DNA from: Rhodobiaceae bacterium
GTDB taxonomy: Bacteria; Pseudomonadota; Alphaproteobacteria; Parvibaculales; Parvibaculaceae
DNA: 64,000 nt
Assembly (NCBI GenBank): GCA_003330885.1
Contig: CP030277.1
Location: 1,612,001-1,676,000, forward strand
Reading direction: 5' to 3'
In this document: piece by piece, positions 1 through 64,000 of the stretch
Layout of the letters: each line of letters starts with the position of its first letter
Numbering within the stretch: the first letter of the stretch is position 1
Notes under the pieces: generated by a model
Seen by the model: the letters and a program-made list of their open reading frames with translations, nothing else
Database searches by the model: none
Told to the model about the DNA's origin: nothing
Made by a program: the position numbers and the translations under genes

Positions 1-16
1 TTCTTAAGCATAAACC

Positions 17-51
17 CGGCAACATCTGCCCAGTTACGGCACAGAGTCGGC
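17..51. promoter_or_regulatory. Tandem FlbD/ftr-like elements upstream of fliO
   Basis: Two copies of the CGGCA-N5-TGCCG pattern, centred near 24 (CGGCA-ACATC-TGCCC) and 44 (CGGCA-CAGAG-TCGGC), lie 20 bp apart. The first follows TTAAGCATAAA at 5-15, the same arrangement found upstream of flgI at 14431. No GG-N10-GC sigma-54 core lies between here and fliO, so the elements may serve a leftward operon outside the window. The palindromes are seen in the sequence; the FlbD assignment is inference. Confidence 0.5.
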
Positions 52-107
52 GGATTTGTTAACCAGTTTCGTCACCATCGAGTGCCAAGGTTTATTGGGG
101 AAAGTTC

Positions 108-488
108 ATGGAACTCAGCGAAATACTCCGCTTCGCATCGGCGCTTATCTTTGTTGTCGGTCTGATTGTTGCCTGCGCCTGGGGCGCAAAGCGCTTTGGC
201 TTGGTACCAACCGGCCGTCAGACATCTCCGACCAAACGCCTCGCAGTCACAGAAACACTGGCAATCGATCCCAAGCGCAAGCTTGTGATTGTGCGGCATG
301 ATGATCGCGAGCACCTCCTCCTCCTTGGAGATCAGGACACTATTCTAGAAGCTGGGCTCCCCGCCAAGGCAGAGCCGGAAATCGACCCAACAGCTGAGGT
401 CAAACCCCTCAACACATCAGCCCTTACCGGCCCCGTAACAGATCAGATGCAAAAGGTTGTCTCCCTCCTGAAGGAGCGCCGCGCGTGA
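108..488 (+). CDS. fliO: Flagellar biosynthetic protein FliO
   Basis: 126-residue inner-membrane protein. FliO helps assemble the FliP ring of the flagellar type III export gate. One hydrophobic helix lies at about residues 8-27, followed by a small basic-to-mixed cytoplasmic domain (KRLAVTETLAIDPKRKLVIV) typical of FliO and a variable tail. A GGGGAAAG ribosome site sits just upstream of the ATG. Its last codons overlap the GTG start of fliP (GTGA), so the two are translationally coupled. Sequence conservation in FliO is low; the assignment rests on size, topology, the beta-strand motif and the fliP neighbour. Confidence 0.85.
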   Translation: MELSEILRFASALIFVVGLIVACAWGAKRFGLVPTGRQTSPTKRLAVTETLAIDPKRKLVIVRHDDREHLLLLGDQDTILEAGLPAKAEPEIDPTAEVKPLNTSALTGPVTDQMQKVVSLLKERRA

Positions 489-1240
489 TTTTCTCCCCAA
501 GTCAAAAGCATCTGATATTTGCTGCTCTTACAGGCCTCGTTGTTTTCCTGCTGTCTGCCCTCCCCGCTGCTGCAGAGACCATCAACGTGGACTTCTCGGA
601 AGGCTTCGGCCTCACCGAACGCGTTGTTCAGATCATTGCTCTCGTCACGGTACTCAGTCTCGCTCCGTCTATCCTGATCATGATCACCTCTTTTGTGCGC
701 ATTGTGGTGGTTCTGTCACTCCTCAGAACCGCGATGGGCGTACAGCAATCACCCCCAAACTCTGTGATCATCAGTCTCGCCCTCTTCCTCACAGCGTTCA
801 TCATGGCGCCAGTTTTTGAAACGGCCTACGAGACGGGCATTGAGCCGCTCATCAATGAAGAAATCGAAATGGGCGAAGCCTTGAGTATTTCCTCCAAGCC
901 GTTTCAGGAGTTCATGCTGACCCAGGTACGGGACAAAGACCTGCAGCTTTTTATGGACCTGTCAAAAACACCCGCTGTCGAAGAACAGCAGGACATTCCA
1001 TTTCAGGTCGTCGTCCCTGCATTCATGATCAGTGAGCTGAAGCGCGCTTTTGAGATCGGGTTTCTTATCTTTGTCCCGTTCATCGTCATTGACATGATTG
1101 TGGCCTCTGTCCTCATGTCCATGGGCATGATGATGCTGCCACCGATCATTATCTCCCTGCCCTTCAAGCTTATCTTCTTTGTGCTTGTTGATGGCTGGCA
1201 CCTGATCACGGGATCATTGGTTCAAAGCTTCGGGACTTAG
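485..1240 (+). CDS. fliP: Flagellar export gate protein FliP
   Basis: 251 residues, the normal FliP length. FliP forms the pentameric core of the FliPQR export gate in the basal body. A cleavable signal peptide ends near Ala30 (ALPAAA-ET), as in E. coli FliP. Hydrophobic segments follow at about 45-80, 92-112, 190-212 and 215-240. Conserved FliP stretches include SFVRIVVVLSLLRTAMG, QQSPPNSVI, FMISELKRAFEIGFLIF and a C-terminal MGMMMLPP. The start is a GTG inside the fliO stop. It is the last gene of this rightward run and faces the 1,201-residue gene. Confidence 0.97.
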   Translation: MIFSPSQKHLIFAALTGLVVFLLSALPAAAETINVDFSEGFGLTERVVQIIALVTVLSLAPSILIMITSFVRIVVVLSLLRTAMGVQQSPPNSVIISLALFLTAFIMAPVFETAYETGIEPLINEEIEMGEALSISSKPFQEFMLTQVRDKDLQLFMDLSKTPAVEEQQDIPFQVVVPAFMISELKRAFEIGFLIFVPFIVIDMIVASVLMSMGMMMLPPIIISLPFKLIFFVLVDGWHLITGSLVQSFGT

Positions 1241-1248
1241 CTACTCAA

Positions 1249-1291
1249 CCAACAGCGTCTATCGGCGACGTCAAAGGGTGGCCGCTGTTGG
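1249..1291. other. Inverted repeat between convergent fliP and the leftward operon
   Basis: Nine-base arms CCAACAGCG (1249-1257) and CGCTGTTGG (1283-1291) are separated by 25 bases, in the only gap between two convergent operons. A TTTTT run follows at about 1311. It may act as a weak terminator, but the long loop makes that uncertain. Confidence 0.3.
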
Positions 1292-1328
1292 CCATCTGCA
1301 CTTGCCTATTTTTGACAAATCCGTTTCG

Positions 1329-4300
1329 TCAATTGATCGCTGTATCTAAGCCTTCCAAAGGCTCTGAGAAACTGCCTTCCATACTCTGCACGAAACTGTC
1401 CAGCGTATCGATGGACGCGACGCTGCGCGCAAGATCTCTAAAGGCAACACCATTGGTTTGAATGGGGTCTGTGACCACAGCAAAGGCTGAAGCATCGGGG
1501 CTGGCACTCATCAGGTCTCCGAATTTTGCCCGCATGCGCTCCAACCCGATGGCATCATCATCCAGAGAAAAGCTAATGGCAGCTCGCAAGACCTGAAACC
1601 GTTCGTCATCGGTCAGTGGGAGTGGATCGCGCCAGCGTGCACCAAGCGCGGTTTCGAAATTGACGGCAGCGACTGCCCATTGCTGCGCTTCCCAATGAAT
1701 ATTCGCAACCAAATCAGCCACGCCCTCCCCTTCCGTTTCTGAAAGAAGGTCCAAAGCATGGTCATAGAGGCCAAGGTCAGTCAGAGCCCGCGCCTCAAGT
1801 AGTCGGCGTTTGTGTGTCAGGTCTTTGGGCAACCGTACCTGCTTGGTCGAGCGAATAGCCCGAAGCGCCGCATCAGGCTGCCTGTTCATAAGCTCAATCA
1901 GGGCCAGCTTGGCAGCGACCTGCGCCTGCGCTGTGCCGCGGAGGCGATTATCAACCTGATGCCGGAGCAGCGTTGCGGCTTTGTCTAATAGATCAACGTC
2001 AACCATCCGGTCGGCTAGATTGCGAATAAGTGCATCCCCACGCCGACCAATCGGTGTCAGTTCACGAAACTCATAGTAGATGGAGAGTGCTTCAACCGGA
2101 TCCATCTCGTCGGCGCCGCCGCTCAGATAAAGATCAGTAAATGTCTCTGTCATACCGGAAGCGACACGCCGTGCCCGCTCGGTTTCCGGGAAGGTCCCAA
2201 CCGCCATTCGCCAGATTTCAAGCCCTTCAGCGACCTCACCTTTCGCAATCAGCAGCTCGCCCAGCCGTTCCAGAACCGCCAGTTCAAGATCATCACCCCG
2301 CCAAACCAGGCGCAGGGCATGCAACTCGATGGTCAGCTCTTCGTCACTCATTGCACCAAGCTCATGTCGGAGGTTGGCGTGGGCAAACCGCGCACGCGCA
2401 AGAATGGCCCTATGGTCCGATGTTAGGAGTTGGTCATAAATCTCAAGAGCTTCATCAGCCCGCCCTAGCGCCTCGAAAAGCTGGGCGCGTGTAAGGGCGG
2501 CTTGTTCCGTCCATCGGTCATTGTCTGCGCCCGCTGGGATCCGGTCCAAATTGAATTCAACGCTGCCGAGGTCCCCCGTCGCCAGCGATGCTTCAGCGGC
2601 CTTCATTCTGAAAAGTGCTTGCAGATCCGGCCCGTAAATCTCGAAAGCTTTCTCTGCCTGTTCGAATGCCAAGCGTGAATCCGCCCACTGGGTCAATTCA
2701 GCATACGCCACACCGCGCCAAAGCGATGAATGAGGATCATCGTCCAATGCAGGGAAAGCCAGGTCGGCAATAGCCTCTTCCGGTCGCGCCATCATGATCT
2801 GTGCAACGCCACGAAGCGCGCGGAAGCCTGGGTCATTCTCTAGCGTTTCCGATGTCAGAGCTGCGCCCTGCAACATGGTGTAGGCTTCCGTTCCCAGGCG
2901 ATAACTCAGCAGGAATTTGGCGTATTTTATGCGCGCTTCAGCAACATCGTCCTCGCCAGCAAGCGCCACTGTACGTTGATGGAACTGTTTGCGCTCTATG
3001 AAGTTCTTGCCGGGGGAATAGCGCCACCGTTCGAAATCCATGCGACCTGGCGCCGAGGGGTCACCAACACGCGAAGCCGCTGGCGCATTGCCTGAATAGT
3101 CCGGGCCGTCTGCCGCGGAAAGTGTCAGACCAGATCCTCGTGACACTGTTACGCCGCGCGGCGTCTCACTGACATAGAGATCATCGGCACGCGATACCAA
3201 CGCAAGCCCTTGTGCAGTCGAAAGCGCCTCGAACTCAACAAAGTTTCGCGGTGCGAGAAGACCCTGCGGCGGCCCTTTAGCCGTAACAATTGCGATCGTG
3301 TCATAGATTACCGGATCGCGAACCCAGTGAATGCTGCCCACGCTCTCCACATCAAAAATCACCTGCGGTTCGCCCGTCGCACTCCATGCGCGGGTTATCC
3401 CAACTGGCCGGGTTGGTTCAACGATCATATCGCCAAGGGTTACCACCCAGCGATTGTCCCGCTCCCCCGCCGTGATCAGCACCCGATCCGGCGGTGCAAA
3501 TCGAAGGGCACTCGCCCCATCAAGTTCGACAATCTCTGGATCGCCAAGACGTTCGCGCACTACCGGCCCCAGGTCGGACAGGTTGAAATCTGTTTCTCGA
3601 TCGAAAACCATCCAGACGCGATTATCGCGCTGGAAGATCGCCGCTTTGGTTGGTTCTGCCCAGGGGAACGTCAGGCGTATGCTGCGCTCTGTTAGATCAG
3701 ACGAAACGGGAAGCGCCGCCTGATCAGCTTCAGCCGGATTGGGATAGGTTGAGAGAAGCTCCTCTGTACCATCTGGCACAGAGCTCTCTTCCGGCAGGTT
3801 CTCTTCTGCCTCAGCAACAATTGACGGTGCACTGGTCTCAGCGTCGACAAGTGTCAGCTCAGCATCGGTTTCCTCTGTAGCCGCCACGCTCGGAACCAGT
3901 TGCTCTGGCGGCGACGACGCTAACGCTGGTGCTTCCTCACCGGCCGTCTCTGCCGCAGCGGCTTCTTGTGCCGCTGCTGCTCTCTGGCTCTCCGGCTCTT
4001 CAATCCGGTCTGCCGTAGACCCTGTCGGAACGGGTAGCAGAGGTGCCGGGGCCGCCGATGCAACAGGTCGCACATCTTCCGGTCGCGCGGGCGCAACATC
4101 CAGCACCACGCTTAGGTCCTCTCGGAAATCACGAACTTTGACACCGGGCTCGGTCTCAACAAAGACAGTAAGCCGACCGCCTGACTTCTCTACGCGCGCA
4201 GACTTCACAAACGCTGGCGGGTCAACGCGGAGGGAGGCAAGCGGAAGGTCGGCAATCTGATCAAACGTAATTGTGATCCGATTATCTCTGAAGGCCGTCG

Positions 4301-4934
4301 AATAGAGAACCGGGCGATCCCACTCAAACGCCAGCCGCGTAAAACTGGGTTGTTCGCCAACACGAAGGGCAACGCGGGGCAAGTCCTCGACAATCTCAAG
4401 AGCCTGCGGCCCAAGCTCAGCGAACTGAGCGGCCCGTTCTTGACGTTCGCGTTCTTCTTTCGCCAAGCGCGCAACCACGTCCGCTGGCAACGGCGGTGGA
4501 TCACCTGCCCATCCAGGTGCCAGCAAATCGATATAAAGTTCATGACCAGCTTCCTGGGCGTGGATATTAAAGTCCGCCTTCATCGCCATGCGCAAGGTGC
4601 GGTCATCCCCGTCCATCCGGACCAGTGCAAGATATCGCGGCATCCGGCGTAGCAGATCATCAATATCGATCTCTAGGGGCCGCTCGAAAGTAACAACAAG
4701 CACACCAGCCGAAACGAGGGTCTCATAACCAGGCAATCTTTTATCCGGCACAGCTGGGTCGTCTGGCAATCCGGTATCCGGCCAGGAAAATACCAGTCGT
4801 CCAAATCCATTTTCCTCAGCACCAGACAACCGGACATCGTCAGCAGCTATTGCAGGAGCAATCAGGCCGCCGATGAGAAGCGTAGCACCCAAAGCCGACC
4901 GCTGGATGAAGGACCAAAAAATGCGACGCATCAT
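1329..4934 (-). CDS. Large secreted AMIN-like/TPR-like protein linked to flagellar motor genes
   Basis: 1,201 residues with a signal peptide (cleavage near Ala31). Residues about 35-140, 190-285 and 410-600 are beta-rich and recall AMIN-type domains (for example TRLAFEWDRPVLYS and RITITFDQI). Residues about 285-405 are a low-complexity Ala/Glu/Pro linker. From about 640 to 1150 the protein is a helical array with TPR-like spacing (ALGRADEALEIYDQLL, MARPEEAIADLAF). It overlaps the upstream MotB-like gene by four bases, so it is the last gene of a coupled three-gene set. A periplasmic scaffold for the motor is a reasonable inference; no enzyme motif is visible and I do not know a named family. 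Confidence 0.8.
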   Translation of the reverse strand: MMRRIFWSFIQRSALGATLLIGGLIAPAIAADDVRLSGAEENGFGRLVFSWPDTGLPDDPAVPDKRLPGYETLVSAGVLVVTFERPLEIDIDDLLRRMPRYLALVRMDGDDRTLRMAMKADFNIHAQEAGHELYIDLLAPGWAGDPPPLPADVVARLAKEERERQERAAQFAELGPQALEIVEDLPRVALRVGEQPSFTRLAFEWDRPVLYSTAFRDNRITITFDQIADLPLASLRVDPPAFVKSARVEKSGGRLTVFVETEPGVKVRDFREDLSVVLDVAPARPEDVRPVASAAPAPLLPVPTGSTADRIEEPESQRAAAAQEAAAAETAGEEAPALASSPPEQLVPSVAATEETDAELTLVDAETSAPSIVAEAEENLPEESSVPDGTEELLSTYPNPAEADQAALPVSSDLTERSIRLTFPWAEPTKAAIFQRDNRVWMVFDRETDFNLSDLGPVVRERLGDPEIVELDGASALRFAPPDRVLITAGERDNRWVVTLGDMIVEPTRPVGITRAWSATGEPQVIFDVESVGSIHWVRDPVIYDTIAIVTAKGPPQGLLAPRNFVEFEALSTAQGLALVSRADDLYVSETPRGVTVSRGSGLTLSAADGPDYSGNAPAASRVGDPSAPGRMDFERWRYSPGKNFIERKQFHQRTVALAGEDDVAEARIKYAKFLLSYRLGTEAYTMLQGAALTSETLENDPGFRALRGVAQIMMARPEEAIADLAFPALDDDPHSSLWRGVAYAELTQWADSRLAFEQAEKAFEIYGPDLQALFRMKAAEASLATGDLGSVEFNLDRIPAGADNDRWTEQAALTRAQLFEALGRADEALEIYDQLLTSDHRAILARARFAHANLRHELGAMSDEELTIELHALRLVWRGDDLELAVLERLGELLIAKGEVAEGLEIWRMAVGTFPETERARRVASGMTETFTDLYLSGGADEMDPVEALSIYYEFRELTPIGRRGDALIRNLADRMVDVDLLDKAATLLRHQVDNRLRGTAQAQVAAKLALIELMNRQPDAALRAIRSTKQVRLPKDLTHKRRLLEARALTDLGLYDHALDLLSETEGEGVADLVANIHWEAQQWAVAAVNFETALGARWRDPLPLTDDERFQVLRAAISFSLDDDAIGLERMRAKFGDLMSASPDASAFAVVTDPIQTNGVAFRDLARSVASIDTLDSFVQSMEGSFSEPLEGLDTAIN

Positions 4935-5563
4935 GCTCCCCCTCCCCGTTGATCGCTTATGATCAGGAGCAGAGCATCACCTGAGAGCCCTGGTGTGACA
5001 AACCGCTCAATCGGTCGTGAATATCCTGCTTGTCGAAGGGCTGCTGCAACGCTGTCAGCGCGATCAAATGCAAGCGCCCAATCATCCGACGGGACCGCAG
5101 ACATGACGCTGATTGGGTTTGCAACACCTGACAGAATACGGGATAGGTCCGCAACCACACCGCCAGCGAGTGGTCGTAACGTGTGCGCATCAGAGGCAAA
5201 TGCAAAATCCGGCGCAAAACGGATCACGAGACGCCCATGTTCCACCTTCTGAGACAAGGGCCCGCTGTCACCGATTGGTGCAAGACCACGATCAGAGAAG
5301 ACGGCAGCGAGATAATCGACAGTTAGCGTCGGCAACGAAGAGGTTTGAACATTACGGGCATCGCGCTGTTGGGCTGCCTGGTCAACCGATGAGATACCTG
5401 GCCCGCCTGAAACACTCGCATCACCCCGGCCGCTAAGCGGCGATGACATGGCATAGATCAGCACGAAAAAGGCAACGAGAATGGCCGTCAGATCAGCAAA
5501 TGTAACCAGCCAAAGCGATCCTTCACTTTGGGTTTCCATGGGGGCCTGGACAGAGGCGTTCAC
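4931..5563 (-). CDS. MotB-like protein with OmpA-like domain
   Basis: 210 residues. The N-terminus carries a MotB-type transmembrane segment at 18-39 (WLVTFADLTAILVAFFVLIY) including Asp24, which corresponds to the proton-binding Asp32 of E. coli MotB. The C-terminal half (about 85-205) has an OmpA/MotB-like pattern with AFDRADSVAAALRQAG, but the usual GHTD turn is not recognisable. MotB is normally about 300 residues, so this is short. It overlaps the genes on both sides by four bases. No motA is present in the window. A stator or stator-accessory role is inferred. Confidence 0.75.
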   Translation of the reverse strand: MNASVQAPMETQSEGSLWLVTFADLTAILVAFFVLIYAMSSPLSGRGDASVSGGPGISSVDQAAQQRDARNVQTSSLPTLTVDYLAAVFSDRGLAPIGDSGPLSQKVEHGRLVIRFAPDFAFASDAHTLRPLAGGVVADLSRILSGVANPISVMSAVPSDDWALAFDRADSVAAALRQAGYSRPIERFVTPGLSGDALLLIISDQRGGGA

Positions 5564-6246
5564 GATGAAGCCTCCGGAAGTGTGAAGAACCGGAAGCTGA
5601 CATAATCGCGCGGCGCATCAGTAACACCAACAGCAAGATGGCCTTCCGGCGTGCCAGCAGCTGACAACAGCCGAGCCACAGAGGCTGCACGGCGAACATC
5701 CAATCTGTTTTGAGCGGCGGCAGGAACAAGAATGACCACATGCCGATCCTTCGAGCCTCCGGCAAGCGCTGCACCAAGAGCGGCAAACAACACACGCTTG
5801 TCGGCGCGAATGGCCGCGGCGCCTTCAACAAAAAGCCCTGACACATCAAGCACCAGATCAAGTGACCCACCGTTTCGGACACTCTCCTGCTCCCCAACGT
5901 CTGCGAAGGCAGCAATCACTGCGTTTGAAAAATCGCCAGACGCTGGCTGCGAGCCCTCCTGCAACACAGGCAATGCGCCGCCACTGAGACGACCAGCCTG
6001 ATCAACAGCTCCGGCATTCAGCGCACCAAAGGCATCCTGAATACCGCCAATCACGGGTCCGACCCGCTGTTCGTCAAAAGAGGAACCTGACGTGAGTACG
6101 AAGAAAAAGGTGAGCAGCATCAAAAACAGCGAAAGCTGTAACGTGTGTGTACCGTCAGCATTGGTCGACGAGGCCGCAGCAGCAACCTGCCCTTGCCCAT
6201 CGATCAGCGCGACGCTGGCCATATGATCTTGATCACTCGCTGCCAC
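5560..6246 (-). CDS. Second MotB-like protein, lacking the transmembrane aspartate
   Basis: 228 residues. A single transmembrane helix at about 36-53 (LQLSLFLMLLTFFFVL) aligns with the MotB helix of the downstream gene, but a serine (Ser39) stands where the proton-binding aspartate should be. The C-terminal part (about 120-225) looks OmpA-like, with RLDVRRAASVARLLSAAG near the end. It is the first gene of a coupled set with the 210- and 1,201-residue proteins; a possible sigma-54 promoter lies about 65 bases upstream. It probably cannot conduct protons itself; pairing with the downstream MotB-like protein is inference. Confidence 0.7.
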   Translation of the reverse strand: MAASDQDHMASVALIDGQGQVAAAASSTNADGTHTLQLSLFLMLLTFFFVLTSGSSFDEQRVGPVIGGIQDAFGALNAGAVDQAGRLSGGALPVLQEGSQPASGDFSNAVIAAFADVGEQESVRNGGSLDLVLDVSGLFVEGAAAIRADKRVLFAALGAALAGGSKDRHVVILVPAAAQNRLDVRRAASVARLLSAAGTPEGHLAVGVTDAPRDYVSFRFFTLPEASS

Positions 6247-6310
6247 GTTTGCCTGCCCGGCTCCAAAGCGCCGTTTGTTTCGCGACCCGCTCCCGAATCA
6301 CTCTCGCCCA

Positions 6311-6326
6311 AGCACTAAGAATGCCC
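6311..6326 (-). promoter_or_regulatory. Candidate sigma-54 promoter for the MotB-like operon
   Basis: Read leftward, GGGCAT-N6-GTGCTT keeps the GG-N10-GC spacing (-24 GG at 6325-6324, -12 GC at 6313-6312). It matches the consensus less well than the other four sites. Isolated CGGCA/GGGCA half-sites occur at 6373-6377 and 6425-6429 upstream. The start codon of the first MotB-like gene lies about 65 bases downstream. Confidence 0.35.
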
Positions 6327-6481
6327 GGAAACCGAGAGATTTGCGAAACAACACAACGCACTCCACACCTAAGGGCAGCCTAGACAAGGCCCAGTAAAGG
6401 TGCCGTTAAGACTGATCGGGTTTTCGGCAGATTTCTGAGGGTTTCAGCTGGTCTAGACATAGCTTTGGCTAGTCAACCAGC

Positions 6482-7204
6482 TCAGGGAACAGCTGGCGCT
6501 TCTTCCAGCAAAGACGTCATGTCCAGTTCTGCGGGAATGGCCCCACCCGTAGCAAGCTCTACGGTCAGTTCTTGAGCTGCGATAGGGTCCATAGCGGCAA
6601 GAATAGGAGCCATTTTGCGTTCGCTCATACGCCGGACAACCTGGATCAACACATCCATGTCGAGCTGGCCCAGAATTCGGGCGGCATCCTTCGGTTTCAT
6701 GTTGGAATACATCGTCACAAGGGACGCCAATTGCTGCTCCTGGGCCTCTTCCTGGACCCCAAACAACGCCTCAATACGCCCTTCTATCTCTTTGAGCTCA
6801 TCGACGCGTGCTTGCACCCGACGTTCAGACGCCTCAAGCAATCTGGCCTGCATCTGAATGTCCCGCTCCCGCATATCGAGAGCTTTCCGCCGCTGGCTCA
6901 AACTGCGCAAGACGTTCTGTTCTGAATTGGAGGGACGATCAAAGTCCTCCGGCGCAAGACGCGCCGACGGATCGACCTCAGTCATTTCGGATTCTGCACC
7001 CGCTTCAGAGCCGCCATCCGCCTCTTCAGTCATTTCAGCGTCCGGGGCAGCTTCTTCCTCCGCATAGGCAGGTTGAACACCGCTCAATAGCGCATCAACC
7101 CCCACACCGATAGAAATCAGCTTAAGACCCAAAAGCGCAGCAGCACAGACCATCAAGGATGGAAGCAAGCGAACCTGCGGAACTTTGGAAGCGTGAGATG
7201 TCAT
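6482..7204 (-). CDS. motE: MotE-like flagellar motor protein (MgtE_N domain)
   Basis: 240 residues. An N-terminal hydrophobic segment at about 15-37 is followed by an acidic linker, a coiled coil at about 100-150 (RKALDMRERDIQMQARLLEA) and an MgtE_N-like helical domain at about 155-225 (MKPKDAARILGQLDMDVLIQ). In alphaproteobacteria this arrangement is the MotE family, a periplasmic chaperone for the motility protein MotC. It lies six bases downstream of the DUF6468 gene in the fliL-fliM operon. A 235-base gap separates it from the MotB-like genes. I am confident of the family and less so of the exact MotE orthology. Confidence 0.8.
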   Translation of the reverse strand: MTSHASKVPQVRLLPSLMVCAAALLGLKLISIGVGVDALLSGVQPAYAEEEAAPDAEMTEEADGGSEAGAESEMTEVDPSARLAPEDFDRPSNSEQNVLRSLSQRRKALDMRERDIQMQARLLEASERRVQARVDELKEIEGRIEALFGVQEEAQEQQLASLVTMYSNMKPKDAARILGQLDMDVLIQVVRRMSERKMAPILAAMDPIAAQELTVELATGGAIPAELDMTSLLEEAPAVP

Positions 7205-7210
7205 ATGGGG

Positions 7211-7696
7211 TTACCGAGCACGTTTGAGCGCATCAAGAAGTGTTTGATTGAGGCCATCTTCGAGCCGACCTGCGTCGGCTGGTGTCATTCCGACCTCTGC
7301 TGATGGCATCGGCACATGTTTTTCCCGCTCACGGGGTCTAAGAGCTGCAGGTATCGGCGCCGGTTGCGACACCCGCGATCGCTCCGTTCCGAGCTGACCG
7401 GCAACTTTGTTTCCGGAAGCCACCATAACGGACAGTTCATCGGCCAGCGTGCGCGCATCGCGCATCTGCTGGGTAAGACCATCATCGAGCTGACCGCTCA
7501 CCTGCTTCATCTGGGAGATGCTGATTTCGGCTCGGGCTGTTGCAGTATTCAGCTGATCAATGGTTTGCTTCAAACCATCCTGACCAGAGCGAAGCGCTTT
7601 GAGCTTCCGATCAAGCATGGCGCAGTAAAAAATCGTCGCACCTAGTAGAATGGCAACCAAACCGTCGAGCAAAAGGTCTGTTGGAATGTTCATCAT
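7211..7696 (-). CDS. DUF6468 flagellar-operon protein
   Basis: 161 residues. One transmembrane helix at about 8-28 (LDGLVAILLGATIFYCAMLD) is followed by a long helical region (LKALRSGQDGLKQTIDQLN) with coiled-coil character, then a Pro/Arg-rich tail. The same layout, directly after fliM, is common in alphaproteobacteria and is catalogued as DUF6468. Its ATG overlaps the fliM stop (ATGA), so it is translationally coupled. Function is unknown; position suggests a link to the switch or stator. Confidence 0.75.
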   Translation of the reverse strand: MMNIPTDLLLDGLVAILLGATIFYCAMLDRKLKALRSGQDGLKQTIDQLNTATARAEISISQMKQVSGQLDDGLTQQMRDARTLADELSVMVASGNKVAGQLGTERSRVSQPAPIPAALRPREREKHVPMPSAEVGMTPADAGRLEDGLNQTLLDALKRAR

Positions 7697-8874
7697 GGCG
7701 CTGCCTCATCTGACTCCGGCTCAGCGAATACTGAATTCAGAACCTCAGGCACACCCTGCGTCAGCCGAACGGCCACATTGCCGCCAGTGCGCCCCATTTT
7801 GCCCTTCATCAGGGGAATGTCGCCGCAGCGCATTTCGACCGTAGAGTCAGGTGATGCATTGAGCATCAACGTCTGCCCCACTTCGAAACCCATCACGTCG
7901 CCAAGCGACATCTGTTGCTCGTCGAGAACTGCGTCAATCTGGACCTTTGTTGACCAGAGCTCCGTCGCCAAGTGGCCTTCCCAAATAGAATCACGGCCGA
8001 ACTTTTCACCCATAAACATCTGCAAGAGAAGTTCACGAATGGGTTCCAGCGTCGCGTAGGGTAAGAGCATCTCGATGCGCCCGCCCCGGTCTTCCATATC
8101 AATACGAAGTTTGATCAGGATTGCCGCATTGGCAGGCCGTGCAATGGCTGCAAAACGTGGGTTGGTCTCCATGCGATCAAGTTCAAACGTGACCGGCGAC
8201 AACGGCTCGAATGCTGCCTTGGCATCATCCAACACCACTTCAATCATTCGCTCGACAAGATTGAGCTCGATCGTTGTATAGGGACGGCCCTCAATACGCA
8301 TGGCAGCGGTACCGCGGCGCCCGCCTAGAAGAACATCAACGATCGAATAAATCAGGTTGGAGTCAACGGTGAAGAGACCATAATTGTCCCACTCCTTCGC
8401 CCGAAACACCGAGAGGATCGCAGGCAGAGGAATTGAGTTGAGATAGTCACCAAAACGAATGGACGAAATATTGTCCAGACTGACTTCCACATTGTCAGAC
8501 GTAAAATTACGCAAGCTCGTCGTCATCAACCGCACAAGACGATCGAAAACAATTTCGAGCATCGGCAAACGTTCATATGAAACCAAAGCCGAGTTGATGA
8601 TCGCGCGGATGCCTGTCCGCTCCCCGTCATCATTCTCATCGACTTCAAAACCTAGCAGGCTGTCGATTTCATCCTGATTGAGAACACGTTCGGAGGCACC
8701 ATCCGCTTCAAGCTCCGACGCACCATCGTCCCCGTCGGCCATCGCGGCCCACTCTTCGGCCATGGCGTCATCATCGCCCTCGCCACCGCCGACGTCAGCG
8801 TCATCATCACCACCGGCTTCTGCCTCCCAGGCAGCAGCCATATCGTCCTGATCGAGATCTTCGTCATCCGCCAT
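7693..8874 (-). CDS. fliM: Flagellar motor switch protein FliM
   Basis: 393 residues from the ATG at 8874, which follows GGAG at the right spacing; a TTG four codons upstream is less likely. FliM binds CheY-P and, with FliG and FliN, forms the C-ring that sets rotation direction. The CheY-binding motif LNQDEIDSLLGF is at about 65-76. The middle CheC-like domain and the C-terminal SpoA domain (EVGQTLMLNASPDSTVEMRC) are present. Unusually, about 64 very acidic residues precede the CheY motif, which normally lies at the extreme N-terminus. Confidence 0.95.
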   Translation of the reverse strand: MADDEDLDQDDMAAAWEAEAGGDDDADVGGGEGDDDAMAEEWAAMADGDDGASELEADGASERVLNQDEIDSLLGFEVDENDDGERTGIRAIINSALVSYERLPMLEIVFDRLVRLMTTSLRNFTSDNVEVSLDNISSIRFGDYLNSIPLPAILSVFRAKEWDNYGLFTVDSNLIYSIVDVLLGGRRGTAAMRIEGRPYTTIELNLVERMIEVVLDDAKAAFEPLSPVTFELDRMETNPRFAAIARPANAAILIKLRIDMEDRGGRIEMLLPYATLEPIRELLLQMFMGEKFGRDSIWEGHLATELWSTKVQIDAVLDEQQMSLGDVMGFEVGQTLMLNASPDSTVEMRCGDIPLMKGKMGRTGGNVAVRLTQGVPEVLNSVFAEPESDEAAP

Positions 8875-8904
8875 GGCGGTCTCCAATATCCGAAGCGAGG
8901 CGCA

Positions 8905-9417
8905 TTACTGCACCACGACTTCTTTGAACAAGACGTCGCGCACCTCATGCGGCTCAACTGCCAGATTAAGGCGACGAAGCAACTCTTCTTTCATGCGAAC
9001 GATTGCGGCAGAACCATCAAGATCTTCAGGACGCAGCTCGCGCAAATAGACCTGAAACCCGTCAACAATCCGCGGCATCAGCAATTCAATCTCAGCAAGT
9101 ATTTCGGCATTTGGAACCTCAAGGGACACACGCATTTTGAGGTAACGGGTTGGACCACTATCAGTGCTGATATTCACAAGGAACTCAGGCATGTCATAGA
9201 AAACAGGCGGCTCTACCACCTCTTCGACCGCAGCCATATCTTGCTCATCGCCACCGCCAAGAATACCAAAGGCAAACAGCGCACCAACGATACCGCCGAT
9301 CACGACAAGTGCGGGAAGTGCGATGTAGAGAACGATGACCTTACCGCTCATCTTCCTCTTACCGCCTTCCTCGTCGACCCCTTCTTCGAAGTCGATATCG
9401 GCATCCGTATCGCTCAT
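8905..9417 (-). CDS. fliL: Flagellar basal-body-associated protein FliL
   Basis: 170 residues. FliL is a single-pass inner-membrane protein that surrounds the stator and stabilises its function. An acidic cytoplasmic N-terminus precedes the transmembrane helix at about 24-48 (VIVLYIALPALVVIGGIVGA). The periplasmic stomatin-like domain follows (MPEFLVNISTDSGPTRYLKM, LRELRPEDLDGSAAI) and the protein ends DVLFKEVVVQ, as in other FliL. It is the first gene of the leftward fliL-fliM-DUF6468-motE operon. Confidence 0.95.
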   Translation of the reverse strand: MSDTDADIDFEEGVDEEGGKRKMSGKVIVLYIALPALVVIGGIVGALFAFGILGGGDEQDMAAVEEVVEPPVFYDMPEFLVNISTDSGPTRYLKMRVSLEVPNAEILAEIELLMPRIVDGFQVYLRELRPEDLDGSAAIVRMKEELLRRLNLAVEPHEVRDVLFKEVVVQ

Positions 9418-9445
9418 TGGCTCATATCCCTCGTTCTCGACGCCG

Positions 9446-9514
9446 TTAACAAACGGTTGTGAGATCTTGCAATTAGGGACAAATACTCGCCGATGGTGGT
9501 TAACGAAGCGTTGC
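9446..9514 (-). promoter_or_regulatory. Two degenerate CtrA-like sites upstream of fliL
   Basis: TTAA-N7-TTGT at 9446-9460 and TTAA-N7-TTGC at 9500-9514 each match the first half of the CtrA consensus TTAA-N7-TTAA and part of the second. fliL is a CtrA-controlled class II gene in Caulobacter. The match is partial, so this is only a candidate. Confidence 0.25.
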
Positions 9515-9549
9515 TACCCACCTAACTCATCCACAGAACAGGCATTGCC

Positions 9550-9595
9550 AGGCAAGTTTTGCCGGGCAAGCCCTGCCTTTCGGCGGAGTCTGCCG
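9550..9595. promoter_or_regulatory. Cluster of FlbD/ftr-like palindromes upstream of flgF
   Basis: Three CGGCA-N5-TGCCG-type palindromes: AGGCA-AGTTT-TGCCG (9550-9564), GGGCA-AGCCC-TGCCT (9564-9578) and CGGCG-GAGTC-TGCCG (9581-9595). The last is centred 66 bp upstream of the -12 element of the flgF sigma-54 promoter, a usual enhancer distance. Binding by an FlbD-type activator is inferred. Confidence 0.6.
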
Positions 9596-9639
9596 TCTCA
9601 TAAATACCCTAAGCCATTGATTTTATTTTGTTTTCTGAT

Positions 9640-9655
9640 TGGCACAGGCGATGCA
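9640..9655 (+). promoter_or_regulatory. Sigma-54 promoter of flgF-flgG-flgA-flgH
   Basis: TGGCAC-AGGCGA-TGCA: -24 GG at 9641-9642 and -12 GC at 9653-9654 with exactly ten bases between, and a perfect TGGCAC. The transcription start would be near 9666, about 70 bases before the flgF ATG. Confidence 0.85.
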
Positions 9656-9734
9656 ATGAGCTTCACCGGGAAACGGGAGCGAAAGCTTCCAGCGGCGGCA
9701 AATTGCCATCGCAAACAAGAGACGGACGAAACAG

Positions 9735-10466
9735 ATGGAAAACGCTCTCCTGATCGGGATGACCCGGCAGATGGCGCTCCGGCGAGAAATGTCGATCATC
9801 GCGAACAACCTCGCGAACATCAACACGAACGGTTTCAAAGCCGAGCAGCCAATATTCGAACAATACCTGTCCCGCACAGCATCCGAGGACAGCCCTAACG
9901 ATACGATTTCCTTTGTGCAGGACTTCGGCATGCATCGTGACCTTGGTGAAGGCAGGATGGAAGTCACTGACAATCCACTCGATGTCGCCATTTCTGGTGA
10001 AGGTTATTTCAAAATCGACGCGCCTGAGGGCACCCGTTACACGCGCAATGGTGCTTTTGAGCTCGACGCGCAGGGCCGCCTGGTCACTGGAGACGGCTAC
10101 CCTGTTCTTTCAGCCGCAGGGACAGGCTTCACGTTTGGTCCTGAAGACGGACAGATATTGATCTCAGGCGACGGCACGATCTCAACAGATCAAGGCCCTC
10201 AGGGTCGAATTAGCCTTGTGACATTTGAAGAAGAACGAAAGCTTCAAAAGGCGGGTGGCACTCTGCTTAAGACAGAAGAGCCTGAAATTCCGGTCGAGAA
10301 TGTGAGCGTGCTTCAGGGCGCCGTTGAAAGTTCAAATGTTCAGCCCATTCTGGAGATGACACACATGATCTCGGTCATGCAGGCCTATCAGAGCGCAAAC
10401 AAGATCGTTGAGAAAAGCGACGAACTGCAGCGCCAGGCAATATCCACATTGGCCAAGGTCAACTAG
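9735..10466 (+). CDS. flgF: Flagellar basal-body rod protein FlgF
   Basis: 243 residues. FlgF forms part of the proximal rod. The N-terminal rod motif ANNLANINTNGFKAEQPIFE is present near residues 25-44, the central FlgF/FlgG D1 region includes DVAISGEGYFKIDAPEGTRY, and the C-terminal coiled-coil motif ISVMQAYQSANKIVEKSDEL closes the protein. Like other axial proteins it lacks a cleavable signal and is exported by the flagellar type III system. First gene of the flgFGAH operon under the sigma-54 promoter at 9640. Confidence 0.97.
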   Translation: MENALLIGMTRQMALRREMSIIANNLANINTNGFKAEQPIFEQYLSRTASEDSPNDTISFVQDFGMHRDLGEGRMEVTDNPLDVAISGEGYFKIDAPEGTRYTRNGAFELDAQGRLVTGDGYPVLSAAGTGFTFGPEDGQILISGDGTISTDQGPQGRISLVTFEEERKLQKAGGTLLKTEEPEIPVENVSVLQGAVESSNVQPILEMTHMISVMQAYQSANKIVEKSDELQRQAISTLAKVN

Positions 10467-10510
10467 TCAGCAGCGCCTAACACTTTTAGGCAAGAGAAAG
10501 GATCAACCCC

Positions 10511-11296
10511 ATGCAGTCGCTTAGCATCGCCGCCACAGGCATGATGGCCCAGCAGCTCAATGTCGAGGTGATCTCGAATAACGTCGCGAATATGAGCACC
10601 GCAGGCTTTAAACGCCAGAAAGCCACTTTTCAGGACCTGATGTACCAGGACTTGAAGCGAGTTGGCTCGACATCATCTGACTCAGGCACAATTGTTCCCG
10701 CCGGCGTTCAGGTCGGTATGGGTGTCCGCACCGCCGCCGTGACGCGCATCGCAGCCCAGGGCAACCTGGACATCACAGAAAATGATTATGACCTTGCAAT
10801 CCAAGGCCGTGGATATTTCCGTATTCAAATGCCAAGCGGCGACGACGCGTTCACGCGTGCAGGGAATTTCAGCACAAGCGCCACTGGCCAACTTGTAACC
10901 GCAGACGGCTACACAGTTCAGCCCGGCATCACCATTCCTTCGAATGCGATAGATGTTTCGATCAACGCCCAGGGACTTGTGCAGGTGACACTATCTGGGC
11001 AGACCGACCCACAGACCGTCGGGCAGCTTGAATTGGCCGCCTTCCAGAATCCAGCCGGTCTAGATCCCCTTGGGGACAACCTGTTCATGGAATCCGCAGC
11101 CAGCGGCACACCGACAACAGGCAGCCCGGCCTCCGATGGCTTCGGCTCTCTCCTGCAGGGATATCTGGAGACCTCCAACGTCAACGCCGTGAGCGAGATC
11201 ACCAATCTGATCACTGCGCAGCGTGCTTATGAAATGAACGCGAAGATGATCACAGCGACAGACGAAATGCTGTCAGTGACCTCAAACCTCCGCTAA
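10511..11296 (+). CDS. flgG: Flagellar basal-body rod protein FlgG
   Basis: 261 residues, the standard FlgG size. FlgG builds the distal rod that passes through the P and L rings. It starts MQSLSIAATGMMAQQLNVEV, has the rod signature NNVANMSTAGFKRQKATFQD and NDYDLAIQGRGYFRIQMPSG in the D1 region, and ends with ITNLITAQRAYEMNAKMI. An AAGGATC ribosome site precedes the ATG. It lies 44 bases after flgF in the same operon. Confidence 0.98.
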   Translation: MQSLSIAATGMMAQQLNVEVISNNVANMSTAGFKRQKATFQDLMYQDLKRVGSTSSDSGTIVPAGVQVGMGVRTAAVTRIAAQGNLDITENDYDLAIQGRGYFRIQMPSGDDAFTRAGNFSTSATGQLVTADGYTVQPGITIPSNAIDVSINAQGLVQVTLSGQTDPQTVGQLELAAFQNPAGLDPLGDNLFMESAASGTPTTGSPASDGFGSLLQGYLETSNVNAVSEITNLITAQRAYEMNAKMITATDEMLSVTSNLR

Positions 11297-11340
11297 CGCC
11301 AGCAACAACGAACCAATAGAAAGTTAAAAGCAGGTCCATC

Positions 11341-12330
11341 ATGACACGGCTTTCCTTTTCTCAGAACTGGACCCTAATCAATGCGATCATCGCGTTGTGG
11401 GTGCTCTTTTCCCTAACCCAAGCCGAGGCGGCCGTTTTGCGGCCACACGTCTCCGTCACTGGCGACACTGTGACTCTCGGCGACTTATTCGACGATGCGG
11501 GAACGGCGAGCGATATTGTTATCGCAGCAGCTCCCCGTCCCGGCGCACCTACCGCGATATCTGTCTCTCGCATTTCCCAGGTAGCGCGTCGGAACGGCAT
11601 AGCGTGGCGCAACACGCAAGGCCTGACCCGCATCGTCGTTTCAAGATCTGGTATTCCGCTGGCACCAGAGATCACACGGGCAGCGCTTGCCGATGCAATC
11701 GCTGAAGAAGCCCCCACTGTCGCAGCGAAAGGCCTGATTGAGGTGATTTTCACCAGCGGCGCAGACCGTTTGATGGTTACCAATGATGAAACACCATCAC
11801 TTGCTGTCGAACAGGTCGCATTTGACACCCGCAGCGGACGCTTCCGCGCGGTTGTTCGCGTGCCTGCAGAAGGAGAGGACGCCCAAAGGTTCCGCGTCAA
11901 TGGCCGTGCCTATCCCGCTCTGGATATCCCCGTTCTCACACATCGCATGAGCCCAGGCGACAAAATCACCGAAGCCGATGTTGATTGGATGCGCATCCCC
12001 GCGACGCGCGTCTCACAGAACATCATAGATGACACATCCCATCTGATCGGTTTCACACCTCGTAGAAGCCTGCGGCCTGGTGAGCCAGTCCGGAGCAGCG
12101 ATGTTGAACCGCCGCGCCTCGTAGAGAAAGGGTCAATCGTTTCAGTGACCTATCAGTTAGCGAACATGAGCCTTTCAACGCGCGGACGGGCTTTGGAAGA
12201 CGGAGCGCTTGGCGAGATCATCAAAATCGTCAATCCCCGCTCCCACCGCACCATTGAGGTTGAAGTAACCGGCACCAATCGGGCCCAGGTTGCACCTATT
12301 GGTCCCATTCGTGTGAGCTCACTCAAATGA
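11341..12330 (+). CDS. flgA: Flagellar P-ring assembly chaperone FlgA
   Basis: 329 residues. FlgA is a periplasmic chaperone for P-ring (FlgI) assembly. A signal peptide covers about residues 1-30 (ALWVLFSLTQAEAA). The C-terminal SAF-type domain (about 195-329) is recognisable from MSPGDKITEADVDWMRIPA, LIGFTPRRSLRPGEPVRSSD and ALEDGALGEIIKIVNPRS. It is longer than enteric FlgA (about 219), with an extra N-terminal beta region, as is usual in alphaproteobacteria. Its stop overlaps the first possible flgH start (ATGA). Confidence 0.95.
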   Translation: MTRLSFSQNWTLINAIIALWVLFSLTQAEAAVLRPHVSVTGDTVTLGDLFDDAGTASDIVIAAAPRPGAPTAISVSRISQVARRNGIAWRNTQGLTRIVVSRSGIPLAPEITRAALADAIAEEAPTVAAKGLIEVIFTSGADRLMVTNDETPSLAVEQVAFDTRSGRFRAVVRVPAEGEDAQRFRVNGRAYPALDIPVLTHRMSPGDKITEADVDWMRIPATRVSQNIIDDTSHLIGFTPRRSLRPGEPVRSSDVEPPRLVEKGSIVSVTYQLANMSLSTRGRALEDGALGEIIKIVNPRSHRTIEVEVTGTNRAQVAPIGPIRVSSLK

Positions 12331-13118
12331 GAAACCCCACAGGAAAGCCATTTCTAATGACCCAAACATCAAAAAATCTCCTGTCAAAAGCACTCGTTTT
12401 GAGCTGTATTGCCCTGGTTGTTTCAGGGTGCGCCGTAGCGGATCGCTTGGCTGATGTTGGTGCAGCACCTGCCCTATCGTCGATTGCCAATCCGACCGCA
12501 CAACCGGGCTACCAGCCTGTTTCTCTGCCAATGCCGACACCGGAACGGGCGTCTTATCAGCCCAATTCACTCTGGCGGTCGGGCGCGCGTGCATTCTTCA
12601 AAGATCAACGAGCATCGCGTATCGGCGACATTCTGACCGTCCGCATCAACATTGCCGACGAAGCATCGGTTGACAACGAAACCAGCCGCACCCGAACCAA
12701 TAGTGAGGATGCAGGCCTGGACAGCTTCCTCGGATATGAATCGGCTCTAAATTCCTTTCTACCTGAAGCTGTCGTCGCCGGCTCATTGGCTGACCTGGAC
12801 AGCGCAAGCTCCAGCGTTGGAACGGGCAAAGTTGATCGCAAAGAAGAGATTGATCTCACGGTCGCAGCGGTCGTAACCCAGATCCTGCCAAACGGAAACA
12901 TGGTGATCGAAGGTCGCCAGGAAGTTCGGGTCAACTTCGAAGTCCGCGAATTACTGGTGTCAGGCGTCATCCGCCCAGAAGACATCACCGCGTCGAACAC
13001 GGTTGCACATACCCAAATTGCCGAAGCCCGCATCTCCTATGGCGGCCGGGGTCAGATCACCGACGTTCAGCAACCACGCTACGGACAGCAGGTCTTCGAT
13101 ATTCTCATGCCGTTCTAA
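12327..13118 (+). CDS. flgH: Flagellar L-ring lipoprotein FlgH
   Basis: 263 residues from the ATG that overlaps the flgA stop; an internal ATG at 12357 (MTQTSKN) gives 253 and is also plausible. FlgH forms the outer-membrane L-ring. The lipobox VVSGC gives lipidation of the cysteine near residue 35. Conserved segments are LWRSGARAFFKDQRASRIGD, DILTVRINIADEASVDNETS, GNMVIEGRQEVRVNFEVREL and a C-terminal RYGQQVFDILMPF. Last gene of flgFGAH, followed at once by a strong terminator. Confidence 0.97.
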   Translation: MRNPTGKPFLMTQTSKNLLSKALVLSCIALVVSGCAVADRLADVGAAPALSSIANPTAQPGYQPVSLPMPTPERASYQPNSLWRSGARAFFKDQRASRIGDILTVRINIADEASVDNETSRTRTNSEDAGLDSFLGYESALNSFLPEAVVAGSLADLDSASSSVGTGKVDRKEEIDLTVAAVVTQILPNGNMVIEGRQEVRVNFEVRELLVSGVIRPEDITASNTVAHTQIAEARISYGGRGQITDVQQPRYGQQVFDILMPF

Positions 13119-13139
13119 TCAAACAGAATGCAGATACAA

Positions 13140-13172
13140 AAAAGGCGGGCTTTGAAAAGCCCGCCTTTTCTC
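13140..13172. terminator. Bidirectional terminator between flgH and dksA
   Basis: Perfect stem AAAAGGCGGGC (13140-13150) and GCCCGCCTTTT (13159-13169) with an eight-base loop. T-runs on both strands suit the two convergent genes. Confidence 0.9.
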
Positions 13173-13191
13173 TGTTTGCCAAGGGAAACAA

Positions 13192-13608
13192 TCAATCGTC
13201 GCGATAGACCTTCTCGCGCCGCTCATGGCGTTCCTGGGCTTCTATTGAAAGCGTTGCGATTGGCCTTGCATCCAACCGTTTCAAGCTGATGGGTTCGCCC
13301 GTATCTTCACAATAGCCATATGTGCCGTCTTCAATACGGAGCAGCGCTTGATCAATCTTAGAGACCAGCTTCCGTTGACGGTCCCGCGTCCGCAATTCCA
13401 GCGCGCGTTCAGTCTCGTTTGAGGCCCTATCAGCGATATCGGGATGGTGCCCAGACTCATCCTGCAGGTGTTGCAGAGTCTCCTTGTTCTCCCGGAGAAT
13501 ATCCTCTTTCCACCCTTCCAGCTTGCGCCGGAAATATTCCTTCTGCCTTTTATTCATAAAAGGCTCGTCATCGCTTGGCGTGTAGTCCTTAGGTAAGCGA
13601 ACTGCCAT
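13192..13608 (-). CDS. dksA: DksA-family RNA polymerase-binding regulator
   Basis: 138 residues from the ATG at 13608; the open frame extends further upstream without coding character. DksA binds the RNA polymerase secondary channel and works with ppGpp. The coiled-coil arm (NKRQKEYFRRKLEGWKEDIL) is followed by DIADRASNETERALELRTRD, which includes the coiled-coil tip region, then KIDQALLRIEDGTYGYC and SLKRLDARPIATLSIEAQER. Of the four zinc-finger cysteines of E. coli DksA only the first (GYCEDTGEPI) remains, a pattern known in alphaproteobacterial DksA. It lies between two flagellar operons and converges with flgH. Confidence 0.92.
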   Translation of the reverse strand: MAVRLPKDYTPSDDEPFMNKRQKEYFRRKLEGWKEDILRENKETLQHLQDESGHHPDIADRASNETERALELRTRDRQRKLVSKIDQALLRIEDGTYGYCEDTGEPISLKRLDARPIATLSIEAQERHERREKVYRDD

Positions 13609-13906
13609 TCTTACTCTCTCTCCCTTGTGCGCCGAACCATCACCAGAACGAATACCAGACCATCCGGACCTCTCTTCTGGGTCTGCACAGTCTCGATAGG
13701 ATGAGCTGACATGCCACGGTGACCAAAGGTCGGCGGCATCTCGCTCAAGGCGCGGCGGGAGTATATGTAGGAGGTCCTCCCCATACAACCAAGGGGTGGA
13801 GCAAGTCAGTGAAATATACGTGAAATCAAGAGCTTGAGCCAAAATTTGGCCGTTCAGCCGACAATATTGCTGGTTAAGATCAATCCAACTCTCTCAACAG
13901 AGAGAA

Positions 13907-14338
13907 TCAGCCTGTCTGACCATATTTTGCAAGCTCGACCCTAGCCCGAAGTTCTATGTGATCGAGAACATTGGCCAGCGCAGGATCATCAATCCCAGAG
14001 CGTTCAGTGCTTACATGCGACAGCAGCCGCTGAAGCTTATCAGCAGGCAACTCTCCAGCCAGCAAACCGAGTTTAAGCTCGTCCAAAACATCCAGTGTTT
14101 CTGAAGCATTTTCAATGGCGCGCCGCCGACCGGTCGTTGGATCGTCTGGTGCACCGACGCCTTGAACCGCCAAAAGAGAATGAATGGATGTCAGAGAAGA
14201 AACACCGCCAGCAGCCTGGCTAGGCTGCGCTCCACCAGACCCAAAGTTTGGTGAAAATACTGCGCCCGCCCCTCCCGCACCTGCCTTTTTGGCTGGTCCT
14301 TTTGATGGCGCCGCGTGCTGTGACGAAACGATCTTCAT
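13907..14338 (-). CDS. fliX: Flagellar assembly regulator FliX
   Basis: 143 residues from the ATG at 14338 (MKIVSSQ). In Caulobacter, FliX couples completion of early flagellar structures to the activity of the sigma-54 activator FlbD. A Gly/Ala-rich N-terminus is followed by the conserved C-terminal domain (RRAIENASETLDVLDELKLG, LPADKLQRLLSHVSTERSGI, LDHIELRARVELAKYGQ). It is divergent from flgI, the same arrangement as in Caulobacter, with a perfect TTAA-N7-TTAA site 82 bases upstream. Its presence supports reading the repeated palindromes as FlbD sites. Confidence 0.92.
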   Translation of the reverse strand: MKIVSSQHAAPSKGPAKKAGAGGAGAVFSPNFGSGGAQPSQAAGGVSSLTSIHSLLAVQGVGAPDDPTTGRRRAIENASETLDVLDELKLGLLAGELPADKLQRLLSHVSTERSGIDDPALANVLDHIELRARVELAKYGQTG

Positions 14339-14419
14339 GACACTCTCCATTAACAGCCACAAAGCATGGTCTGGCGACCTGGGACTGCATTTAAGAGCGG
14401 TAGAATGGGGCCTCCCCAC

Positions 14420-14434
14420 TTAACAGCACGTTAA
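14420..14434 (-). promoter_or_regulatory. CtrA box upstream of fliX
   Basis: TTAA-CAGCACG-TTAA is an exact match to the CtrA consensus TTAA-N7-TTAA. fliX is a CtrA-dependent class II gene in Caulobacter, so CtrA control of leftward fliX transcription is likely. Confidence 0.7.
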
Positions 14435-14446
14435 GCATAAAACGCC

Positions 14447-14482
14447 CGGCAAACTCTGCCGCACAAGCGGCAATCAGTGCCG
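14447..14482. promoter_or_regulatory. Two perfect FlbD/ftr-like palindromes upstream of flgI
   Basis: CGGCA-AACTC-TGCCG (14447-14461) and CGGCA-ATCAG-TGCCG (14468-14482) are both perfect palindromes with centres 21 bp apart, two helical turns. They lie 117 bp upstream of the -12 element of the flgI sigma-54 promoter and just beyond the fliX CtrA box, so they could activate flgI and repress fliX. Confidence 0.7.
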
Positions 14483-14578
14483 GTTTCAGTGGCCGAACCC
14501 ATCGGAGCATCAAATGCTCAAAATGATATTCTCCATATATATCAATGGTCTGTAGGTTTTTTACACCAAAACCCAACA

Positions 14579-14593
14579 TGGCACGGTGTTCGC
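14579..14593 (+). promoter_or_regulatory. Sigma-54 promoter of flgI
   Basis: TGGCACG-GTGT-TCGC: a perfect -24 element (GG at 14580-14581), ten bases, then GC at 14592-14593; the -12 has TCGC instead of TTGC. It overlaps the upstream in-frame ATG at 14586, which favours the flgI start at 14655. Confidence 0.75.
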
Positions 14594-14654
14594 TAGGGAA
14601 GACCCAAGAACACGGGCACACGTGCGCCCGGATATTGAGACAAAGGCCAAACGC

Positions 14655-15806
14655 ATGCGTTCGATCATCAAATGGATTTCCAAGAGTCGCCCAGCCCTGC
14701 TCACCTTGGCTGGCACCCTATTGGTGACTTCCGGGATGTTGTTGCCGTCAAGTGCGGAAGCAACATCACGCATCAAAGACATCGCAGATGTTGAAGGCAT
14801 CCGGGAAAACCAACTCATTGGTTATGGCCTTGTTGTTGGTCTTGATGGCACAGGCGACTCTCTGAACAACGCTCCCTTCACGCTGCAAAGCTTGACCTCC
14901 ATGCTGGAGCGTCTCGGCGTGAATACCCGCGACACAGATCTCAATACCGACAATGTTGCCGCTGTGATGGTCACGGCAAACCTACCGGCTTTTGCACCAC
15001 AAGGGACCAGGATCGACGTGACGGTCAGTGCCCTTGGCGATTCTGAGAGCCTTCAGGGCGGCACATTACTTGTCACCCCGCTTATGGGCGCAGACGGTGA
15101 AGTATATGCAGTTTCCCAAGGCCCTGTCGCTGTTGGCGGCTTCAGCGCAGGCGGCGACGCAGCTTCTGTAACCCGTGGAGTTCCGACCAACGGTCGCATC
15201 TCCAACGGGGCGATTGTCGAGCGGGAAATCAAATTCGAAATGGCAGATCTTGGCCTGTTGCGCCTGGCTCTGCGGAACCCTGACCTCACAACAGCACGCC
15301 GGATCGCCTCAGCGATCAACGCCTTCCTTGGCCGATCTACGGCGACTGCCCAAAACCCGACGACTGTAGAACTCACGATTCCCGCCAATTATCGCGGCAC
15401 AGCAGTTGATCTCCTCACAGACATTGAGCAACTGCGTGTTGAACCCGACACACCTGCCAGAGTCGTTATAGATGAGTCATCTGGTGTGATCGTCATGGGT
15501 CGTGACGTCAGAGTGAGCCAAGTCGCGATCGCGCAAGGAAACCTTACGATTTCCGTGACCGAAACCCCCCAAGTGAGCCAGCCAAATCCGTTTGCCGAAA
15601 CAGGAGATACAGTCGTCGTTCCCCGAACAGATGTTGGTGTGCAAGACGGCACTGAAAGGCGACTGGCAGTTCTCGACGGCTCTGTTTCACTGCAAGTGCT
15701 TGTCGATGGACTGAACGCTCTGGGCGTGAGCCCGCGCGACATGATCACGATCCTGCAATCCATCAAAGCTGCCGGCGCTCTGCAGGCGGAAATCGAGGTG
15801 CTCTGA
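14655..15806 (+). CDS. flgI: Flagellar P-ring protein FlgI
   Basis: 383 residues from the ATG at 14655; an in-frame ATG at 14586 lies inside the promoter. FlgI forms the periplasmic P-ring. A signal peptide (LLTLAGTLLVTSGMLLPSSA) is followed by the invariant RIKDIADVEGIRENQLIGYG and VVGLDGTGDSLNNAPFTLQS. Further FlgI signatures are NVAAVMVTANLPAFAPQG, LQGGTLLVTPLMGADGEVYA and a C-terminal LNALGVSPRDMITILQSIKA. The stop overlaps the ATG of the rod-binding protein by one base. Confidence 0.98.
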   Translation: MRSIIKWISKSRPALLTLAGTLLVTSGMLLPSSAEATSRIKDIADVEGIRENQLIGYGLVVGLDGTGDSLNNAPFTLQSLTSMLERLGVNTRDTDLNTDNVAAVMVTANLPAFAPQGTRIDVTVSALGDSESLQGGTLLVTPLMGADGEVYAVSQGPVAVGGFSAGGDAASVTRGVPTNGRISNGAIVEREIKFEMADLGLLRLALRNPDLTTARRIASAINAFLGRSTATAQNPTTVELTIPANYRGTAVDLLTDIEQLRVEPDTPARVVIDESSGVIVMGRDVRVSQVAIAQGNLTISVTETPQVSQPNPFAETGDTVVVPRTDVGVQDGTERRLAVLDGSVSLQVLVDGLNALGVSPRDMITILQSIKAAGALQAEIEVL

Positions 15807-16141
15807 TGACTGCAGAAGCTGCTTTCGCCTCCCCCTTTCGCCTCACGAGCCAAATCGCCGAGGCGGACCGGGCGTCGACGAACGCCCAAAAACCAACCCA
15901 AAATGCTGCGGAGGCCCGCGAGGCCGCTGAAAGCTTCGAAGCGCATTTTCTCGCCAATTTCGTGGACTCCATGTTTTCTGGCATGGAAACGGATGGGCCC
16001 TTTGGCGGCGGTCACGGCGAAACCGTGTTTCGCTCCCTGCTCAATCAGGAATATGCCGGGGCCATGAGCCGGTCCGGCGGTGTTGGCATCGCGGACTCCG
16101 TTTTCAAAGAAATACTCAAAATTCAGGAGGCCTCACAATGA
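15806..16141 (+). CDS. Rod-binding protein (FlgJ N-terminal domain)
   Basis: 111 residues. It corresponds to the N-terminal rod-binding domain of enteric FlgJ, without the muramidase domain, as is usual in alphaproteobacteria. Residues about 37-105 carry the signature: SFEAHFLANFVDSMFSGMET, GGHGETVFRSLLNQEYAGAM and GGVGIADSVFKEILKIQE. It caps the growing rod. It overlaps flgI upstream by one base and the FlgN-like gene downstream by four, so the three are coupled. Confidence 0.9.
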   Translation: MTAEAAFASPFRLTSQIAEADRASTNAQKPTQNAAEAREAAESFEAHFLANFVDSMFSGMETDGPFGGGHGETVFRSLLNQEYAGAMSRSGGVGIADSVFKEILKIQEASQ

Positions 16142-16602
16142 CCCCGCGCCGGCAACCAAAAGCAAACACTCAAACCCCTCTGGAAATGGTGGACCGAATG
16201 ACGGTCCTTGCGACCCGCTTGAAGGAAGTCCTGAGCGCTGAGTCTGAAATCCTCAAGAGTCAGGACTTGAAGAAAGTCGCTGAGTTCCATGAGGAAAAGA
16301 CGCGCCTTACCAATGAGTTAGCGCTACAGGTCTCTGCTCTGAAGAAGGCTCCACACCTTGTTGATCGGGCACCAGCTGAGCGCGTGTCGCACCTCAAAGC
16401 GGTTATGAACGCCCTGCACCAACAATCTGATGAAAGCAGCAAATTGCTCGCCGCAGCCAAGTCTGTATCCGACGGCCTCGTAAAAGCCGTTGCCGGACTC
16501 GCCGCCCAAAAGAGAGCGCCACAAACAGGCTATGGCAACAGCGGCGCAATGACCCAATCGCGACGTGGCGGAACCCCCCTCTCTCTGGATGCCAGCATTT
16601 AG
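16138..16602 (+). CDS. FlgN-like flagellar chaperone
   Basis: 154 residues, largely helical (MVDRMTVLATRLKEVLSAES, FHEEKTRLTNELALQVSALK). The heptad-like pattern, size and position downstream of flgI and the rod-binding gene fit a FlgN-type export chaperone for FlgK and FlgL. Sequence conservation is weak, so FlgN is an inference from layout. The C-terminal 30 residues are Gly/Ser/Arg-rich and probably disordered. Confidence 0.6.
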   Translation: MTPRRQPKANTQTPLEMVDRMTVLATRLKEVLSAESEILKSQDLKKVAEFHEEKTRLTNELALQVSALKKAPHLVDRAPAERVSHLKAVMNALHQQSDESSKLLAAAKSVSDGLVKAVAGLAAQKRAPQTGYGNSGAMTQSRRGGTPLSLDASI

Positions 16603-16688
16603 GGCATAGAGGCTCTGGCTTCCGAGATCTGATTGACGCTCATCAGCCACACCAGACCCCTTCATTTCTGGGACATGGACAACATGTG

Positions 16689-16704
16689 TTAACGCTCTGC
16701 TAAC
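16689..16704 (+). promoter_or_regulatory. Near-consensus CtrA site upstream of the first FlmG-like gene
   Basis: TTAAC-GCTCTG-CTAAC differs from TTAAC-N6-TTAAC by one base. It lies 73 bases before the probable start codon at 16777, in a gap with no sigma-54 match. CtrA control of the glycosyltransferase pair would put them in an earlier class than the flagellins. Confidence 0.4.
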
Positions 16705-16776
16705 CCTAATTTGAGACTTCTAAGACAACGAAACCGGTCTTGGACCAGATACAACACCAGCAAGGATCGCAGGCCC

Positions 16777-18822
16777 ATGAGCTCAACGCCTCAACCTGTT
16801 CAAGCGCACGGTCTGGATATTGACCGCACCATGAAACAGGCGGTCCTGCTTCATCAGAAAGGTCGGCACGAGCAGGCGGAAAAACGCTACAGCAAAGTCC
16901 TGACCGCCAACCCATCACATGTGGGCGCCCTGCACCTCATGGGTGTCTTGGCGCATCAGGCAGGCCACAATGACAAAGCTGTAGATTGGATCCGGAGGGC
17001 GCTGGATGTCGACCCAACCTTTTCGGACGCTCACTTCAATCTGGCCCTGGTGTATGAGGCAGAGGGCCGGATCGGCGAGGCAGAAGCCTGCTACCGGCAA
17101 GCTGTAGAAACAGATTCAGAAAACCTGAAGGCCCACCTAAATCTCGGCAACCTCCTCTTTCAGCGAGAGGATTTCGGCTCGGCGTTAAAGTGCTATGACA
17201 CGGTTTTGGCACTCGCACCCGCAGACCCTCTCGCCCACAAGAACCGATCACGTGCTCTTCGGGCCATGAATAGCAGTGAAGAGTCGCTAGAAGCGGTAGC
17301 CAGGGCGGTTGAACTTCGACCAGACGATGCGCTGTTTCAGCTGGAATATGGCAATGCGCTCCGCGAAGACGGACACCCAGAAAAAGCCGCACAGCATTTT
17401 TTGATTGCAGAACGGCTTGAGCCAGACAATATCAGCATACTCTGCAACCTGGGCGGCATACTGAAAGACCTAAACCGCCGAGACGAAGCTGAAGAGAAGC
17501 TAAACCGGGCAATTGAGATCGATCCAAACTGTGCGGAAGCCTACGTAAATCTTGCCAACCTCGCCCTTGACCGAGAAGACCATCAGAAATCGGTCGACTT
17601 GATAGAGCAGGCCCTGGCCATACGCCCAGAATACGCAGAGGCCTATTGCACACTTGGCCGGGTTCTAAGCGCACAAGCCATGAACGAGGATGCTTTTGCC
17701 GCCTTCCAAAAGGCCATCGAGATTTCGCCCAAATTCGCAGAGGCCTATGTGAACCTTGGGTCTGTTCTACAAACCATCGGCCGCCCCGAAGAAGCCCTCC
17801 GTGCCTATGAGATCGCCCTAAACATTAAGCCAAAGATGGACATGGCCTACTGGAACCTGGCCCTCGCCCTCTTGTCAGCAGGCAGGCTGGACGAAGGCTG
17901 GAGCCTGTTTGGCTATGGCTTTACCTCCAAACAAAGACAGCCTCACCGACCCTTCCCCGGTCTAATCTGGGAAGGCGAAGATGTGAGTGACAAAACGCTG
18001 TTTGTCTGGCGGGAACAGGGATTGGGCGATGATATTCGCTTTTCAACGGTCTATCACGACCTTGTCGGGAAAGCCCAACAACTCATCATTGAAACAGATG
18101 AGAGGCTGGTCCCCCTCTACCAACGCACCTGGCCAACGGCACTCGTTCGTCCAGAAACCCGCACAAGCACCGGTCTTGGCACCATGCGTGACGAAGACGT
18201 TGATTTTGACCTGACAGCACCCGCTGGCATGGCCGCGTCGTTTCTTCGGCGATCGCTGGAAGACTTTCCAACTGAACCCAAACCGTTGTTGCCTGATCCC
18301 AATGTGCAACTCAGGTGCAATCAATGGCTAGAGAGCCTTGGCCCAGGCCCAAAAGTGGGTATTGCCTGGCGTTCAAGCCTGATGACAAAAACACGCGCGC
18401 TCTATCACACCAAACTCACAGATTGGATCAAACTCCTACAGTCCAAGGGCGTGAGCTTTATTAACCTGCAATATGATGATGTCACAGAAGAGTTGAACGA
18501 GCTTCAGGCTGATCACGGCCTGACCATCCACCAGATGCCTGACATCGATCTTTACAATGATCTGGATGGCGCGGCCGCTCTGACATCATGCATGGATGTG
18601 GTTGTAACCTCCCCTACTTCAGTCGGCGAAATGGCTGGAGCTCTTCACAAACCAACATTCTGCTACGTCATGAGCAGGCATCCGATGCAATTGGGGACAG
18701 ACCACATACCCTGGTTCCCCAACACGCGCCTCTATTCAATGATCGACACGGCTGACCACCAGGAAATCGTCGAGAAGATCACAAATGACGTACTAGCTTA
18801 TCTCAGCATTTCGAAGGATTGA
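16777..18822 (+). CDS. TPR-glycosyltransferase, FlmG-like flagellin modification protein (copy 1)
   Basis: 681 residues from the ATG at 16777; a TTG at 16711 upstream is in frame but less likely. About ten TPR units fill residues 15-400 (HQKGRHEQAEKRYSKVL, IEISPKFAEAYVNLGSVLQT). The C-terminal half (about 410-680) is a glycosyltransferase-like domain with LFVWREQGLGDDIRFSTVYH, KVGIAWRSS and SCMDVVVTSPTSVGEMAGAL. The TPR-plus-GT layout matches Caulobacter FlmG, which binds flagellins and transfers a nonulosonic acid onto them. It sits three bases before a paralogue and upstream of the flagellins. Donor sugar and target are inferred. Confidence 0.75.
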   Translation: MSSTPQPVQAHGLDIDRTMKQAVLLHQKGRHEQAEKRYSKVLTANPSHVGALHLMGVLAHQAGHNDKAVDWIRRALDVDPTFSDAHFNLALVYEAEGRIGEAEACYRQAVETDSENLKAHLNLGNLLFQREDFGSALKCYDTVLALAPADPLAHKNRSRALRAMNSSEESLEAVARAVELRPDDALFQLEYGNALREDGHPEKAAQHFLIAERLEPDNISILCNLGGILKDLNRRDEAEEKLNRAIEIDPNCAEAYVNLANLALDREDHQKSVDLIEQALAIRPEYAEAYCTLGRVLSAQAMNEDAFAAFQKAIEISPKFAEAYVNLGSVLQTIGRPEEALRAYEIALNIKPKMDMAYWNLALALLSAGRLDEGWSLFGYGFTSKQRQPHRPFPGLIWEGEDVSDKTLFVWREQGLGDDIRFSTVYHDLVGKAQQLIIETDERLVPLYQRTWPTALVRPETRTSTGLGTMRDEDVDFDLTAPAGMAASFLRRSLEDFPTEPKPLLPDPNVQLRCNQWLESLGPGPKVGIAWRSSLMTKTRALYHTKLTDWIKLLQSKGVSFINLQYDDVTEELNELQADHGLTIHQMPDIDLYNDLDGAAALTSCMDVVVTSPTSVGEMAGALHKPTFCYVMSRHPMQLGTDHIPWFPNTRLYSMIDTADHQEIVEKITNDVLAYLSISKD

Positions 18823-18825
18823 CCG

Positions 18826-20664
18826 ATGCCTGCCAAACTTGCCGGGACGACAACCAATACGGCCGCACCGAAGAAAAATGCGAATGAGCTGATCCAAAAA
18901 GGAATGCTCGCCCATCGACAGGGCAAATTCGCAGACGCCAGCAAAGCTTACGAGAAAGCGCTGAAAAAGGCGCCAAAGGAACTGGCAGCTCTCAATCTTC
19001 TGGCAGACGCGCAGCTCAATCTGGGCAAGAATGCGCGCGCACTTGAGACAGCACACAAGGCAATTGCCCTCAAATCGGACATGCCAAGCACCTGGATGGT
19101 CAAAGGGTCAGCGCAGCGGCGTTTGGGAAAATATGACGACGCAATCACGTCTCTCGAAACGGCCCTTGAGCTTAAGCCGGATTATACCGACGCACTCATG
19201 ACGCTCGCCGGCACCTTGCGCGATGCAGGACAGCTGGATGCGGCAATCGAGGCATACGAAGACCTGGTCGAAATAGCGCCTGAGATGGCGATGGCTTATT
19301 ACAATCTCGGAAACGCCCTTCATGCCGATGGTCAGGGTGACGAAGCGGTTTTCGCCTTTGAAAGCGCAATTGAACACGATCCCTCTTATGTACCTTCGTT
19401 CATCAACCTTGCTGGCGTCCTCAACTCTGGGGACCGGGCGGAGGACGCCCTTGCTCTGTCCGACAAAGCTTTGGAGCTGCTACCCTCCTCACGTAGCGCA
19501 ATGATCAATAGGGGGAACTCCCTCAAAACGCTTGTCCGCTTCGACGAAGCAGAAGCGCAGTACCGCGAACTCATCGCTCTAAACGGGGCAGATGCGACCG
19601 CTCATGACCTTTTGGGCACCGTTCTTCAGGGCCAGGCGCGCATTGAAGAAGCGATAGCAGAATATAGGGTCGCGATTGACCTTGATGGGAAGGAAGGACT
19701 CTACAAAGGAGACCTCTCCATCGCCCTTCTCGCAAACGGTTCTCTAACCGAAGGCTGGAAGCTTTACGAAGCCCGCTTCGGCGGCGGCGACGCATTGGTT
19801 CGCCAGCGTAGAATTGGCCTAAAAACCTGGCAGGGTGAATCTCTCGCTGGCAAAACCCTCTACATCTGGCGTGAACAGGGTGTTGGCGACGATGTTCGCT
19901 TTGCCTCATGCTTCAACGACATCGTAGATCGAGCAAAAGAAGAAGGCGGCAAGGTTCTGATTGAAACAGATCCACGTCTAATGACCCTCTATGAAAGATC
20001 TTTCCCGTTCGCTGAAATCCGCGCGGAAGGGGATGTACAGTTTGATCGCGACATCGATTACGACATCGCAGCTGGTTCTCTACCTGGCCTGGTTCGAAAC
20101 AACCTGAGTCAATTCCCATCAACGGGGGGCTATTTATTGCCCAAACCTGACCAGGTTGCGCAACTGAGGGCCGAAATCGACGCCCTCGGCGGTGGCCTCA
20201 AAGTAGGCATCGCCTGGAGAAGCCGCAACATGACGGCAAACCGGAGGCGTTTCTATACTGAGCTAGAGGATTGGAAGGCCTTGTTTGGCAAGTCTAACAT
20301 CCAACTCATAAACCTTCAGTACGACACTGTCGACGAAGAGATCAACGACGTAAACTCGCGCCTCGATGCTCAGATCCACCAGGTGGCGGGGTTGGACCTG
20401 ATGAACGACCTCGACAGCGCAGCTGCACTCACAGCCGCCATGGACGTCGTCATTTCCGCGCCCGTTTCCGTGGCCGATATTGCAGGCGCCGTCGGCAGCC
20501 GCTGCTTTGCCTATGGACCGCATCGACACCCAATGTGCCTGGGTACAGACCACCTGCCCTGGTACCCCGAGACGACCTGGACTGGTAAAGTCTGGAATGC
20601 CCCTCTTCAACAATCGGTGGATAAGATTGTTCAAGAAGTAACCCAGCTTGCCAGCACCAAGTAA
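18826..20664 (+). CDS. TPR-glycosyltransferase, FlmG-like flagellin modification protein (copy 2)
   Basis: 612 residues, a paralogue of the preceding gene with fewer TPR units (residues about 18-320; LLADAQLNLGKNARALETAH, ELKPDYTDALMTLAGTLRDA). The C-terminal domain (about 335-605) repeats the landmarks of copy 1: LYIWREQGVGDDVRFASCFN, KVGIAWRSRNM, INLQYDTVDEEINDV, AAMDVVISAPVSVADIAGAV and MCLGTDHLPWYPE. Proposed role is O-glycosylation of flagellin Ser/Thr. The two copies are moderately diverged, suggesting separate substrates or a working pair rather than a recent duplication. It directly precedes the flagellin promoter region. Confidence 0.75.
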   Translation: MPAKLAGTTTNTAAPKKNANELIQKGMLAHRQGKFADASKAYEKALKKAPKELAALNLLADAQLNLGKNARALETAHKAIALKSDMPSTWMVKGSAQRRLGKYDDAITSLETALELKPDYTDALMTLAGTLRDAGQLDAAIEAYEDLVEIAPEMAMAYYNLGNALHADGQGDEAVFAFESAIEHDPSYVPSFINLAGVLNSGDRAEDALALSDKALELLPSSRSAMINRGNSLKTLVRFDEAEAQYRELIALNGADATAHDLLGTVLQGQARIEEAIAEYRVAIDLDGKEGLYKGDLSIALLANGSLTEGWKLYEARFGGGDALVRQRRIGLKTWQGESLAGKTLYIWREQGVGDDVRFASCFNDIVDRAKEEGGKVLIETDPRLMTLYERSFPFAEIRAEGDVQFDRDIDYDIAAGSLPGLVRNNLSQFPSTGGYLLPKPDQVAQLRAEIDALGGGLKVGIAWRSRNMTANRRRFYTELEDWKALFGKSNIQLINLQYDTVDEEINDVNSRLDAQIHQVAGLDLMNDLDSAAALTAAMDVVISAPVSVADIAGAVGSRCFAYGPHRHPMCLGTDHLPWYPETTWTGKVWNAPLQQSVDKIVQEVTQLASTK

Positions 20665-20685
20665 GTCCGCAGCGTTGGTCTGACC

Positions 20686-20741
20686 CGGCAAGGACAGACC
20701 AACACCCGGCAAAACCTACCTGGCCAGGGCATAACTTGCCC
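20686..20741. promoter_or_regulatory. Three FlbD/ftr-like elements upstream of flagellin 1
   Basis: CGGCA half-palindromes centred at 20693 (CGGCA-AGGAC) and 20714 (CGGCA-AAACC), and GGGCA-TAACT-TGCCC at 20727-20741. Spacing is 21 and 20 bp. The last centre is 76 bp upstream of the -12 element at 20810, the same distance as in front of flgE. Confidence 0.6.
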
Positions 20742-20796
20742 AACCCCACACCCCCAAAATTTACATAAGTCATTGATTTAAAACAGTTTTTCAAAC

Positions 20797-20811
20797 TGGC
20801 CCAACCTTTGC
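20797..20811 (+). promoter_or_regulatory. Sigma-54 promoter of flagellin 1
   Basis: TGGCCCA-ACCT-TTGC: GG at 20798-20799, ten bases, GC at 20810-20811. The predicted start near 20823 leaves a leader of about 190 bases before the flagellin ATG. The flgE promoter has the same TGGCCCA...TTGCG form. Confidence 0.75.
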
Positions 20812-20860
20812 GATGTTCCTCCTGACGAAAGCCGGTGTTCTGCCGGTTTAGGAGGAAATC

Positions 20861-21022
20861 ATGATCCGTAGACGGAGCAAAAATTGGAGTGCTAGTGGCA
20901 AAGCCACCAGCGTATCAATTCGACACACTGTTTACCGGGCATTAATGATTAACTCCGAGTATACGCACCGTGCCGAAACGGGACAGTTCGGCAAAAGCCC
21001 GGAGGGTATAGACCATGTCTGA
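20861..21022 (+). CDS. 53-residue upstream reading frame in the flagellin 1 leader
   Basis: ATG at 20861 preceded by a near-perfect ribosome site (TAGGAGGAAATC-ATG, 20849-20863). The 53-residue product is basic (starts MIRRRSKNWSASGK, ends SPEGIDHV) with no membrane segment or known domain. Its TGA (20020 + 1000, i.e. 21020-21022) lies inside the flagellin start region: ATGTCTGA, an eight-base overlap in a different frame. Ribosomes ending here could re-initiate on flagellin or block its own GGAGGG site. It may be a regulatory leader peptide rather than a functional protein. FlbT is known to act on a flagellin leader in Caulobacter, so this RNA is a plausible target. Confidence 0.5.
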   Translation: MIRRRSKNWSASGKATSVSIRHTVYRALMINSEYTHRAETGQFGKSPEGIDHV

Positions 21023-22142
21023 TGTGGTTTTATCAGGAGCAATTCGCTCAAATCTGCTGAGTTTGCAGAATACAGCGAGCTTGCTGGCAACAACCAATGA
21101 GCGCCTCGCGACCGGTTTGAAGGTCAACAGCGCTATCGATGATCCGACCGCCTTTTTTACGGCTCGGAATCTAAACACACGTGCAGCCGATCTGACCAAC
21201 TTGTTGGATTCGATGGATCAGGCTGTGCAAACACTCAGAACAGCGGATGAGGGCATCGAAGCTCTTACCAAGCTGATCGAGACGGCAAAGGCCACCGCGA
21301 ACCAGGCACTTGATACACCAATCAACGCCTCCTTCGCCGAAGGGCCAAGAGATGCCGTCACAGATCAGACGCTGAATATGACAGCGGTTTTCGCATCTAT
21401 CGCTTCTACGGACCAGATCACTATCGCGTTTGACGGCGGGACAGCAGTCGCAATCACCGTCGGTGGCCAGACTGTTTCGAAATTCATCAGCTCCATCAAC
21501 GGACTGAGCGGAATTTCTGCAAGCATCACGTCAAATGGTTCGTTCCGAATTGAAGCGGACGATGGTTCAGATCTTGTCATCGCAAGTGGCGTTGGCTCTG
21601 TTGCAACAGATCTCGGCATCAACGGGACCTTCGACAACGGCCAGAACCGCACACAGTTTGAAGGTGACTTCAACGGTTTGCGGACGCAGATTGACGAACT
21701 GGCAGCGGATGCTTCCTATCAGGGCATCAACCTGCTAAGCGGCGATGATCTAACGGTGAACTTCAACGAGTCACAGACCAGTCAGCTGACGATCCAGGGT
21801 GTCACCCTCAATTCAGCAGGCTTGGGCGTAACCTCTGTGAACGCCGATGACTTTACCAACGATGCGACGATCAGATCGTTCATTGCAGAGTTGGACGGTG
21901 CGATCAGCACATTGCGGGCACAAGCTTCAACATTCGGTGCAAACTTGGGTGTTGTAGAGATCCGGCAGGGTTTCACCGACAATATGGTGAACACGTTGGA
22001 AACCGGTGCTGCAAAGCTGACGCTCGCAGATACAAACGAAGAAGGTGCAAATCTTCTGGCCTTGCAGACACGGCAATCCTTGGGCACCACTGCCCTCTCG
22101 ATCGCCGCGCAGGCTGAACAAAACGTACTGCAGCTCTTCTAA
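21015..22142 (+). CDS. Flagellin (copy 1)
   Basis: 375 residues. Filament subunit exported by the flagellar type III system. The conserved N-terminal D0/D1 helices (NLLSLQNTASLLATTNERLA, TGLKVNSAIDDPTAFFTARN) and C-terminal helices (NMVNTLETGAAKLTLADTNE, NLLALQTRQSLGTTALSIAA) frame a short central region of about 180 residues that includes a hook-IN-like beta segment. It lacks cysteine. GGAGGG at 21001 is the ribosome site. It is clearly diverged from copies 2 and 3 and is the only one with a recognisable sigma-54 promoter. A hairpin and flaF follow. Confidence 0.95.
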   Translation: MSDVVLSGAIRSNLLSLQNTASLLATTNERLATGLKVNSAIDDPTAFFTARNLNTRAADLTNLLDSMDQAVQTLRTADEGIEALTKLIETAKATANQALDTPINASFAEGPRDAVTDQTLNMTAVFASIASTDQITIAFDGGTAVAITVGGQTVSKFISSINGLSGISASITSNGSFRIEADDGSDLVIASGVGSVATDLGINGTFDNGQNRTQFEGDFNGLRTQIDELAADASYQGINLLSGDDLTVNFNESQTSQLTIQGVTLNSAGLGVTSVNADDFTNDATIRSFIAELDGAISTLRAQASTFGANLGVVEIRQGFTDNMVNTLETGAAKLTLADTNEEGANLLALQTRQSLGTTALSIAAQAEQNVLQLF

Positions 22143-22187
22143 TAAAATGAGCTGTTCTACACACTGTCCCAAGAACATGGTCTGGGT

Positions 22188-22209
22188 GGACGAGGCTTCG
22201 GCCTCGTCC
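22188..22209 (+). other. UUCG-capped hairpin between flagellin 1 and flaF
   Basis: Nine-pair perfect stem GGACGAGGC/GCCTCGTCC with a TTCG tetraloop, a very stable RNA structure. No T-run follows, so it is more likely a 3'-end stabiliser or attenuator of the flagellin message than a full terminator. Confidence 0.55.
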
Positions 22210-22246
22210 CCGCCCCCAAGACCGAAGAACCCGGGACACTAGAACC

Positions 22247-22606
22247 ATGGCTTCTGCTCGCCAAATTTCAGCAGACACCCTACGCCAGCGTGAAGCTGAA
22301 TTTCTGATTGCTTCTGCGTCTCGCCTGGACAGCATCAAGTCTGGCCAACACGCCCAAACACAATTATCCGATGCGTTGACCGACAATCTCCATATCTGGA
22401 ACCTGATCGTCGACAAACTATTGTCCGAACCGGAATGCCAGTTTTCGGCTTCCCTGTGCCTTCAAACAACAGCGCTCGCAGCGACAGTCCTCCGCTATAC
22501 ACATGATGCGCTCGATAGCACCACACCCACAGCTGTGCATGTTCTGGTCAACTTGAATCGAGAACTTGCGGCTGAGTTTTGCGCAGAAAGCACTTTCGTA
22601 ACCTAA
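22247..22606 (+). CDS. flaF: FlaF-family flagellar regulator (divergent copy)
   Basis: 119 residues, all helical. FlaF promotes flagellin synthesis or secretion in Caulobacter, opposing FlbT. The FlaF pattern is visible but divergent: an N-terminal helix (LRQREAEFLIASASRLDSIK), a central NLHIWNLIVDKLLSEPECQF and a C-terminal LNRELAAEFCAES. It differs strongly from the second flaF at 26067. It begins 105 bases after flagellin 1 and may be co-transcribed with it. Confidence 0.75.
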   Translation: MASARQISADTLRQREAEFLIASASRLDSIKSGQHAQTQLSDALTDNLHIWNLIVDKLLSEPECQFSASLCLQTTALAATVLRYTHDALDSTTPTAVHVLVNLNRELAAEFCAESTFVT

Positions 22607-22882
22607 ACAAAGTGTCACGCACACCCTCCATTATTCAAAAATATTGGCAACACTTCGTTAGCGATACGCCCGCCCCTTCATCAGAAATTAGGGACAGTTT
22701 TCGCCGGAAACCAAGGTCTTTTCTACTCCGGCGCCTGGGAACAGAACTTACCCTCAACGAACCGTATCCAACCATCTCGAAAATTAGTTGCGCCCGTTTA
22801 CGCTAATTTTACCAACGGCGCCCATAGTGACGACAGCTCAGGATGAGCGTCGAAAGTTAGTTCCTAGGAAAGGAAAGTACCA
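22607..22882 (+). other. Leader region of flagellin 2
   Basis: This 276-base gap holds no convincing sigma-54 core (the best, AGG-N10-GCC at 22690-22704, matches poorly) and no ftr-like palindrome. Near its end a five-codon frame (ATG at 22842) stops with TAG before reaching flagellin 2. AGGAAAGGAAAG at 22867-22878 supplies the ribosome site. Confidence 0.5.
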
Positions 22883-24001
22883 ATGGGTGATATTGCTATC
22901 TCAAGCGCGGTTCGCGAGAACCTCTCTTCTCTGCAGAGCACTGCAGATCTTCTTTCACGTACAAATAATCGTCTGTCTACCGGTCTTAAAGTTTCGAGCC
23001 CGATCGACAATCCTACGTCGTTCTTTACGGCTCAGGGCCTGAACAACCGGGCAGCTGACCTTGGAACACTTCAGGACAATATTGGCTTGGCCGTTGAAAC
23101 GCTGAGCGCAGCTGCATCTGGTATCGACTCGCTGCAGACGCTTGTTGAGCAAGCCAAATCAACTGCAAACTCTGCGTTGAACACCAAAATCAAAGCAAAC
23201 GAGTTCACGTCTACGGCGTCTTTCACAGACCCAACGACAGCTCTCTCAGCATTTGCAAACGCTGCATCTACTGAAACCATCACAATCAACGTTGATGGCG
23301 CAACGACAACTATCACAGCGAAAGCTCTGACAGTTTCCAAGTTCGTCTCAGCAGTGAATGGTATCTCTGGTGTAACTGCCTCTCTCTCCGGTAGTTCTCT
23401 GAAGGTAGCAGGTACAAACGGTCGTGAAGTGACCATCGCAAGTGGTGTTGGCTCTTTGGGCGGTGACCTCGGTCTGACCGGCACATACGACAACGGTACA
23501 AACCGTGACAGCTTTGTTACAGACTACAACAACCTTCTGGACCAGATTGACCAGTTGGCTGCTGACGCAAGCTTCAACGGTGTGAACCTTCTTGACGGCA
23601 ACGATCTGACCGCGAAATTCAACGAAGACGGATCTTCTTCTTTGACGATTTCTGGGGTTACGTTTGATGCTGCTGGCCTTGGTCTGACAGACTCAACCAC
23701 GTCTGCTTTTGGTTCTGACGCAGGTATCAATTCCGTAGTCACGACCCTGGACTCCGCAACAAACAACCTGCGGACACAGTCTTCTACTTTCGGTAACAAC
23801 CTTGCCGTGGTGGAAAATCGCCAGAACTTCACAGATTCGCTGATCAGCGTTCTGGAACGTGGTGCTGGTGGGCTGACCCTCGCTGACACAAATGTTGAAG
23901 GGGCTAACTTGCTTGCCCTTCAGACACGTCAGTCTCTGGGTACAACTGCTCTGTCACTGTCTTCTCAGTCCGACCAGGCAGTTCTATCGTTCATTCGATA
24001 A
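22883..24001 (+). CDS. Flagellin (copy 2)
   Basis: 372 residues. N-terminal D0/D1 (SSAVRENLSSLQSTADLLSR, RLSTGLKVSSPIDNPTSFFT) and C-terminal D1/D0 (LAVVENRQNFTDSLISVLER, NLLALQTRQSLGTTALSLSS) are typical. The centre contains a hook-IN-like segment (ETITINVDGATTTITAKALT). It is nearly identical to copy 3, including 255 bases without a single difference. Codons end in T much more often than in neighbouring genes, as in highly expressed genes. A terminator follows. Confidence 0.96.
   Translation: MGDIAISSAVRENLSSLQSTADLLSRTNNRLSTGLKVSSPIDNPTSFFTAQGLNNRAADLGTLQDNIGLAVETLSAAASGIDSLQTLVEQAKSTANSALNTKIKANEFTSTASFTDPTTALSAFANAASTETITINVDGATTTITAKALTVSKFVSAVNGISGVTASLSGSSLKVAGTNGREVTIASGVGSLGGDLGLTGTYDNGTNRDSFVTDYNNLLDQIDQLAADASFNGVNLLDGNDLTAKFNEDGSSSLTISGVTFDAAGLGLTDSTTSAFGSDAGINSVVTTLDSATNNLRTQSSTFGNNLAVVENRQNFTDSLISVLERGAGGLTLADTNVEGANLLALQTRQSLGTTALSLSSQSDQAVLSFIR
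23141..23395 (+). repeat. Block identical in flagellins 2 and 3 (first copy)
   Basis: These 255 bases match 25032-25286 at every position by eye, silent sites included, whereas the flanks differ at many third codon positions. This patchiness points to recent gene conversion. Confidence 0.85.
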
Positions 24002-24027
24002 GTTCCTATCGACGACGACATCCGGAA

Positions 24028-24057
24028 AGGCGGGGGCTCAGGTCTCCGCCTTTTTCG
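24028..24057 (+). terminator. Terminator after flagellin 2
   Basis: Stem AAAGGCGG (24028-24035) and CCGCCTTT (24048-24055) followed by a T-run ending at 24057. It lies 27 bases after the flagellin stop. Confidence 0.85.
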
Positions 24058-24170
24058 ATTCTGACACCAGGTTTGCCGCCGGCAGCGAAAAACACATAAG
24101 ACACGTTCCTTCTTCCGCCAATCTCGCGTAGATTACGTCTGCAAGAAATGCTTCAGATACAGGAAATGTC

Positions 24171-24593
24171 ATGGCCCTCAAAGTTGAGCTCAAGCCCGGC
24201 GAACGTTTTATCCTCGGTGAAAGCGTGATCACGAACGACGATCAGCGCACTCGGCTATTTATTGAGGGAAGCGCGCCCATCCTGCGTGAAAAAGACGTCA
24301 TGCGGGTCGAAGATGCGACCAGCCCCTGCCAAAAAATCTACTTGCTTGTACAGATGATGTATCTCTCACCAGATCCCATCAAACATCACGACATGTATTT
24401 TACGGTCGTCAAAGAGGTTCAGGAGGCAGCGCCAAGCACCCTGCCTTATATCGACGCGGTGAACACGCAGATCCTGAACGGTGCCATGTACAAAGCGCTG
24501 AAAGCAGCAAAAAAGCTCATTCAATATGAAGCAGAACTGATTGCAGGCACGCTCGCCAGCGCGGCCGAAGAAGCTTCAGCGAACGAAAGTTAG
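24171..24593 (+). CDS. flbT: Flagellin post-transcriptional regulator FlbT
   Basis: 140 residues, the usual FlbT size. In Caulobacter FlbT binds the 5' leader of flagellin mRNA and destabilises it until the hook is finished. The signature is clear: ALKVELKPGERFILGESVIT, QRTRLFIEGSAPILREKDVM, PCQKIYLLVQMMYLSPDP and NGAMYKALKAAKKLIQYE. It has its own transcription unit between the terminator of flagellin 2 and the leader of flagellin 3. AGGAAATGTC precedes the ATG. Confidence 0.97.
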   Translation: MALKVELKPGERFILGESVITNDDQRTRLFIEGSAPILREKDVMRVEDATSPCQKIYLLVQMMYLSPDPIKHHDMYFTVVKEVQEAAPSTLPYIDAVNTQILNGAMYKALKAAKKLIQYEAELIAGTLASAAEEASANES

Positions 24594-24718
24594 CCGCGCC
24601 GTACATACTTTCTTAAGCAACTTACTTAAGCGACAAGTAACTCTAACCCAAAGTCCTACTGCCCAAACCGGCCCCAGGCTCTTCAAATTCAGATTCCTTT
24701 AACGCGCAAAGCGCGAGG

Positions 24719-24781
24719 ATGGCTCCAGCTCAGAACGAGCTAACGAGTAAATTCCTAGAAAGGGATATGAGTAATGGGTGA
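24719..24781 (+). CDS. Possible 20-residue upstream reading frame before flagellin 3
   Basis: ATG at 24719, ending with a TGA that overlaps the flagellin start in the sequence ATGGGTGA, exactly the overlap geometry seen before flagellin 1. The ribosome site is poor (GCGCGAGG directly abutting the ATG). The peptide (MAPAQNELTSKFLERDMSNG) has no known family. It may be chance; the repeated overlap is the reason to list it. Confidence 0.25.
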   Translation: MAPAQNELTSKFLERDMSNG

Positions 24782-25889
24782 TATTGCTATCTCAAGTGCG
24801 GTTCGCGAGAACCTCTCTTCTCTGCAGAGCACTGCAGATCTTCTTTCACGTACAAACAATCGTCTGTCTACCGGTCTTAAAGTTTCGAGCCCGATCGACA
24901 ACCCAACGTCGTTCTTTACGGCTCAGGGCCTGACAAACCGTGCGTCTGACCTGTCCACTCTTCAGGATGACGTTGGTCTAGCTGTTGAAACGTTGAACGC
25001 GGCTGCTGCTGGTATTGACTCGCTCTCAACTCTTGTTGAGCAAGCCAAATCAACTGCAAACTCTGCGTTGAACACCAAAATCAAAGCAAACGAGTTCACG
25101 TCTACGGCGTCTTTCACAGACCCAACGACAGCTCTCTCAGCATTTGCAAACGCTGCATCTACTGAAACCATCACAATCAACGTTGATGGCGCAACGACAA
25201 CTATCACAGCGAAAGCTCTGACAGTTTCCAAGTTCGTCTCAGCAGTGAATGGTATCTCTGGTGTAACTGCCTCTCTCTCCGGTAGTGCTCTGAAGGTAGC
25301 AGGCACAAACGGTCGTGAAGTGACCATCGCTAGTGGTGTTGGCTCTTTGGGCGGTGACCTCGGTCTGACCGGCACATACGACAACGGTACAAACCGTGAC
25401 AGCTTTGTTACAGACTACAACAACCTTCTGGACCAGATTGACCAGTTGGCTGGTGACGCAAGCTTCAACGGTGTGAACCTTCTTGACGGCAACGACCTGA
25501 CAGCTACGTTCAATGAAGATGGATCTTCTTCTTTGACGATTTCTGGGGTTACGTTTGATGCTGCCGGACTTGGCATCAGCGACACGACAACATCTGCCTT
25601 CGGATCTGACGCAGGCATTAACGCTGTGACAACGGCCTTGGACTCTGCAACGGCAACACTGCGGTCGCAGTCTTCTACCTTCGGTAACAACCTTGCCGTG
25701 GTGGAAAACCGTCAGAACTTCACAGAATCACTGATTGGTGTTCTGGAAAGTGGTGCTGGTGGGCTGACCCTCGCTGACACCAACGAAGAAGGTGCAAACC
25801 TTCTTGCTCTCCAGACACGTCAGTCTCTGGGTACAACTGCTCTGTCTCTCGCTTCTCAGGGCGACCGGTCAGTTCTTTCGTTCATCTAA
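24774..25889 (+). CDS. Flagellin (copy 3)
   Basis: 371 residues, nearly identical to copy 2 over residues 1-53 and about 87-245, with small differences in the two flanking helices (TNRASDLSTLQDDVGLAVET here) and near the C-terminus (ALSLASQGDRSVLSF). Domain layout and T-rich codon use match copy 2. A strong terminator lies just downstream. No sigma-54 core is evident in the 180-base leader. It is followed by the canonical flaF. Confidence 0.96.
   Translation: MGDIAISSAVRENLSSLQSTADLLSRTNNRLSTGLKVSSPIDNPTSFFTAQGLTNRASDLSTLQDDVGLAVETLNAAAAGIDSLSTLVEQAKSTANSALNTKIKANEFTSTASFTDPTTALSAFANAASTETITINVDGATTTITAKALTVSKFVSAVNGISGVTASLSGSALKVAGTNGREVTIASGVGSLGGDLGLTGTYDNGTNRDSFVTDYNNLLDQIDQLAGDASFNGVNLLDGNDLTATFNEDGSSSLTISGVTFDAAGLGISDTTTSAFGSDAGINAVTTALDSATATLRSQSSTFGNNLAVVENRQNFTESLIGVLESGAGGLTLADTNEEGANLLALQTRQSLGTTALSLASQGDRSVLSFI
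25032..25286 (+). repeat. Block identical in flagellins 2 and 3 (second copy)
   Basis: Partner of 23141-23395, offset by 1,891 bases, without mismatch by eye over 255 bases. Confidence 0.85.
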
Positions 25890-25914
25890 TACCTCGAACG
25901 AAACAGAAATTGAG

Positions 25915-25943
25915 CGGCGGGAACCTCGGTTCCCGCCGTTTTT
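25915..25943 (+). terminator. Terminator after flagellin 3
   Basis: Stem CGGCGGGAAC (25915-25924) and GTTCCCGCCG (25929-25938) with a four-base loop, followed by TTTTT. Confidence 0.92.
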
Positions 25944-26066
25944 CTTTGATCTGACACGATAAGGAACTGGGACAAAAACGACCCAAAAACACCTCTTCTT
26001 AACCCTGATTGCCTAAGCTCACTTCATCGATGTTGAGTTGGTTACTGAAGAGTAAAGGCCTTTTGA

Positions 26067-26459
26067 ATGGCAAATCCGGCGCAAGCCTACGGCAAAATGG
26101 CGAAACTTGGGAACGACCCAAGAGAACTTGAGGCAAACCTTCTGCTTCGGGCAGCTTCGCAACTCCAGAAAGTTCGTGACAATTGGGAACCGCGGTCAAA
26201 GGACATACTCCCTGCCCTGCACTTCAATCGTCAGCTATGGTCGATTTTTGCTACATCAGTGACCGGCGGAGACAGTGAGCTCCCGCTAGACATCCGCCAG
26301 AACCTGGCAAACCTATCGCTTTTCGTTTTCAAGCAAACTCTGGCGGTGCAAACGTCATCGGACCCCCAAAAGCTTGATTCGCTGATCAACATTAATCGGC
26401 AAATCGCTGCTGGCCTCTTCCAGAAGCCGACAACGGAAGCTTCAGAAACAGCTCCGTGA
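26067..26459 (+). CDS. flaF: FlaF-family flagellar regulator (canonical copy)
   Basis: 130 residues. It carries the typical FlaF start (ANPAQAYGKMAKLGNDPREL) followed by LEANLLLRAASQLQKVRDNW, HFNRQLWSIFATSV and LININRQIAAGL. FlaF is required for flagellin production in Caulobacter and interacts with flagellin and FlbT. This copy is much closer to the family norm than the one at 22247. It lies downstream of flagellin 3 and ends just before a terminator shared with convergent flgL. Confidence 0.93.
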   Translation: MANPAQAYGKMAKLGNDPRELEANLLLRAASQLQKVRDNWEPRSKDILPALHFNRQLWSIFATSVTGGDSELPLDIRQNLANLSLFVFKQTLAVQTSSDPQKLDSLININRQIAAGLFQKPTTEASETAP

Positions 26460-26482
26460 ACTGCGGCAACAACACACAAGAA

Positions 26483-26512
26483 AAACCCGGCGCCAAACGC
26501 CGGGTTTCTTTT
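26483..26512. terminator. Bidirectional terminator between flaF and flgL
   Basis: Stem AAACCCGGCG (26483-26492) and CGCCGGGTTT (26498-26507) with a five-base loop, A-rich before and T-rich after, serving two convergent genes. Confidence 0.92.
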
Positions 26513-26552
26513 GTTGGAGCAACGTCTACCAGGTAGACAATGTCACTACAGA

Positions 26553-28034
26553 TTACCGAAGAAAGTTCAGGAGGCTCAGCTCATTGATCCGCGACGTCAC
26601 CTGATACGCAGCCTCGAGTTGGGTCTGCACAACGCCCAGTTTCGCGGCCACTTCGTATGAATCAGCATTCTCAACTTCATCGATAATGCCTTTCGACACT
26701 GAAATGGAACCCTTTGCCTGGTCCTTTGTGCCGTCGATCTTGGCCTGCAGGAACCCCATTTCCATCAGAGCATCCAGCGGCGACCGGGTGTTCGTGTAGG
26801 CAACCGTATCTGCAACGCGCTCCACCATCTCGCCGTAAGCCTTCTCCTCGAGCGGATCCACACCGGTAAAGGTCGTCACAGCCAGAACGGCTGTCGACTT
26901 CATCAAATCAATGATCGAGCTATCGTCCGCCCGCACACCATATGAAATCGTCTCATTCTCGCCGATTTTGGCAAGTGCTGGCGCGTTATTGGATGTGTCA
27001 CCTGTGTACCAGAAAACCGTATCCGTTTCGGTTCCGTCAACAAGCCCCGTAGCAGATGTCAAAGGTGCGCCGTTCACTCTTTGAGGAGGGTTGCTCTCAA
27101 AAAAATCATTGGCTGCTTCGGCCGCAGAAGCAGCTTTAACAGCCGTCTGCGTCAACTCTTGGAGGGAGGTATCAAATGCTGACTGGAAATTGGCTGCGGT
27201 AGCATTCGCATCCACACCAATCAAAAACTCGTTCTCGCCCAAGGGAGCGGTTGATTTTGCAGTCAAAGTCATCGTCTCACTGGTGCCATCAGGCATCGTG
27301 AACTCGAATGTGATTGTCTCGCCCTGCTGAGGCAACGTTGCGGTAAAGTCCACATCGAGGGATGGTGGCGAACCGACAGGACCAGTCGCAGTTGTCCCGC
27401 TTAAGGTTGACGTCGTCCCAACAAGTTTTGCACCAAAAACACTAGGGTCCGCGTCCTCTGCCACAGTGAAGGTCGCCCCCACAGTACCAATAGTGAGGCG
27501 ACCCCGATTGTCTGCACCCATATCCGCCTGGGCCCGCTCGGCAATCAAGTCTTCCAGACCGGCGCGCGTGGTATCGCCGTAAAGCATGGCATTTGGCAGA
27601 GCCACCGGCGGCGCAGCAGTATCTCTGCCCCCAAACATGTGGCGGCCTTCCAACTCTGTATTGAGCAGAGAAGCAATTTCATCAAACTGAGACGCGGCGG
27701 ACAATTGCAGCTGGGTCTGACCTGCGCCGGTCAAATCAAACGACGTCGTCAGAGAATCTGTACGAAGCGTCGAGGCAATCTCATCCATTCTGGTCAACGC
27801 CGTTGACTGAACGCCAAGCCGCAGGTTCACCAACTCCATGGTTTTCACATAGCCTTCAAGCGAACTGATCTGATCGCGAAGAGAAAGAACAACCGAAGCA
27901 TCGGATCCCAATCCACCATAGGTCTCAGCTTTTTTGCCGGTCACCAATTGTCGGCTCAGATCATCCTGCGTAGACTTCAACGCATTTACTTCGTCCTGCA
28001 TCCTCAATGTTCTGGCGAGGGATGAGATTTCCAT
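26553..28034 (-). CDS. flgL: Hook-filament junction protein FlgL
   Basis: 493 residues. FlgL (HAP3) joins hook to filament. The N-terminal flagellin-like helices (LARTLRMQDEVNALKSTQDD, LVTGKKAETYGGLGSDASVV) and C-terminal helices (ISVSKGIIDEVENADSYEVA, QLEAAYQVTSRINELSLLNF) are clear. FlgL is often 300-400 residues; here the centre carries extra beta-rich sequence, including TITFEFTMPDGTSETMTLTA, which resembles a hook-IN segment. It is the last gene of flgE-flgK-flgL, 20 bases after flgK. Confidence 0.95.
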   Translation of the reverse strand: MEISSLARTLRMQDEVNALKSTQDDLSRQLVTGKKAETYGGLGSDASVVLSLRDQISSLEGYVKTMELVNLRLGVQSTALTRMDEIASTLRTDSLTTSFDLTGAGQTQLQLSAASQFDEIASLLNTELEGRHMFGGRDTAAPPVALPNAMLYGDTTRAGLEDLIAERAQADMGADNRGRLTIGTVGATFTVAEDADPSVFGAKLVGTTSTLSGTTATGPVGSPPSLDVDFTATLPQQGETITFEFTMPDGTSETMTLTAKSTAPLGENEFLIGVDANATAANFQSAFDTSLQELTQTAVKAASAAEAANDFFESNPPQRVNGAPLTSATGLVDGTETDTVFWYTGDTSNNAPALAKIGENETISYGVRADDSSIIDLMKSTAVLAVTTFTGVDPLEEKAYGEMVERVADTVAYTNTRSPLDALMEMGFLQAKIDGTKDQAKGSISVSKGIIDEVENADSYEVAAKLGVVQTQLEAAYQVTSRINELSLLNFLR

Positions 28035-28054
28035 GTGTCTTATTCCACCTTGTC

Positions 28055-29923
28055 CTAGCGACCAATGTTCAGCATGATTTGCATCAATTCCTGAACCGTG
28101 GTCATAACCCGCGCGTTAGCGCTATACGCTGTTTCGAGAACCAGAAGGTCTGAGAGTTCGGTATCAATATCGACCCCAGCATCAGCGTCATATTGCGCCT
28201 GCAACGTGTCACGGATGATTTGAAACGAAGAAACAGCATTCTCAGCATTGGCTGCTTGTGATGCTTGGTAATCGACAACGCGTCTGGCAAATGCGTCAAT
28301 AGATCCCTCGAACGGGGCCGACGAACTGCCAATACCCACGTCAGCCGCATAACTACGGATATCGTTTGTCAGGCGTTCGATCAGATCAAGAGGCCGCGTA
28401 GGGTCACCCACATCGGTCGCTGGCGTCGTATTGTATGCAACCAGGATCGAGCTATCCGCGACAACGGCATCGTTCACCCGGATACGCTGTGCGATACCCG
28501 TCTTTTGCCCACCATTATCGAGACTGTTGGAATAGATTGTTTGGCCATTACCGTCTACGAACAATGCCATGCCGGTACCGGCGTCGGTAAGAGACGCGGG
28601 TGTTGTTGTCGTCGACAATGAGTCGATGTCTGACGTAGCACCTGCACCGTCATCTACAAACCTCAGCGTCGTACCAGCTGGGTTAGACACAACGACCGCG
28701 GCAGGGAGAGCTGCATTCAAATCAGTAACAATGGTCCCGATAGGCTGCGTCCAATCAATCCCGATGACTGTGTCATTTGGATTGTTTGTCGCTGTGTTGC
28801 TTAGAGGGAGGACACTGGGGTCTTCAACCTTGACGATAGTAACATTCGTCGTTGTGCCGCCAATCGTGTAGCTGAGGTTGATTGTATTGCCAGACAGCAT
28901 CCCGGCCGTGTCTACCTCGAAACCCGTGGCCGCACCGGCAACCACTGCTGTGCCATTTGTCGTTTCTTCTGAGAGAGACAGCATGAGTTCTGAGGCCAGC
29001 TCGTCGAGCTGCGACTGCGCCTCAGTCAGCGTGCTATCTCTGAGTTCAATTAACGCTGCGATCTCACCCGACCGGAACGCACCGGCTGCAATAAGGTCTA
29101 CAGACGTGGACCCAGCCGTCAGAGAAATGGTTCCAACTGTTCGCAGATTTGGATCGGTGCTGTACACAGACGTGGCATCCATCGAGGTGCGTTCGTCAAA
29201 TGAAAGCTCGGCCGCGGCAGAATCCAGCAAGGCAAAACCACCGCCCGTGAAGAGGCTCACCGCCCCATCCGACCGAGACACCACATTGATATCCATCAGC
29301 TCGGCAAGCCGGTCAATGGCGCTATCACGCTGGTCTGCAAGGTCAGCCGTATCTCCGGTTGTCGCGCCAGCACGAACAATCTGTTCATTGATCGTTGCGA
29401 CACGCTTCAGCAGAACATCAGCCTCTTCAATTGCCGCCCCAATGCCTGCCTCAGCCTCAAGGCGCAGGCTCTGAACCAGGTCAGACATGCTATTGAGAGA
29501 ATCTGCAAGATCATCTGCTTCATTGAGCACGTTTGCACGGATCGCAGCATTTTCAGGCGTCGTTGCCATCGCCTGCAAGGCGTCCGTGAGCTCTGCCAAG
29601 CGAGAAGAAACGGCAATACCTGAGTTCGATGACCCCATTGCCGTATCAATCCGCGACAGGTAATCGGCAGCAGTTTGAGCCGCAATCGTGTCTGCTTTGG
29701 CGACTCGAAGCTGCTGCTGTTGCAATAGATCTATGTCGCGTTGAGCGGCCGAATAAGCAACACCAATGCTCCGCCCATCGACCAACTGACTGTGGGTCGT
29801 CAGCGTTTTACGTGTATAGCCAGGCGTTCCAGCATTCGCGATGTTGCGCGAAACCACATCAATGCCCGCCTGCGTGGCATTGAGGCCGCTGATTGAAGCA
29901 TGGAGCGCGTTAGTGAGTGTCAT
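28055..29923 (-). CDS. flgK: Hook-filament junction protein FlgK
   Basis: 622 residues. FlgK (HAP1) is the hook-proximal junction protein. The N-terminal rod/hook motif (ASISGLNATQAGIDVVSRNI, NAGTPGYTRKTLTTHSQLVD) and C-terminal NAENAVSSFQIIRDTLQAQY and YSANARVMTTVQELMQIML are typical. The central part contains an inserted beta-rich stretch (GNTINLSYTIGGTTTNVTIV). It lies 52 bases after flgE and is presumably expressed from the flgE promoter. Confidence 0.97.
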   Translation of the reverse strand: MTLTNALHASISGLNATQAGIDVVSRNIANAGTPGYTRKTLTTHSQLVDGRSIGVAYSAAQRDIDLLQQQQLRVAKADTIAAQTAADYLSRIDTAMGSSNSGIAVSSRLAELTDALQAMATTPENAAIRANVLNEADDLADSLNSMSDLVQSLRLEAEAGIGAAIEEADVLLKRVATINEQIVRAGATTGDTADLADQRDSAIDRLAELMDINVVSRSDGAVSLFTGGGFALLDSAAAELSFDERTSMDATSVYSTDPNLRTVGTISLTAGSTSVDLIAAGAFRSGEIAALIELRDSTLTEAQSQLDELASELMLSLSEETTNGTAVVAGAATGFEVDTAGMLSGNTINLSYTIGGTTTNVTIVKVEDPSVLPLSNTATNNPNDTVIGIDWTQPIGTIVTDLNAALPAAVVVSNPAGTTLRFVDDGAGATSDIDSLSTTTTPASLTDAGTGMALFVDGNGQTIYSNSLDNGGQKTGIAQRIRVNDAVVADSSILVAYNTTPATDVGDPTRPLDLIERLTNDIRSYAADVGIGSSSAPFEGSIDAFARRVVDYQASQAANAENAVSSFQIIRDTLQAQYDADAGVDIDTELSDLLVLETAYSANARVMTTVQELMQIMLNIGR

Positions 29924-29975
29924 CGCAATACCGTTACTTTAATGCAGAGTTATTCAGAACCCCTCAGAAGCTTAC

Positions 29976-31376
29976 TTAGCGCTTCATATTGAGCGTTTCG
30001 GTGATCATCTCGTCTGCTGTCGTGACAATTCGCGTGTTGGCGGAATAGGCTTGCTGCGTAATGATCAGCTTTGAAAACTCATCAGCGATGTCCACGTTGG
30101 ATCCTTCGAGTGCGGCTGCAACGATAGCGCCGCTGCTGCCCGTCAGAGCTTCACCGGAGCCTTGTGTGGATGCAAAAGCACCACCGTCCATCTTCTGGAG
30201 CTCATTCGAGTCGTTGAAGCGGACCACTGTCACCTCAACAAGATCAACAGATTTGCCGTTCGAATAGGTTCCGACGATCCGGCCGTCATTGGACACCGCG
30301 ACTTCAAGCAAGGAACCCGAGGCAAAGCCGTCCTGGTCCAGCGTGTTCACAGTCACATTTCCGTTCGTGTCTTCAAACTGAGTGATGTTTGAAGTTCCGT
30401 GATCAAGCGTCACGTTGCCAAGATTGTTGCCGTTGATTGTGAGGTTCGTGATCGTCGCAGACGAAACAGCCGGTGCCAGTTGTCCATTGGCAAAAACATA
30501 GTCTTGGCCAATATTGTTCCATTTGGCTGTGGTGCCGGCCGCCGTGTCGCTTGTCTTGTAGAACATGTTCCACGTATCGCTGTCCGCCAGTCCTGCTGGC
30601 CCGTCACCATCCGTGTTTTCAACCTTGGCCCATCGGATCTGCACCTGAAGAGGTGCACCTAGATCGTCATAAACAGTGATGGAACCACCTGCGAGAGATC
30701 GGTCAAGGAAAAGAGCTTCTTCGTTTGCCTGCACAAACCCATTGCCCGCGCCGCCCGTAACTGTTGTCGGGTCATTCGCGAATGTACCCGCCAGCAGCAA
30801 CTCGCTGCCCGCAATCGTCGTGTCAGAATTTACGGTTTCCGGATAGGCCGGCAAATTGGCTTCGTAGTCGATCACGGTGGTCAGGTTCGCATCAAGGAAC
30901 GACCGATTGATCTGAATAGCGGACGGCACGTCGCCCACAGGGTTGCCAGTCGCAATATCAATGTCGACACCCTGCAGATAGTAACCTGAGCTGTTCACGA
31001 GATAGCCGTTCCGGTCCATCTCAAAATCGCCCTGCCGCGTGTAACGGTCGACATCAAGCAGCACTGGCTGGTTATCGAGGGTCCCAACGGCTTCTGATAC
31101 GACGAAGAACCCTTCGCCATTAATGGCCATGTTGGTTGCAACCGAACTGGCATTGATCGCGCCCTGCACATTATTTGTGTAGGCGGGTTGCGCATAGGTC
31201 GTACCAGGCAGATGGAAGTTCTGGCCGCTGGACGTCACGGAATCATAAAAACTCGTGTCTGTCCGTTTGAAGCCAGTCGTCTGCGAATTCGCAATATTAT
31301 CCGAAATATGGGACAGCGCTGTAGCTTGTGCCCGAATCCCTGAAATGGCTGTCGACATCGCACCGTTAAAGCTCAT
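29976..31376 (-). CDS. flgE: Flagellar hook protein FlgE
   Basis: 466 residues from the ATG at 31376, which has AAGGAG ten bases upstream; an in-frame codon at 31439 lies inside the sigma-54 promoter and is rejected. FlgE polymerises into the hook. The N-terminus (MSFNGAMSTAISGIRAQATA, DNIANSQTTGFKRTD) and D1 region (NMAINGEGFFVVSEAVGTLD) match hook proteins, and the C-terminus has the usual ITQQAYSANTRIVTTADEMI. First gene of flgE-flgK-flgL, under a sigma-54 promoter with ftr-like elements. Confidence 0.97.
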   Translation of the reverse strand: MSFNGAMSTAISGIRAQATALSHISDNIANSQTTGFKRTDTSFYDSVTSSGQNFHLPGTTYAQPAYTNNVQGAINASSVATNMAINGEGFFVVSEAVGTLDNQPVLLDVDRYTRQGDFEMDRNGYLVNSSGYYLQGVDIDIATGNPVGDVPSAIQINRSFLDANLTTVIDYEANLPAYPETVNSDTTIAGSELLLAGTFANDPTTVTGGAGNGFVQANEEALFLDRSLAGGSITVYDDLGAPLQVQIRWAKVENTDGDGPAGLADSDTWNMFYKTSDTAAGTTAKWNNIGQDYVFANGQLAPAVSSATITNLTINGNNLGNVTLDHGTSNITQFEDTNGNVTVNTLDQDGFASGSLLEVAVSNDGRIVGTYSNGKSVDLVEVTVVRFNDSNELQKMDGGAFASTQGSGEALTGSSGAIVAAALEGSNVDIADEFSKLIITQQAYSANTRIVTTADEMITETLNMKR

Positions 31377-31435
31377 CTGTCCTATCTCCTTAAACCTGCC
31401 CCATGGATGGGGGAATACGCGTTGGTGGGTAGAAC

Positions 31436-31450
31436 GCAAGGACTGGGCCA
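31436..31450 (-). promoter_or_regulatory. Sigma-54 promoter of flgE
   Basis: Read leftward: TGGCCCA-GTCC-TTGC, with GG at 31449-31448 and GC at 31437-31436, ten bases between. It is nearly the same core as that of flagellin 1. The start would be near 31424, about 48 bases before the flgE ATG. Confidence 0.8.
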
Positions 31451-31504
31451 GACCTTTTTTCTTTTGTTTTCAATGGCTTATATGATCACCCAGACAGCAC
31501 AACC

Positions 31505-31551
31505 GGGCAAAATCGGCGCCCTGCCCGGCAAAATCTGCCGCAACGTCGGCA
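31505..31551. promoter_or_regulatory. Three FlbD/ftr-like elements upstream of flgE
   Basis: A perfect palindrome CGGCA-AAATC-TGCCG at 31526-31540 (centre 31533) is flanked by half-sites centred at 31512 (GGGCA-AAATC) and 31554 (CGGCA-AACGA), exactly 21 bp on each side. The nearest centre is 76 bp from the -12 element. Confidence 0.7.
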
Positions 31552-31710
31552 ACGATTTTAGAGACCCTCTGTTCAATGTTGAGCGAGCGTTTCCCAACAG
31601 GTTCCTGGCCTTTTGCTTGAACGTAAGACCGGCTAGCCCTAGGTTCTGTGGCAATTATGAACAGGGAACCAGGCCGCACGAGGCGGTCGACCATATAAGG
31701 CCGAGGAAGC

Positions 31711-32556
31711 ATGAAGTTCGAAGGTACTAAAGATTACGTCGCAACAGATGATCTGCGGATCGCAGTCAACGCCGCAATCACGCTGGAGCGCCCCCTTCTG
31801 ATCAAGGGTGAGCCAGGAACAGGGAAAACCGTTCTGGCGGAAGAAATGTCAAAGGCGCTCGATGCAGAGCTCATCACTTGGCACATCAAGTCCACCACAA
31901 AAGCCCAACAGGGTCTCTATGAGTATGACGCCGTCTCCCGCCTGCGCGACAGCCAATTGGGCGACGAGCGGGTCAACGACATTTCGAACTACATCGAACG
32001 CGGCAAGCTCTGGGAAAGCTTCGAGCGTGAAAAACGCCCTGTTCTGCTGATCGACGAAATCGACAAGGCAGACATCGAATTCCCGAACGATCTCCTTCTT
32101 GAGCTCGACCGAATGGAGTTCTTTGTCTACGAAACCGGGGAGACGATTAAAGCAGCACAGCGCCCGATCGTTGTAATCACGTCCAATAATGAAAAAGAAC
32201 TGCCAGACGCGTTCCTGCGCCGTTGTTTCTTCCACTACATCAACTTCCCCGACGAAGAGACAATGAAGCAGATCATCGCGGTCCACTTCCCAGATCTTAA
32301 AGGCCGTTTAATTCAGGAAGCTTTGAACGTTTTCTACGAAATCCGCGATGTTCCAGGTCTAAAGAAGAAGCCTTCCACATCTGAACTGCTGGACTGGCTG
32401 AAACTCTTGCTGGTGGAAGACATTTCCCCGGAAAACCTCAAAGAACGCGATCCATCCAAGCTCATCCCGCCGCTTCATGGTGCATTGCTCAAAAACGAGC
32501 AGGATGTGCATCTGTTTGAGCGTTTGGCCTTTCTTGCCCGTCGTGAGCGTAACTAG
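31711..32556 (+). CDS. MoxR-family AAA+ ATPase
   Basis: 281 residues. MoxR ATPases act as chaperones, often with a VWA-domain partner, to insert cofactors or assemble complexes. Walker A is GEPGTGKT (about residues 33-40), Walker B is PVLLIDEIDKAD (about 110-121), sensor 1 is VVITSNNEKELPDAFLRRC with the arginine finger region. It is 26 bases upstream of a VWA gene, the usual pairing. No CO-dehydrogenase or methanol-dehydrogenase genes are near, so the client is unknown. Confidence 0.9.
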   Translation: MKFEGTKDYVATDDLRIAVNAAITLERPLLIKGEPGTGKTVLAEEMSKALDAELITWHIKSTTKAQQGLYEYDAVSRLRDSQLGDERVNDISNYIERGKLWESFEREKRPVLLIDEIDKADIEFPNDLLLELDRMEFFVYETGETIKAAQRPIVVITSNNEKELPDAFLRRCFFHYINFPDEETMKQIIAVHFPDLKGRLIQEALNVFYEIRDVPGLKKKPSTSELLDWLKLLLVEDISPENLKERDPSKLIPPLHGALLKNEQDVHLFERLAFLARRERN

Positions 32557-32582
32557 AGCCTCAACAGCAAAAGGAGACGAAC

Positions 32583-33764
32583 ATGTTCGTTAACTTCTTT
32601 CATGAGCTGAAATCGGCGAATGTCCCGGTCTCCTTGCGTGAATATCTCACGCTCCTGGAGGCTATGGACAAAAAGGTCATCGAGGACAAGGTGGAGGACT
32701 TTTATTACCTCTCCCGTTCCGCTCTCGTTAAAGACGAGCGCAATCTCGACAAGTTCGACCGCGTCTTTTCTCATGTTTTCAAAGGTCTAGACTCGCTGGA
32801 AGAAGGCGACATCGCCCAGATTCCAGAAGAATGGCTGAAATCGCTCACAGAGAAATTCCTGACCGACGAAGAAAAAGCCCAGATCGAAGCCCTGGGTGGG
32901 TGGGAAAAGATCATGGAAGAGCTGCAAAAGCGGCTCGAAGAGCAGGAAAAGCGACACGAAGGCGGCAATAAGTGGATCGGCACCGGCGGGACCTCCCCGT
33001 TCGGCGCTGACGGCTACAACCCTGAAGGCGTGCGCATCGGCCAGAAGGAAGGCCGTCACGGCAAGGCGGTCAAAGTCTGGGACAAACGTGAATATAAGAA
33101 CCTGGACGATGGCGTGGAGATCGGCACCCGGAATATCAAGATGGCGCTTCGCCGTCTCCGCCGGTTTGCCCGCCATGGCCAGCCAACAGAGCTCGACCTA
33201 GACGACACGATCAAATCGACCGCGCACCAGGGCTATCTCGACATCAAGATGGTCCCAGAGCGGAAGAACAAGATCAACGTCCTGATCTTCTTCGATATTG
33301 GCGGGTCGATGGACAGCCATATCAAACTCTGTGAAGAACTCTTCTCCGCTGCGCGAACAGAGTTCAAAAACATGGAGTATTTCTACTTCCATAACTGCCT
33401 CTATGAGCATGTCTGGAAGGACAATAAGCGCCGCCATCAAGAGCGGATGGACACCTGGGATGTGCTCCACAAATACCCTTCCGACTACAAAGTGATTTTT
33501 GTCGGCGACGGAACTATGTCCCCCTATGAAATCACCTATGCAGGCGGGTCCGTGGAGCACTGGAACGAAGAGCCCGGCGCCATTTGGCTAGAACGCATTC
33601 AGCAGATCTATGAAAGCGCCGTCTGGCTGAACCCGGTTGCAGAACGCCATTGGGAATACACGCCGTCAATCCAGGTGATCGAACAGGTCTTCCAGGACCG
33701 GATGTTCCCCCTCACCCTGGAAGGGCTGGACAACGCCATGAAGGAACTTTCCCGAGCGTCTTAA
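32583..33764 (+). CDS. VWA domain protein (CoxE-like), partner of MoxR ATPase
   Basis: 393 residues. The N-terminal half (MFVNFFHELKSANVPVSLRE, Glu/Lys-rich helices to about 130) matches the COG3825/CoxE-type family. The VWA domain starts near residue 225 with the metal-site motif FFDIGGSMDSH, a DxGGS variant of the usual DxSxS that is known in this family, and includes YKVIFVGDGTMSPYEI. AAAGGAGACG precedes the ATG. It is co-transcribed with the MoxR gene and ends before a terminator. Confidence 0.88.
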   Translation: MFVNFFHELKSANVPVSLREYLTLLEAMDKKVIEDKVEDFYYLSRSALVKDERNLDKFDRVFSHVFKGLDSLEEGDIAQIPEEWLKSLTEKFLTDEEKAQIEALGGWEKIMEELQKRLEEQEKRHEGGNKWIGTGGTSPFGADGYNPEGVRIGQKEGRHGKAVKVWDKREYKNLDDGVEIGTRNIKMALRRLRRFARHGQPTELDLDDTIKSTAHQGYLDIKMVPERKNKINVLIFFDIGGSMDSHIKLCEELFSAARTEFKNMEYFYFHNCLYEHVWKDNKRRHQERMDTWDVLHKYPSDYKVIFVGDGTMSPYEITYAGGSVEHWNEEPGAIWLERIQQIYESAVWLNPVAERHWEYTPSIQVIEQVFQDRMFPLTLEGLDNAMKELSRAS

Positions 33765-33802
33765 GAGGTTTGAGGGTTTTCCCTCTCCAAAATGTGAAAT
33801 GG

Positions 33803-33840
33803 GGGCCGCTTCAATTCCTGAACGCGGCCCTTATCTCTTT
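33803..33840 (+). terminator. Terminator after the MoxR-VWA pair
   Basis: Stem GGGCCGC (33803-33809) and GCGGCCC (33824-33830) followed by TTATCTCTTTT. It overlaps the upstream in-frame start of the cupin gene, which supports the later start at 33868. Confidence 0.75.
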
Positions 33841-33867
33841 TATAGGAAAGATTTCAAGGAGCGTCCC

Positions 33868-34524
33868 ATGCAACTACATGCTGATCTCACCAAACGCGCC
33901 GTCGTCGATAGCACAGAGCTTGATTGGGTTGCTTCTCCCCTTGCCGGCGTCGAACGCCGAATGCTGGAGCGGGATGGCGACGAAGTTGCCAGGGCGACCA
34001 CCATTGTGCGTTACGCGCCAGAGAGCTACTTCGACCCTCATGTGCACGCACTGGGCGAAGAATATGTCGTACTTGACGGCACCTTTTCCGATGAGCATGG
34101 CGACTTTGGTACAGGCTTCTATGTGCGCAACCCACCGGGCTCACGCCACCGCCCCCATTCAAAGAACGGATGCACAATTCTGGTCAAACTTCGCCAAATG
34201 GACCCGAGTGATACAGTGCAGGTGAATATAGATACCAACGCCGGGGAATACGTGGAAACCGGCGTTCCTGGCCTGACGATGCTTGAGGTTCACAAGGACG
34301 AACGCGAGCAAGTCGGCTTCTTCCGCTTTGCGCCGGGCACCAAAGTGCCATTACATGAGCATGTCGGCGGCGAAGAGTTTTATGTAATTGAAGGCTCGCT
34401 CACCGACGCGAATGGTACATACACGACAGGAACCTGGGTTCGGCAGGAACATGGAAGCTCTCACGAGGTCACAAGCGAAGAAGGTTGCCTGCTTTATTCC
34501 AAATCAGGGCACCTTCCGCGTTAA
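33868..34524 (+). CDS. Double-cupin (ChrR-like) domain protein
   Basis: 218 residues from the ATG at 33868, preceded by AAGGAGCGTCCC. Two cupin repeats are visible: residues about 45-110 (DPHVHALGEEYVVLDGTFSD) and about 150-215 (PLHEHVGGEEFYVIEGSLTD), each with the His-x-His and Glu metal-binding pattern. This resembles the ChrR/anti-sigma cupin fold without its N-terminal zinc anti-sigma domain, and no sigma factor gene is adjacent. Function unknown; metal-binding dioxygenase-like or sensor roles are possible. Confidence 0.8.
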   Translation: MQLHADLTKRAVVDSTELDWVASPLAGVERRMLERDGDEVARATTIVRYAPESYFDPHVHALGEEYVVLDGTFSDEHGDFGTGFYVRNPPGSRHRPHSKNGCTILVKLRQMDPSDTVQVNIDTNAGEYVETGVPGLTMLEVHKDEREQVGFFRFAPGTKVPLHEHVGGEEFYVIEGSLTDANGTYTTGTWVRQEHGSSHEVTSEEGCLLYSKSGHLPR

Positions 34525-35231
34525 GGCCTCTGATAAGGCCCATCCCGCGCAATAGCACCGTCCACCAGATGAACATTGCGATCAGCTGCTTCAGCAAAGT
34601 CGACGTCATGGGTGACGGCAATGATTGTCGTGCCTTGCTCCTTCGCGAGCCGCACAAAGATCTCGCATACGATATCTGAGTTCTTGGTATCAAGATTTCC
34701 CGTTGGCTCGTCTGCCAGGATCAAAGTTGGAGCATTCCCTAAGGCCCGCGCAATCGCAACCCGTTGACGCTGTCCACCAGAGAGTTGATCTGGATGCTTA
34801 TTCGCCTGGTCGCCAATTTCCAGGTCCTCCAAGAGCTGCATGCCGCGCGCTCTGACCTGCTTCTCTGACAACTCCCCCAATCTTTTGATGGGAATGGTGA
34901 CATTGTCGAGGATTGTGAATTCCGGTAGCAGAAAGTGAAACTGAAAAACAAATCCCAGATGCGCCAGTCGAAACTGCGCCAGTTCATCCCGGCTCAGAAG
35001 ACTGGTATCCTGACCTTCGACAATCACACGCCCTTCAGTCGGCGCGTCCAGAAGCCCCAGCAGATAAAGAAGAGATGATTTCCCCGATCCTGATGGCCCC
35101 GTGATGCTGACAAACTCGCCGGCTGTGACGGAGAAATTAATGCCATGCACAAGCGTCACCGGCACGGTCAAAGGCAGGACGCGTGTGACGTTTTCCGTTT
35201 GAAGAACAACCCTAGGTGCCTCCCCGTTCAT
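34521..35231 (-). CDS. ABC transporter ATP-binding protein (LolD/MacB-type)
   Basis: 236 residues. All nucleotide-binding motifs are present: Walker A GPSGSGKSS (about 42-50), Q-loop FVFQFHFLLPEFT, signature LSGGQRQRVAIARAL (about 145), Walker B LILADEPTGNLD and the H-loop AVTHD. Its ATG overlaps the stop of the permease gene by four bases. With the permease and the HlyD-like adaptor it forms an exporter in the MacAB/DevBCA manner. Its stop shares TTAA with the stop of the convergent cupin gene. Confidence 0.93.
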   Translation of the reverse strand: MNGEAPRVVLQTENVTRVLPLTVPVTLVHGINFSVTAGEFVSITGPSGSGKSSLLYLLGLLDAPTEGRVIVEGQDTSLLSRDELAQFRLAHLGFVFQFHFLLPEFTILDNVTIPIKRLGELSEKQVRARGMQLLEDLEIGDQANKHPDQLSGGQRQRVAIARALGNAPTLILADEPTGNLDTKNSDIVCEIFVRLAKEQGTTIIAVTHDVDFAEAADRNVHLVDGAIARDGPYQRP

Positions 35232-36478
35232 GCTGCCCCCCGGATAATTTCGACGGGTCGAACCTTGCTCGCACGATGCGCCGGTATCCAGGCAGCCACG
35301 ACCGCTGAGGTCAGGGCAAATGCGGCACCGATCACATATTGGTAGAAACCGCGGTCCAATGGCAGCCTGGAATCGTCATACAAACCTTCCATCTCAAATT
35401 TGACGGTGCCAAGAATTTCGACAAGCCCGTATCCAACGCCCCATCCAAGCAACATGCCTATAACCCCAAGCGCGATACCCTGCAGCAGAAAAATCTGGCG
35501 AATATCATAGGCCCGAAAGCCCATCGACATGAGGATAGCAATGTCTCGGCGCTTCTCCATCACCACGGTGGAAATGATGTTGAAGATACCAAACGAAGCG
35601 ACGATCATAATTGCACTCACGATGGAATAGAGAATGACATTCCGGACGACAAGCAGAGACAAAAAATCCTCATTAGCTTCCTGCCAGGACTCCGTTCGAT
35701 ATGTCCAACGCTGTTCAATCTTCGACGCAACCTCAATCGCCAAATTCGGATCCGGCAATCGGATACGAATTTGATCAGCGATGTTCGGCTTGTTCATCAG
35801 AACCTGGGCATCTTTCAGGAGAACATAGGCACGTCCCTCATCCAGCAGAACATTGCCTGCTCGAAAGATACCGACAACCTTCATTCGCATAACAAGGCCA
35901 GTGGGCGATACGACTGATGCCAGGTCCCCCAACTGCAACTGCAATCGATTTGAGAGCCCGGTGCCGATCACAATGCCATCAGAGGTGGTTTTGAGAGCGG
36001 CCATGTCACCCTCAATCATGTCTTCTTCGATTGTCGTGAGTTCCACCTCTTTATCCGGATCAACACCCAGAATAGAGACACTGCGGTCCTTACCACCATA
36101 CCGTACAATCACCTGTCCGGTGAGAACAGCCGAGGCGATCGCATTATCCTCCTCCTCAATCTGCTCTACCTTGCCCTTATAGTCCTTGATCCCCCGGAGC
36201 CGCTCGCGAGGCTTCACACCTTTTAAAGACAGAGCCCCCTCGCCATAGGCTCGAAACAAAGGCTGGACAGAGGGATTGCGAAATTCATCTTTGATGGTCA
36301 CATGGGGCTGACTGTTGACAAGCTTATCTGTCAGGTTTTGCTCTGAGCCCTGCATCATCGCGGAAGTGGCGATAAAGAAGCCCACTCCCAGCGCCACGCC
36401 CAGAACCGAGACAAGTGTCTGGCGGCGCCGATGGGTGAGATGCGCGAGCGCGATCTGGATGTTAACCCACCGAAACAT
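35228..36478 (-). CDS. ABC transporter permease (FtsX/MacB-type)
   Basis: 416 residues. An N-terminal helix at about 20-45 (LVSVLGVALGVGFFIATSAM) precedes a large periplasmic MacB-PCD-like domain (about 50-275), then three helices at about 285-310, 330-355 and 375-400 (GVIGMLLGWGVGYGLVEILG). This is the FtsX topology used by mechanotransmission ABC systems such as LolCE, MacB and DevC. It lies four bases downstream of the adaptor gene. Substrate cannot be told from sequence. Confidence 0.9.
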   Translation of the reverse strand: MFRWVNIQIALAHLTHRRRQTLVSVLGVALGVGFFIATSAMMQGSEQNLTDKLVNSQPHVTIKDEFRNPSVQPLFRAYGEGALSLKGVKPRERLRGIKDYKGKVEQIEEEDNAIASAVLTGQVIVRYGGKDRSVSILGVDPDKEVELTTIEEDMIEGDMAALKTTSDGIVIGTGLSNRLQLQLGDLASVVSPTGLVMRMKVVGIFRAGNVLLDEGRAYVLLKDAQVLMNKPNIADQIRIRLPDPNLAIEVASKIEQRWTYRTESWQEANEDFLSLLVVRNVILYSIVSAIMIVASFGIFNIISTVVMEKRRDIAILMSMGFRAYDIRQIFLLQGIALGVIGMLLGWGVGYGLVEILGTVKFEMEGLYDDSRLPLDRGFYQYVIGAAFALTSAVVAAWIPAHRASKVRPVEIIRGAA

Positions 36479-36482
36479 CGGG

Positions 36483-37502
36483 TCACCGCCCTTCTCTAGT
36501 CACACGCACCTCGTCGCCCGCCCGGAGATCAGGTGTTGGCTCCCGGATTACCCAGGCACTTTCATCAAGTCCGTCCAGAACCTCTACAAACGTGCCATCA
36601 ATCGGGCCGAGCGTCGGTACATTCTTCACCGCAACATCGTCACCCGTCACAGTCCAAACTGCGCCGTTTACGACGGCACTGCTGGGCACAAGAAGCGCAT
36701 CCAGTTCTTCCCTGAGGATGATATTGAGCTCGGTCGTCATGCCGGCCAGCAAGGGCGTGTCTTCAGGCAAAGCAATATGCACTCTATAGGTACGGGCGAT
36801 CGGGTCACCGAACGGTGTAATCTCCTTTATGCGCCCTTCCAGAGCTTGTCCTTCAAATGCATCAGCGCGAATAAGTGCCTTTTGACCAAGAAGGACCCGG
36901 GGAATGTCCTCCTCGTCGACCTCTGCCTCAACCCACAGGTGAGAGGGGTTCCCAAGAACAAACAAAACCTTTCCGGCAGTTACCAGATCACCCACATCAA
37001 GCTGCATCTCAGAGCGCATCACATCACCACTTATGGCGGCGCGGACAAAATGTTCTTGCAGCCGCACACGAGCGGCCTCTAAAGCAGCTTCAGCAGACCG
37101 GAAATTGGCTTCAGATTGATCCTTGGAGGCAGCGCTTGTATTGCCGGATCGAAAGAGACGGCGGTATCGCTCAACATCCGACGTCGCATATTCAAGCCGC
37201 GCCTCTAGTTCCCGCACAGCGGCACCGGCTTCGCGATTATCGAGAATGGCAAGGACCTCCCCCTCCACGACAGTGTCCCCTTCCTGCACCAGGACCTGTT
37301 CAATGCGACCAGACACATTGGCGCCAACACGAGCCACATGTACCGGCTCCACTGTACCCGTTGCATATACGGCGACGACCGATGGACCACGTACCGGCTG
37401 TATGACGACCAAACTCGTCTGGAATTGAAAAGAAAAGATCAGAAATCCGCTGACCAAAAGTGCAACGAGACCCACCCCTATAATCCATCGGCTTCTTGTC
37501 AC
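36483..37502 (-). CDS. HlyD/MacA-like periplasmic adaptor
   Basis: 339 residues. A membrane anchor at about 7-28 (WIIGVGLVALLVSGFLIFSF) is followed by a split lipoyl domain (GANVSGRIEQVLVQEGDTVV), a short helical hairpin at about 90-150 and beta-barrel segments (ALIRADAFEGQALEGRIKEI). Adaptors of this kind link an inner-membrane ABC exporter to periplasm or an outer-membrane channel. First gene of the three-gene leftward exporter operon. No TolC-like gene is adjacent. Confidence 0.9.
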   Translation of the reverse strand: MTRSRWIIGVGLVALLVSGFLIFSFQFQTSLVVIQPVRGPSVVAVYATGTVEPVHVARVGANVSGRIEQVLVQEGDTVVEGEVLAILDNREAGAAVRELEARLEYATSDVERYRRLFRSGNTSAASKDQSEANFRSAEAALEAARVRLQEHFVRAAISGDVMRSEMQLDVGDLVTAGKVLFVLGNPSHLWVEAEVDEEDIPRVLLGQKALIRADAFEGQALEGRIKEITPFGDPIARTYRVHIALPEDTPLLAGMTTELNIILREELDALLVPSSAVVNGAVWTVTGDDVAVKNVPTLGPIDGTFVEVLDGLDESAWVIREPTPDLRAGDEVRVTREGR

Positions 37503-37676
37503 AACGGCCTCTTTTGTTCTTCAAACAAACCCTAGTCAGACTCGACGCAGTGCACGGATAAAGTTCTACACCGTTAAAATGGCAATTAGTAAGACTGATA
37601 CAAGGTTCCTTTGCGTAAATGCGACTAGCAAAGCCACGGGTTTCCGCTATTCTCCGCGCCCTAAGGGTGGAACAAA

Positions 37677-38894
37677 ATGATGCAGATCATCAATCAGCTG
37701 AAAAGCGGCAAGTGGAAACGACCGGACATCCTCTTGATGTTAATGGCAGTAGCCGTGCCACTCTCCTTTGCGACCTGGAACTCTCTACTCAACAATTTTG
37801 CGATTGAACGCGCAGCCTTTGATGGCGCTGAGATGGGCATCCTGCAATCGCTGCGCGAGGTACCAGGGTTTTTAGCATTCACCTTCGTTTTTGTTCTCCT
37901 CATCCTGAAAGAGCAAAGCTTTGCGCTGATCTCGTTAGCAATTTTGGGGATCGGGACCGCGCTGACCGGGTTCTTTCCCACAGCAATTGGCCTCTACTGC
38001 ACCACCGTCCTGATGTCAGTCGGCTACCATTACTATGAGACCGCCCAACAATCTCTGGCCCTGCAATGGCTCCCAAAAGGTGAAGCGCCGGTCGTTCTTG
38101 GGAGACTTCTTGCTGTTGGTGGTTTCGCAAGCCTGCTGGCTTACGGATTGATATTCATCATCTGGGAGTGGATCGGGCTCGACTACAAGTGGGTCTATCT
38201 GGCCGGTGGCGCCGTAACGGTCCTCATCGCCCTGACCGCCTGGGCGCTCTTCCCCACATTTGAAGCACCAACGGCACAACGCAAGACCTTGGTCCTGCGC
38301 TCACGCTACTGGCTCTATTACGCCCTCACATTTATGGGTGGCGCGCGACGGCAAATCTTCGTGGTCTTTGCCGGCTTCATGATGGTGGAAAAATTCGGTT
38401 ATTCGGTTACCGCCATCACCCTGCTCTTCCTGATCAACCAGGCCTTTAACATGGTGCTCGCACCAAAGATCGGTGGTCTGATCGCCCGCTTCGGCGAACG
38501 CCGTGCCCTGACATTTGAATATATCGGGCTGATCGGCGTCTTTGTGACCTACGCCTTTGTCGAAGATGCAACGCTTGCCGCAGTACTTTATGTGATCGAC
38601 CACGCCTTCTTCGCGCTCGCAATTGCCATGAAGACCTATTTTCAGAAGATCGCGGACCCGGCAGACATTGCACCCACAGCAGGCGTCGCCTTTTCGATCA
38701 ATCATATTGCAGCTGTCGTGATCCCTGCCCTCTTCGGCCTGATCTGGCTGGTGAACCCAAGCCTGGTCTTTCTTCTAGGCGCAGGCATGGCGGCAATTTC
38801 TCTGGCTCTCTCCAGGCTCATTCCCACGCATCCAGAGGAAGGTCGGGAGCTGCGTTGGCATAAGCCCCTCTTTGGGGCGCACCCCGCAGACTAA
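37677..38894 (+). CDS. MFS transporter
   Basis: 405 residues with about twelve hydrophobic segments from residue 20 to 395 (for example FLAFTFVFVLLILKEQSFAL and VVIPALFGLIWLVNPSLVFL). It begins ATGATG; either could be the start. The layout, with a 6+6 repeat and a central loop near residues 190-215, is that of the major facilitator superfamily. Substrate unknown. It stands alone, divergent from the ABC exporter operon and converging on dnaE2 with only 11 bases between the stops. Confidence 0.88.
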   Translation: MMQIINQLKSGKWKRPDILLMLMAVAVPLSFATWNSLLNNFAIERAAFDGAEMGILQSLREVPGFLAFTFVFVLLILKEQSFALISLAILGIGTALTGFFPTAIGLYCTTVLMSVGYHYYETAQQSLALQWLPKGEAPVVLGRLLAVGGFASLLAYGLIFIIWEWIGLDYKWVYLAGGAVTVLIALTAWALFPTFEAPTAQRKTLVLRSRYWLYYALTFMGGARRQIFVVFAGFMMVEKFGYSVTAITLLFLINQAFNMVLAPKIGGLIARFGERRALTFEYIGLIGVFVTYAFVEDATLAAVLYVIDHAFFALAIAMKTYFQKIADPADIAPTAGVAFSINHIAAVVIPALFGLIWLVNPSLVFLLGAGMAAISLALSRLIPTHPEEGRELRWHKPLFGAHPAD

Positions 38895-38905
38895 TTCATA
38901 GGGGT

Positions 38906-41900
38906 TTAGTGAAAATCCCGACTTTTTGGCATCAGCCGCGCTGCTCGAAGCTGTCGTTCATAAAGCTTCTGCAGTGAGCGCGTGCGTGGATCTTCTCCCG
39001 GACGCTTCACTTCATCCGCATGCGCAAGACCATTGTCCCCGATCTCATATTGTCCGTCTGTAAGGCCCGCCAGTTCATGGGTCCAGTCGTCGAGCCAGTC
39101 AGAGACAACATGGATCACGCCTTCTGCTTTCTGCACCCGCCCGCGCACAGCGAGGAAACGTGACTGCAAAACCGTACGGCGATACCGTTCAAAAATTTTC
39201 GGCCAGATGATGATATTCGCAACCCCCGTCTCATCTTCCAGCGTGGCAAAGATCACCCCACTTGCGGTACCAGGCCGCTGACGCACCAAAACAAGTCCGG
39301 CAAGATTTACCCGCGTGCCATCACGAATGGCCTCATCATCCAACCGAGCATTTGTCACAACCCGTCGCGCATCCAGACTTGAGCGGAGGAAAGAAACCGG
39401 GTGCGCCTTTAAAGACAGTCGCATAGTGGCATAATCGTGCACCACCTGTTCACCGAGAGGCATGGCAGGCAAGTGCACGTCTGGTTCTTCCTGAAAGCCC
39501 GCCTGCTCCAGATGCTCAAAGAGCGGAAGCACCGCAGGCGCCTTCCCGTTCTGACCCTTTTTATGCCGCCCCCATCCCCCAAGGCCGCGCACGCCCCAAA
39601 GTGCGTCGCGACGTTCCAGACCGATTGACCGAAACGCATCCGCATTCGCCAGAACTTCAATCACCCGAGGAGTAAGGTCGGTTCGGAGCCAGAGATCACG
39701 AACAGAGTCATACCCACGAAGTCGCTTGTCCTCGACAAGTTCCGCCGCCTCTTCGCGGAACCCTTTGATATGACGAAGTCCCAACCGCACCGCACATGTG
39801 TGGCGCGGTTTTGTCTTCCAGCGTTTGCGATGAGTTATCTGTCCATTAGCTTGCGCCAGCGAAACAGATTTCTCCAAAGGCTCCAACGTTGAATCCCAGT
39901 CAGACGCATTCACATCTGCGGGCACCACCTCAACCCCATGTTCTTTCGCGTCCCGGACCAATTGGGCCGGTGCATAAAAACCCATGGGCTGGGAATTCAG
40001 GATCGCCGCACAAAAAACGTCTGGGTAGTGGCACTTGAGCCAGGCCGACACGTAGACCAAAAGCGCAAAGGACGCCGCATGGCTTTCCGGAAAGCCATAA
40101 TCCCCAAAGCCTTCAATCTGTTTAAAACAGCGCTCCGCAAAATCCTGCTCGTAGCCGCGGCCCACCATGCCATTGATGAATTTGTGCTCAAAATCATAGA
40201 TCGTGCCGTTGCGCCGGAAGGTGGCCATCGCCCGGCGCAACCCGTCCGCCTCTGGCGGCGTAAACCCGGCAGCCACAATCGCAATCTTCATGGCCTGCTC
40301 CTGAAAGAGTGGCACCCCCATGGTCTTGCCCAACACTTCACGCAATTCATCGGACGGAAAATCGACGGGCTCCTCGCCATTTCGTCGACGGAGGTAAGGA
40401 TGCACCATGTCCCCTTGAATGGGCCCGGGCCGTACAATCGCCACTTCCACCACCAAGTCGTAAAACGTCTTTGGCTTGAGCCTCGGCAGCATGGACATCT
40501 GCGCTCGGCTTTCTACCTGGAAGACACCGACTGAGTCCGCCTGACACAGCATGTCATACACAGCCGGATCATCTTCCGGCACGGTCCGAAGCCCATGACG
40601 AATACCGTAATGGGTTTCTAGGAGGTCAAACGCTTTGCGGATACAGGACAACATGCCAAGCGCCAACACGTCGATTTTCAGAATACCCAGCGTATCGAGA
40701 TCATCCTTATCCCACTCAACAATGGTGCGGTCTTCCATCGCTGCATTCTGGATCGGCACCACTTCTTCCAGCGCCCCGCGTGTGATCACAAACCCGCCCA
40801 CATGTTGAGAGAGATGCCGTGGAAAGCCGATCAACTCACCAGCAAGAGAAAGAGCCATCGCGATCAGCGGGTCATCCGGATCAAGCCCAGCCTGGCGCAC
40901 CTCATCAGCCGCCACACCCTTGGACGACCAGCCCCAGGTCATCCGCGCCATAGCCCCCACCACATCTTCAGAGAGACCCATGGCCTTCCCCACTTCACGG
41001 ATGGCACTGCGAGCCCGATAGGTAATCACCGTCGCCGCAAGCCCTGCCCGGTCTCGCCCATACTTCTGGTAGATGTATTGGATGACCTCCTCACGGCGCT
41101 CATGTTCAAAGTCGACGTCAATGTCTGGCGGTTCATTGCGCTCTTCTGAGATGAAGCGCTCAAACAGAAGGTCCACCTTGACCGGATTAACTGCCGTGAT
41201 GCCGAGGCAATAACAGACGGCCGAGTTGGCCGCCGATCCGCGCCCCTGACAGAGAATGTGTTGCGACTCCGCAAAGCGCACAATGTCGTACACGGTCAAA
41301 AAGTAAGGTGCGAACTTGAGGCGATGAATGAGCTCAAGCTCCCGCGTCAATGTATCCCGTAATTTATCCGTAATGCCGTCCGGAAATTTTTCGGCCACGC
41401 CATCCCAGGTAAGCTTTTCTAAAAGCGCCTGAGGGGCCAGCGCATCATCAAACACATCATCGGGATATTCATAGGCCAGTTCATCGAGCGAGAAGGTACA
41501 CCGCTCAACAATCCGGGCTGTCTCTGAAATCGCCTCTTCGTACCCGCGAAAAATGCGAACCATTTCAGATGCATCTTTCAGATGCCGTTCTGCATTTGCC
41601 TCCAGACGAAAGCCCACCTCATGAATGGTGCAATGTTCACGAATACAGGTCATCACATCCTGCAGGCGCCGCCGTTCAGGTGTGTGATAGAGCACATCAT
41701 TTGTCGCGACCAGAGGCACCCTCACCCCGTCAGCAACCCGTGCAAGCTCTTTCATCCGCCTTTTATCATCGCCTGTGTAAAGACGGTTAAGCCCAAGCCA
41801 TACCTGGTTCGGAAAACGCACAGACAGATCGCGAAGAAAAGCTTCAAACTCTTTCCCCGGTGTGGGTGGTGGCATAGTGATGAAGCACTGCCCATCGCCA

Positions 41901-42244
41901 TAAGACGTAATATCGTGCAGTGTGAGGTAACACTCTCCCTTGGGGGCACGGCGATTGCCCAGCGTGAGCAATCGACAGAGCCGCGCATAGGCCGGACGGT
42001 CTTGAGGGTAAGCAATTACCTCAAACCCATCCTGGGTGATCAGTCGCACACCCGGCAGAAATCTCAGCCCCTGATCCTTCGCTGCTTTGTGAGCGCGCAC
42101 AATGCCTGCAAATGTATTGCGATCCGCAACACCAATAGCCGAAAGCCCGATCTCCACCGCCTGCATCGCCAACTCATCCCCATGCGACGCGCCCCGCAGA
42201 AAACTGAAATTGCTGGTAATGGCCAGCTCCGCGAAGGAGGTCAC
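38906..42244 (-). CDS. dnaE2: Error-prone DNA polymerase DnaE2 (ImuC)
   Basis: 1,112 residues from a GTG at 42244 that overlaps the imuB stop (GTGA); an in-frame ATG at 42268 lies inside imuB. DnaE2 is the catalytic subunit of the damage-inducible mutasome with ImuA and ImuB. The N-terminal PHP domain (FAELAITSNFSFLRGASHGD) leads into the polymerase domain with the catalytic motif PPDIDVDFEHERRE and LCQGRGSAANSAVCYCLGIT. A helix-hairpin-helix and OB fold (LAGLVLVRQRPGTASGVIFA) follow. Expression should follow the LexA box upstream of imuB. Confidence 0.97.
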   Translation of the reverse strand: MTSFAELAITSNFSFLRGASHGDELAMQAVEIGLSAIGVADRNTFAGIVRAHKAAKDQGLRFLPGVRLITQDGFEVIAYPQDRPAYARLCRLLTLGNRRAPKGECYLTLHDITSYGDGQCFITMPPPTPGKEFEAFLRDLSVRFPNQVWLGLNRLYTGDDKRRMKELARVADGVRVPLVATNDVLYHTPERRRLQDVMTCIREHCTIHEVGFRLEANAERHLKDASEMVRIFRGYEEAISETARIVERCTFSLDELAYEYPDDVFDDALAPQALLEKLTWDGVAEKFPDGITDKLRDTLTRELELIHRLKFAPYFLTVYDIVRFAESQHILCQGRGSAANSAVCYCLGITAVNPVKVDLLFERFISEERNEPPDIDVDFEHERREEVIQYIYQKYGRDRAGLAATVITYRARSAIREVGKAMGLSEDVVGAMARMTWGWSSKGVAADEVRQAGLDPDDPLIAMALSLAGELIGFPRHLSQHVGGFVITRGALEEVVPIQNAAMEDRTIVEWDKDDLDTLGILKIDVLALGMLSCIRKAFDLLETHYGIRHGLRTVPEDDPAVYDMLCQADSVGVFQVESRAQMSMLPRLKPKTFYDLVVEVAIVRPGPIQGDMVHPYLRRRNGEEPVDFPSDELREVLGKTMGVPLFQEQAMKIAIVAAGFTPPEADGLRRAMATFRRNGTIYDFEHKFINGMVGRGYEQDFAERCFKQIEGFGDYGFPESHAASFALLVYVSAWLKCHYPDVFCAAILNSQPMGFYAPAQLVRDAKEHGVEVVPADVNASDWDSTLEPLEKSVSLAQANGQITHRKRWKTKPRHTCAVRLGLRHIKGFREEAAELVEDKRLRGYDSVRDLWLRTDLTPRVIEVLANADAFRSIGLERRDALWGVRGLGGWGRHKKGQNGKAPAVLPLFEHLEQAGFQEEPDVHLPAMPLGEQVVHDYATMRLSLKAHPVSFLRSSLDARRVVTNARLDDEAIRDGTRVNLAGLVLVRQRPGTASGVIFATLEDETGVANIIIWPKIFERYRRTVLQSRFLAVRGRVQKAEGVIHVVSDWLDDWTHELAGLTDGQYEIGDNGLAHADEVKRPGEDPRTRSLQKLYERQLRAARLMPKSRDFH

Positions 42245-43857
42245 CCGAACACCCCATGCACAAACCATTTCGGGTTCGCTGTCTCGCGACCAAAGAGACC
42301 GTCCCGGTAGAGCCAGAAGCGACGGCCTTGCTCATCTTCCACACGGTAATAATCCCGCACGTGCGCCCGGCCCTGAGAACTATTACGGTGACGCCACCAT
42401 TCAGGTGCAATTCGTTCAGGTCCTTCTGAACGCGCCACGTGATAGGTCACCCGCCGCCAACGGAACTGGCGCGGCGGGCCATCGGGCACTTCCGCGATTG
42501 TTTCCACCGCTTCTGCACAAGGTAGCATGCGCAGGGGCCGCCCCACCCGCTGACGCTCTTCCACCCGCCAGTCATGAGGCTCTCGCTCTTCTTCCAAAGG
42601 GCGAATGCCCGCCACTGCCGGAATAAACACAACAGCATTTTCCGGTATATGACTTTCCCGTGGTTCGAAGCGCCCCACCCGGTCAAACCCCAGACGATTG
42701 CCCAACCGGTCCACCAGAAACCCGAGATCTGCTGGACGGCGTTTAAGACGGCTCTTCTTCACCTCGGTAATATCAGCTTGCGTGTGGGCTATAGGGTCCG
42801 CCGCTGTCACATGCAGTACCATCGCTTCAATGCCTAGACCGATTTCCAGGCCTTCCCCAAACCCGGTCAGCCGCTCAGAAAAGAGAGCCGCAATCTGTGC
42901 GCCATCATCACTGGGAACACTCGTCCCCACATCAATGCTGAACCGCATCCCATCGGTTCGAAACAGATGAAGCTCCAAGCGGCGCGCACCCTGATCTGCC
43001 TGGTGAAGCAAGGGCACCATCTCATCGCTCAAGAGACGAATGGCCTGCTCAATATCCGTGAGCGCCATCAGCCCTTCTGCAAACTGTAGACGGGTGCGAA
43101 ACGGCACCAACGGCATATCAGGAGAGATCGGTTCACTGGCGCGGCCCAAAGCCTGATCAAGACGCGCGGCCAGAACCTTGCCAAAACGCGCGACCATTGG
43201 CGCCCGCGGCAGCGTATGAAGGTCCCGCACCTGCTTCATACCCAATCGCGCCAGGTCATCAACCATGGCCATATCCAACCGAAGAGCACTTAAGGGCAAA
43301 GGATCCAGTGCCGCGCGAACTTTATCCTTCGCCACAAGCGTCACCGCGCGCGCTCCATAGCGCGCCACCGCCCAGGCTGCCCCCGGATAAGGAGCCACCC
43401 CGACCCGTGCAGGCAGACCAAACGCCGCAAGACGCGACATCAGATCCTCCACCAGTCGCGCTTCTCCCCCAAACAGATGAGCGCATCCGGTGATGTCGAG
43501 AAAGATACCGTCAGGCTCTTCATGAACCGGCATCGGGTCAGGTGCCGTCCAGGGCGTATAGCGCCCGCACCAATCGCTCAGCTGTTTAAGCGCCCGGGCA
43601 TCGGCATGCGGGGCCTCTCCGTGCACCCTAAGCCCTGAGGCAACCGCCAGCGCGTCAGTGAGAAGCTGCCCGCGAGACACGCCCAGTCCCCGCGCCTCCT
43701 TATTAAGCGCGACAACGCGCTCCCCCCCTTGCCGTGCGCCTCGCAAGGCCAGAGGGGCGCTCGGATCAAGCTGAACCGCCCGGGCCAACCGATAAACCGG
43801 CCAATCCGGGAGCCAGAGCGATAGGATCCGTTTTTCTGTTGAATTTCCAGACGACAC
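42241..43857 (-). CDS. imuB: ImuB, inactive Y-family polymerase of the SOS mutasome
   Basis: 538 residues. ImuB is a Y-family polymerase-like protein that lacks catalytic acidic residues and acts as the hub joining ImuA, DnaE2 and the beta clamp. The N-terminus reads RILSLWLPDWPVYRLAR in place of the catalytic Asp motif of active Y-family enzymes. The palm and finger region (GIFLDITGCAHLFGGEARLV, GARAVTLVAKDKVRA) and little-finger region follow. A LexA box lies 49-63 bases upstream of the start. It is translationally coupled to dnaE2 by the GTGA overlap. Confidence 0.95.
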   Translation of the reverse strand: MSSGNSTEKRILSLWLPDWPVYRLARAVQLDPSAPLALRGARQGGERVVALNKEARGLGVSRGQLLTDALAVASGLRVHGEAPHADARALKQLSDWCGRYTPWTAPDPMPVHEEPDGIFLDITGCAHLFGGEARLVEDLMSRLAAFGLPARVGVAPYPGAAWAVARYGARAVTLVAKDKVRAALDPLPLSALRLDMAMVDDLARLGMKQVRDLHTLPRAPMVARFGKVLAARLDQALGRASEPISPDMPLVPFRTRLQFAEGLMALTDIEQAIRLLSDEMVPLLHQADQGARRLELHLFRTDGMRFSIDVGTSVPSDDGAQIAALFSERLTGFGEGLEIGLGIEAMVLHVTAADPIAHTQADITEVKKSRLKRRPADLGFLVDRLGNRLGFDRVGRFEPRESHIPENAVVFIPAVAGIRPLEEEREPHDWRVEERQRVGRPLRMLPCAEAVETIAEVPDGPPRQFRWRRVTYHVARSEGPERIAPEWWRHRNSSQGRAHVRDYYRVEDEQGRRFWLYRDGLFGRETANPKWFVHGVFG

Positions 43858-43905
43858 CGAACTAAACCACTGAAATATATAATTAAAACAGGGACAGAGA
43901 AATTA

Positions 43906-43920
43906 GAACAAAATAAGAAC
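43906..43920 (-). promoter_or_regulatory. LexA (SOS) box upstream of imuB-dnaE2
   Basis: GAAC-AAAATAA-GAAC, read leftward GTTC-N7-GTTC, is the exact alphaproteobacterial LexA site. It lies in the AT-rich region in front of imuB. Confidence 0.88.
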
Positions 43921-44000
43921 ATTTAAGTGTGCCGGAAACTGTGACTGAAGGCGAGTCAGTTTTCGCGTATGCTTAACGGGTGTTCTGTTTGGAGGCCTCT

Positions 44001-44258
44001 ATGACTTGTTTGAAATCCGTTTTCGCTCTCAGCATCTCTGCTCTATTGCTCGCCGCCTGCTCCACCGCAGAGGACCGCGCCCGGGAACAGGCGCTTCAGG
44101 ACCGCGCAGATGACAGACACTGTCGGGAACTGGGCTTCGAGCCAGAAACCGAGCCTTACGGAAACTGCCGCTTGAAATTGAAGGAAGTCCGCGCCTCACA
44201 GCAAGCGCCCAATCACCCCAACTTCGGCGTAGGGGTCGGTATCGGGATTGGATTGTGA
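44001..44258 (+). CDS. Small lipoprotein (tandem copy 1)
   Basis: 85 residues from the ATG at 44001, with GGAGG at 43991-43995; an in-frame ATG at 43980 is less likely. A lipoprotein signal ends at the lipobox LLAAC near residue 19. The mature part has a Cys pair in CRELGFEPETEPYGNCRLKL, shared with the next gene, and a Gly/Val/Ile tail (FGVGVGIGIGL). Function unknown. It and its paralogue lie between imuA and imuB on the opposite strand. Confidence 0.75.
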   Translation: MTCLKSVFALSISALLLAACSTAEDRAREQALQDRADDRHCRELGFEPETEPYGNCRLKLKEVRASQQAPNHPNFGVGVGIGIGL

Positions 44259-44261
44259 GCC

Positions 44262-44549
44262 ATGCGAACCCTTGCCATAGCCCTATGCATTACCGGTGGC
44301 CTTGCCTTAAGTGCCTGCACAACACCTGAGCAGCGTGCGTCAGCAGCAGCTGCTCAGCAGAATGCAGACGAAGCGGAATGCACGACCCTTGGCTTTCAGC
44401 CTCAAACAGAGGCCTTCGCTGATTGTCTCTTACGCCTGCGCGAAATCCGGAGCGAAAACGCAAAAACACGCGCGCTGAACAATGCCCGCCGCGACCCGTT
44501 CTGGCCTTGGTACCGGTCGCGCTACAGATACCCTTATCGCTATTGGTAA
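44262..44549 (+). CDS. Small lipoprotein (tandem copy 2)
   Basis: 95 residues, starting three bases after the stop of copy 1. A signal peptide ends at the lipobox LSAC (Cys near residue 19). The mature region repeats the paired-cysteine motif: CTTLGFQPQTEAFADCLLRL. The C-terminus is rich in Arg, Tyr and Trp (WPWYRSRYRYPYRYW). Function unknown; probably an outer-membrane lipoprotein. The pair looks like a tandem duplication that has diverged. Confidence 0.75.
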   Translation: MRTLAIALCITGGLALSACTTPEQRASAAAAQQNADEAECTTLGFQPQTEAFADCLLRLREIRSENAKTRALNNARRDPFWPWYRSRYRYPYRYW

Positions 44550-45389
44550 CTAGCTCGCCTCTCGCACATCGAGAACCACATCCGACGGAGGAAGAGACGA
44601 GGGAATAGCAGGCTGGTTGTCTCCTCCCCGATGCGTTTCAGACACGCTGGAAACAAAACTGCCCGCACAGGCGTCCCAGGCAAGCTCTGACAGGAAGGGC
44701 CGCCCGCCCTTACACTTCTCCAGATCAACCTGCCACCCGGGCCGGTCAATGGCGCGCAGACTGCCCTCTTCCACTGTTGACGCCGCTGACACACACCACC
44801 GTGTGAGCGCGGCACTGGGGCTTTCAAGCTCCCCAAACCCGCGCATCAGAATAAGAGGCGTACTCGCATCTTCCGCTGCCAGGTGAAGCCGCCTGCTGGC
44901 GCGCAAATTAAAATGCCGAGACGTCGCTGGTACCTCACCAACAACCGCGGCAAACACACCAGCCCGAACGCACTCCTCCAAAGCCCACAACATGTCCGGC
45001 TCCCGTGCCGGGTTCACGAGCAGAAGACGGCTCGGGTCTATGCCAAAGCCCGCGAGCCCCGGACCGTATAGCGCACCCATGTCATAGGCGCCCCAGCTTT
45101 GCTGGCACCAGGCAATCAGCCTGTCCTTCCCGCTTGGCGAACCGGACGCATAGGTCGCCCGGGTGGCGAGAGCCGCCGCAAAGCCGATGGCCGCTCCCAT
45201 ATCTCCGTAAGACGCCGCCCGCACCTCATGCACCCCCCGACGGGCAAGACCACCACCTGGCAGCCGTGTGTCCACAGCGCCCAGACCGAGCTGAAACCGC
45301 CCCTCTTCCTCCTGAAAAGGTGGGGTTTCCAGCGCCGCAATCTGTGCCCGCAGACCGGCCATCAGTTCTGTTTTTTTTAGGGACTGCAT
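44550..45389 (-). CDS. imuA: ImuA, RecA-like mutasome protein
   Basis: 279 residues. ImuA interacts with RecA and ImuB during damage-induced mutagenesis. The sequence has the RecA/SulA-like layout of the family: LGLGAVDTRLPGGGLARRGV near residues 34-53, RLIAWCQQSWGAYDMGALYG, LLLVNPAREPDMLWALEECV and GVFAAVVGEVPATSRHFNLR. It normally starts the imuA-imuB-dnaE2 operon; here it is separated from imuB by two opposite-strand genes and has its own LexA box 14-28 bases upstream of its start. Its stop abuts the end of the second lipoprotein gene. Confidence 0.88.
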   Translation of the reverse strand: MQSLKKTELMAGLRAQIAALETPPFQEEEGRFQLGLGAVDTRLPGGGLARRGVHEVRAASYGDMGAAIGFAAALATRATYASGSPSGKDRLIAWCQQSWGAYDMGALYGPGLAGFGIDPSRLLLVNPAREPDMLWALEECVRAGVFAAVVGEVPATSRHFNLRASRRLHLAAEDASTPLILMRGFGELESPSAALTRWCVSAASTVEEGSLRAIDRPGWQVDLEKCKGGRPFLSELAWDACAGSFVSSVSETHRGGDNQPAIPSSLPPSDVVLDVREAS

Positions 45390-45402
45390 ACCATTGCCAA
45401 AT

Positions 45403-45417
45403 GTTCCCTTTATGTTC
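45403..45417 (-). promoter_or_regulatory. LexA (SOS) box upstream of imuA
   Basis: GTTC-CCTTTAT-GTTC matches the alphaproteobacterial LexA consensus exactly and lies 14 bases before the imuA start codon. Confidence 0.88.
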
Positions 45418-45436
45418 TCATTTGACTATATGAGAG

Positions 45437-46183
45437 TCAAGCAGGGGAAAGAGTCACCTTCCGCGCCAGCATCTTCACCTGACCCTGCTCGATCGATGAA
45501 TGCACGATCTCAAAACCGGCTGCTTTTAATCGATTGCGGACATCTGCTTCGCCCAGACGTAACTTGGGATAGGAACTCTTGTAGAGCACCCAGCCACTCT
45601 CTTCTCGCCGGTGAATAAGGTCATGAACCTCCACCCTGTCACCCTGGTCTTCCAGAAAGCAGGTCATGATCCGATCATCAGTCTGCGCCACGGGAATGAA
45701 CCGGTCTACACCCTCCAGCACATGGGTGAGATCCCGAAATCCCAACAGCAGCTGACCACGGGAGCCAAGCACGCCATGGACCTCGCCGAGGAAGCGATCA
45801 ACGTCCTCAAATGACGGCAGGTGGGGAAGCGTATCCCCCAGACACACAGCGAGCTCAAAGCCAGGCATCACCACACCCTGCAACTCAGTGATGTCACCCT
45901 GAATGGCATGAACCGCAGACCCCACCGTCCGCCGTTTCAGTTCATCCAGCAGCTCCTCAGACTGGTCAACCGCCGTAACCTGGTAGCCAATCTTGGTGAG
46001 CGCCACCGAATGCATGCCAGGGCCACAGCCAAGGTCTAACGCCCGCGCCCGCCCGCTCTCACACTCGAGATCAAGTCCACATAGGAGGCCCATATCCGCA
46101 CGAACGCGGGCATCAAAGTCGCCGACCATGGTCAGGTAATCTGCCGCCAGTAGATCACGATAATGGTTGGTCACATCACCCAT
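45437..46183 (-). CDS. Class I SAM-dependent methyltransferase
   Basis: 248 residues from the ATG at 46183; a TTG at 46225 would add 14. The SAM-binding motif I is ALDLGCGPGMHSVALTKIGY near residue 48, followed by motif II VTAVDQSEELLDEL and VCLGDTLPHLPSFEDVDRFL. The protein is close to the UbiE/COQ5-like small-molecule methyltransferases, but the substrate cannot be told. It is divergent from the amidohydrolase gene. Confidence 0.85.
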   Translation of the reverse strand: MGDVTNHYRDLLAADYLTMVGDFDARVRADMGLLCGLDLECESGRARALDLGCGPGMHSVALTKIGYQVTAVDQSEELLDELKRRTVGSAVHAIQGDITELQGVVMPGFELAVCLGDTLPHLPSFEDVDRFLGEVHGVLGSRGQLLLGFRDLTHVLEGVDRFIPVAQTDDRIMTCFLEDQGDRVEVHDLIHRREESGWVLYKSSYPKLRLGEADVRNRLKAAGFEIVHSSIEQGQVKMLARKVTLSPA

Positions 46184-46236
46184 GAGAATTCCATATAAAG
46201 ATTTGTTTATGTCTTTATGTATCAATCAACAACCCA

Positions 46237-46250
46237 AGGCATCAATGCCT
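46237..46250. promoter_or_regulatory. Candidate operator between methyltransferase and amidohydrolase genes
   Basis: AGGCAT-CA-ATGCCT is a perfect palindrome with six-base arms in the short divergent intergenic region. The TetR regulator encoded downstream of the amidohydrolase is a reasonable candidate to bind it; this is inference from position only. Confidence 0.3.
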
Positions 46251-46330
46251 ATATTACTAATGTGAATTTTCATTTGTATTATAAGCTACCGTCCTCCATA
46301 ACCAGCTCCAACACCACAATGGAGCTGGCC

Positions 46331-48055
46331 ATGCAAACAGACCGCTTTCTTCTCACCTGCACTGTTGTGCTGGCTTTGACGTCCACCACTGCAATGGCGG
46401 CTGAGACTCTCTACACCAACGGACAAATCTATACCGCCAATGAGCATCAACCCTGGGCGGACACCATGATCGTCAATGAGGGGGTCATCCAATTCATTGG
46501 GCAGGCTGGCGACGCAGAACAACACCTCTCCGACAATTTCATTACCCAGGACCTCGGCGACGCCTTTGTCATGCCGGGCATCATTGACGGACACACACAT
46601 CCAGGTCTTGTTGCCGCACTGACCGACGAAGAAGGTGCAGATGAGCCACGCATCCCAGAGACATCAAAGGAAGAGATGTTTGAGTGGCTCGAACAATATG
46701 CGAGCGACAACTGGTATCTACCGATAGTGATCCTCGGCGAATGGAATGTCGCCCTCTTCGCGCCGGAAGGTCCTCATAAGGATGACTTAGACAAGATCTT
46801 CACCTACCGCCCTGCCCTTCTGTTCGACAATTCCGGACACAGCATGTGGCTCAATTCAGTCGCTCTGTTTCTCTTAGGTATAGACAAGGACACACCCGAC
46901 CTCAGTCCAAACATCTCCTATTTCGTTCGAGACGAAAACGGCGAACCAACAGGGTGGGTGAAAGAGTTCGCCCTCTTTCCCTACCTGGGTGATCTCCTTC
47001 TCCCGGGACACGAGGATCTGAAACAAAATCTCAAAACATTTCTGGACTACTTAAACACCAAAGGAGTCACCAGCCTGGTTGATGGAGGAAACTTCAGCTG
47101 GCACGACCCCGTATACGCAGCGCTAAAGGAATTGAACGATGAAGGCAATTTGCACATCCGGTACGAAGGCACATATCATGTATACCATCCTACACAGATA
47201 GCGTTTGCGATTGACGAGCTTCTCAAGCTTAGAGAAAAATACGCTGGTGGACTCATCTCATTCAACACAATCAAAATTCATTTCGATGGTGTCGCGGAAA
47301 TCAACACGGCGGGCATGCTCGAACCCTTTGCCAATGAGCCCGGCAACCGCGGAGGCGTTCTACTCACCACAGACGAACTTACCGACTTCATTCTCCAATT
47401 GGTTGAACGAGACATTAATCTCCACCTGCACTCTGTGGGTGACCGCGCAACACAGACAGCTTTGGATGCAACTGAACAGGCTCGAACCCGCCATGGAGAT
47501 GCATTGCCAATTGAGATAACTCTAGCGCATCTTGAAACCACAGTCCCGCATGACATTGAGCGTTTCAAAGACTTGGAGGTTCATGCGAACTTCACGCCTC
47601 ATTGGTTCGGCGGGTACTTCAAAGGCGGCGATCTCGCCCTTGGTCCAGAGCGCAGTTTTGTCTCGCAATTGGCAAGGACCTATTATGACGGCGGCGCCAA
47701 TGTGACCTTCTCCAGTGACGTCGTGACCGGCTTTGAAGCGCATCGTGCAAATCCATTTTTCGGCATACAAACTGGGGTCAATCGCCAGGAAGTATCACAA
47801 GGTCGAGACGGCGCCATCATGAACCCGCCAAAAGAACGACTCAATATCGAGCAAATGATAAAAGGTTATACAATCAACGGCGCAAAACAGATGGGCACCG
47901 AAAGACATGTTGGGTCGTTGGAAGTGGGTAAAGTGGCAGACTTCATCATCCTTGATGCGAACCCACTGACATCAGATGCCTATGGCCTTCACAAAATTTC
48001 ACCTATCGCTGTTTATGTCGGCGGCGAGCAAGTACCGATCACAAAGGGAAACTAG
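46331..48055 (+). CDS. Secreted amidohydrolase (YtcJ-like)
   Basis: 574 residues from the ATG at 46331, which follows GGAG and begins a signal peptide (FLLTCTVVLALTSTTAMAAE). Upstream in-frame ATGs add a segment without signal character. The metal-dependent hydrolase core starts with ETLYTNGQIYTANEHQPWAD and has the metal-binding FVMPGIIDGHTHPG, then HSVGDRATQTALD and FSSDVVTGFEAHR, ending with VGSLEVGKVADFIILDANPL. YtcJ-type proteins hydrolyse amide or related bonds; the substrate is unknown. The TetR gene follows with no gap. Confidence 0.9.
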   Translation: MQTDRFLLTCTVVLALTSTTAMAAETLYTNGQIYTANEHQPWADTMIVNEGVIQFIGQAGDAEQHLSDNFITQDLGDAFVMPGIIDGHTHPGLVAALTDEEGADEPRIPETSKEEMFEWLEQYASDNWYLPIVILGEWNVALFAPEGPHKDDLDKIFTYRPALLFDNSGHSMWLNSVALFLLGIDKDTPDLSPNISYFVRDENGEPTGWVKEFALFPYLGDLLLPGHEDLKQNLKTFLDYLNTKGVTSLVDGGNFSWHDPVYAALKELNDEGNLHIRYEGTYHVYHPTQIAFAIDELLKLREKYAGGLISFNTIKIHFDGVAEINTAGMLEPFANEPGNRGGVLLTTDELTDFILQLVERDINLHLHSVGDRATQTALDATEQARTRHGDALPIEITLAHLETTVPHDIERFKDLEVHANFTPHWFGGYFKGGDLALGPERSFVSQLARTYYDGGANVTFSSDVVTGFEAHRANPFFGIQTGVNRQEVSQGRDGAIMNPPKERLNIEQMIKGYTINGAKQMGTERHVGSLEVGKVADFIILDANPLTSDAYGLHKISPIAVYVGGEQVPITKGN

Positions 48056-48727
48056 ATGGCCGGAGAGACCGATACGCCAGCTGACATCTCGACGCTCCTT
48101 CCCCGGAAAAAACCAAGCCAGGGACGCAGCAGACAGACCGTGACGAAGGTATTAGACGCCACTCGAGATATTCTTCAGACAGAGGGGCACCGAGCTCTAA
48201 CAACTATTCTCGTCGCAGAACGTTCAGGTGTCACCGTCGGCTCCATATACCAATATTTTCCAAGCAAACACGCCATTATCTATGAGCTTTACACCGCTTG
48301 GCTAAATGATGTCGTCGCACAACTCGATGCCATTTTGGAGAACCGCAGCGACGACGACAGCGCAGAAGATGTTCTAAAGAAAATATTTCTTGAGCTTCTA
48401 GGAGAAGACATCACGGACAATCTGACGCGTGAGCTCACTCAGGCAATGCAGGCACACCCAGAACTGCAAACGGTTGAAGCAGATCATCAAACGCGGATCG
48501 CTACCCGCATCGGATCACTTTTGGGCGAAATGTCGGGCACAGTAGAGGACCCGGCCATCTTTGACTTCGCCGTAGCAATTTACCGCTTGTCCGTCTCTCT
48601 TATGGACACAGTCCAAGACACCGGCCCACAAAGCAAAGCGATCTTAGCCACCTGGGCAGAAATGACAGCTGAATCAGCGGTTCGAAATTTCTCGAAAATC
48701 GTCAACGCCAAAGCCGGCTCCAGTTGA
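48056..48727 (+). CDS. TetR/AcrR-family transcriptional regulator
   Basis: 223 residues. The N-terminal helix-turn-helix (residues about 25-70) reads RQTVTKVLDATRDILQTEGH and VAERSGVTVGSIYQYFPSKH, the classic TetR recognition helix. The C-terminal ligand domain is helical and unassigned. Its ATG directly follows the stop of the amidohydrolase, so the regulator and enzyme are coupled; it probably senses the enzyme's substrate or product. A terminator lies 26 bases after the stop. Confidence 0.92.
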   Translation: MAGETDTPADISTLLPRKKPSQGRSRQTVTKVLDATRDILQTEGHRALTTILVAERSGVTVGSIYQYFPSKHAIIYELYTAWLNDVVAQLDAILENRSDDDSAEDVLKKIFLELLGEDITDNLTRELTQAMQAHPELQTVEADHQTRIATRIGSLLGEMSGTVEDPAIFDFAVAIYRLSVSLMDTVQDTGPQSKAILATWAEMTAESAVRNFSKIVNAKAGSS

Positions 48728-48752
48728 AAATTTCGTCGGCCAACTAATACGC

Positions 48753-48779
48753 CCTCTGCTGAAACCAGAGGCTGTTTTT
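48753..48779 (+). terminator. Terminator after the TetR gene
   Basis: Stem CCTCTG (48753-48758) and CAGAGG (48766-48771) followed by CTGTTTTT. Short stem but well placed. Confidence 0.6.
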
Positions 48780-48998
48780 ACAAGCGCATATGCCGGTATC
48801 GGAAGCGGCGGATTACACCCGATCTACCGTAAAGCAGACACAGTCACCCGACAGAGGTAGCAAAGCATATAGCCGGGCCGCCGCCCCGCTCACACCCTTC
48901 AGGCTGCACCTTTTTCTCTATGGTGAAATAGCGTTTTATAAAAAAATAATAATTTGGTTTTAGGCTGATCGCGGGATGAAAAAAGGCGGGTGGTCTAA

Positions 48999-51407
48999 AT
49001 GCTAAATCTATCTCTCTCAAAAAAACTCCCACTAATCATGGGAACAATGGCAATTCTTGCGGCTGTTTCAGCTGGAATTGTCGGGTTTATTCAGGCGCAA
49101 AGCGCTCTTCACAAAGCAGAAGAAGAAAAACTAGAAGCAATTTTGCATGACAGAGCCTCCTCTCTTACAGAGTGGTACGAGGCAATCGACGGCGATCTTT
49201 CTGTCCAGTCAGAAAACCCGTTCGTCATCGAAGCTCTCTACGCATTCGAAAATGGATGGGCAGATCTAGGATCCGGTCAGCAGCAGCACCTGCAACGGCT
49301 GTATATTGACGAAAACCCACATCCGCTGGGAAGTAAGGATGATCTCGATGTAGCCAATGATGGGTCCAGCTACGCCCTGGCGCATGAATCCTATCACCCC
49401 TACTTTCGCTCTCTCCAAAAAGACCGTGGCTACCACGACATCTTTCTTTTGGATCGCGATGGCAATGTCGTTTATTCGGTTTTCAAAGAAGTCGACTACG
49501 CGACCAATGTCGTCACCGGCGAATGGGTGGACACCGATCTTGGAAACGCATTCCGGGCAGCCCGGGATGCAGGAACGAGCAGAGATCGGACCTTCCTGGA
49601 CTTCAAGCCCTATCCACCAAGTCAGGATGCTCCGGGTGCTTTCATGTCCGCACCCATTATCAACTCGGAAAATAAACTGACTGGCGTCATCGTCTTCCAA
49701 ATGCCCATCGATACCCTGAACAATGTGATGAACCGCACAGCAGGACTTGGAGAAACTGGCGAAACTTTTGCGGTCGGACCAGACCATCTGATGCGGAGCA
49801 ATTCCCGCTTTTCAGAAGAGTCGACAATTCTCACGCGTCGGGTAGACACCGAACCGGTTGATCTCGCCTTGGCCGGTGAGACTGGAATCATGGAAACACT
49901 GGACTACCGCGACCATGAAGTCTTCAGTGCCTATGCACCGGTCAAACTTGGAAACATCACCTGGGCAATTCTCGTTGACCAGGATTCGCATGAAGCGATG
50001 GAAGCAATTGACGGCCTCCTACTAATCCTATTGGAAGTAATCGGAATCACGACGCTGATCCTTGCCGGAGTTGGAATATGGGTAGGTCGATTGATAACCA
50101 AACCTATCCTTGCGATGGCTGACACCATGGAAGACATCGCTGGCGGCGACACAGGAAGCGACGTCCCTGGAACAAATCGCACCGATGAATTAGGAAAAAT
50201 GGCATCGGCAGTCGAGATTTTCCGCAAAGGACTGATCGAAAGAGCGGAAATGCGTGTCGAGCAGGAAAATGAACGAACCGCAACCCGAAAAGCGATCAAA
50301 AAGGCCGTAAATGACATTGCTGTTCAGGTGGAAGCCAGCACGGGCTCCCTCATAGAAGACGTCTCAAGCGCAATGGAAAACGCCTCAAAGGTCTCACGGA
50401 CGATCAAGGATGCTGCAAAACGCGTCGAGGAAGATACGCATACGGTAGCAGCAGCAACTGAAGAGTCTCAGGCAAGCCTGAACACCATGTCCGCCTCTAC
50501 CGAAGGTATGGCGAACTCCATCCGCGACATTAGTCGTGAAATGGAAACATCGCTGGGAGCGACGAATGAGGCAGTGTCTGCAGGCGACGATGCCAAACTA
50601 AAAATTAGCTCGCTGTCCGACTCTGTCGAGAAAGTGAGCGAGGTGGTCGCGGTCATTACTGGTATCGCTGAACAAACCAACCTTCTAGCCCTCAACGCAA
50701 CAATCGAAGCAGCCCGAGCCGGGGAAGCTGGCAAAGGTTTCGCTGTGGTCGCTTCAGAAGTTAAGGATCTCGCCAACCAGACAGCCCGATCAACTGACGA
50801 AATCGTTGCACAGATCTCCGACATTCAGCAATCGACTGAAGCGGCTGTTCAATCCTTTGACAACATCTCAACGGCATTGGATCGCGTACAAGCTGTCGCG
50901 CAGACGATTGCTGGCGCTGTAGAGAAACAGAACGCAACAACAGAAGAAATTGCATCAACGGCCGATGAAACAAGACAGGCCTCAGCAGAAATTGCTCAAA
51001 GTGTCGCTTCCGTTTCAAATGAAGCCAGAAAAACTAGCGAGCAAACGGTTGACCTCAACCAGGCAATCGATAGCGTCACCGAAATGGTGCGTGATCTGGG
51101 GGACGACCTAAACAAAGTTGTTCGGGCGTCAACAGACGAAGCAGATCGTCGCCTTTCTGAAAGGGTCGAAGATGACTCTGCCTGCGAGCTGGTGGTCAAT
51201 GACAAGGTCTACCAAACAAACCTTTCAGACCTCTCAGCAACCGTTGTCCGCGTCGCACGACCCGACACGCTTGCTGATGTCCGAGGTCGGATCGAATTTA
51301 TCTCCAAAGCCCACAATATCAAGTGCGAGGCAGACGTTATCGAATGTAGCGGGACATTCATCCGCCTCGAGTTTGTAGAAAAACAATCGATCAGAGTTGC
51401 CGCCTAA
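48999..51407 (+). CDS. Methyl-accepting chemotaxis protein with C-terminal PilZ-like domain
   Basis: 802 residues. A transmembrane helix at about 11-31, a long periplasmic sensor (about 35-338, Cache-like: [20 protein letters not shown]), a second helix at about 342-362 and a HAMP domain (about 363-415). The signalling tip is [20 protein letters not shown] near 562, with [20 protein letters not shown]. Residues about 715-802 form a PilZ-like domain: it has RLSER (RxxxR) but DLSATV where DxSxxG is expected. No pentapeptide CheR tether is seen. No other chemotaxis gene is nearby. Confidence 0.92.
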
Positions 51408-51425
51408 CGAAATTTTGTTGAATGC

Positions 51426-52502
51426 TTAGCCTTCAACAAACCCCGGCCATTGGCCCATATACTCAACGAACTTGCCACTAAGGCCTTGTTCGTTGAGGTA
51501 GGCCGCTGTCACTGGAATGGTCACCGGTTCAAAAGACGGATCTGCCGCCAGCTTGTTCGGGAAGTCGTGGGTTAAAATCGCTGCGCGCCCAAGCAGAACA
51601 AAATCACACCCTTGGTCCAGACAGGCTTGAGCATCTTCTGGACGCGCGATTTTTCCGGCAACGCCCAGGCGCACATTACCTCTGTCCAACTCCGTGAAAT
51701 AGTCCATAAGCTTCTTGCCTTTGAACTCCTCATCGGTCGGTTCTTTGAAGACATTCCAAAGCGACATGTCGAGATAGTCGATTTTGTCTTCGCGCATCAG
51801 ACGTTGTGCCACCTCAACAATCTCATTCAACTTCAGATCGAACCGCTCAGGTGACAGGCGAACACCGAGGTGAAAGTCCGCCCCACACCGGGCGCGAATG
51901 CCATCGATGATATCAAACAGAGGTCGCCCCCGATTTTCGAGTGCCCCACCATACTTGTCGTCTCGTTGATTCACGCCGGGGCTTAGAAATTGGCACAAGA
52001 TGTAGCCATGAGCTCCATGGAGCTCGACGCCATCAAAGCCTGCCTTCTCTGCCCGCTCAGCACCAGCGACAAAATCTTCGATGAGCTGGTCGACTTCAGC
52101 GGTTGAGAGAGCCCGCGCTCCGAACTCTTCATGGTCTGATGGGCAATGCGGCTTTTCACCGATAAGCTCTTCTGGAGATCGCATTCCCGCATGATGCAAC
52201 TGCACCACCGCAATACTGTCCTGAGATTTAATTGCTGTCGCTAAACGCGTCAGTCCTTCCAGATGATCGTCGGAAAAAATTCCGAGCTGGCCAGGAAAAC
52301 CCTGCCCCACAGCCTGCACATGCGCTGCGCAGGTCATGGTCAAGCCAAAGCCACCTTCGGCCCGCATGGTAAGCCAGCGAAATTCTTCGGCGGACAAGCG
52401 CCCATCATCATAGCTTTGAGTATTGGTAAGCGGCGCCAACATGAAACGGTTCTTCATGGCAGGCCCCCGCGTGAACGACAAAGGTTCAAACAGATCAGTC
52501 AT
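51426..52502 (-). CDS. NADH:flavin oxidoreductase, Old Yellow Enzyme family
   Basis: 358 residues from the ATG at 52502 (MTDLFEPLSFTRG); the longer frame overlaps the methyltransferase gene. The FMN-binding TIM barrel shows MKNRFMLAPLTNTQSYDDGR, VQLHHAGMRS, GFDGVELHGAHGYILCQFLS and NQRDDKYGGALENRGR. The C-terminal VAGKIARPEDAQACLDQGCD and FVLLGRAAILTHDFP bind FMN phosphate. These enzymes reduce activated C=C bonds with NAD(P)H; substrate unknown. It follows the methyltransferase gene by 34 bases. Confidence 0.93.
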   Translation of the reverse strand: MTDLFEPLSFTRGPAMKNRFMLAPLTNTQSYDDGRLSAEEFRWLTMRAEGGFGLTMTCAAHVQAVGQGFPGQLGIFSDDHLEGLTRLATAIKSQDSIAVVQLHHAGMRSPEELIGEKPHCPSDHEEFGARALSTAEVDQLIEDFVAGAERAEKAGFDGVELHGAHGYILCQFLSPGVNQRDDKYGGALENRGRPLFDIIDGIRARCGADFHLGVRLSPERFDLKLNEIVEVAQRLMREDKIDYLDMSLWNVFKEPTDEEFKGKKLMDYFTELDRGNVRLGVAGKIARPEDAQACLDQGCDFVLLGRAAILTHDFPNKLAADPSFEPVTIPVTAAYLNEQGLSGKFVEYMGQWPGFVEG

Positions 52503-52536
52503 GTAACATCCAAAATTGAGGAGAAAGAAAGTCGGA

Positions 52537-53163
52537 TCAGGCCTCTTGTGCTGTGCCCCAATAGTTAAAGCCTGCAAAGCGCGGCGTGTCCGGCAGATAC
52601 ATTGTCTCAAGGTTTTTCACTTTGAACCCACCCTGCTCCAACACACTCGGAATGTTCCGGTTGAGATTGCAGCCGCCTGCGATCCGTTTCCAGAATGGAT
52701 TGACGCGGGCCTGCCACTTTTGCACGTCTTCATCAGGCGCTAACCCATGCTCACAAAAAATGAGATTACCGCCTGGCCGCAGCACACGCTTCATACCTTC
52801 CAGCGCTTTCTGAGGGTCAGGGATTGTGCAGAGCGAATAAGTCACCATCACCGTATCGACAGAGTTGGCATCCAATGGAATCTCCTCTCCCGGCAAGCCT
52901 ACAAACTCAACGTCAAACCCCAATCCCTTCGCCCGTTCTCCGGCGATCTTCCAACTCTCTTCCGAGGGGTCGAGACCAATCACCCGCTCAACACGGGAAG
53001 GATCGTAGTGCTCAAGATTAAGTCCGGTTCCGATGCCGATTTCGAGCACCCGGCCTTCCGCCATCGGCACGACTTTTTTCCGCTGGTAAGCGATCGGCTT
53101 GGCTCCACAGGCAAACTTGCTGTTGATGATCCGGGGGACAATATATTTTTCGTAAAAACCCAT
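52537..53163 (-). CDS. Class I SAM-dependent methyltransferase (UbiE/PmtA-like)
   Basis: 208 residues from the ATG at 53163, after GGGAGAG; the longer frame overlaps the end of the neighbouring gene. Motif I is RVLEIGIGTGLNLEHYDPSR (about 48-67), with VIGLDPSEESWKIA and VDTVMVTYSLCTIPDPQKAL, then GMKRVLRPGGNLIFCEHGLA. This pattern is close to small methyltransferases annotated as PmtA or UbiE-like. The first residues (MGFYEKYIVPRIIN) are characteristic of that subgroup. Likely co-transcribed with the OYE gene. Confidence 0.88.
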   Translation of the reverse strand: MGFYEKYIVPRIINSKFACGAKPIAYQRKKVVPMAEGRVLEIGIGTGLNLEHYDPSRVERVIGLDPSEESWKIAGERAKGLGFDVEFVGLPGEEIPLDANSVDTVMVTYSLCTIPDPQKALEGMKRVLRPGGNLIFCEHGLAPDEDVQKWQARVNPFWKRIAGGCNLNRNIPSVLEQGGFKVKNLETMYLPDTPRFAGFNYWGTAQEA

Positions 53164-53213
53164 GCGCTCTCTCCCAATGTTGATAGTCGAGAGTATAAGC
53201 GCAAAAGTGGGTC

Positions 53214-54008
53214 TTAGCGCCAGTCCGACACACCAAAGCGTAGCAAACGATCTTGGGCAATCTGCCCTATGCAACGCCCACGCCCACGGTGGGCCAGCAC
53301 ACCTGTTCGAACCAAATTGGCCTGCCTTAGAGGAGAAAGCACCCGAACCCCTTTGGAGAGAGCGTCCCAGATATCCTCTGCGGCAGGAATTGTCTGGTTT
53401 TTGGCCCTGTCTGAAAGTTCTACTGAGTCGGCGATCAGTATGGCACTGAGCGCCGCTTCCGCCCCGGAACGCGCATAAATCGCGACAATATCTGCGTCCC
53501 CATCCGCGCTATTGGGCACGCGAGGTCCAGCAACAGCGATCCCCCCTTTTATGACACCCGGGCGCAAGCCTCGGATCATCTCGAGCCATAGCGCGCCGCG
53601 CAGATCAGACGGCACATCCAGCACCGCCTCAAAGTCGATGGAGAACGCCCCGCACTCACCACTGACAACATAGGCCGACTCCAAATGGGAGGCAGCGCGC
53701 ATATGCTGAACAGTTTGGTCTGCCAATGCGCCGGCGACCGCATACTTCGCTGCCGCAACTGAGTGATCAGGGTGTCCCGCATGAGCTGCAGTGCGGGCAG
53801 CTTCCAGCGCCGTACGTGCTGCTTCACTGCGAGGCAGGACATCCAGATGTCCCTGGGAAACCAAGTCCATGTCGCTATCAGCTTCAGCCGCTGTTTGCCT
53901 GAGAAAAGCGACACCGGCCGCAACGGCGCTGTCTGCCACCGAGGCACCGTTTCCGCTAGCACCCAAATGATAGATTGCACCTGAAATTTCGACTGATGTC
54001 GTACTCAC
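53214..54008 (-). CDS. Hypothetical protein next to a PHP-domain gene
   Basis: 264 residues from a GTG at 54008 with AGGTGAG upstream. I do not recognise the family with confidence. The sequence is Ala-rich, without signal or membrane segment. The stretch GVIKGGIAVAGPRVPNSADG followed by IVAIYARSGAEAALSAILIA faintly recalls the C-terminal half of UPF0280/ApbE-like proteins, but the match is weak. It starts 40 bases downstream of the CehA/McbA-like gene and probably belongs to the same operon as the methyltransferase and OYE genes. Confidence 0.6.
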   Translation of the reverse strand: MSTTSVEISGAIYHLGASGNGASVADSAVAAGVAFLRQTAAEADSDMDLVSQGHLDVLPRSEAARTALEAARTAAHAGHPDHSVAAAKYAVAGALADQTVQHMRAASHLESAYVVSGECGAFSIDFEAVLDVPSDLRGALWLEMIRGLRPGVIKGGIAVAGPRVPNSADGDADIVAIYARSGAEAALSAILIADSVELSDRAKNQTIPAAEDIWDALSKGVRVLSPLRQANLVRTGVLAHRGRGRCIGQIAQDRLLRFGVSDWR

Positions 54009-54047
54009 ATCTCACCTACCAGCCAGCTCAATCGCAACAGTCCGGCC

Positions 54048-56729
54048 TTATTGCGTTGCCAGCCCTGGCGCAGTCCATACACCGTCGCTGTTTGCATCAA
54101 CATAGATCGGATTGGCGAAGGCATATGGTTTGAACCCTGGATAAACCACAGCATAATCCTCACCAGGATCCCCCGCCACCTCAACGGTAACGTAGCTGTC
54201 TTTTTCAAAGCCGAGTTTGAACGCGACCACTTCGCCGTTTTCAACGGGAAAATCCCGAAGCGCCTTGCCGTTAACGCTGATCGTCAAGGTCGAGGCATCA
54301 ATCCAGGGGGCAGAGGATACTTTGACTGTAAGCTCGGCACTGCCACCAGCAACCATCTCACCAAGTCCTTTGTCACCTAACGTAACTTCGAGCATCGGGC
54401 CTGTCGTGCCATAGACACGTCCCTGTTGAACAGCGGACACAAAGGCCGCTTCGTCAAATGCTTCAATCGTGTCTTCCTCAACCGCGATCATGTTGCGCGG
54501 CAGACCAACCTGCTGGGACGCGGTATGAGAGTCACTATTGGCGGTCGCGACAATTTTCTCGCCCTGCGAAACCAGTGAGAGCCAATCACGCCGAAGGGCT
54601 CTTTCAGACTCACGCGAAATGCCGTTCATCACTTCCATGGCATCAAAGTCGATATCACGCCTTCCCGTAACCGGGTCTGGATCAATAAGGCGACGGTTGC
54701 CATCGCTCCCCAAAATCTCGCCCGCATTGTAGGACCGTCCAACGCCCATATGATCGAAATAAGCCGCCCGATCCCCAGACCAGTCTTCCTCCCAGGCTGG
54801 ACTCCCAGGTGCGAACCGATCATCCCACCGCGCATGGTTGAGTTGAATAAGAGAGTCAGCGCGACGCGTCTTGAGATCAGCAATCACTTCTCGCCAGCGA
54901 CGATTTTCATTGGCAAATGCGCCGCGTCTGAACGCAAGAGCTTGCGCATCAACGGGAAACGCATTCGCATGGCCCAAAGTATAGGGCGTCCGGTCGCTCC
55001 CAACTTCTCCCGTAATCTCTGTACCTGCGATGGTCGCAACATAAGCGCCGACCTCAAGCCGATCAATCGTAGGCTGAAAATCAAAAACTGTTTCATGTTC
55101 TGTCGCAACGAGCACCTCAGCGCCCTCAGCAAGGTAGGTGGCAACCCGTTTTGCCCGCGGCATTACAGTGTCAAAACTGGGTCCAGAGTGGACATGAAAA
55201 TCTGCCGAAATGAACCCCGCCGTCTCAACTACGACACTCAGCGCAGCAATATCGAGAACCGTATCATTCCCAGCCACCACAGAAATCTCTGCCTTCTCAA
55301 GGGAATATTCAGGGCCGCGTGTACCATAAATCCGGTACTTTCCTGGTGGCAGCAAAGCGAAGGCTGGATCTTTGTCAGTCCCCATCAGGAATATCTGATT
55401 GACCCCAGTCAACCTGTAAGAGCTATCGTCCCGCAATTCGACTGCGCCAAGAAAATTGCCACCAAAAAGCGGGTCCGGTGTGCCATCAAGCCCTTTGAAG
55501 GTAAGGCGCATGGGTGATCCCTGCGGAAGAGCGACGCGGGACGGCGCATCCAAATCCACAGTCTCAAGAGTCATGTCTGACTCCCCGACCTGAAAAGGCA
55601 CGCTCAGCTCCCTGCCACCTTTCGCGGCGATACGCATTGTGTAAGCACCGGCCGGCAGATGAACCGAAAATGCACCCCTGCTATCGGCACTCGTTTGGGT
55701 AAATGGCGTCCCGTCTTTCAAGTCCAGATGAACAACCGCGCTGCCTTCCGACACCCGGCCGTCAACCTTCGCAGCATCAGCATAGATACGGTCAGTTATT
55801 CCAGCCACGTCCGCTCTTGGCGCAAGGTGCAAAACCTCCTCGAACGTAATCTCATCGCCGGCGGCAAGCTCCGTAAATGGCACCTCAAGCAGCTGCAAAA
55901 GGCCGATATCCGCCCCATCGCCAGTAACAAAAGGTTCTGTGATCGCCAGAAACGATAAAGCTGAGAAATCCGCCAGCGCATAAAAGGGAAGATCCACAAC
56001 AGACCCGTCAGCATTTGAGCGTTTGGCCGAGACCATCTGCCATCCATACGTGATCGGCGCATCCGCATCTGCCGGGCTCAACGCAACAATCAGATCAGCA
56101 GTTCGGGCAAATGTTGCAATCTCTGTCGGACCCCGCGTAACGAAGCTTTCCTGAACAAACCCATTTGACCTGCTGGGATCAATTGTGGATGCGACAAAGG
56201 GGACAAGCGAATAATAATTGAAGAAGATACTTGTGTAGAGTGCGACGCTGGGTTCGCCATCGCGTTGAGTAAGATGCTTGGTAATGAAGAGCTTATCCGG
56301 CTCATCAGCGTCGAGGCGGTAACTGGTCTCGACAATCACCCCACCTTGCCCGCCAAAACTGCGAATTACCGCAGAGGACGGACCAACTTTCCCATCAACG
56401 CGCTCAATATTGACCGGAGTATCTCGGGAACTATCGATAAGATCCTGTGCGCCGACATAGTGGTCATCGGCCCGGCCACAATATCCAAGGTCAATCAACG
56501 TGCCACCACGCACGGACAATTCACTCTCATGGGCGATCCCGCTGATCACAGCGCAGACCGACCCGTTGCTGAGGATCCAGTCTCCTATTCCACCCGCGGC
56601 GTCAGGACCGGCCTGAACATATTGAGCTGCGTTTTCTGCGGTGATGCGTTTAGCGACAAGCTCCGCTGCTTCAACTGCAACTGTCGACATGACCATGCCA
56701 ATCACAACCGCTGAAAGTGTCTTCTTCAT
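54048..56729 (-). CDS. Secreted PHP-domain metallohydrolase, CehA/McbA-like
   Basis: 893 residues from the ATG at 56729, which has GGGGGA upstream and begins a signal peptide (MKKTLSAVVIGMVMSTVAVE). The N-terminal 450 residues are beta-rich, with a carboxypeptidase-regulatory-like segment near 310-365 (SEGSAVVHLDLKDGTPFTQT). The PHP catalytic domain runs from about 475 to 790: SADFHVHSGPSFD and VATEHETVFDFQP supply metal-binding His, Asp and Glu, with ANSDSHTASQQ later. CehA/McbA hydrolyse carbamates and similar esters. The C-terminus ends ANPIYVDANSDGVWTAPG. Natural substrate unknown. Confidence 0.85.
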   Translation of the reverse strand: MKKTLSAVVIGMVMSTVAVEAAELVAKRITAENAAQYVQAGPDAAGGIGDWILSNGSVCAVISGIAHESELSVRGGTLIDLGYCGRADDHYVGAQDLIDSSRDTPVNIERVDGKVGPSSAVIRSFGGQGGVIVETSYRLDADEPDKLFITKHLTQRDGEPSVALYTSIFFNYYSLVPFVASTIDPSRSNGFVQESFVTRGPTEIATFARTADLIVALSPADADAPITYGWQMVSAKRSNADGSVVDLPFYALADFSALSFLAITEPFVTGDGADIGLLQLLEVPFTELAAGDEITFEEVLHLAPRADVAGITDRIYADAAKVDGRVSEGSAVVHLDLKDGTPFTQTSADSRGAFSVHLPAGAYTMRIAAKGGRELSVPFQVGESDMTLETVDLDAPSRVALPQGSPMRLTFKGLDGTPDPLFGGNFLGAVELRDDSSYRLTGVNQIFLMGTDKDPAFALLPPGKYRIYGTRGPEYSLEKAEISVVAGNDTVLDIAALSVVVETAGFISADFHVHSGPSFDTVMPRAKRVATYLAEGAEVLVATEHETVFDFQPTIDRLEVGAYVATIAGTEITGEVGSDRTPYTLGHANAFPVDAQALAFRRGAFANENRRWREVIADLKTRRADSLIQLNHARWDDRFAPGSPAWEEDWSGDRAAYFDHMGVGRSYNAGEILGSDGNRRLIDPDPVTGRRDIDFDAMEVMNGISRESERALRRDWLSLVSQGEKIVATANSDSHTASQQVGLPRNMIAVEEDTIEAFDEAAFVSAVQQGRVYGTTGPMLEVTLGDKGLGEMVAGGSAELTVKVSSAPWIDASTLTISVNGKALRDFPVENGEVVAFKLGFEKDSYVTVEVAGDPGEDYAVVYPGFKPYAFANPIYVDANSDGVWTAPGLATQ

Positions 56730-56854
56730 CTGCGTCCCCCAGAAAAACCCGCACACTCAAACTTGGTTCGAGAGAGCGCAAGCTATCACAGAGAGAAAGA
56801 GAGAACAGTGCAAAACAGATCCAGCAGCAGCCCAGAGACAGCTTTACAGCAAGC

Positions 56855-57163
56855 TCAAGCCGCGTCCGGCAGGCTCAATGTCAGCCCATTAAGCTCTTCT
56901 GAGAAAATCAACTGGCAGGACAGACGTTCATCGTCACCTGCAAGGTGCTCATCCAGCCGGTCAAGTTCTTCATTGCGAGGTTCGTGCAGCTTGCTCTGCC
57001 ACTCCGGGGCCACACGCACACGGCACTCACCGCAAACACTGGAACCACCGCACTCAGCACCAAGTTTCACTCCATGGGCGCGGACAATTTCCATCACCCG
57101 CCATCCTTCAACAGCGTCGAGCTCATGGCTCACGCCGTCGCGATCTGCAACGACAATCTTCAT
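56855..57163 (-). CDS. [2Fe-2S] ferredoxin
   Basis: 102 residues from the ATG at 57163; the longer frame overlaps the reductase gene. The cluster ligands are in AECGGSSVCGECRVRV (Cys at about 36, 42, 45) and LSCQL near residue 84, the adrenodoxin-like spacing. It follows the ferredoxin-NADP reductase gene by 34 bases, so the two probably form an electron-transfer chain from NADPH. The acceptor, perhaps a cytochrome P450 or oxygenase, is not in this window. Confidence 0.92.
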   Translation of the reverse strand: MKIVVADRDGVSHELDAVEGWRVMEIVRAHGVKLGAECGGSSVCGECRVRVAPEWQSKLHEPRNEELDRLDEHLAGDDERLSCQLIFSEELNGLTLSLPDAA

Positions 57164-57197
57164 GGGTCTCACCTTCAGGGGGGTTAGGGGAGATTTG

Positions 57198-58244
<1,047 letters not shown>

Positions 58245-58501
58245 TCAAAAGGTCCGCAAAAAAACAAGTGGGCGAGCCAATAGCAAGCTACCGCGCCCAC
58301 GTAAAGAACGTTGTGAGAATGTAATAATCATCCTAAAGACAAATTCAAGTGTGAAAATTATTAAATAACACTTATGTGGTGGACTTTAGGGCTGAATGCG
58401 ACGCTCTGCCCTCGTGACAAACCGACAGTAATGCTTATGTTAGGCGCAGAAATCGGGTGGTCGATGCTATGGATCCTCCGCCCCCCTTTTCGGAGTAATT
58501 C

Positions 58502-58798
58502 ATGACCAAGTGCGAGACGATGGCTGATGTCCGCCGGGAGGTCGACCGCCTCGACCGTGAACTCGTTGCCCTTCTGACAGAGCGGCAAGCGATGATGAAT
58601 GAGGCTGGGCGCATAAAGGCAAGCCGCGATCTGGTGCGGGATGAAGACCGCATTGAACAAGTGGTTGCAAACGTTTTGCGCGAATCAGAAAAAACCGGCC
58701 TCTCCCCTGCGATTGCAGAGCCTGTCTGGCGGCTTCTCATTGAGAAAAGCATCGAACATGAATTCGGTGTCTTCGACGAGCTCAATAAGGCCTCGTAA
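58502..58798 (+). CDS. Chorismate mutase (AroQ type)
   Basis: 98 residues, three helices. AroQ converts chorismate to prephenate for phenylalanine and tyrosine synthesis. Features are VDRLDRELVALLTERQAMMN (helix 1 with the active-site Arg/Lys pattern), ASRDLVRDEDRIEQVVANVL and VWRLLIEKSIEHEF. It stands alone, with no prephenate dehydratase fused, and converges on the cytidylyltransferase gene five bases away. The 272 bases upstream show no other gene and no promoter I can assign. Confidence 0.9.
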   Translation: MTKCETMADVRREVDRLDRELVALLTERQAMMNEAGRIKASRDLVRDEDRIEQVVANVLRESEKTGLSPAIAEPVWRLLIEKSIEHEFGVFDELNKAS

Positions 58799-58803
58799 AC
58801 CGC

Positions 58804-59505
58804 TCAGGTCGCGGCTGAACGTTCAGCCAAAAACTCAACAAACTGAAAATCAAGTTCAGTATCAATGTCGGCGGACCGGTCCTCCGGCATCTCAAAGAGA
58901 CGTGTCTTCTCAAGGAATAATCCAACGTCACTCATCAATGTAGCGCGCCGCCACACGTATATTGAGCCGTTCATGTCAAACGTCCGCGGCGCATCCTGAC
59001 GCCGCACGATAGGAGGATCGGTTGGCTTTGACAGCCCAACTGATCCATCTGGGCGTTCTTCAACCAGGTTGAAATAGGGAGAACACTTAGCCGGCGACCC
59101 TGTGATAACATTCTCCACATCACGATTATCAAGAAGAGCAACCGCCCCGACAATATCGCTCGGCCAGCGTAGCGGCGATGTTGGTTGCAAGTCCGCGACG
59201 ATGTCGACCCCCCGCCCGATTTCATTCTCAACTGTCTCAACGCAATGTCGAATTGCGGGAAGCTTAGCCGCAACATCCGTCGCAAGTTCCGGCGGGCGCT
59301 GAACAAGATGTCGGACACCAGCGGCACGCGCCGCGTCCAAAATCGCCTGATCATCACTGGATACGGCAATGTGTTCGAAAAGCTTGCTCGCTTGTGCCTG
59401 CTCAATTGAATGAACGATCAGAGGTTTACCCAGAAGCGGCCGGATATTCTTGCCTGGCACTCCTTTGGATCCGCCTCGGGCGAGTATGGTGCAAAGCCGT
59501 GTCAC
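58804..59505 (-). CDS. neuA: Acylneuraminate/legionaminate cytidylyltransferase
   Basis: 233 residues. The enzyme activates a nonulosonic acid with CTP to give the CMP-sugar used by glycosyltransferases. The CTP-binding motif LARGGSKGVPGKNIRPLLGK is at residues 8-27, followed by HIAVSSDDQAILDAARAAG, VDIVADLQPTSPLRWPSDI and FDMNGSIYVWRRATLM. With the PtmE-like gene next to it, LegF (CMP-legionaminate synthase) is the likely equivalent; NeuA or PseF remain possible. It overlaps the upstream gene by four bases and ends the six-gene operon. Confidence 0.9.
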   Translation of the reverse strand: MTRLCTILARGGSKGVPGKNIRPLLGKPLIVHSIEQAQASKLFEHIAVSSDDQAILDAARAAGVRHLVQRPPELATDVAAKLPAIRHCVETVENEIGRGVDIVADLQPTSPLRWPSDIVGAVALLDNRDVENVITGSPAKCSPYFNLVEERPDGSVGLSKPTDPPIVRRQDAPRTFDMNGSIYVWRRATLMSDVGLFLEKTRLFEMPEDRSADIDTELDFQFVEFLAERSAAT

Positions 59506-60566
59506 ACCGGCTCTTTCGCACCAAAGACTTTGCCAAATTCTTCCTGTGCCTGTTGCAGGTCATCCAGTTGACCGATATCGATCCAGTATTCATGGATCGG
59601 AAAGGCGCTCGCAAGCCCACCCTCAGAGATCACCTGGTCGAACAAAGTCGGCATGTCATACATCTCACCGTCAGGGACATGATGTAAAATGGCCGGTGAC
59701 AACGCATAGACACCGCCATTCACAAAATAGTTCTGAGTTGGCTTCTCATTGATCTCGGTAATCTGGTTGCCACTCATCTCAATGACACCATACGGGACCT
59801 GGAAGCGGTACTCCCGGACACCCATGGTCGCATCGGCCACCTGATCCACATGAAAATCAAGAAGCCGGCGAAAATTGATCGCCGTCACCAGATCCGCGTT
59901 CATAACAAGGAACGGAGCACTAGGAGTTTCCGGCAGGAGCGTCAAAGCGCCGGCCGTGCCCAGCCGTTTGCTTTCTTCCAAATAGGAGATGTCGACACCC
60001 CATTCATGCCCATCACCAAAGTAGGCTTCCACCTTTTCCGCCTGGTAGTTGACCGACAGAAAAATGCGTTTGAACCCCTGCTCCGCCAGCCGTTCAATAA
60101 TGCTCTCAAGCACCGGTTTCCCGCCTACAGGGATAAGCGGCTTGGGAAGGTTCTCCGTTAGGGGTCGAAGTCGTGTGCCCAGGCCACCGGCCATAATCAC
60201 AACCCAATTATCACTTCGGTCGTCCTGAACGATGCGACTCAGTGTCTCTAGACCAGTCAACACGCCCTCTGCATCGACAATAGGCACTTGTGCGATCTGA
60301 TATTCTCGCATCCAGCGCATCACCGTTTTCCGGTCGATGTCAGGTCCGGCAGTGATGGGGTTTGCCTTCATCACATTCCCAACCGGCGCATCCAGTGTTT
60401 CGCTGCGAAGGATCGCGCGACGAACATCGCCGTCGGTGATGGTTCCCAACAGTCTCCCGTCCGGATCAACAACCAGTGCAATTTGCAGTGCACTTTCGTC
60501 AAGGTTCCTGATCGCCTCTCCTAGAGTGGCGCTCGGGTCCAGAACTGCCTTTTTCCAATGAGCCAT
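59502..60566 (-). CDS. CBS-domain sugar nucleotidyltransferase (PtmE/LegE-like)
   Basis: 354 residues. Two CBS repeats fill about 1-120 (LQIALVVDPDGRLLGTITDG, EYQIAQVPIVDAEGVLTGLE). The nucleotidyltransferase domain begins VVIMAGGLGTRLRPLTENLP near residue 128, then KPLIPVGGKPVLESIIERL and the acceptor region SYLEESKRLGTAGALTLLPE. In Campylobacter PtmE makes GDP-glucosamine, the first committed step of the GDP-linked legionaminic acid pathway. This gene is the main reason to favour legionaminic over pseudaminic acid. Confidence 0.88.
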   Translation of the reverse strand: MAHWKKAVLDPSATLGEAIRNLDESALQIALVVDPDGRLLGTITDGDVRRAILRSETLDAPVGNVMKANPITAGPDIDRKTVMRWMREYQIAQVPIVDAEGVLTGLETLSRIVQDDRSDNWVVIMAGGLGTRLRPLTENLPKPLIPVGGKPVLESIIERLAEQGFKRIFLSVNYQAEKVEAYFGDGHEWGVDISYLEESKRLGTAGALTLLPETPSAPFLVMNADLVTAINFRRLLDFHVDQVADATMGVREYRFQVPYGVIEMSGNQITEINEKPTQNYFVNGGVYALSPAILHHVPDGEMYDMPTLFDQVISEGGLASAFPIHEYWIDIGQLDDLQQAQEEFGKVFGAKEPV

Positions 60567-60574
60567 ACGGCCTC

Positions 60575-61648
60575 CTACTGGGTAATCATGTCATCGGGCG
60601 CATACGCCCGTGCAGCGTGGGTTCCAAGAAGCGACCAATAGAGCTCAGGGCGCAGGCCGGTGCCCGGTCGTTTAACGGTGAGGTTGTCAGTTGTAAAAAC
60701 TTCACCTGCACTAATGGGCTTACAAGCGACCAAAGATTTCCGGCCAATCGCCATATTGCTGATTTCGGCGGGGCGCGGCTCTTTGGCCCCATCACCAAGG
60801 CCTGTGGATACCCGTCGAACTCCCTCAACGAGGGCACTCAACTCTTCCGGCGTCGCAGACGCTTTATGATCGGGACCTGGTAATTCCTTGTCGAGCGTAT
60901 AATGCTTCTCGATGATGCAGGCCCCCATAGCTACCGAAGCTATCGCGTGAACAATGCCTTCGCTGTGATCTGAAAACCCAACAGGTAGACCAAACGTCGT
61001 ACGAAGCGTCTCAATTGCTCTGAGGTTTACGTCAATGTCCGGTGTTGGGTAGGAACTCGTGCAATGCAACAGTTTTACGCGGGACTTGAGAGCAGCTTTC
61101 CCCGCTTCGCTCTCAAACGCTTCTTCGAATGCCTTTTCGCCAGGCGTGTTCTCGCCAAGATACCCATGCGCAACCACGCCCAGCATGGTCTCCACTTCAT
61201 CCAGCGTCGCCATACCTGTCGATAGGATGAGGTCGCGGCCTGCCTTCGCGCAAGCATGCAAAAGCGGTGCGTTGGTGAGTTCACCCGACCCGACTTTTAG
61301 CGTTCCAACGTTGAGCTCATTGGCAAGAAGGTCCAGGCTCCCCAGATCAAAGGGCGTCGAGAGAAACTGTACGCCCTTTTCGGCACATCGTTGAATGAGT
61401 CTCCGGTGAGCGCCAACATCAAGCTCCAGCGCGCGCAGCATTTCCAACTGCGTTTCACTCTCTTCAGTCGTTTCTTTCTGATAGTCAGCTTTCGGGGCGC
61501 TCCGCGTCACCAGCGCTTCCGCATTGAAGGTTTGAAACTTCACAACATCCACACCAATGTCGGCGGCAACATCAATCATCTCAATGGCACGGTCCAGAGA
61601 CCCATTGTGATTGACACCAGCTTCGGCGATTACCGTGACTTGGTTCAT
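60575..61648 (-). CDS. neuB: NeuB-family nonulosonate synthase (legionaminate type)
   Basis: 357 residues. NeuB/LegI condenses a 2,4-diacetamido-trideoxymannose or ManNAc with phosphoenolpyruvate to give the nine-carbon acid. The barrel shows VTVIAEAGVNHNGSLDRAIE, IGVDVVKFQTFNAEALVTRS, LSTPFDLGSLDLL, LKVGSGELTNAPLLHACAK and GFSDHSEGI. The C-terminal antifreeze-like SAF domain (AIGRKSLVACKPISAGEVFT) is complete. It lies between the PtmE-like gene and the PIG-L deacetylase, overlapping the latter by four bases. Confidence 0.95.
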   Translation of the reverse strand: MNQVTVIAEAGVNHNGSLDRAIEMIDVAADIGVDVVKFQTFNAEALVTRSAPKADYQKETTEESETQLEMLRALELDVGAHRRLIQRCAEKGVQFLSTPFDLGSLDLLANELNVGTLKVGSGELTNAPLLHACAKAGRDLILSTGMATLDEVETMLGVVAHGYLGENTPGEKAFEEAFESEAGKAALKSRVKLLHCTSSYPTPDIDVNLRAIETLRTTFGLPVGFSDHSEGIVHAIASVAMGACIIEKHYTLDKELPGPDHKASATPEELSALVEGVRRVSTGLGDGAKEPRPAEISNMAIGRKSLVACKPISAGEVFTTDNLTVKRPGTGLRPELYWSLLGTHAARAYAPDDMITQ

Positions 61649-62316
61649 GGCCTCACCTCTTTGAGAAGCATAAAGGCTTCTGCGGCCGCATATCCTGCCT
61701 CCGCACCACGCACCTTCTCTTTCGCATCTACAATTTCCAGGCTCCGTGGAAACGGTGCGTCCCCCACCTCCTCGCCATAGAGTTCAATGATGGATCTCTT
61801 CTTCGCAGACCAATCTGTGATGTTCTCATACAGAGATGGGGTGAAATCCAGACCACCAGGCCGCCTTACAATGTCCGTTTCCGAGAGCGTTTCGTATGCC
61901 AAAACGCGCCTGAGGTATGGTGCGCGAAACCATTTGGTGCAGGACAGAGCCGCATCAAAAGAAATCTTGTGGTCTGTGTGGGCATCACCTGGGAACGGCA
62001 AATAGACATCAGATGGATGAACTTGCGCAAAGATGTCTGCGATCTTCTTCACAATCTCGCCGATTGGCGCAACATCAAGTGCCGCCGTCTCATACCCAAG
62101 GCGGTGAACTGACTGAAAACCAAATGCCTGGGTCACTGCTTCAATCTCACCTTCGCGCGTCGCGATGCGTTCGCTTGAATAGCCAGAAAAAGCTGTCATC
62201 TCCGTCAGGATCAGCCAGTGCAATTGGGCGCCAGAGTGACGGGCCTTCAACAAAGCTCCCCCACACCCGAAGGTTTCATCGTCAGGATGAGGGGCAACGA
62301 CCAGAATGTCAGACAT
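61645..62316 (-). CDS. PIG-L family deacetylase in the nonulosonate operon
   Basis: 223 residues. PIG-L/LmbE enzymes remove N-acetyl groups from GlcNAc-type sugars using zinc. The zinc and catalytic motif APHPDDETFGCGGALLKA is at residues 8-25, and LPFPGDAHTDHKISFDAAL supplies the third metal ligand region. It overlaps neuB and is 12 bases after the neuC-like gene, so it is a pathway member. It is not part of the standard legionaminic or pseudaminic route; it may deacetylate the sugar so that another acyl group can be added. Confidence 0.9.
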   Translation of the reverse strand: MSDILVVAPHPDDETFGCGGALLKARHSGAQLHWLILTEMTAFSGYSSERIATREGEIEAVTQAFGFQSVHRLGYETAALDVAPIGEIVKKIADIFAQVHPSDVYLPFPGDAHTDHKISFDAALSCTKWFRAPYLRRVLAYETLSETDIVRRPGGLDFTPSLYENITDWSAKKRSIIELYGEEVGDAPFPRSLEIVDAKEKVRGAEAGYAAAEAFMLLKEVRP

Positions 62317-62328
62317 GCTCCCTCTCCC

Positions 62329-63498
62329 TCAAAACGTATTGCGCTTCTGAACCAGCCGGCGCTGGTCGGTTTCTTGGACAAGGACATCGCATATCTGCTT
62401 GCCCGCTGTGCCATCCCCATAAGGGTTTTTTGCCGATTCCACCTGCGCACGATACTGATCGTCGAACACAGCCTTTTTCAGCGCTGCCTCGATCTCTGTT
62501 GCATCATAATCAACAAATTCAACATTTCCGGCGTGCTCACGACCAACCTGACGGCTTCCTACATTCACCACCGGCAGCTTCAGAAGCGGCGCCTCAATGA
62601 TCCCACAACTCGAATTACCGACCAGGGCAGATGCATTGCGCATCAGGTTCACAAACACAGCCCGCGATAAGTTTTTGTAGGCAACAATCGTTGGATGACG
62701 GTTTGCATAGTCAGCCAGGAGCCGCGACATAGCATGATTGCCTGGGTCACTGTTTGGACTGGAAACAAAGGTGGGTAAGCCGCATGCGACAATTGCATCA
62801 AGGGTCGCCTTCATTTGCCGTTCCGCATCATGCATCTCAGGCAATAATGGGTGCTGGATCATAATGAGAAAAGGTCCCTCAACAGGCGCCACGTTCATCA
62901 TTTTCCAGACACAGGCCAAGTCGATCTCAGGCTCATCTACAAGCCGATCAAGACCAGGCGCGCCGACATTGTGGACGCGCCAGGGCTCTTCTCCGAGACG
63001 CAAAACCCGTTCTGCACTTCCAGCAGAAGCCGTCATGTGAAGGTGCGCCAGTTTTGTGACCGCATGCCTCACAGAATTGTCGATATTAAAATCATCTGCT
63101 GTATCGCCACCGGCAATATGAACGACGGGAACGTCAAGATAGCCGCCCGACAAAGCGACGGTAATTGCCTCTTCCCTGTCGCCAACGACAACCAGAAAAT
63201 CTGGTCGCCGAAATGCAACGACGTCGACAAGTCCTTGCAATTGAATCGCGGCTGACTTGGCGCGGGCAGCATCGCTGTCAGAAGCAAGAAGGTTGTCGAT
63301 TTTTGCGACGACTGGATATCCGTCAGCTTCGACGTCTTTGACCGTCAAACCAAAGACCGACGCAAGATGGCTGCCGGTAACAACAATCTCAGGTCGCAAT
63401 GACTTTGACTGAGAGACCGCCTCAATCACGGGGTAAAGGATGTCGTACTCGGCTCTTGAACCGGTAACGAACATCACACACCGAGTGTCAGAAGACAT
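62329..63498 (-). CDS. neuC: Hydrolysing UDP/GDP-sugar 2-epimerase (NeuC/LegG-like)
   Basis: 389 residues. NeuC/LegG releases the nucleotide and inverts C2 to give the NeuB substrate. The GT-B-like fold shows VMFVTGSRAEYDILYPVIEA at the N-terminus, RRPDFLVVVGDREEAITVAL, VVHIAGGDTADDFNIDNSVR and, in the C-terminal half, ALVGNSSCGIIEAPLLKLPV and NVGSRQVGREHAGN. It overlaps the upstream GNAT gene by 11 bases. Confidence 0.93.
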   Translation of the reverse strand: MSSDTRCVMFVTGSRAEYDILYPVIEAVSQSKSLRPEIVVTGSHLASVFGLTVKDVEADGYPVVAKIDNLLASDSDAARAKSAAIQLQGLVDVVAFRRPDFLVVVGDREEAITVALSGGYLDVPVVHIAGGDTADDFNIDNSVRHAVTKLAHLHMTASAGSAERVLRLGEEPWRVHNVGAPGLDRLVDEPEIDLACVWKMMNVAPVEGPFLIMIQHPLLPEMHDAERQMKATLDAIVACGLPTFVSSPNSDPGNHAMSRLLADYANRHPTIVAYKNLSRAVFVNLMRNASALVGNSSCGIIEAPLLKLPVVNVGSRQVGREHAGNVEFVDYDATEIEAALKKAVFDDQYRAQVESAKNPYGDGTAGKQICDVLVQETDQRRLVQKRNTF

Positions 63499-64000
63499 CG
63501 GACATCACCATGCGCACAGACCATGAGCGGCTGTCCAGCAGATCACCCCCGGACCCAAAGACCCTTCCACCCATGTAGGTGACGGGACCTCCAGGTCTAA
63601 AACCGACTTTCTCGATTGCTGGGAACATCGGATCAAACACGGGCAGCCACATGTTGAGACGCGTCGCACCATCATCGCGGGCGATGGCCGCAACACTCCC
63701 GATAAGAGCACCGACGGTCTCCGGCGTTGCCGCAAGCTCAACAATATCAACAGCATCTTCATGGCGTTTGAAGACAGCAAGACCCAATCCACCATCGCCA
63801 CCGGCAACGCCAATGCGATAGTCATTTTCCGGGTCTTCAAGCATGCGCCAGTTATAATAGGCAATGTCACGTCCAAGAGAGACTTTGGCCGGTGAAGGCG
63901 CAATGCTCGGAAGCCAATCGCTAAAACGGTCAACCTGAGCAAAACTCCGACCCGGTGTATCTGGAAACTTCATGTCGTCGATAGAGGCAGACATAAGCGG
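63488..64000 (-). CDS. GNAT-like acetyltransferase, N-terminus beyond window edge
   Basis: At least 168 residues; the frame is still open at the window end, so the true start probably lies outside. The visible part (SLGRDIAYYNWRMLEDPEND, VDIVELAATPETVGALIGSV, GATRLNMWLPVFDPMFPAIE) resembles the second domain of double-GNAT proteins found in nonulosonate and surface-sugar clusters. It could be the N-acetyl- or other acyltransferase that modifies C5 or C7 of the sugar. First visible gene of the leftward operon. Confidence 0.65.
   Translation of the reverse strand, partial: PLMSASIDDMKFPDTPGRSFAQVDRFSDWLPSIAPSPAKVSLGRDIAYYNWRMLEDPENDYRIGVAGGDGGLGLAVFKRHEDAVDIVELAATPETVGALIGSVAAIARDDGATRLNMWLPVFDPMFPAIEKVGFRPGGPVTYMGGRVFGSGGDLLDSRSWSVRMVMSDVF

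Follow-up and report, generated by a model that had tools for sequence, protein, structure and literature searches.

Gene organisation at the flagellin locus

The window, the whole stretch of 64,000 nucleotides that was analysed, belongs to a genome of 3.86 Mb. Among the matches listed, the closest relatives with a name include Alpha proteobacterium Mf 1.05b.01 as well as Rhodobiaceae/Parvibaculaceae assemblies. It contains a flagellin cluster with three flagellin genes and the genes for FlaF and FlbT, and two TPR-rich proteins are encoded upstream of flagellin 1. The leader of flagellin 1 holds an upstream open reading frame (uORF) and several other elements, listed here with the neighbouring genes.

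20797..20811, + strand: sigma-54-type promoter TGGCCC-N5-TTGC (exact pattern match)
20829..20849, + strand: 5'-end stem-loop adjoining the uORF ribosome site (fold and covariation)
20850..20855, + strand: Shine-Dalgarno (SD) sequence AGGAGG of the uORF (duplex energy -10.2 kcal/mol)
20861..21022, + strand: uORF of 53 sense codons and a TGA, overlapping the flagellin 1 start (frame conservation, peptide drift)
20930..20962, + strand: conserved block GTTTAC-N5-ATTAA-N2-ATTAA-N5-AGTAT (pattern and model comparison across leaders)
20972..20992, + strand: possible GCCGAA/TTCGGC hairpin within the uORF, 3' of the block (compensation by eye in some g1 leaders)
20998..21006, + strand: flagellin 1 ribosome site GGAGGG in the self-complementary CCC-GGA-GGG (sequence, folds)
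21015..22142, + strand: flagellin 1 gene (Pfam Flagellin_N and Flagellin_C)
22247..22606, + strand: FlaF gene (PF07309)
24171..24593, + strand: FlbT gene (PF07378)

The uORF begins with the ATG at 20861-20863, directly preceded by TAGGAGGAAATC (20849-20860), and ends with the TGA at 21020-21022, while the flagellin 1 ATG (21015-21017) lies within ATGTCTGA. On sequence, the ATG behind AGGAGG, the frame of 53 codons and the TGA within the flagellin 1 start are all as described in the initial annotation. The duplex energy between SD and anti-SD is -10.2 kcal/mol for the uORF and -9.7 for flagellin 1, and among the 2096 ATGs that the window has on its two strands, 14 reach a value of -10 or below.

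The TGGCCC-N5-TTGC match is taken here to be a sigma-54-type promoter and, with the +1 position that we assume for this type, the transcript is predicted to start at about 20823 and to have a leader of about 190 nt. When one mismatch is allowed the pattern has 14 matches in the window, against 11.5 expected by chance; two are exact, the other one being located before an flgE-like gene. A sigma-54-like box fitting a looser pattern is found 189-235 nt 5' of flagellin 1 in 33 Parvibaculaceae leaders. Before the flagellin 1 promoter, TAAGTCATTGATT (20766-20778, + strand), and before the flgE promoter, TAAGCCATTGAAA (31480-31468, - strand), resemble what we assume to be the IHF consensus, and IHF-like letters are also seen 5' of the promoter in many relatives.

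Conservation of the upstream frame

Relatives of flagellin 1 were found in 35 of the 40 family genomes, and leaders were measured in 33 Parvibaculaceae and in three members of another order. One further leader (G018, L043) was dropped because the flagellin start is missing: flagellin 1 lacks the part from the ribosome site to about codon 11 (about 1480-1501), either by deletion or by an assembly fault. G005 and G006, both in g1, have no flagellin 1 match; since G006 is reported as 100% complete, the filament genes have perhaps been lost.

A uORF that is unbroken to near the flagellin start is present in 12 of the 33 Parvibaculaceae leaders and occurs in four genus-level groups (G000-G004 in g1, G009 and G010 in g3, G038 and G039 in g5, and G030, G031 and G036 in a part of g4). 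The distance from its ATG to the conserved block is 69 nt in five leaders, 72 nt in two, 78 nt in one, 81 nt in two and 87 nt in two, all multiples of three. The SD energy is between -6.4 and -10.2 kcal/mol in 11 of the carriers and -5.1 in G036. The stop codon lies near the flagellin start in all 12 and begins at +5 (eight leaders), at +1 (one leader) or at -4 (three leaders). The +1 stop is an ATGA in G002, following a spacing change of 4 nt, and the -4 stop in G030, G031 and G036 consists of a TAA with one base before the ATG. The last uORF codons overlap the flagellin start in nine of the 12 carriers. The frame has a ribosome site and a start codon of its own, and its stop overlaps or adjoins the downstream start in every carrier, both of which are properties of a coupled leader ORF. 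Absence of such conservation in relatives was named at the outset as the result that would speak against the frame; the opposite was found, with start, ribosome site, frame and stop kept in 12 of 33 leaders.

The same picture emerges from a control scan in which the frame was not presupposed and every ATG, GTG or TTG with an SD energy of -6 or below between promoter and block was recorded in 36 leaders. An ATG of this kind is present in 11 carriers, and from each of the 11 the frame stays open through the block and in register with it; G010 additionally has an out-of-frame TTG that passes the scan. The other 24 leaders have seven starts distributed over six leaders, in frames 0, 1, 1, 2, 1, 2 and 1 relative to the block, and all seven frames stop at -121 to -65, before or inside the block, as unselected frames would. 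In G013 (L087) the frame from a related start is only 17 codons long, being cut off where seven A follow one another, with the later frame kept, which is either a real loss or an assembly error. The uORF is absent from 21 of the 33 Parvibaculaceae leaders and is therefore dispensable.

The leaders of flagellin 2 and 3, in the window and in seven further loci, contain no similar uORF with a good ribosome site. They (22820-22882 and 24710-24773) have another motif in common, in which CAGCTCAGGATGAGC / CAGCTCAGAACGAGC form a small hairpin and the ribosome site behind it reads TTCCTAG(G)AAAGG; similar letters are found before a second flagellin in g4 genomes. At 24719-24781 an ATG frame of 20 codons has as its stop the TGA within the start of flagellin 3 (ATGGGTGA); its ribosome site is poor (-0.6), and the same 20 residues are present in G001 and G004.

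Chance and ancestry

The initial annotation held that a ribosome site combined with an exact overlap is unlikely by chance. The overlap part of this argument is weaker than it looks. The TGA of the uORF arises from flagellin codons 2-3 (xCT GAx), and of the 21 Parvibaculaceae leaders that lack a uORF, 15 also have a stop at -4 or +5 in the frame of the block (14 at +5 and one at -4). The +5 stop is partly owed to the flagellin codons and to the block. The claim that the frame is not accidental is instead borne out by conservation in relatives. Five distinct lengths from ATG to block in one frame have a chance of about (1/3)^4, and the chance of meeting no stop is 0.30, 0.23, 0.21, 0.31 and 0.47 in five divergent representatives. 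By our own arithmetic the combined chance is about 3e-5, a value that assumes independence and is optimistic given the shared ancestry. The conservation of the uORF is evidently more than chance. An untranslated chance frame, made visible by a conserved block and by flagellin codons, is quite improbable: the block and the stretch downstream are indeed conserved as nucleotides also where there is no uORF, and the 15 leaders just mentioned have their stop in the same place, but such a frame would account neither for the ribosome site nor for the agreement of five lengths in frame, nor for the lack of stops in the divergent part.

The distribution of the uORF was compared with an rpoB tree of 26 genomes with midpoint root, from which the carriers G010, G031 and G039 are absent because they have no rpoB match; the label of G018 as having no uORF was set by eye. 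On this tree the uORF occurs in G000-G004 (g1), in G009 (g3), in G038 (g5) and, within g4, in G030 and G036, which form a clade of four with two further genomes, G013, where the uORF is broken, and G035, where it is absent. All 13 tree rows without a uORF belong to g4. The tree gives five changes for the uORF label and three for its absence. An ancestral uORF with several losses would be the simplest reading, short of proof as between gain and loss. The motif ATGnTCCGTA at the start of the frame is common to four of the five g1 carriers, the three g4 carriers and the broken G013, and these shared first bases favour a common ancestry of the uORF. Since the carriers span g1, g3, g5 and a subclade of g4, the frame would have lasted over family-level divergence.

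Drift of the encoded peptide

Before the block, pN and pS are close to each other in most pairs of leaders: 0.20/0.22 (L001-L005), 0.32/0.38 (L001-L007), 0.43/0.40 (L005-L007), 0.52/0.66 (L001-L006) and 0.09/0.07 (L022-L023). In two pairs pN is below pS, 0.18/0.35 (L024-L025) and 0.27/0.37 (L083-L086), so that a weak constraint on the peptide is possible. The substitutions before the block are distributed over the three codon positions as 6/4/4 (L001-L005), 9/7/8 (L083-L086), 6/6/7 (L024-L025) and 3/0/3 (L022-L023). In the block region there are no synonymous and nine non-synonymous changes between L001 and L007, which is the reverse of protein constraint, and none and 11 between L001 and L006, in part due to a 4-nt insertion. 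The corresponding numbers are 2.5 and 7.5 in L083-L086 and 1 and 0 in each of the close pairs L022-L023 and L024-L025. The block region is constrained on its nucleotides and not on the protein. The codon TTA, which occurs in the block, makes up four of the 317 leucine codons in seven local genes.

Lengths in multiples of three together with pN close to pS in most pairs show selection on the frame and not on the peptide, another property of a coupled leader ORF, and the conserved amino acid sequence that is characteristic of a functional leader peptide was not found. A functional small protein or a peptide that stalls ribosomes by its sequence is accordingly most improbable. Such a product could be suspected from the beginning M-x-R-[RK] in seven of the 12 peptides (G000, G001, G003, G004, G030, G031 and G036), from the block portion, which is VYxxLxINx[EQ]Y in all 12, and from the two pairs with pN below pS. 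The remaining pairs with similar pN and pS before the block speak against it, as do the changes in the block region (0 synonymous against 9 non-synonymous in L001-L007) and the fact that the block is equally conserved where it is untranslated. The suggestion that the leader peptide itself has a function is not upheld by these values, pN being close to or moderately below pS before the block, nor by the Pfam search, where the uORF peptide (P0001) has no match. What has been maintained is the start, the frame and the end, and not the product, which is the signature of a coupled leader ORF. Conserved uORFs without a conserved peptide escape searches made at the protein level.

The conserved block

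The 33-nt block crossed by the uORF is the strongest conserved element of the leader. This genome has one full copy, and a shorter version of the pattern, with one mismatch allowed, has additional matches on the opposite strand at this position and at C1:1685255-1685277. A block model built on sequence only has matches in 34 of the 40 family genomes, and the block is kept in the 21 Parvibaculaceae leaders that have no uORF. It lies 85 nt from the flagellin start in 28 of the 33 family leaders (86, 86, 88, 88 and 89 nt in the others), and anywhere between 101 and 150 nt from the promoter.

With up to one mismatch the pattern was found in only seven of 385 class genomes, with one copy each: G000, G001, G010 and G034 in the family, and G159, G262 and G347 in one other genus. 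The block model recovered six in the same 385 genomes, the same as the pattern except for G262. A reversed control pattern had three matches in these genomes; with a differently spaced pattern as a control for chance there were two two-mismatch matches and three reversed-pattern matches, and the two-mismatch matches of the block itself in G211 and G290 look like chance. A targeted search in the second order found the block in three of four, located 103-105 nt before the flagellin start (3 leaders) and with no uORF passing through it.

Direct reading of the block shows that ATTAA-N2-ATTAA puts a TAA in both other frames, and only the frame of the uORF passes. The block is partly dyad-symmetric in this genome (GTTTAC-N6-TTAA-N3-TTAA-N6-GTATAC, 20930-20964), and its reverse complement gives a weak model match at the same place.

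Because the distance to the flagellin start is nearly fixed while that to the promoter varies, we read the block as an element that would act at the level of RNA or translation, a role at the DNA level being possible. A 3' enhancer has reportedly been found for a Caulobacter flagellar promoter, and an operator or enhancer of this kind would fit the partial dyad symmetry and the weak score of the reverse complement. This explanation is not favoured: the spacing to the promoter is loose compared with that to the start, which is 85 nt for 28 of the 33 leaders; flgE, also in the window, has a sigma-54 promoter and a short leader in which the block is missing; and TTAA-N3-TTAA occurs once in the window.

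RNA structure of the leader

The 5' stem-loop next to the uORF ribosome site folds in G000 and in eight related leaders of g1, g3 and g5. It has seven pairs over eight distinct sequences, with 91.1% of the cells paired and three pairs changed on both sides. Its covariation is 0.423 compared with 0.267 in shuffled alignments, and none of 500 shuffles was as high, although few and related rows may exceed shuffles without any structure. The g4 carriers do not share this stem-loop and were left out of the pair count; G031 has no fold, G030 has another weak fold and G036 another hairpin of 4 bp.

Further downstream, the GCCGAA/TTCGGC hairpin is unsupported by the consensus fold of 28 leaders. In these 28 leaders RNAalifold gave only two invariant pairs for the block region and a negligible consensus fold, and a conserved RNA structure of the block was rejected, as the 106-nt block region in the window is no more stably folded than its shuffles (z -0.37). 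The complete leader, taken together with the first codons of flagellin, folds better than shuffles (z -3.21). Searches against known RNA families gave no match in the leader and a sub-threshold ar35 elsewhere, at 23942-24060.

The flagellin ribosome site is written ACCC-TGGA-GGGT in many relatives and is part of a short self-complementary stretch in most leaders. Its two C-G pairs in the consensus do not vary in any of the 28 leaders, which makes covariation uninformative either way. About 8 kcal/mol is needed to open the site in the carriers. In a coupled leader ORF of the re-initiation type, the downstream site would be expected to stay closed unless the uORF is translated. Carriers and non-carriers show no consistent difference in this respect over four context sizes, in rows that are related, and no special need to open the site emerges. 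The opening energies are 8.2 and 6.7 kcal/mol with 60 nt before and 18 nt after the start (12 and 21 leaders, p 0.026), 7.8 and 8.3 (12 and 20 leaders, p 0.47) and 8.1 and 8.3 (12 and 19 leaders, p 0.58) in longer contexts, and in one longer context the order is reversed, 7.7 and 9.0 (12 and 19 leaders, p 0.065). The GGA in a small hairpin at this ribosome site recalls what we take to be a CsrA site. Control through such a GGA loop was discarded with CsrA found in 0 of 1 for the own genome and in 3 of 14 control genomes.

A probable coupled leader ORF and its alternatives

The frame is probably a genuine leader ORF, translated and coupled to flagellin 1, and we infer both its translation and re-initiation on the flagellin. 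Coupling is the best supported explanation because selection on start, frame and stop combined with a drifting peptide is what it predicts. Three stop arrangements with one outcome would also be hard to explain without it. Ribosomes would load at the strong upstream site beside the 5' end of the sigma-54 transcript, traverse first the block and then the self-complementary stretch with the ribosome site of flagellin, and end translation on or beside the flagellin ATG, where they might restart on the flagellin or at least leave its start open. The uORF product would be a by-product, and the passage of ribosomes in the right frame would be what counts. The net effect is presumably that flagellin synthesis is raised or timed, but whether it amounts to a boost, timing or restraint cannot be read from the sequence. 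The conservation suggests that the act of translating the uORF is used by the cells to control flagellin production. Of the earlier idea of a leader peptide that couples or gates flagellin, the coupling or gating type of ORF is retained, with conservation in 12 of 33 leaders, and the functional peptide is not.

An unlikely alternative is gating, in which translation of the uORF would lower or time flagellin synthesis by ribosomes that cover the start or clear a regulator, FlbT or another, from the block. The overlap with the flagellin start in nine of the 12 carriers, the passage of the frame through the most conserved element and the presence of the FlbT and FlaF genes alongside are consistent with this, and according to the passages cited FlbT of Caulobacter binds the flagellin 5' UTR and represses translation (PMC3930126, PMC7591256). 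However, the block is kept in 21 leaders that have no uORF and so needs no ribosome. It is less likely still that the uORF is translated mainly to shield the 190-nt leader from Rho-dependent termination or RNases, with coupling as an incidental effect. The leader is long, with the promoter at 20797, and the 5' stem-loop is of the kind known to stabilise mRNAs. Nevertheless, protection needs no stop near the flagellin start, where three arrangements keep one, and leaders without a uORF are of similar length (promoter at 189-235 nt compared with 217-233 nt in carriers).

Coupling might also be one half of a two-part switch, which we put forward tentatively as a possible though doubtful extension. 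The block, as a nucleotide element specific to flagellin leaders at an almost constant 85 nt from the start codon, would be the site of a trans-acting factor, for example FlbT with a flagellin, the ribosomes on the uORF would displace this factor and reach the flagellin start, and the block would double as a filter for the frame. A leader with a block and a coupled ORF that is present or absent by genus offers a natural comparison.

Comparison with known systems

A flagellin uORF in alphaproteobacteria was not found described in a search of the open-access literature by title and the beginning of the abstract. Four known systems come nearest to it. In Sinorhizobium, peTrpL is described as an attenuator leader peptide (PMC10117765), and it resembles the uORF in being a short ORF in an alphaproteobacterial 5' leader. 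Unlike attenuator leader peptides, the uORF shows no evident run of regulatory codons in its translation, and its peptide drifts. The CsrA-FliW system acts post-transcriptionally on flagellin mRNA (PMC4894983) and is similar in this kind of flagellin control.

The Caulobacter system with FlbT and FljJ shares with it a flagellin leader and FlbT and FlaF genes in the same cluster (PMC3930126, PMC7591256). There, too, proteins with TPR are found beside the flagellins, FlmG having a TPR domain. In the passages cited, binding of FlbT to the flagellin 5' UTR represses flagellin translation, and the mechanism by which FlbT times it to hook assembly was called unknown in a review of 2014 (PMC3930126). 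A uORF is not mentioned in those passages. FlbT is encoded at this locus (PF07378) and is a reasonable candidate for the trans-acting factor because it acts on flagellin leaders in Caulobacter. The block in its present form would not be a general FlbT site, since it is found with up to one mismatch in only seven of 385 class genomes.

The closest parallel is with leader ORFs whose ribosomes re-initiate on the following gene and so increase its translation; for these a survey gives a distance peak at 10-11 bp (PMC4833913). The uORF shares with them the short length, a ribosome site of its own, a stop near the next start and a peptide that is unimportant. It differs from them by overlapping the flagellin start or ending 1 nt before it, by its position in a sigma-54 flagellin leader and by traversing a separately conserved block of 33 nt. 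The uORF of flagellin 1 would be a variant of these re-initiation leaders.
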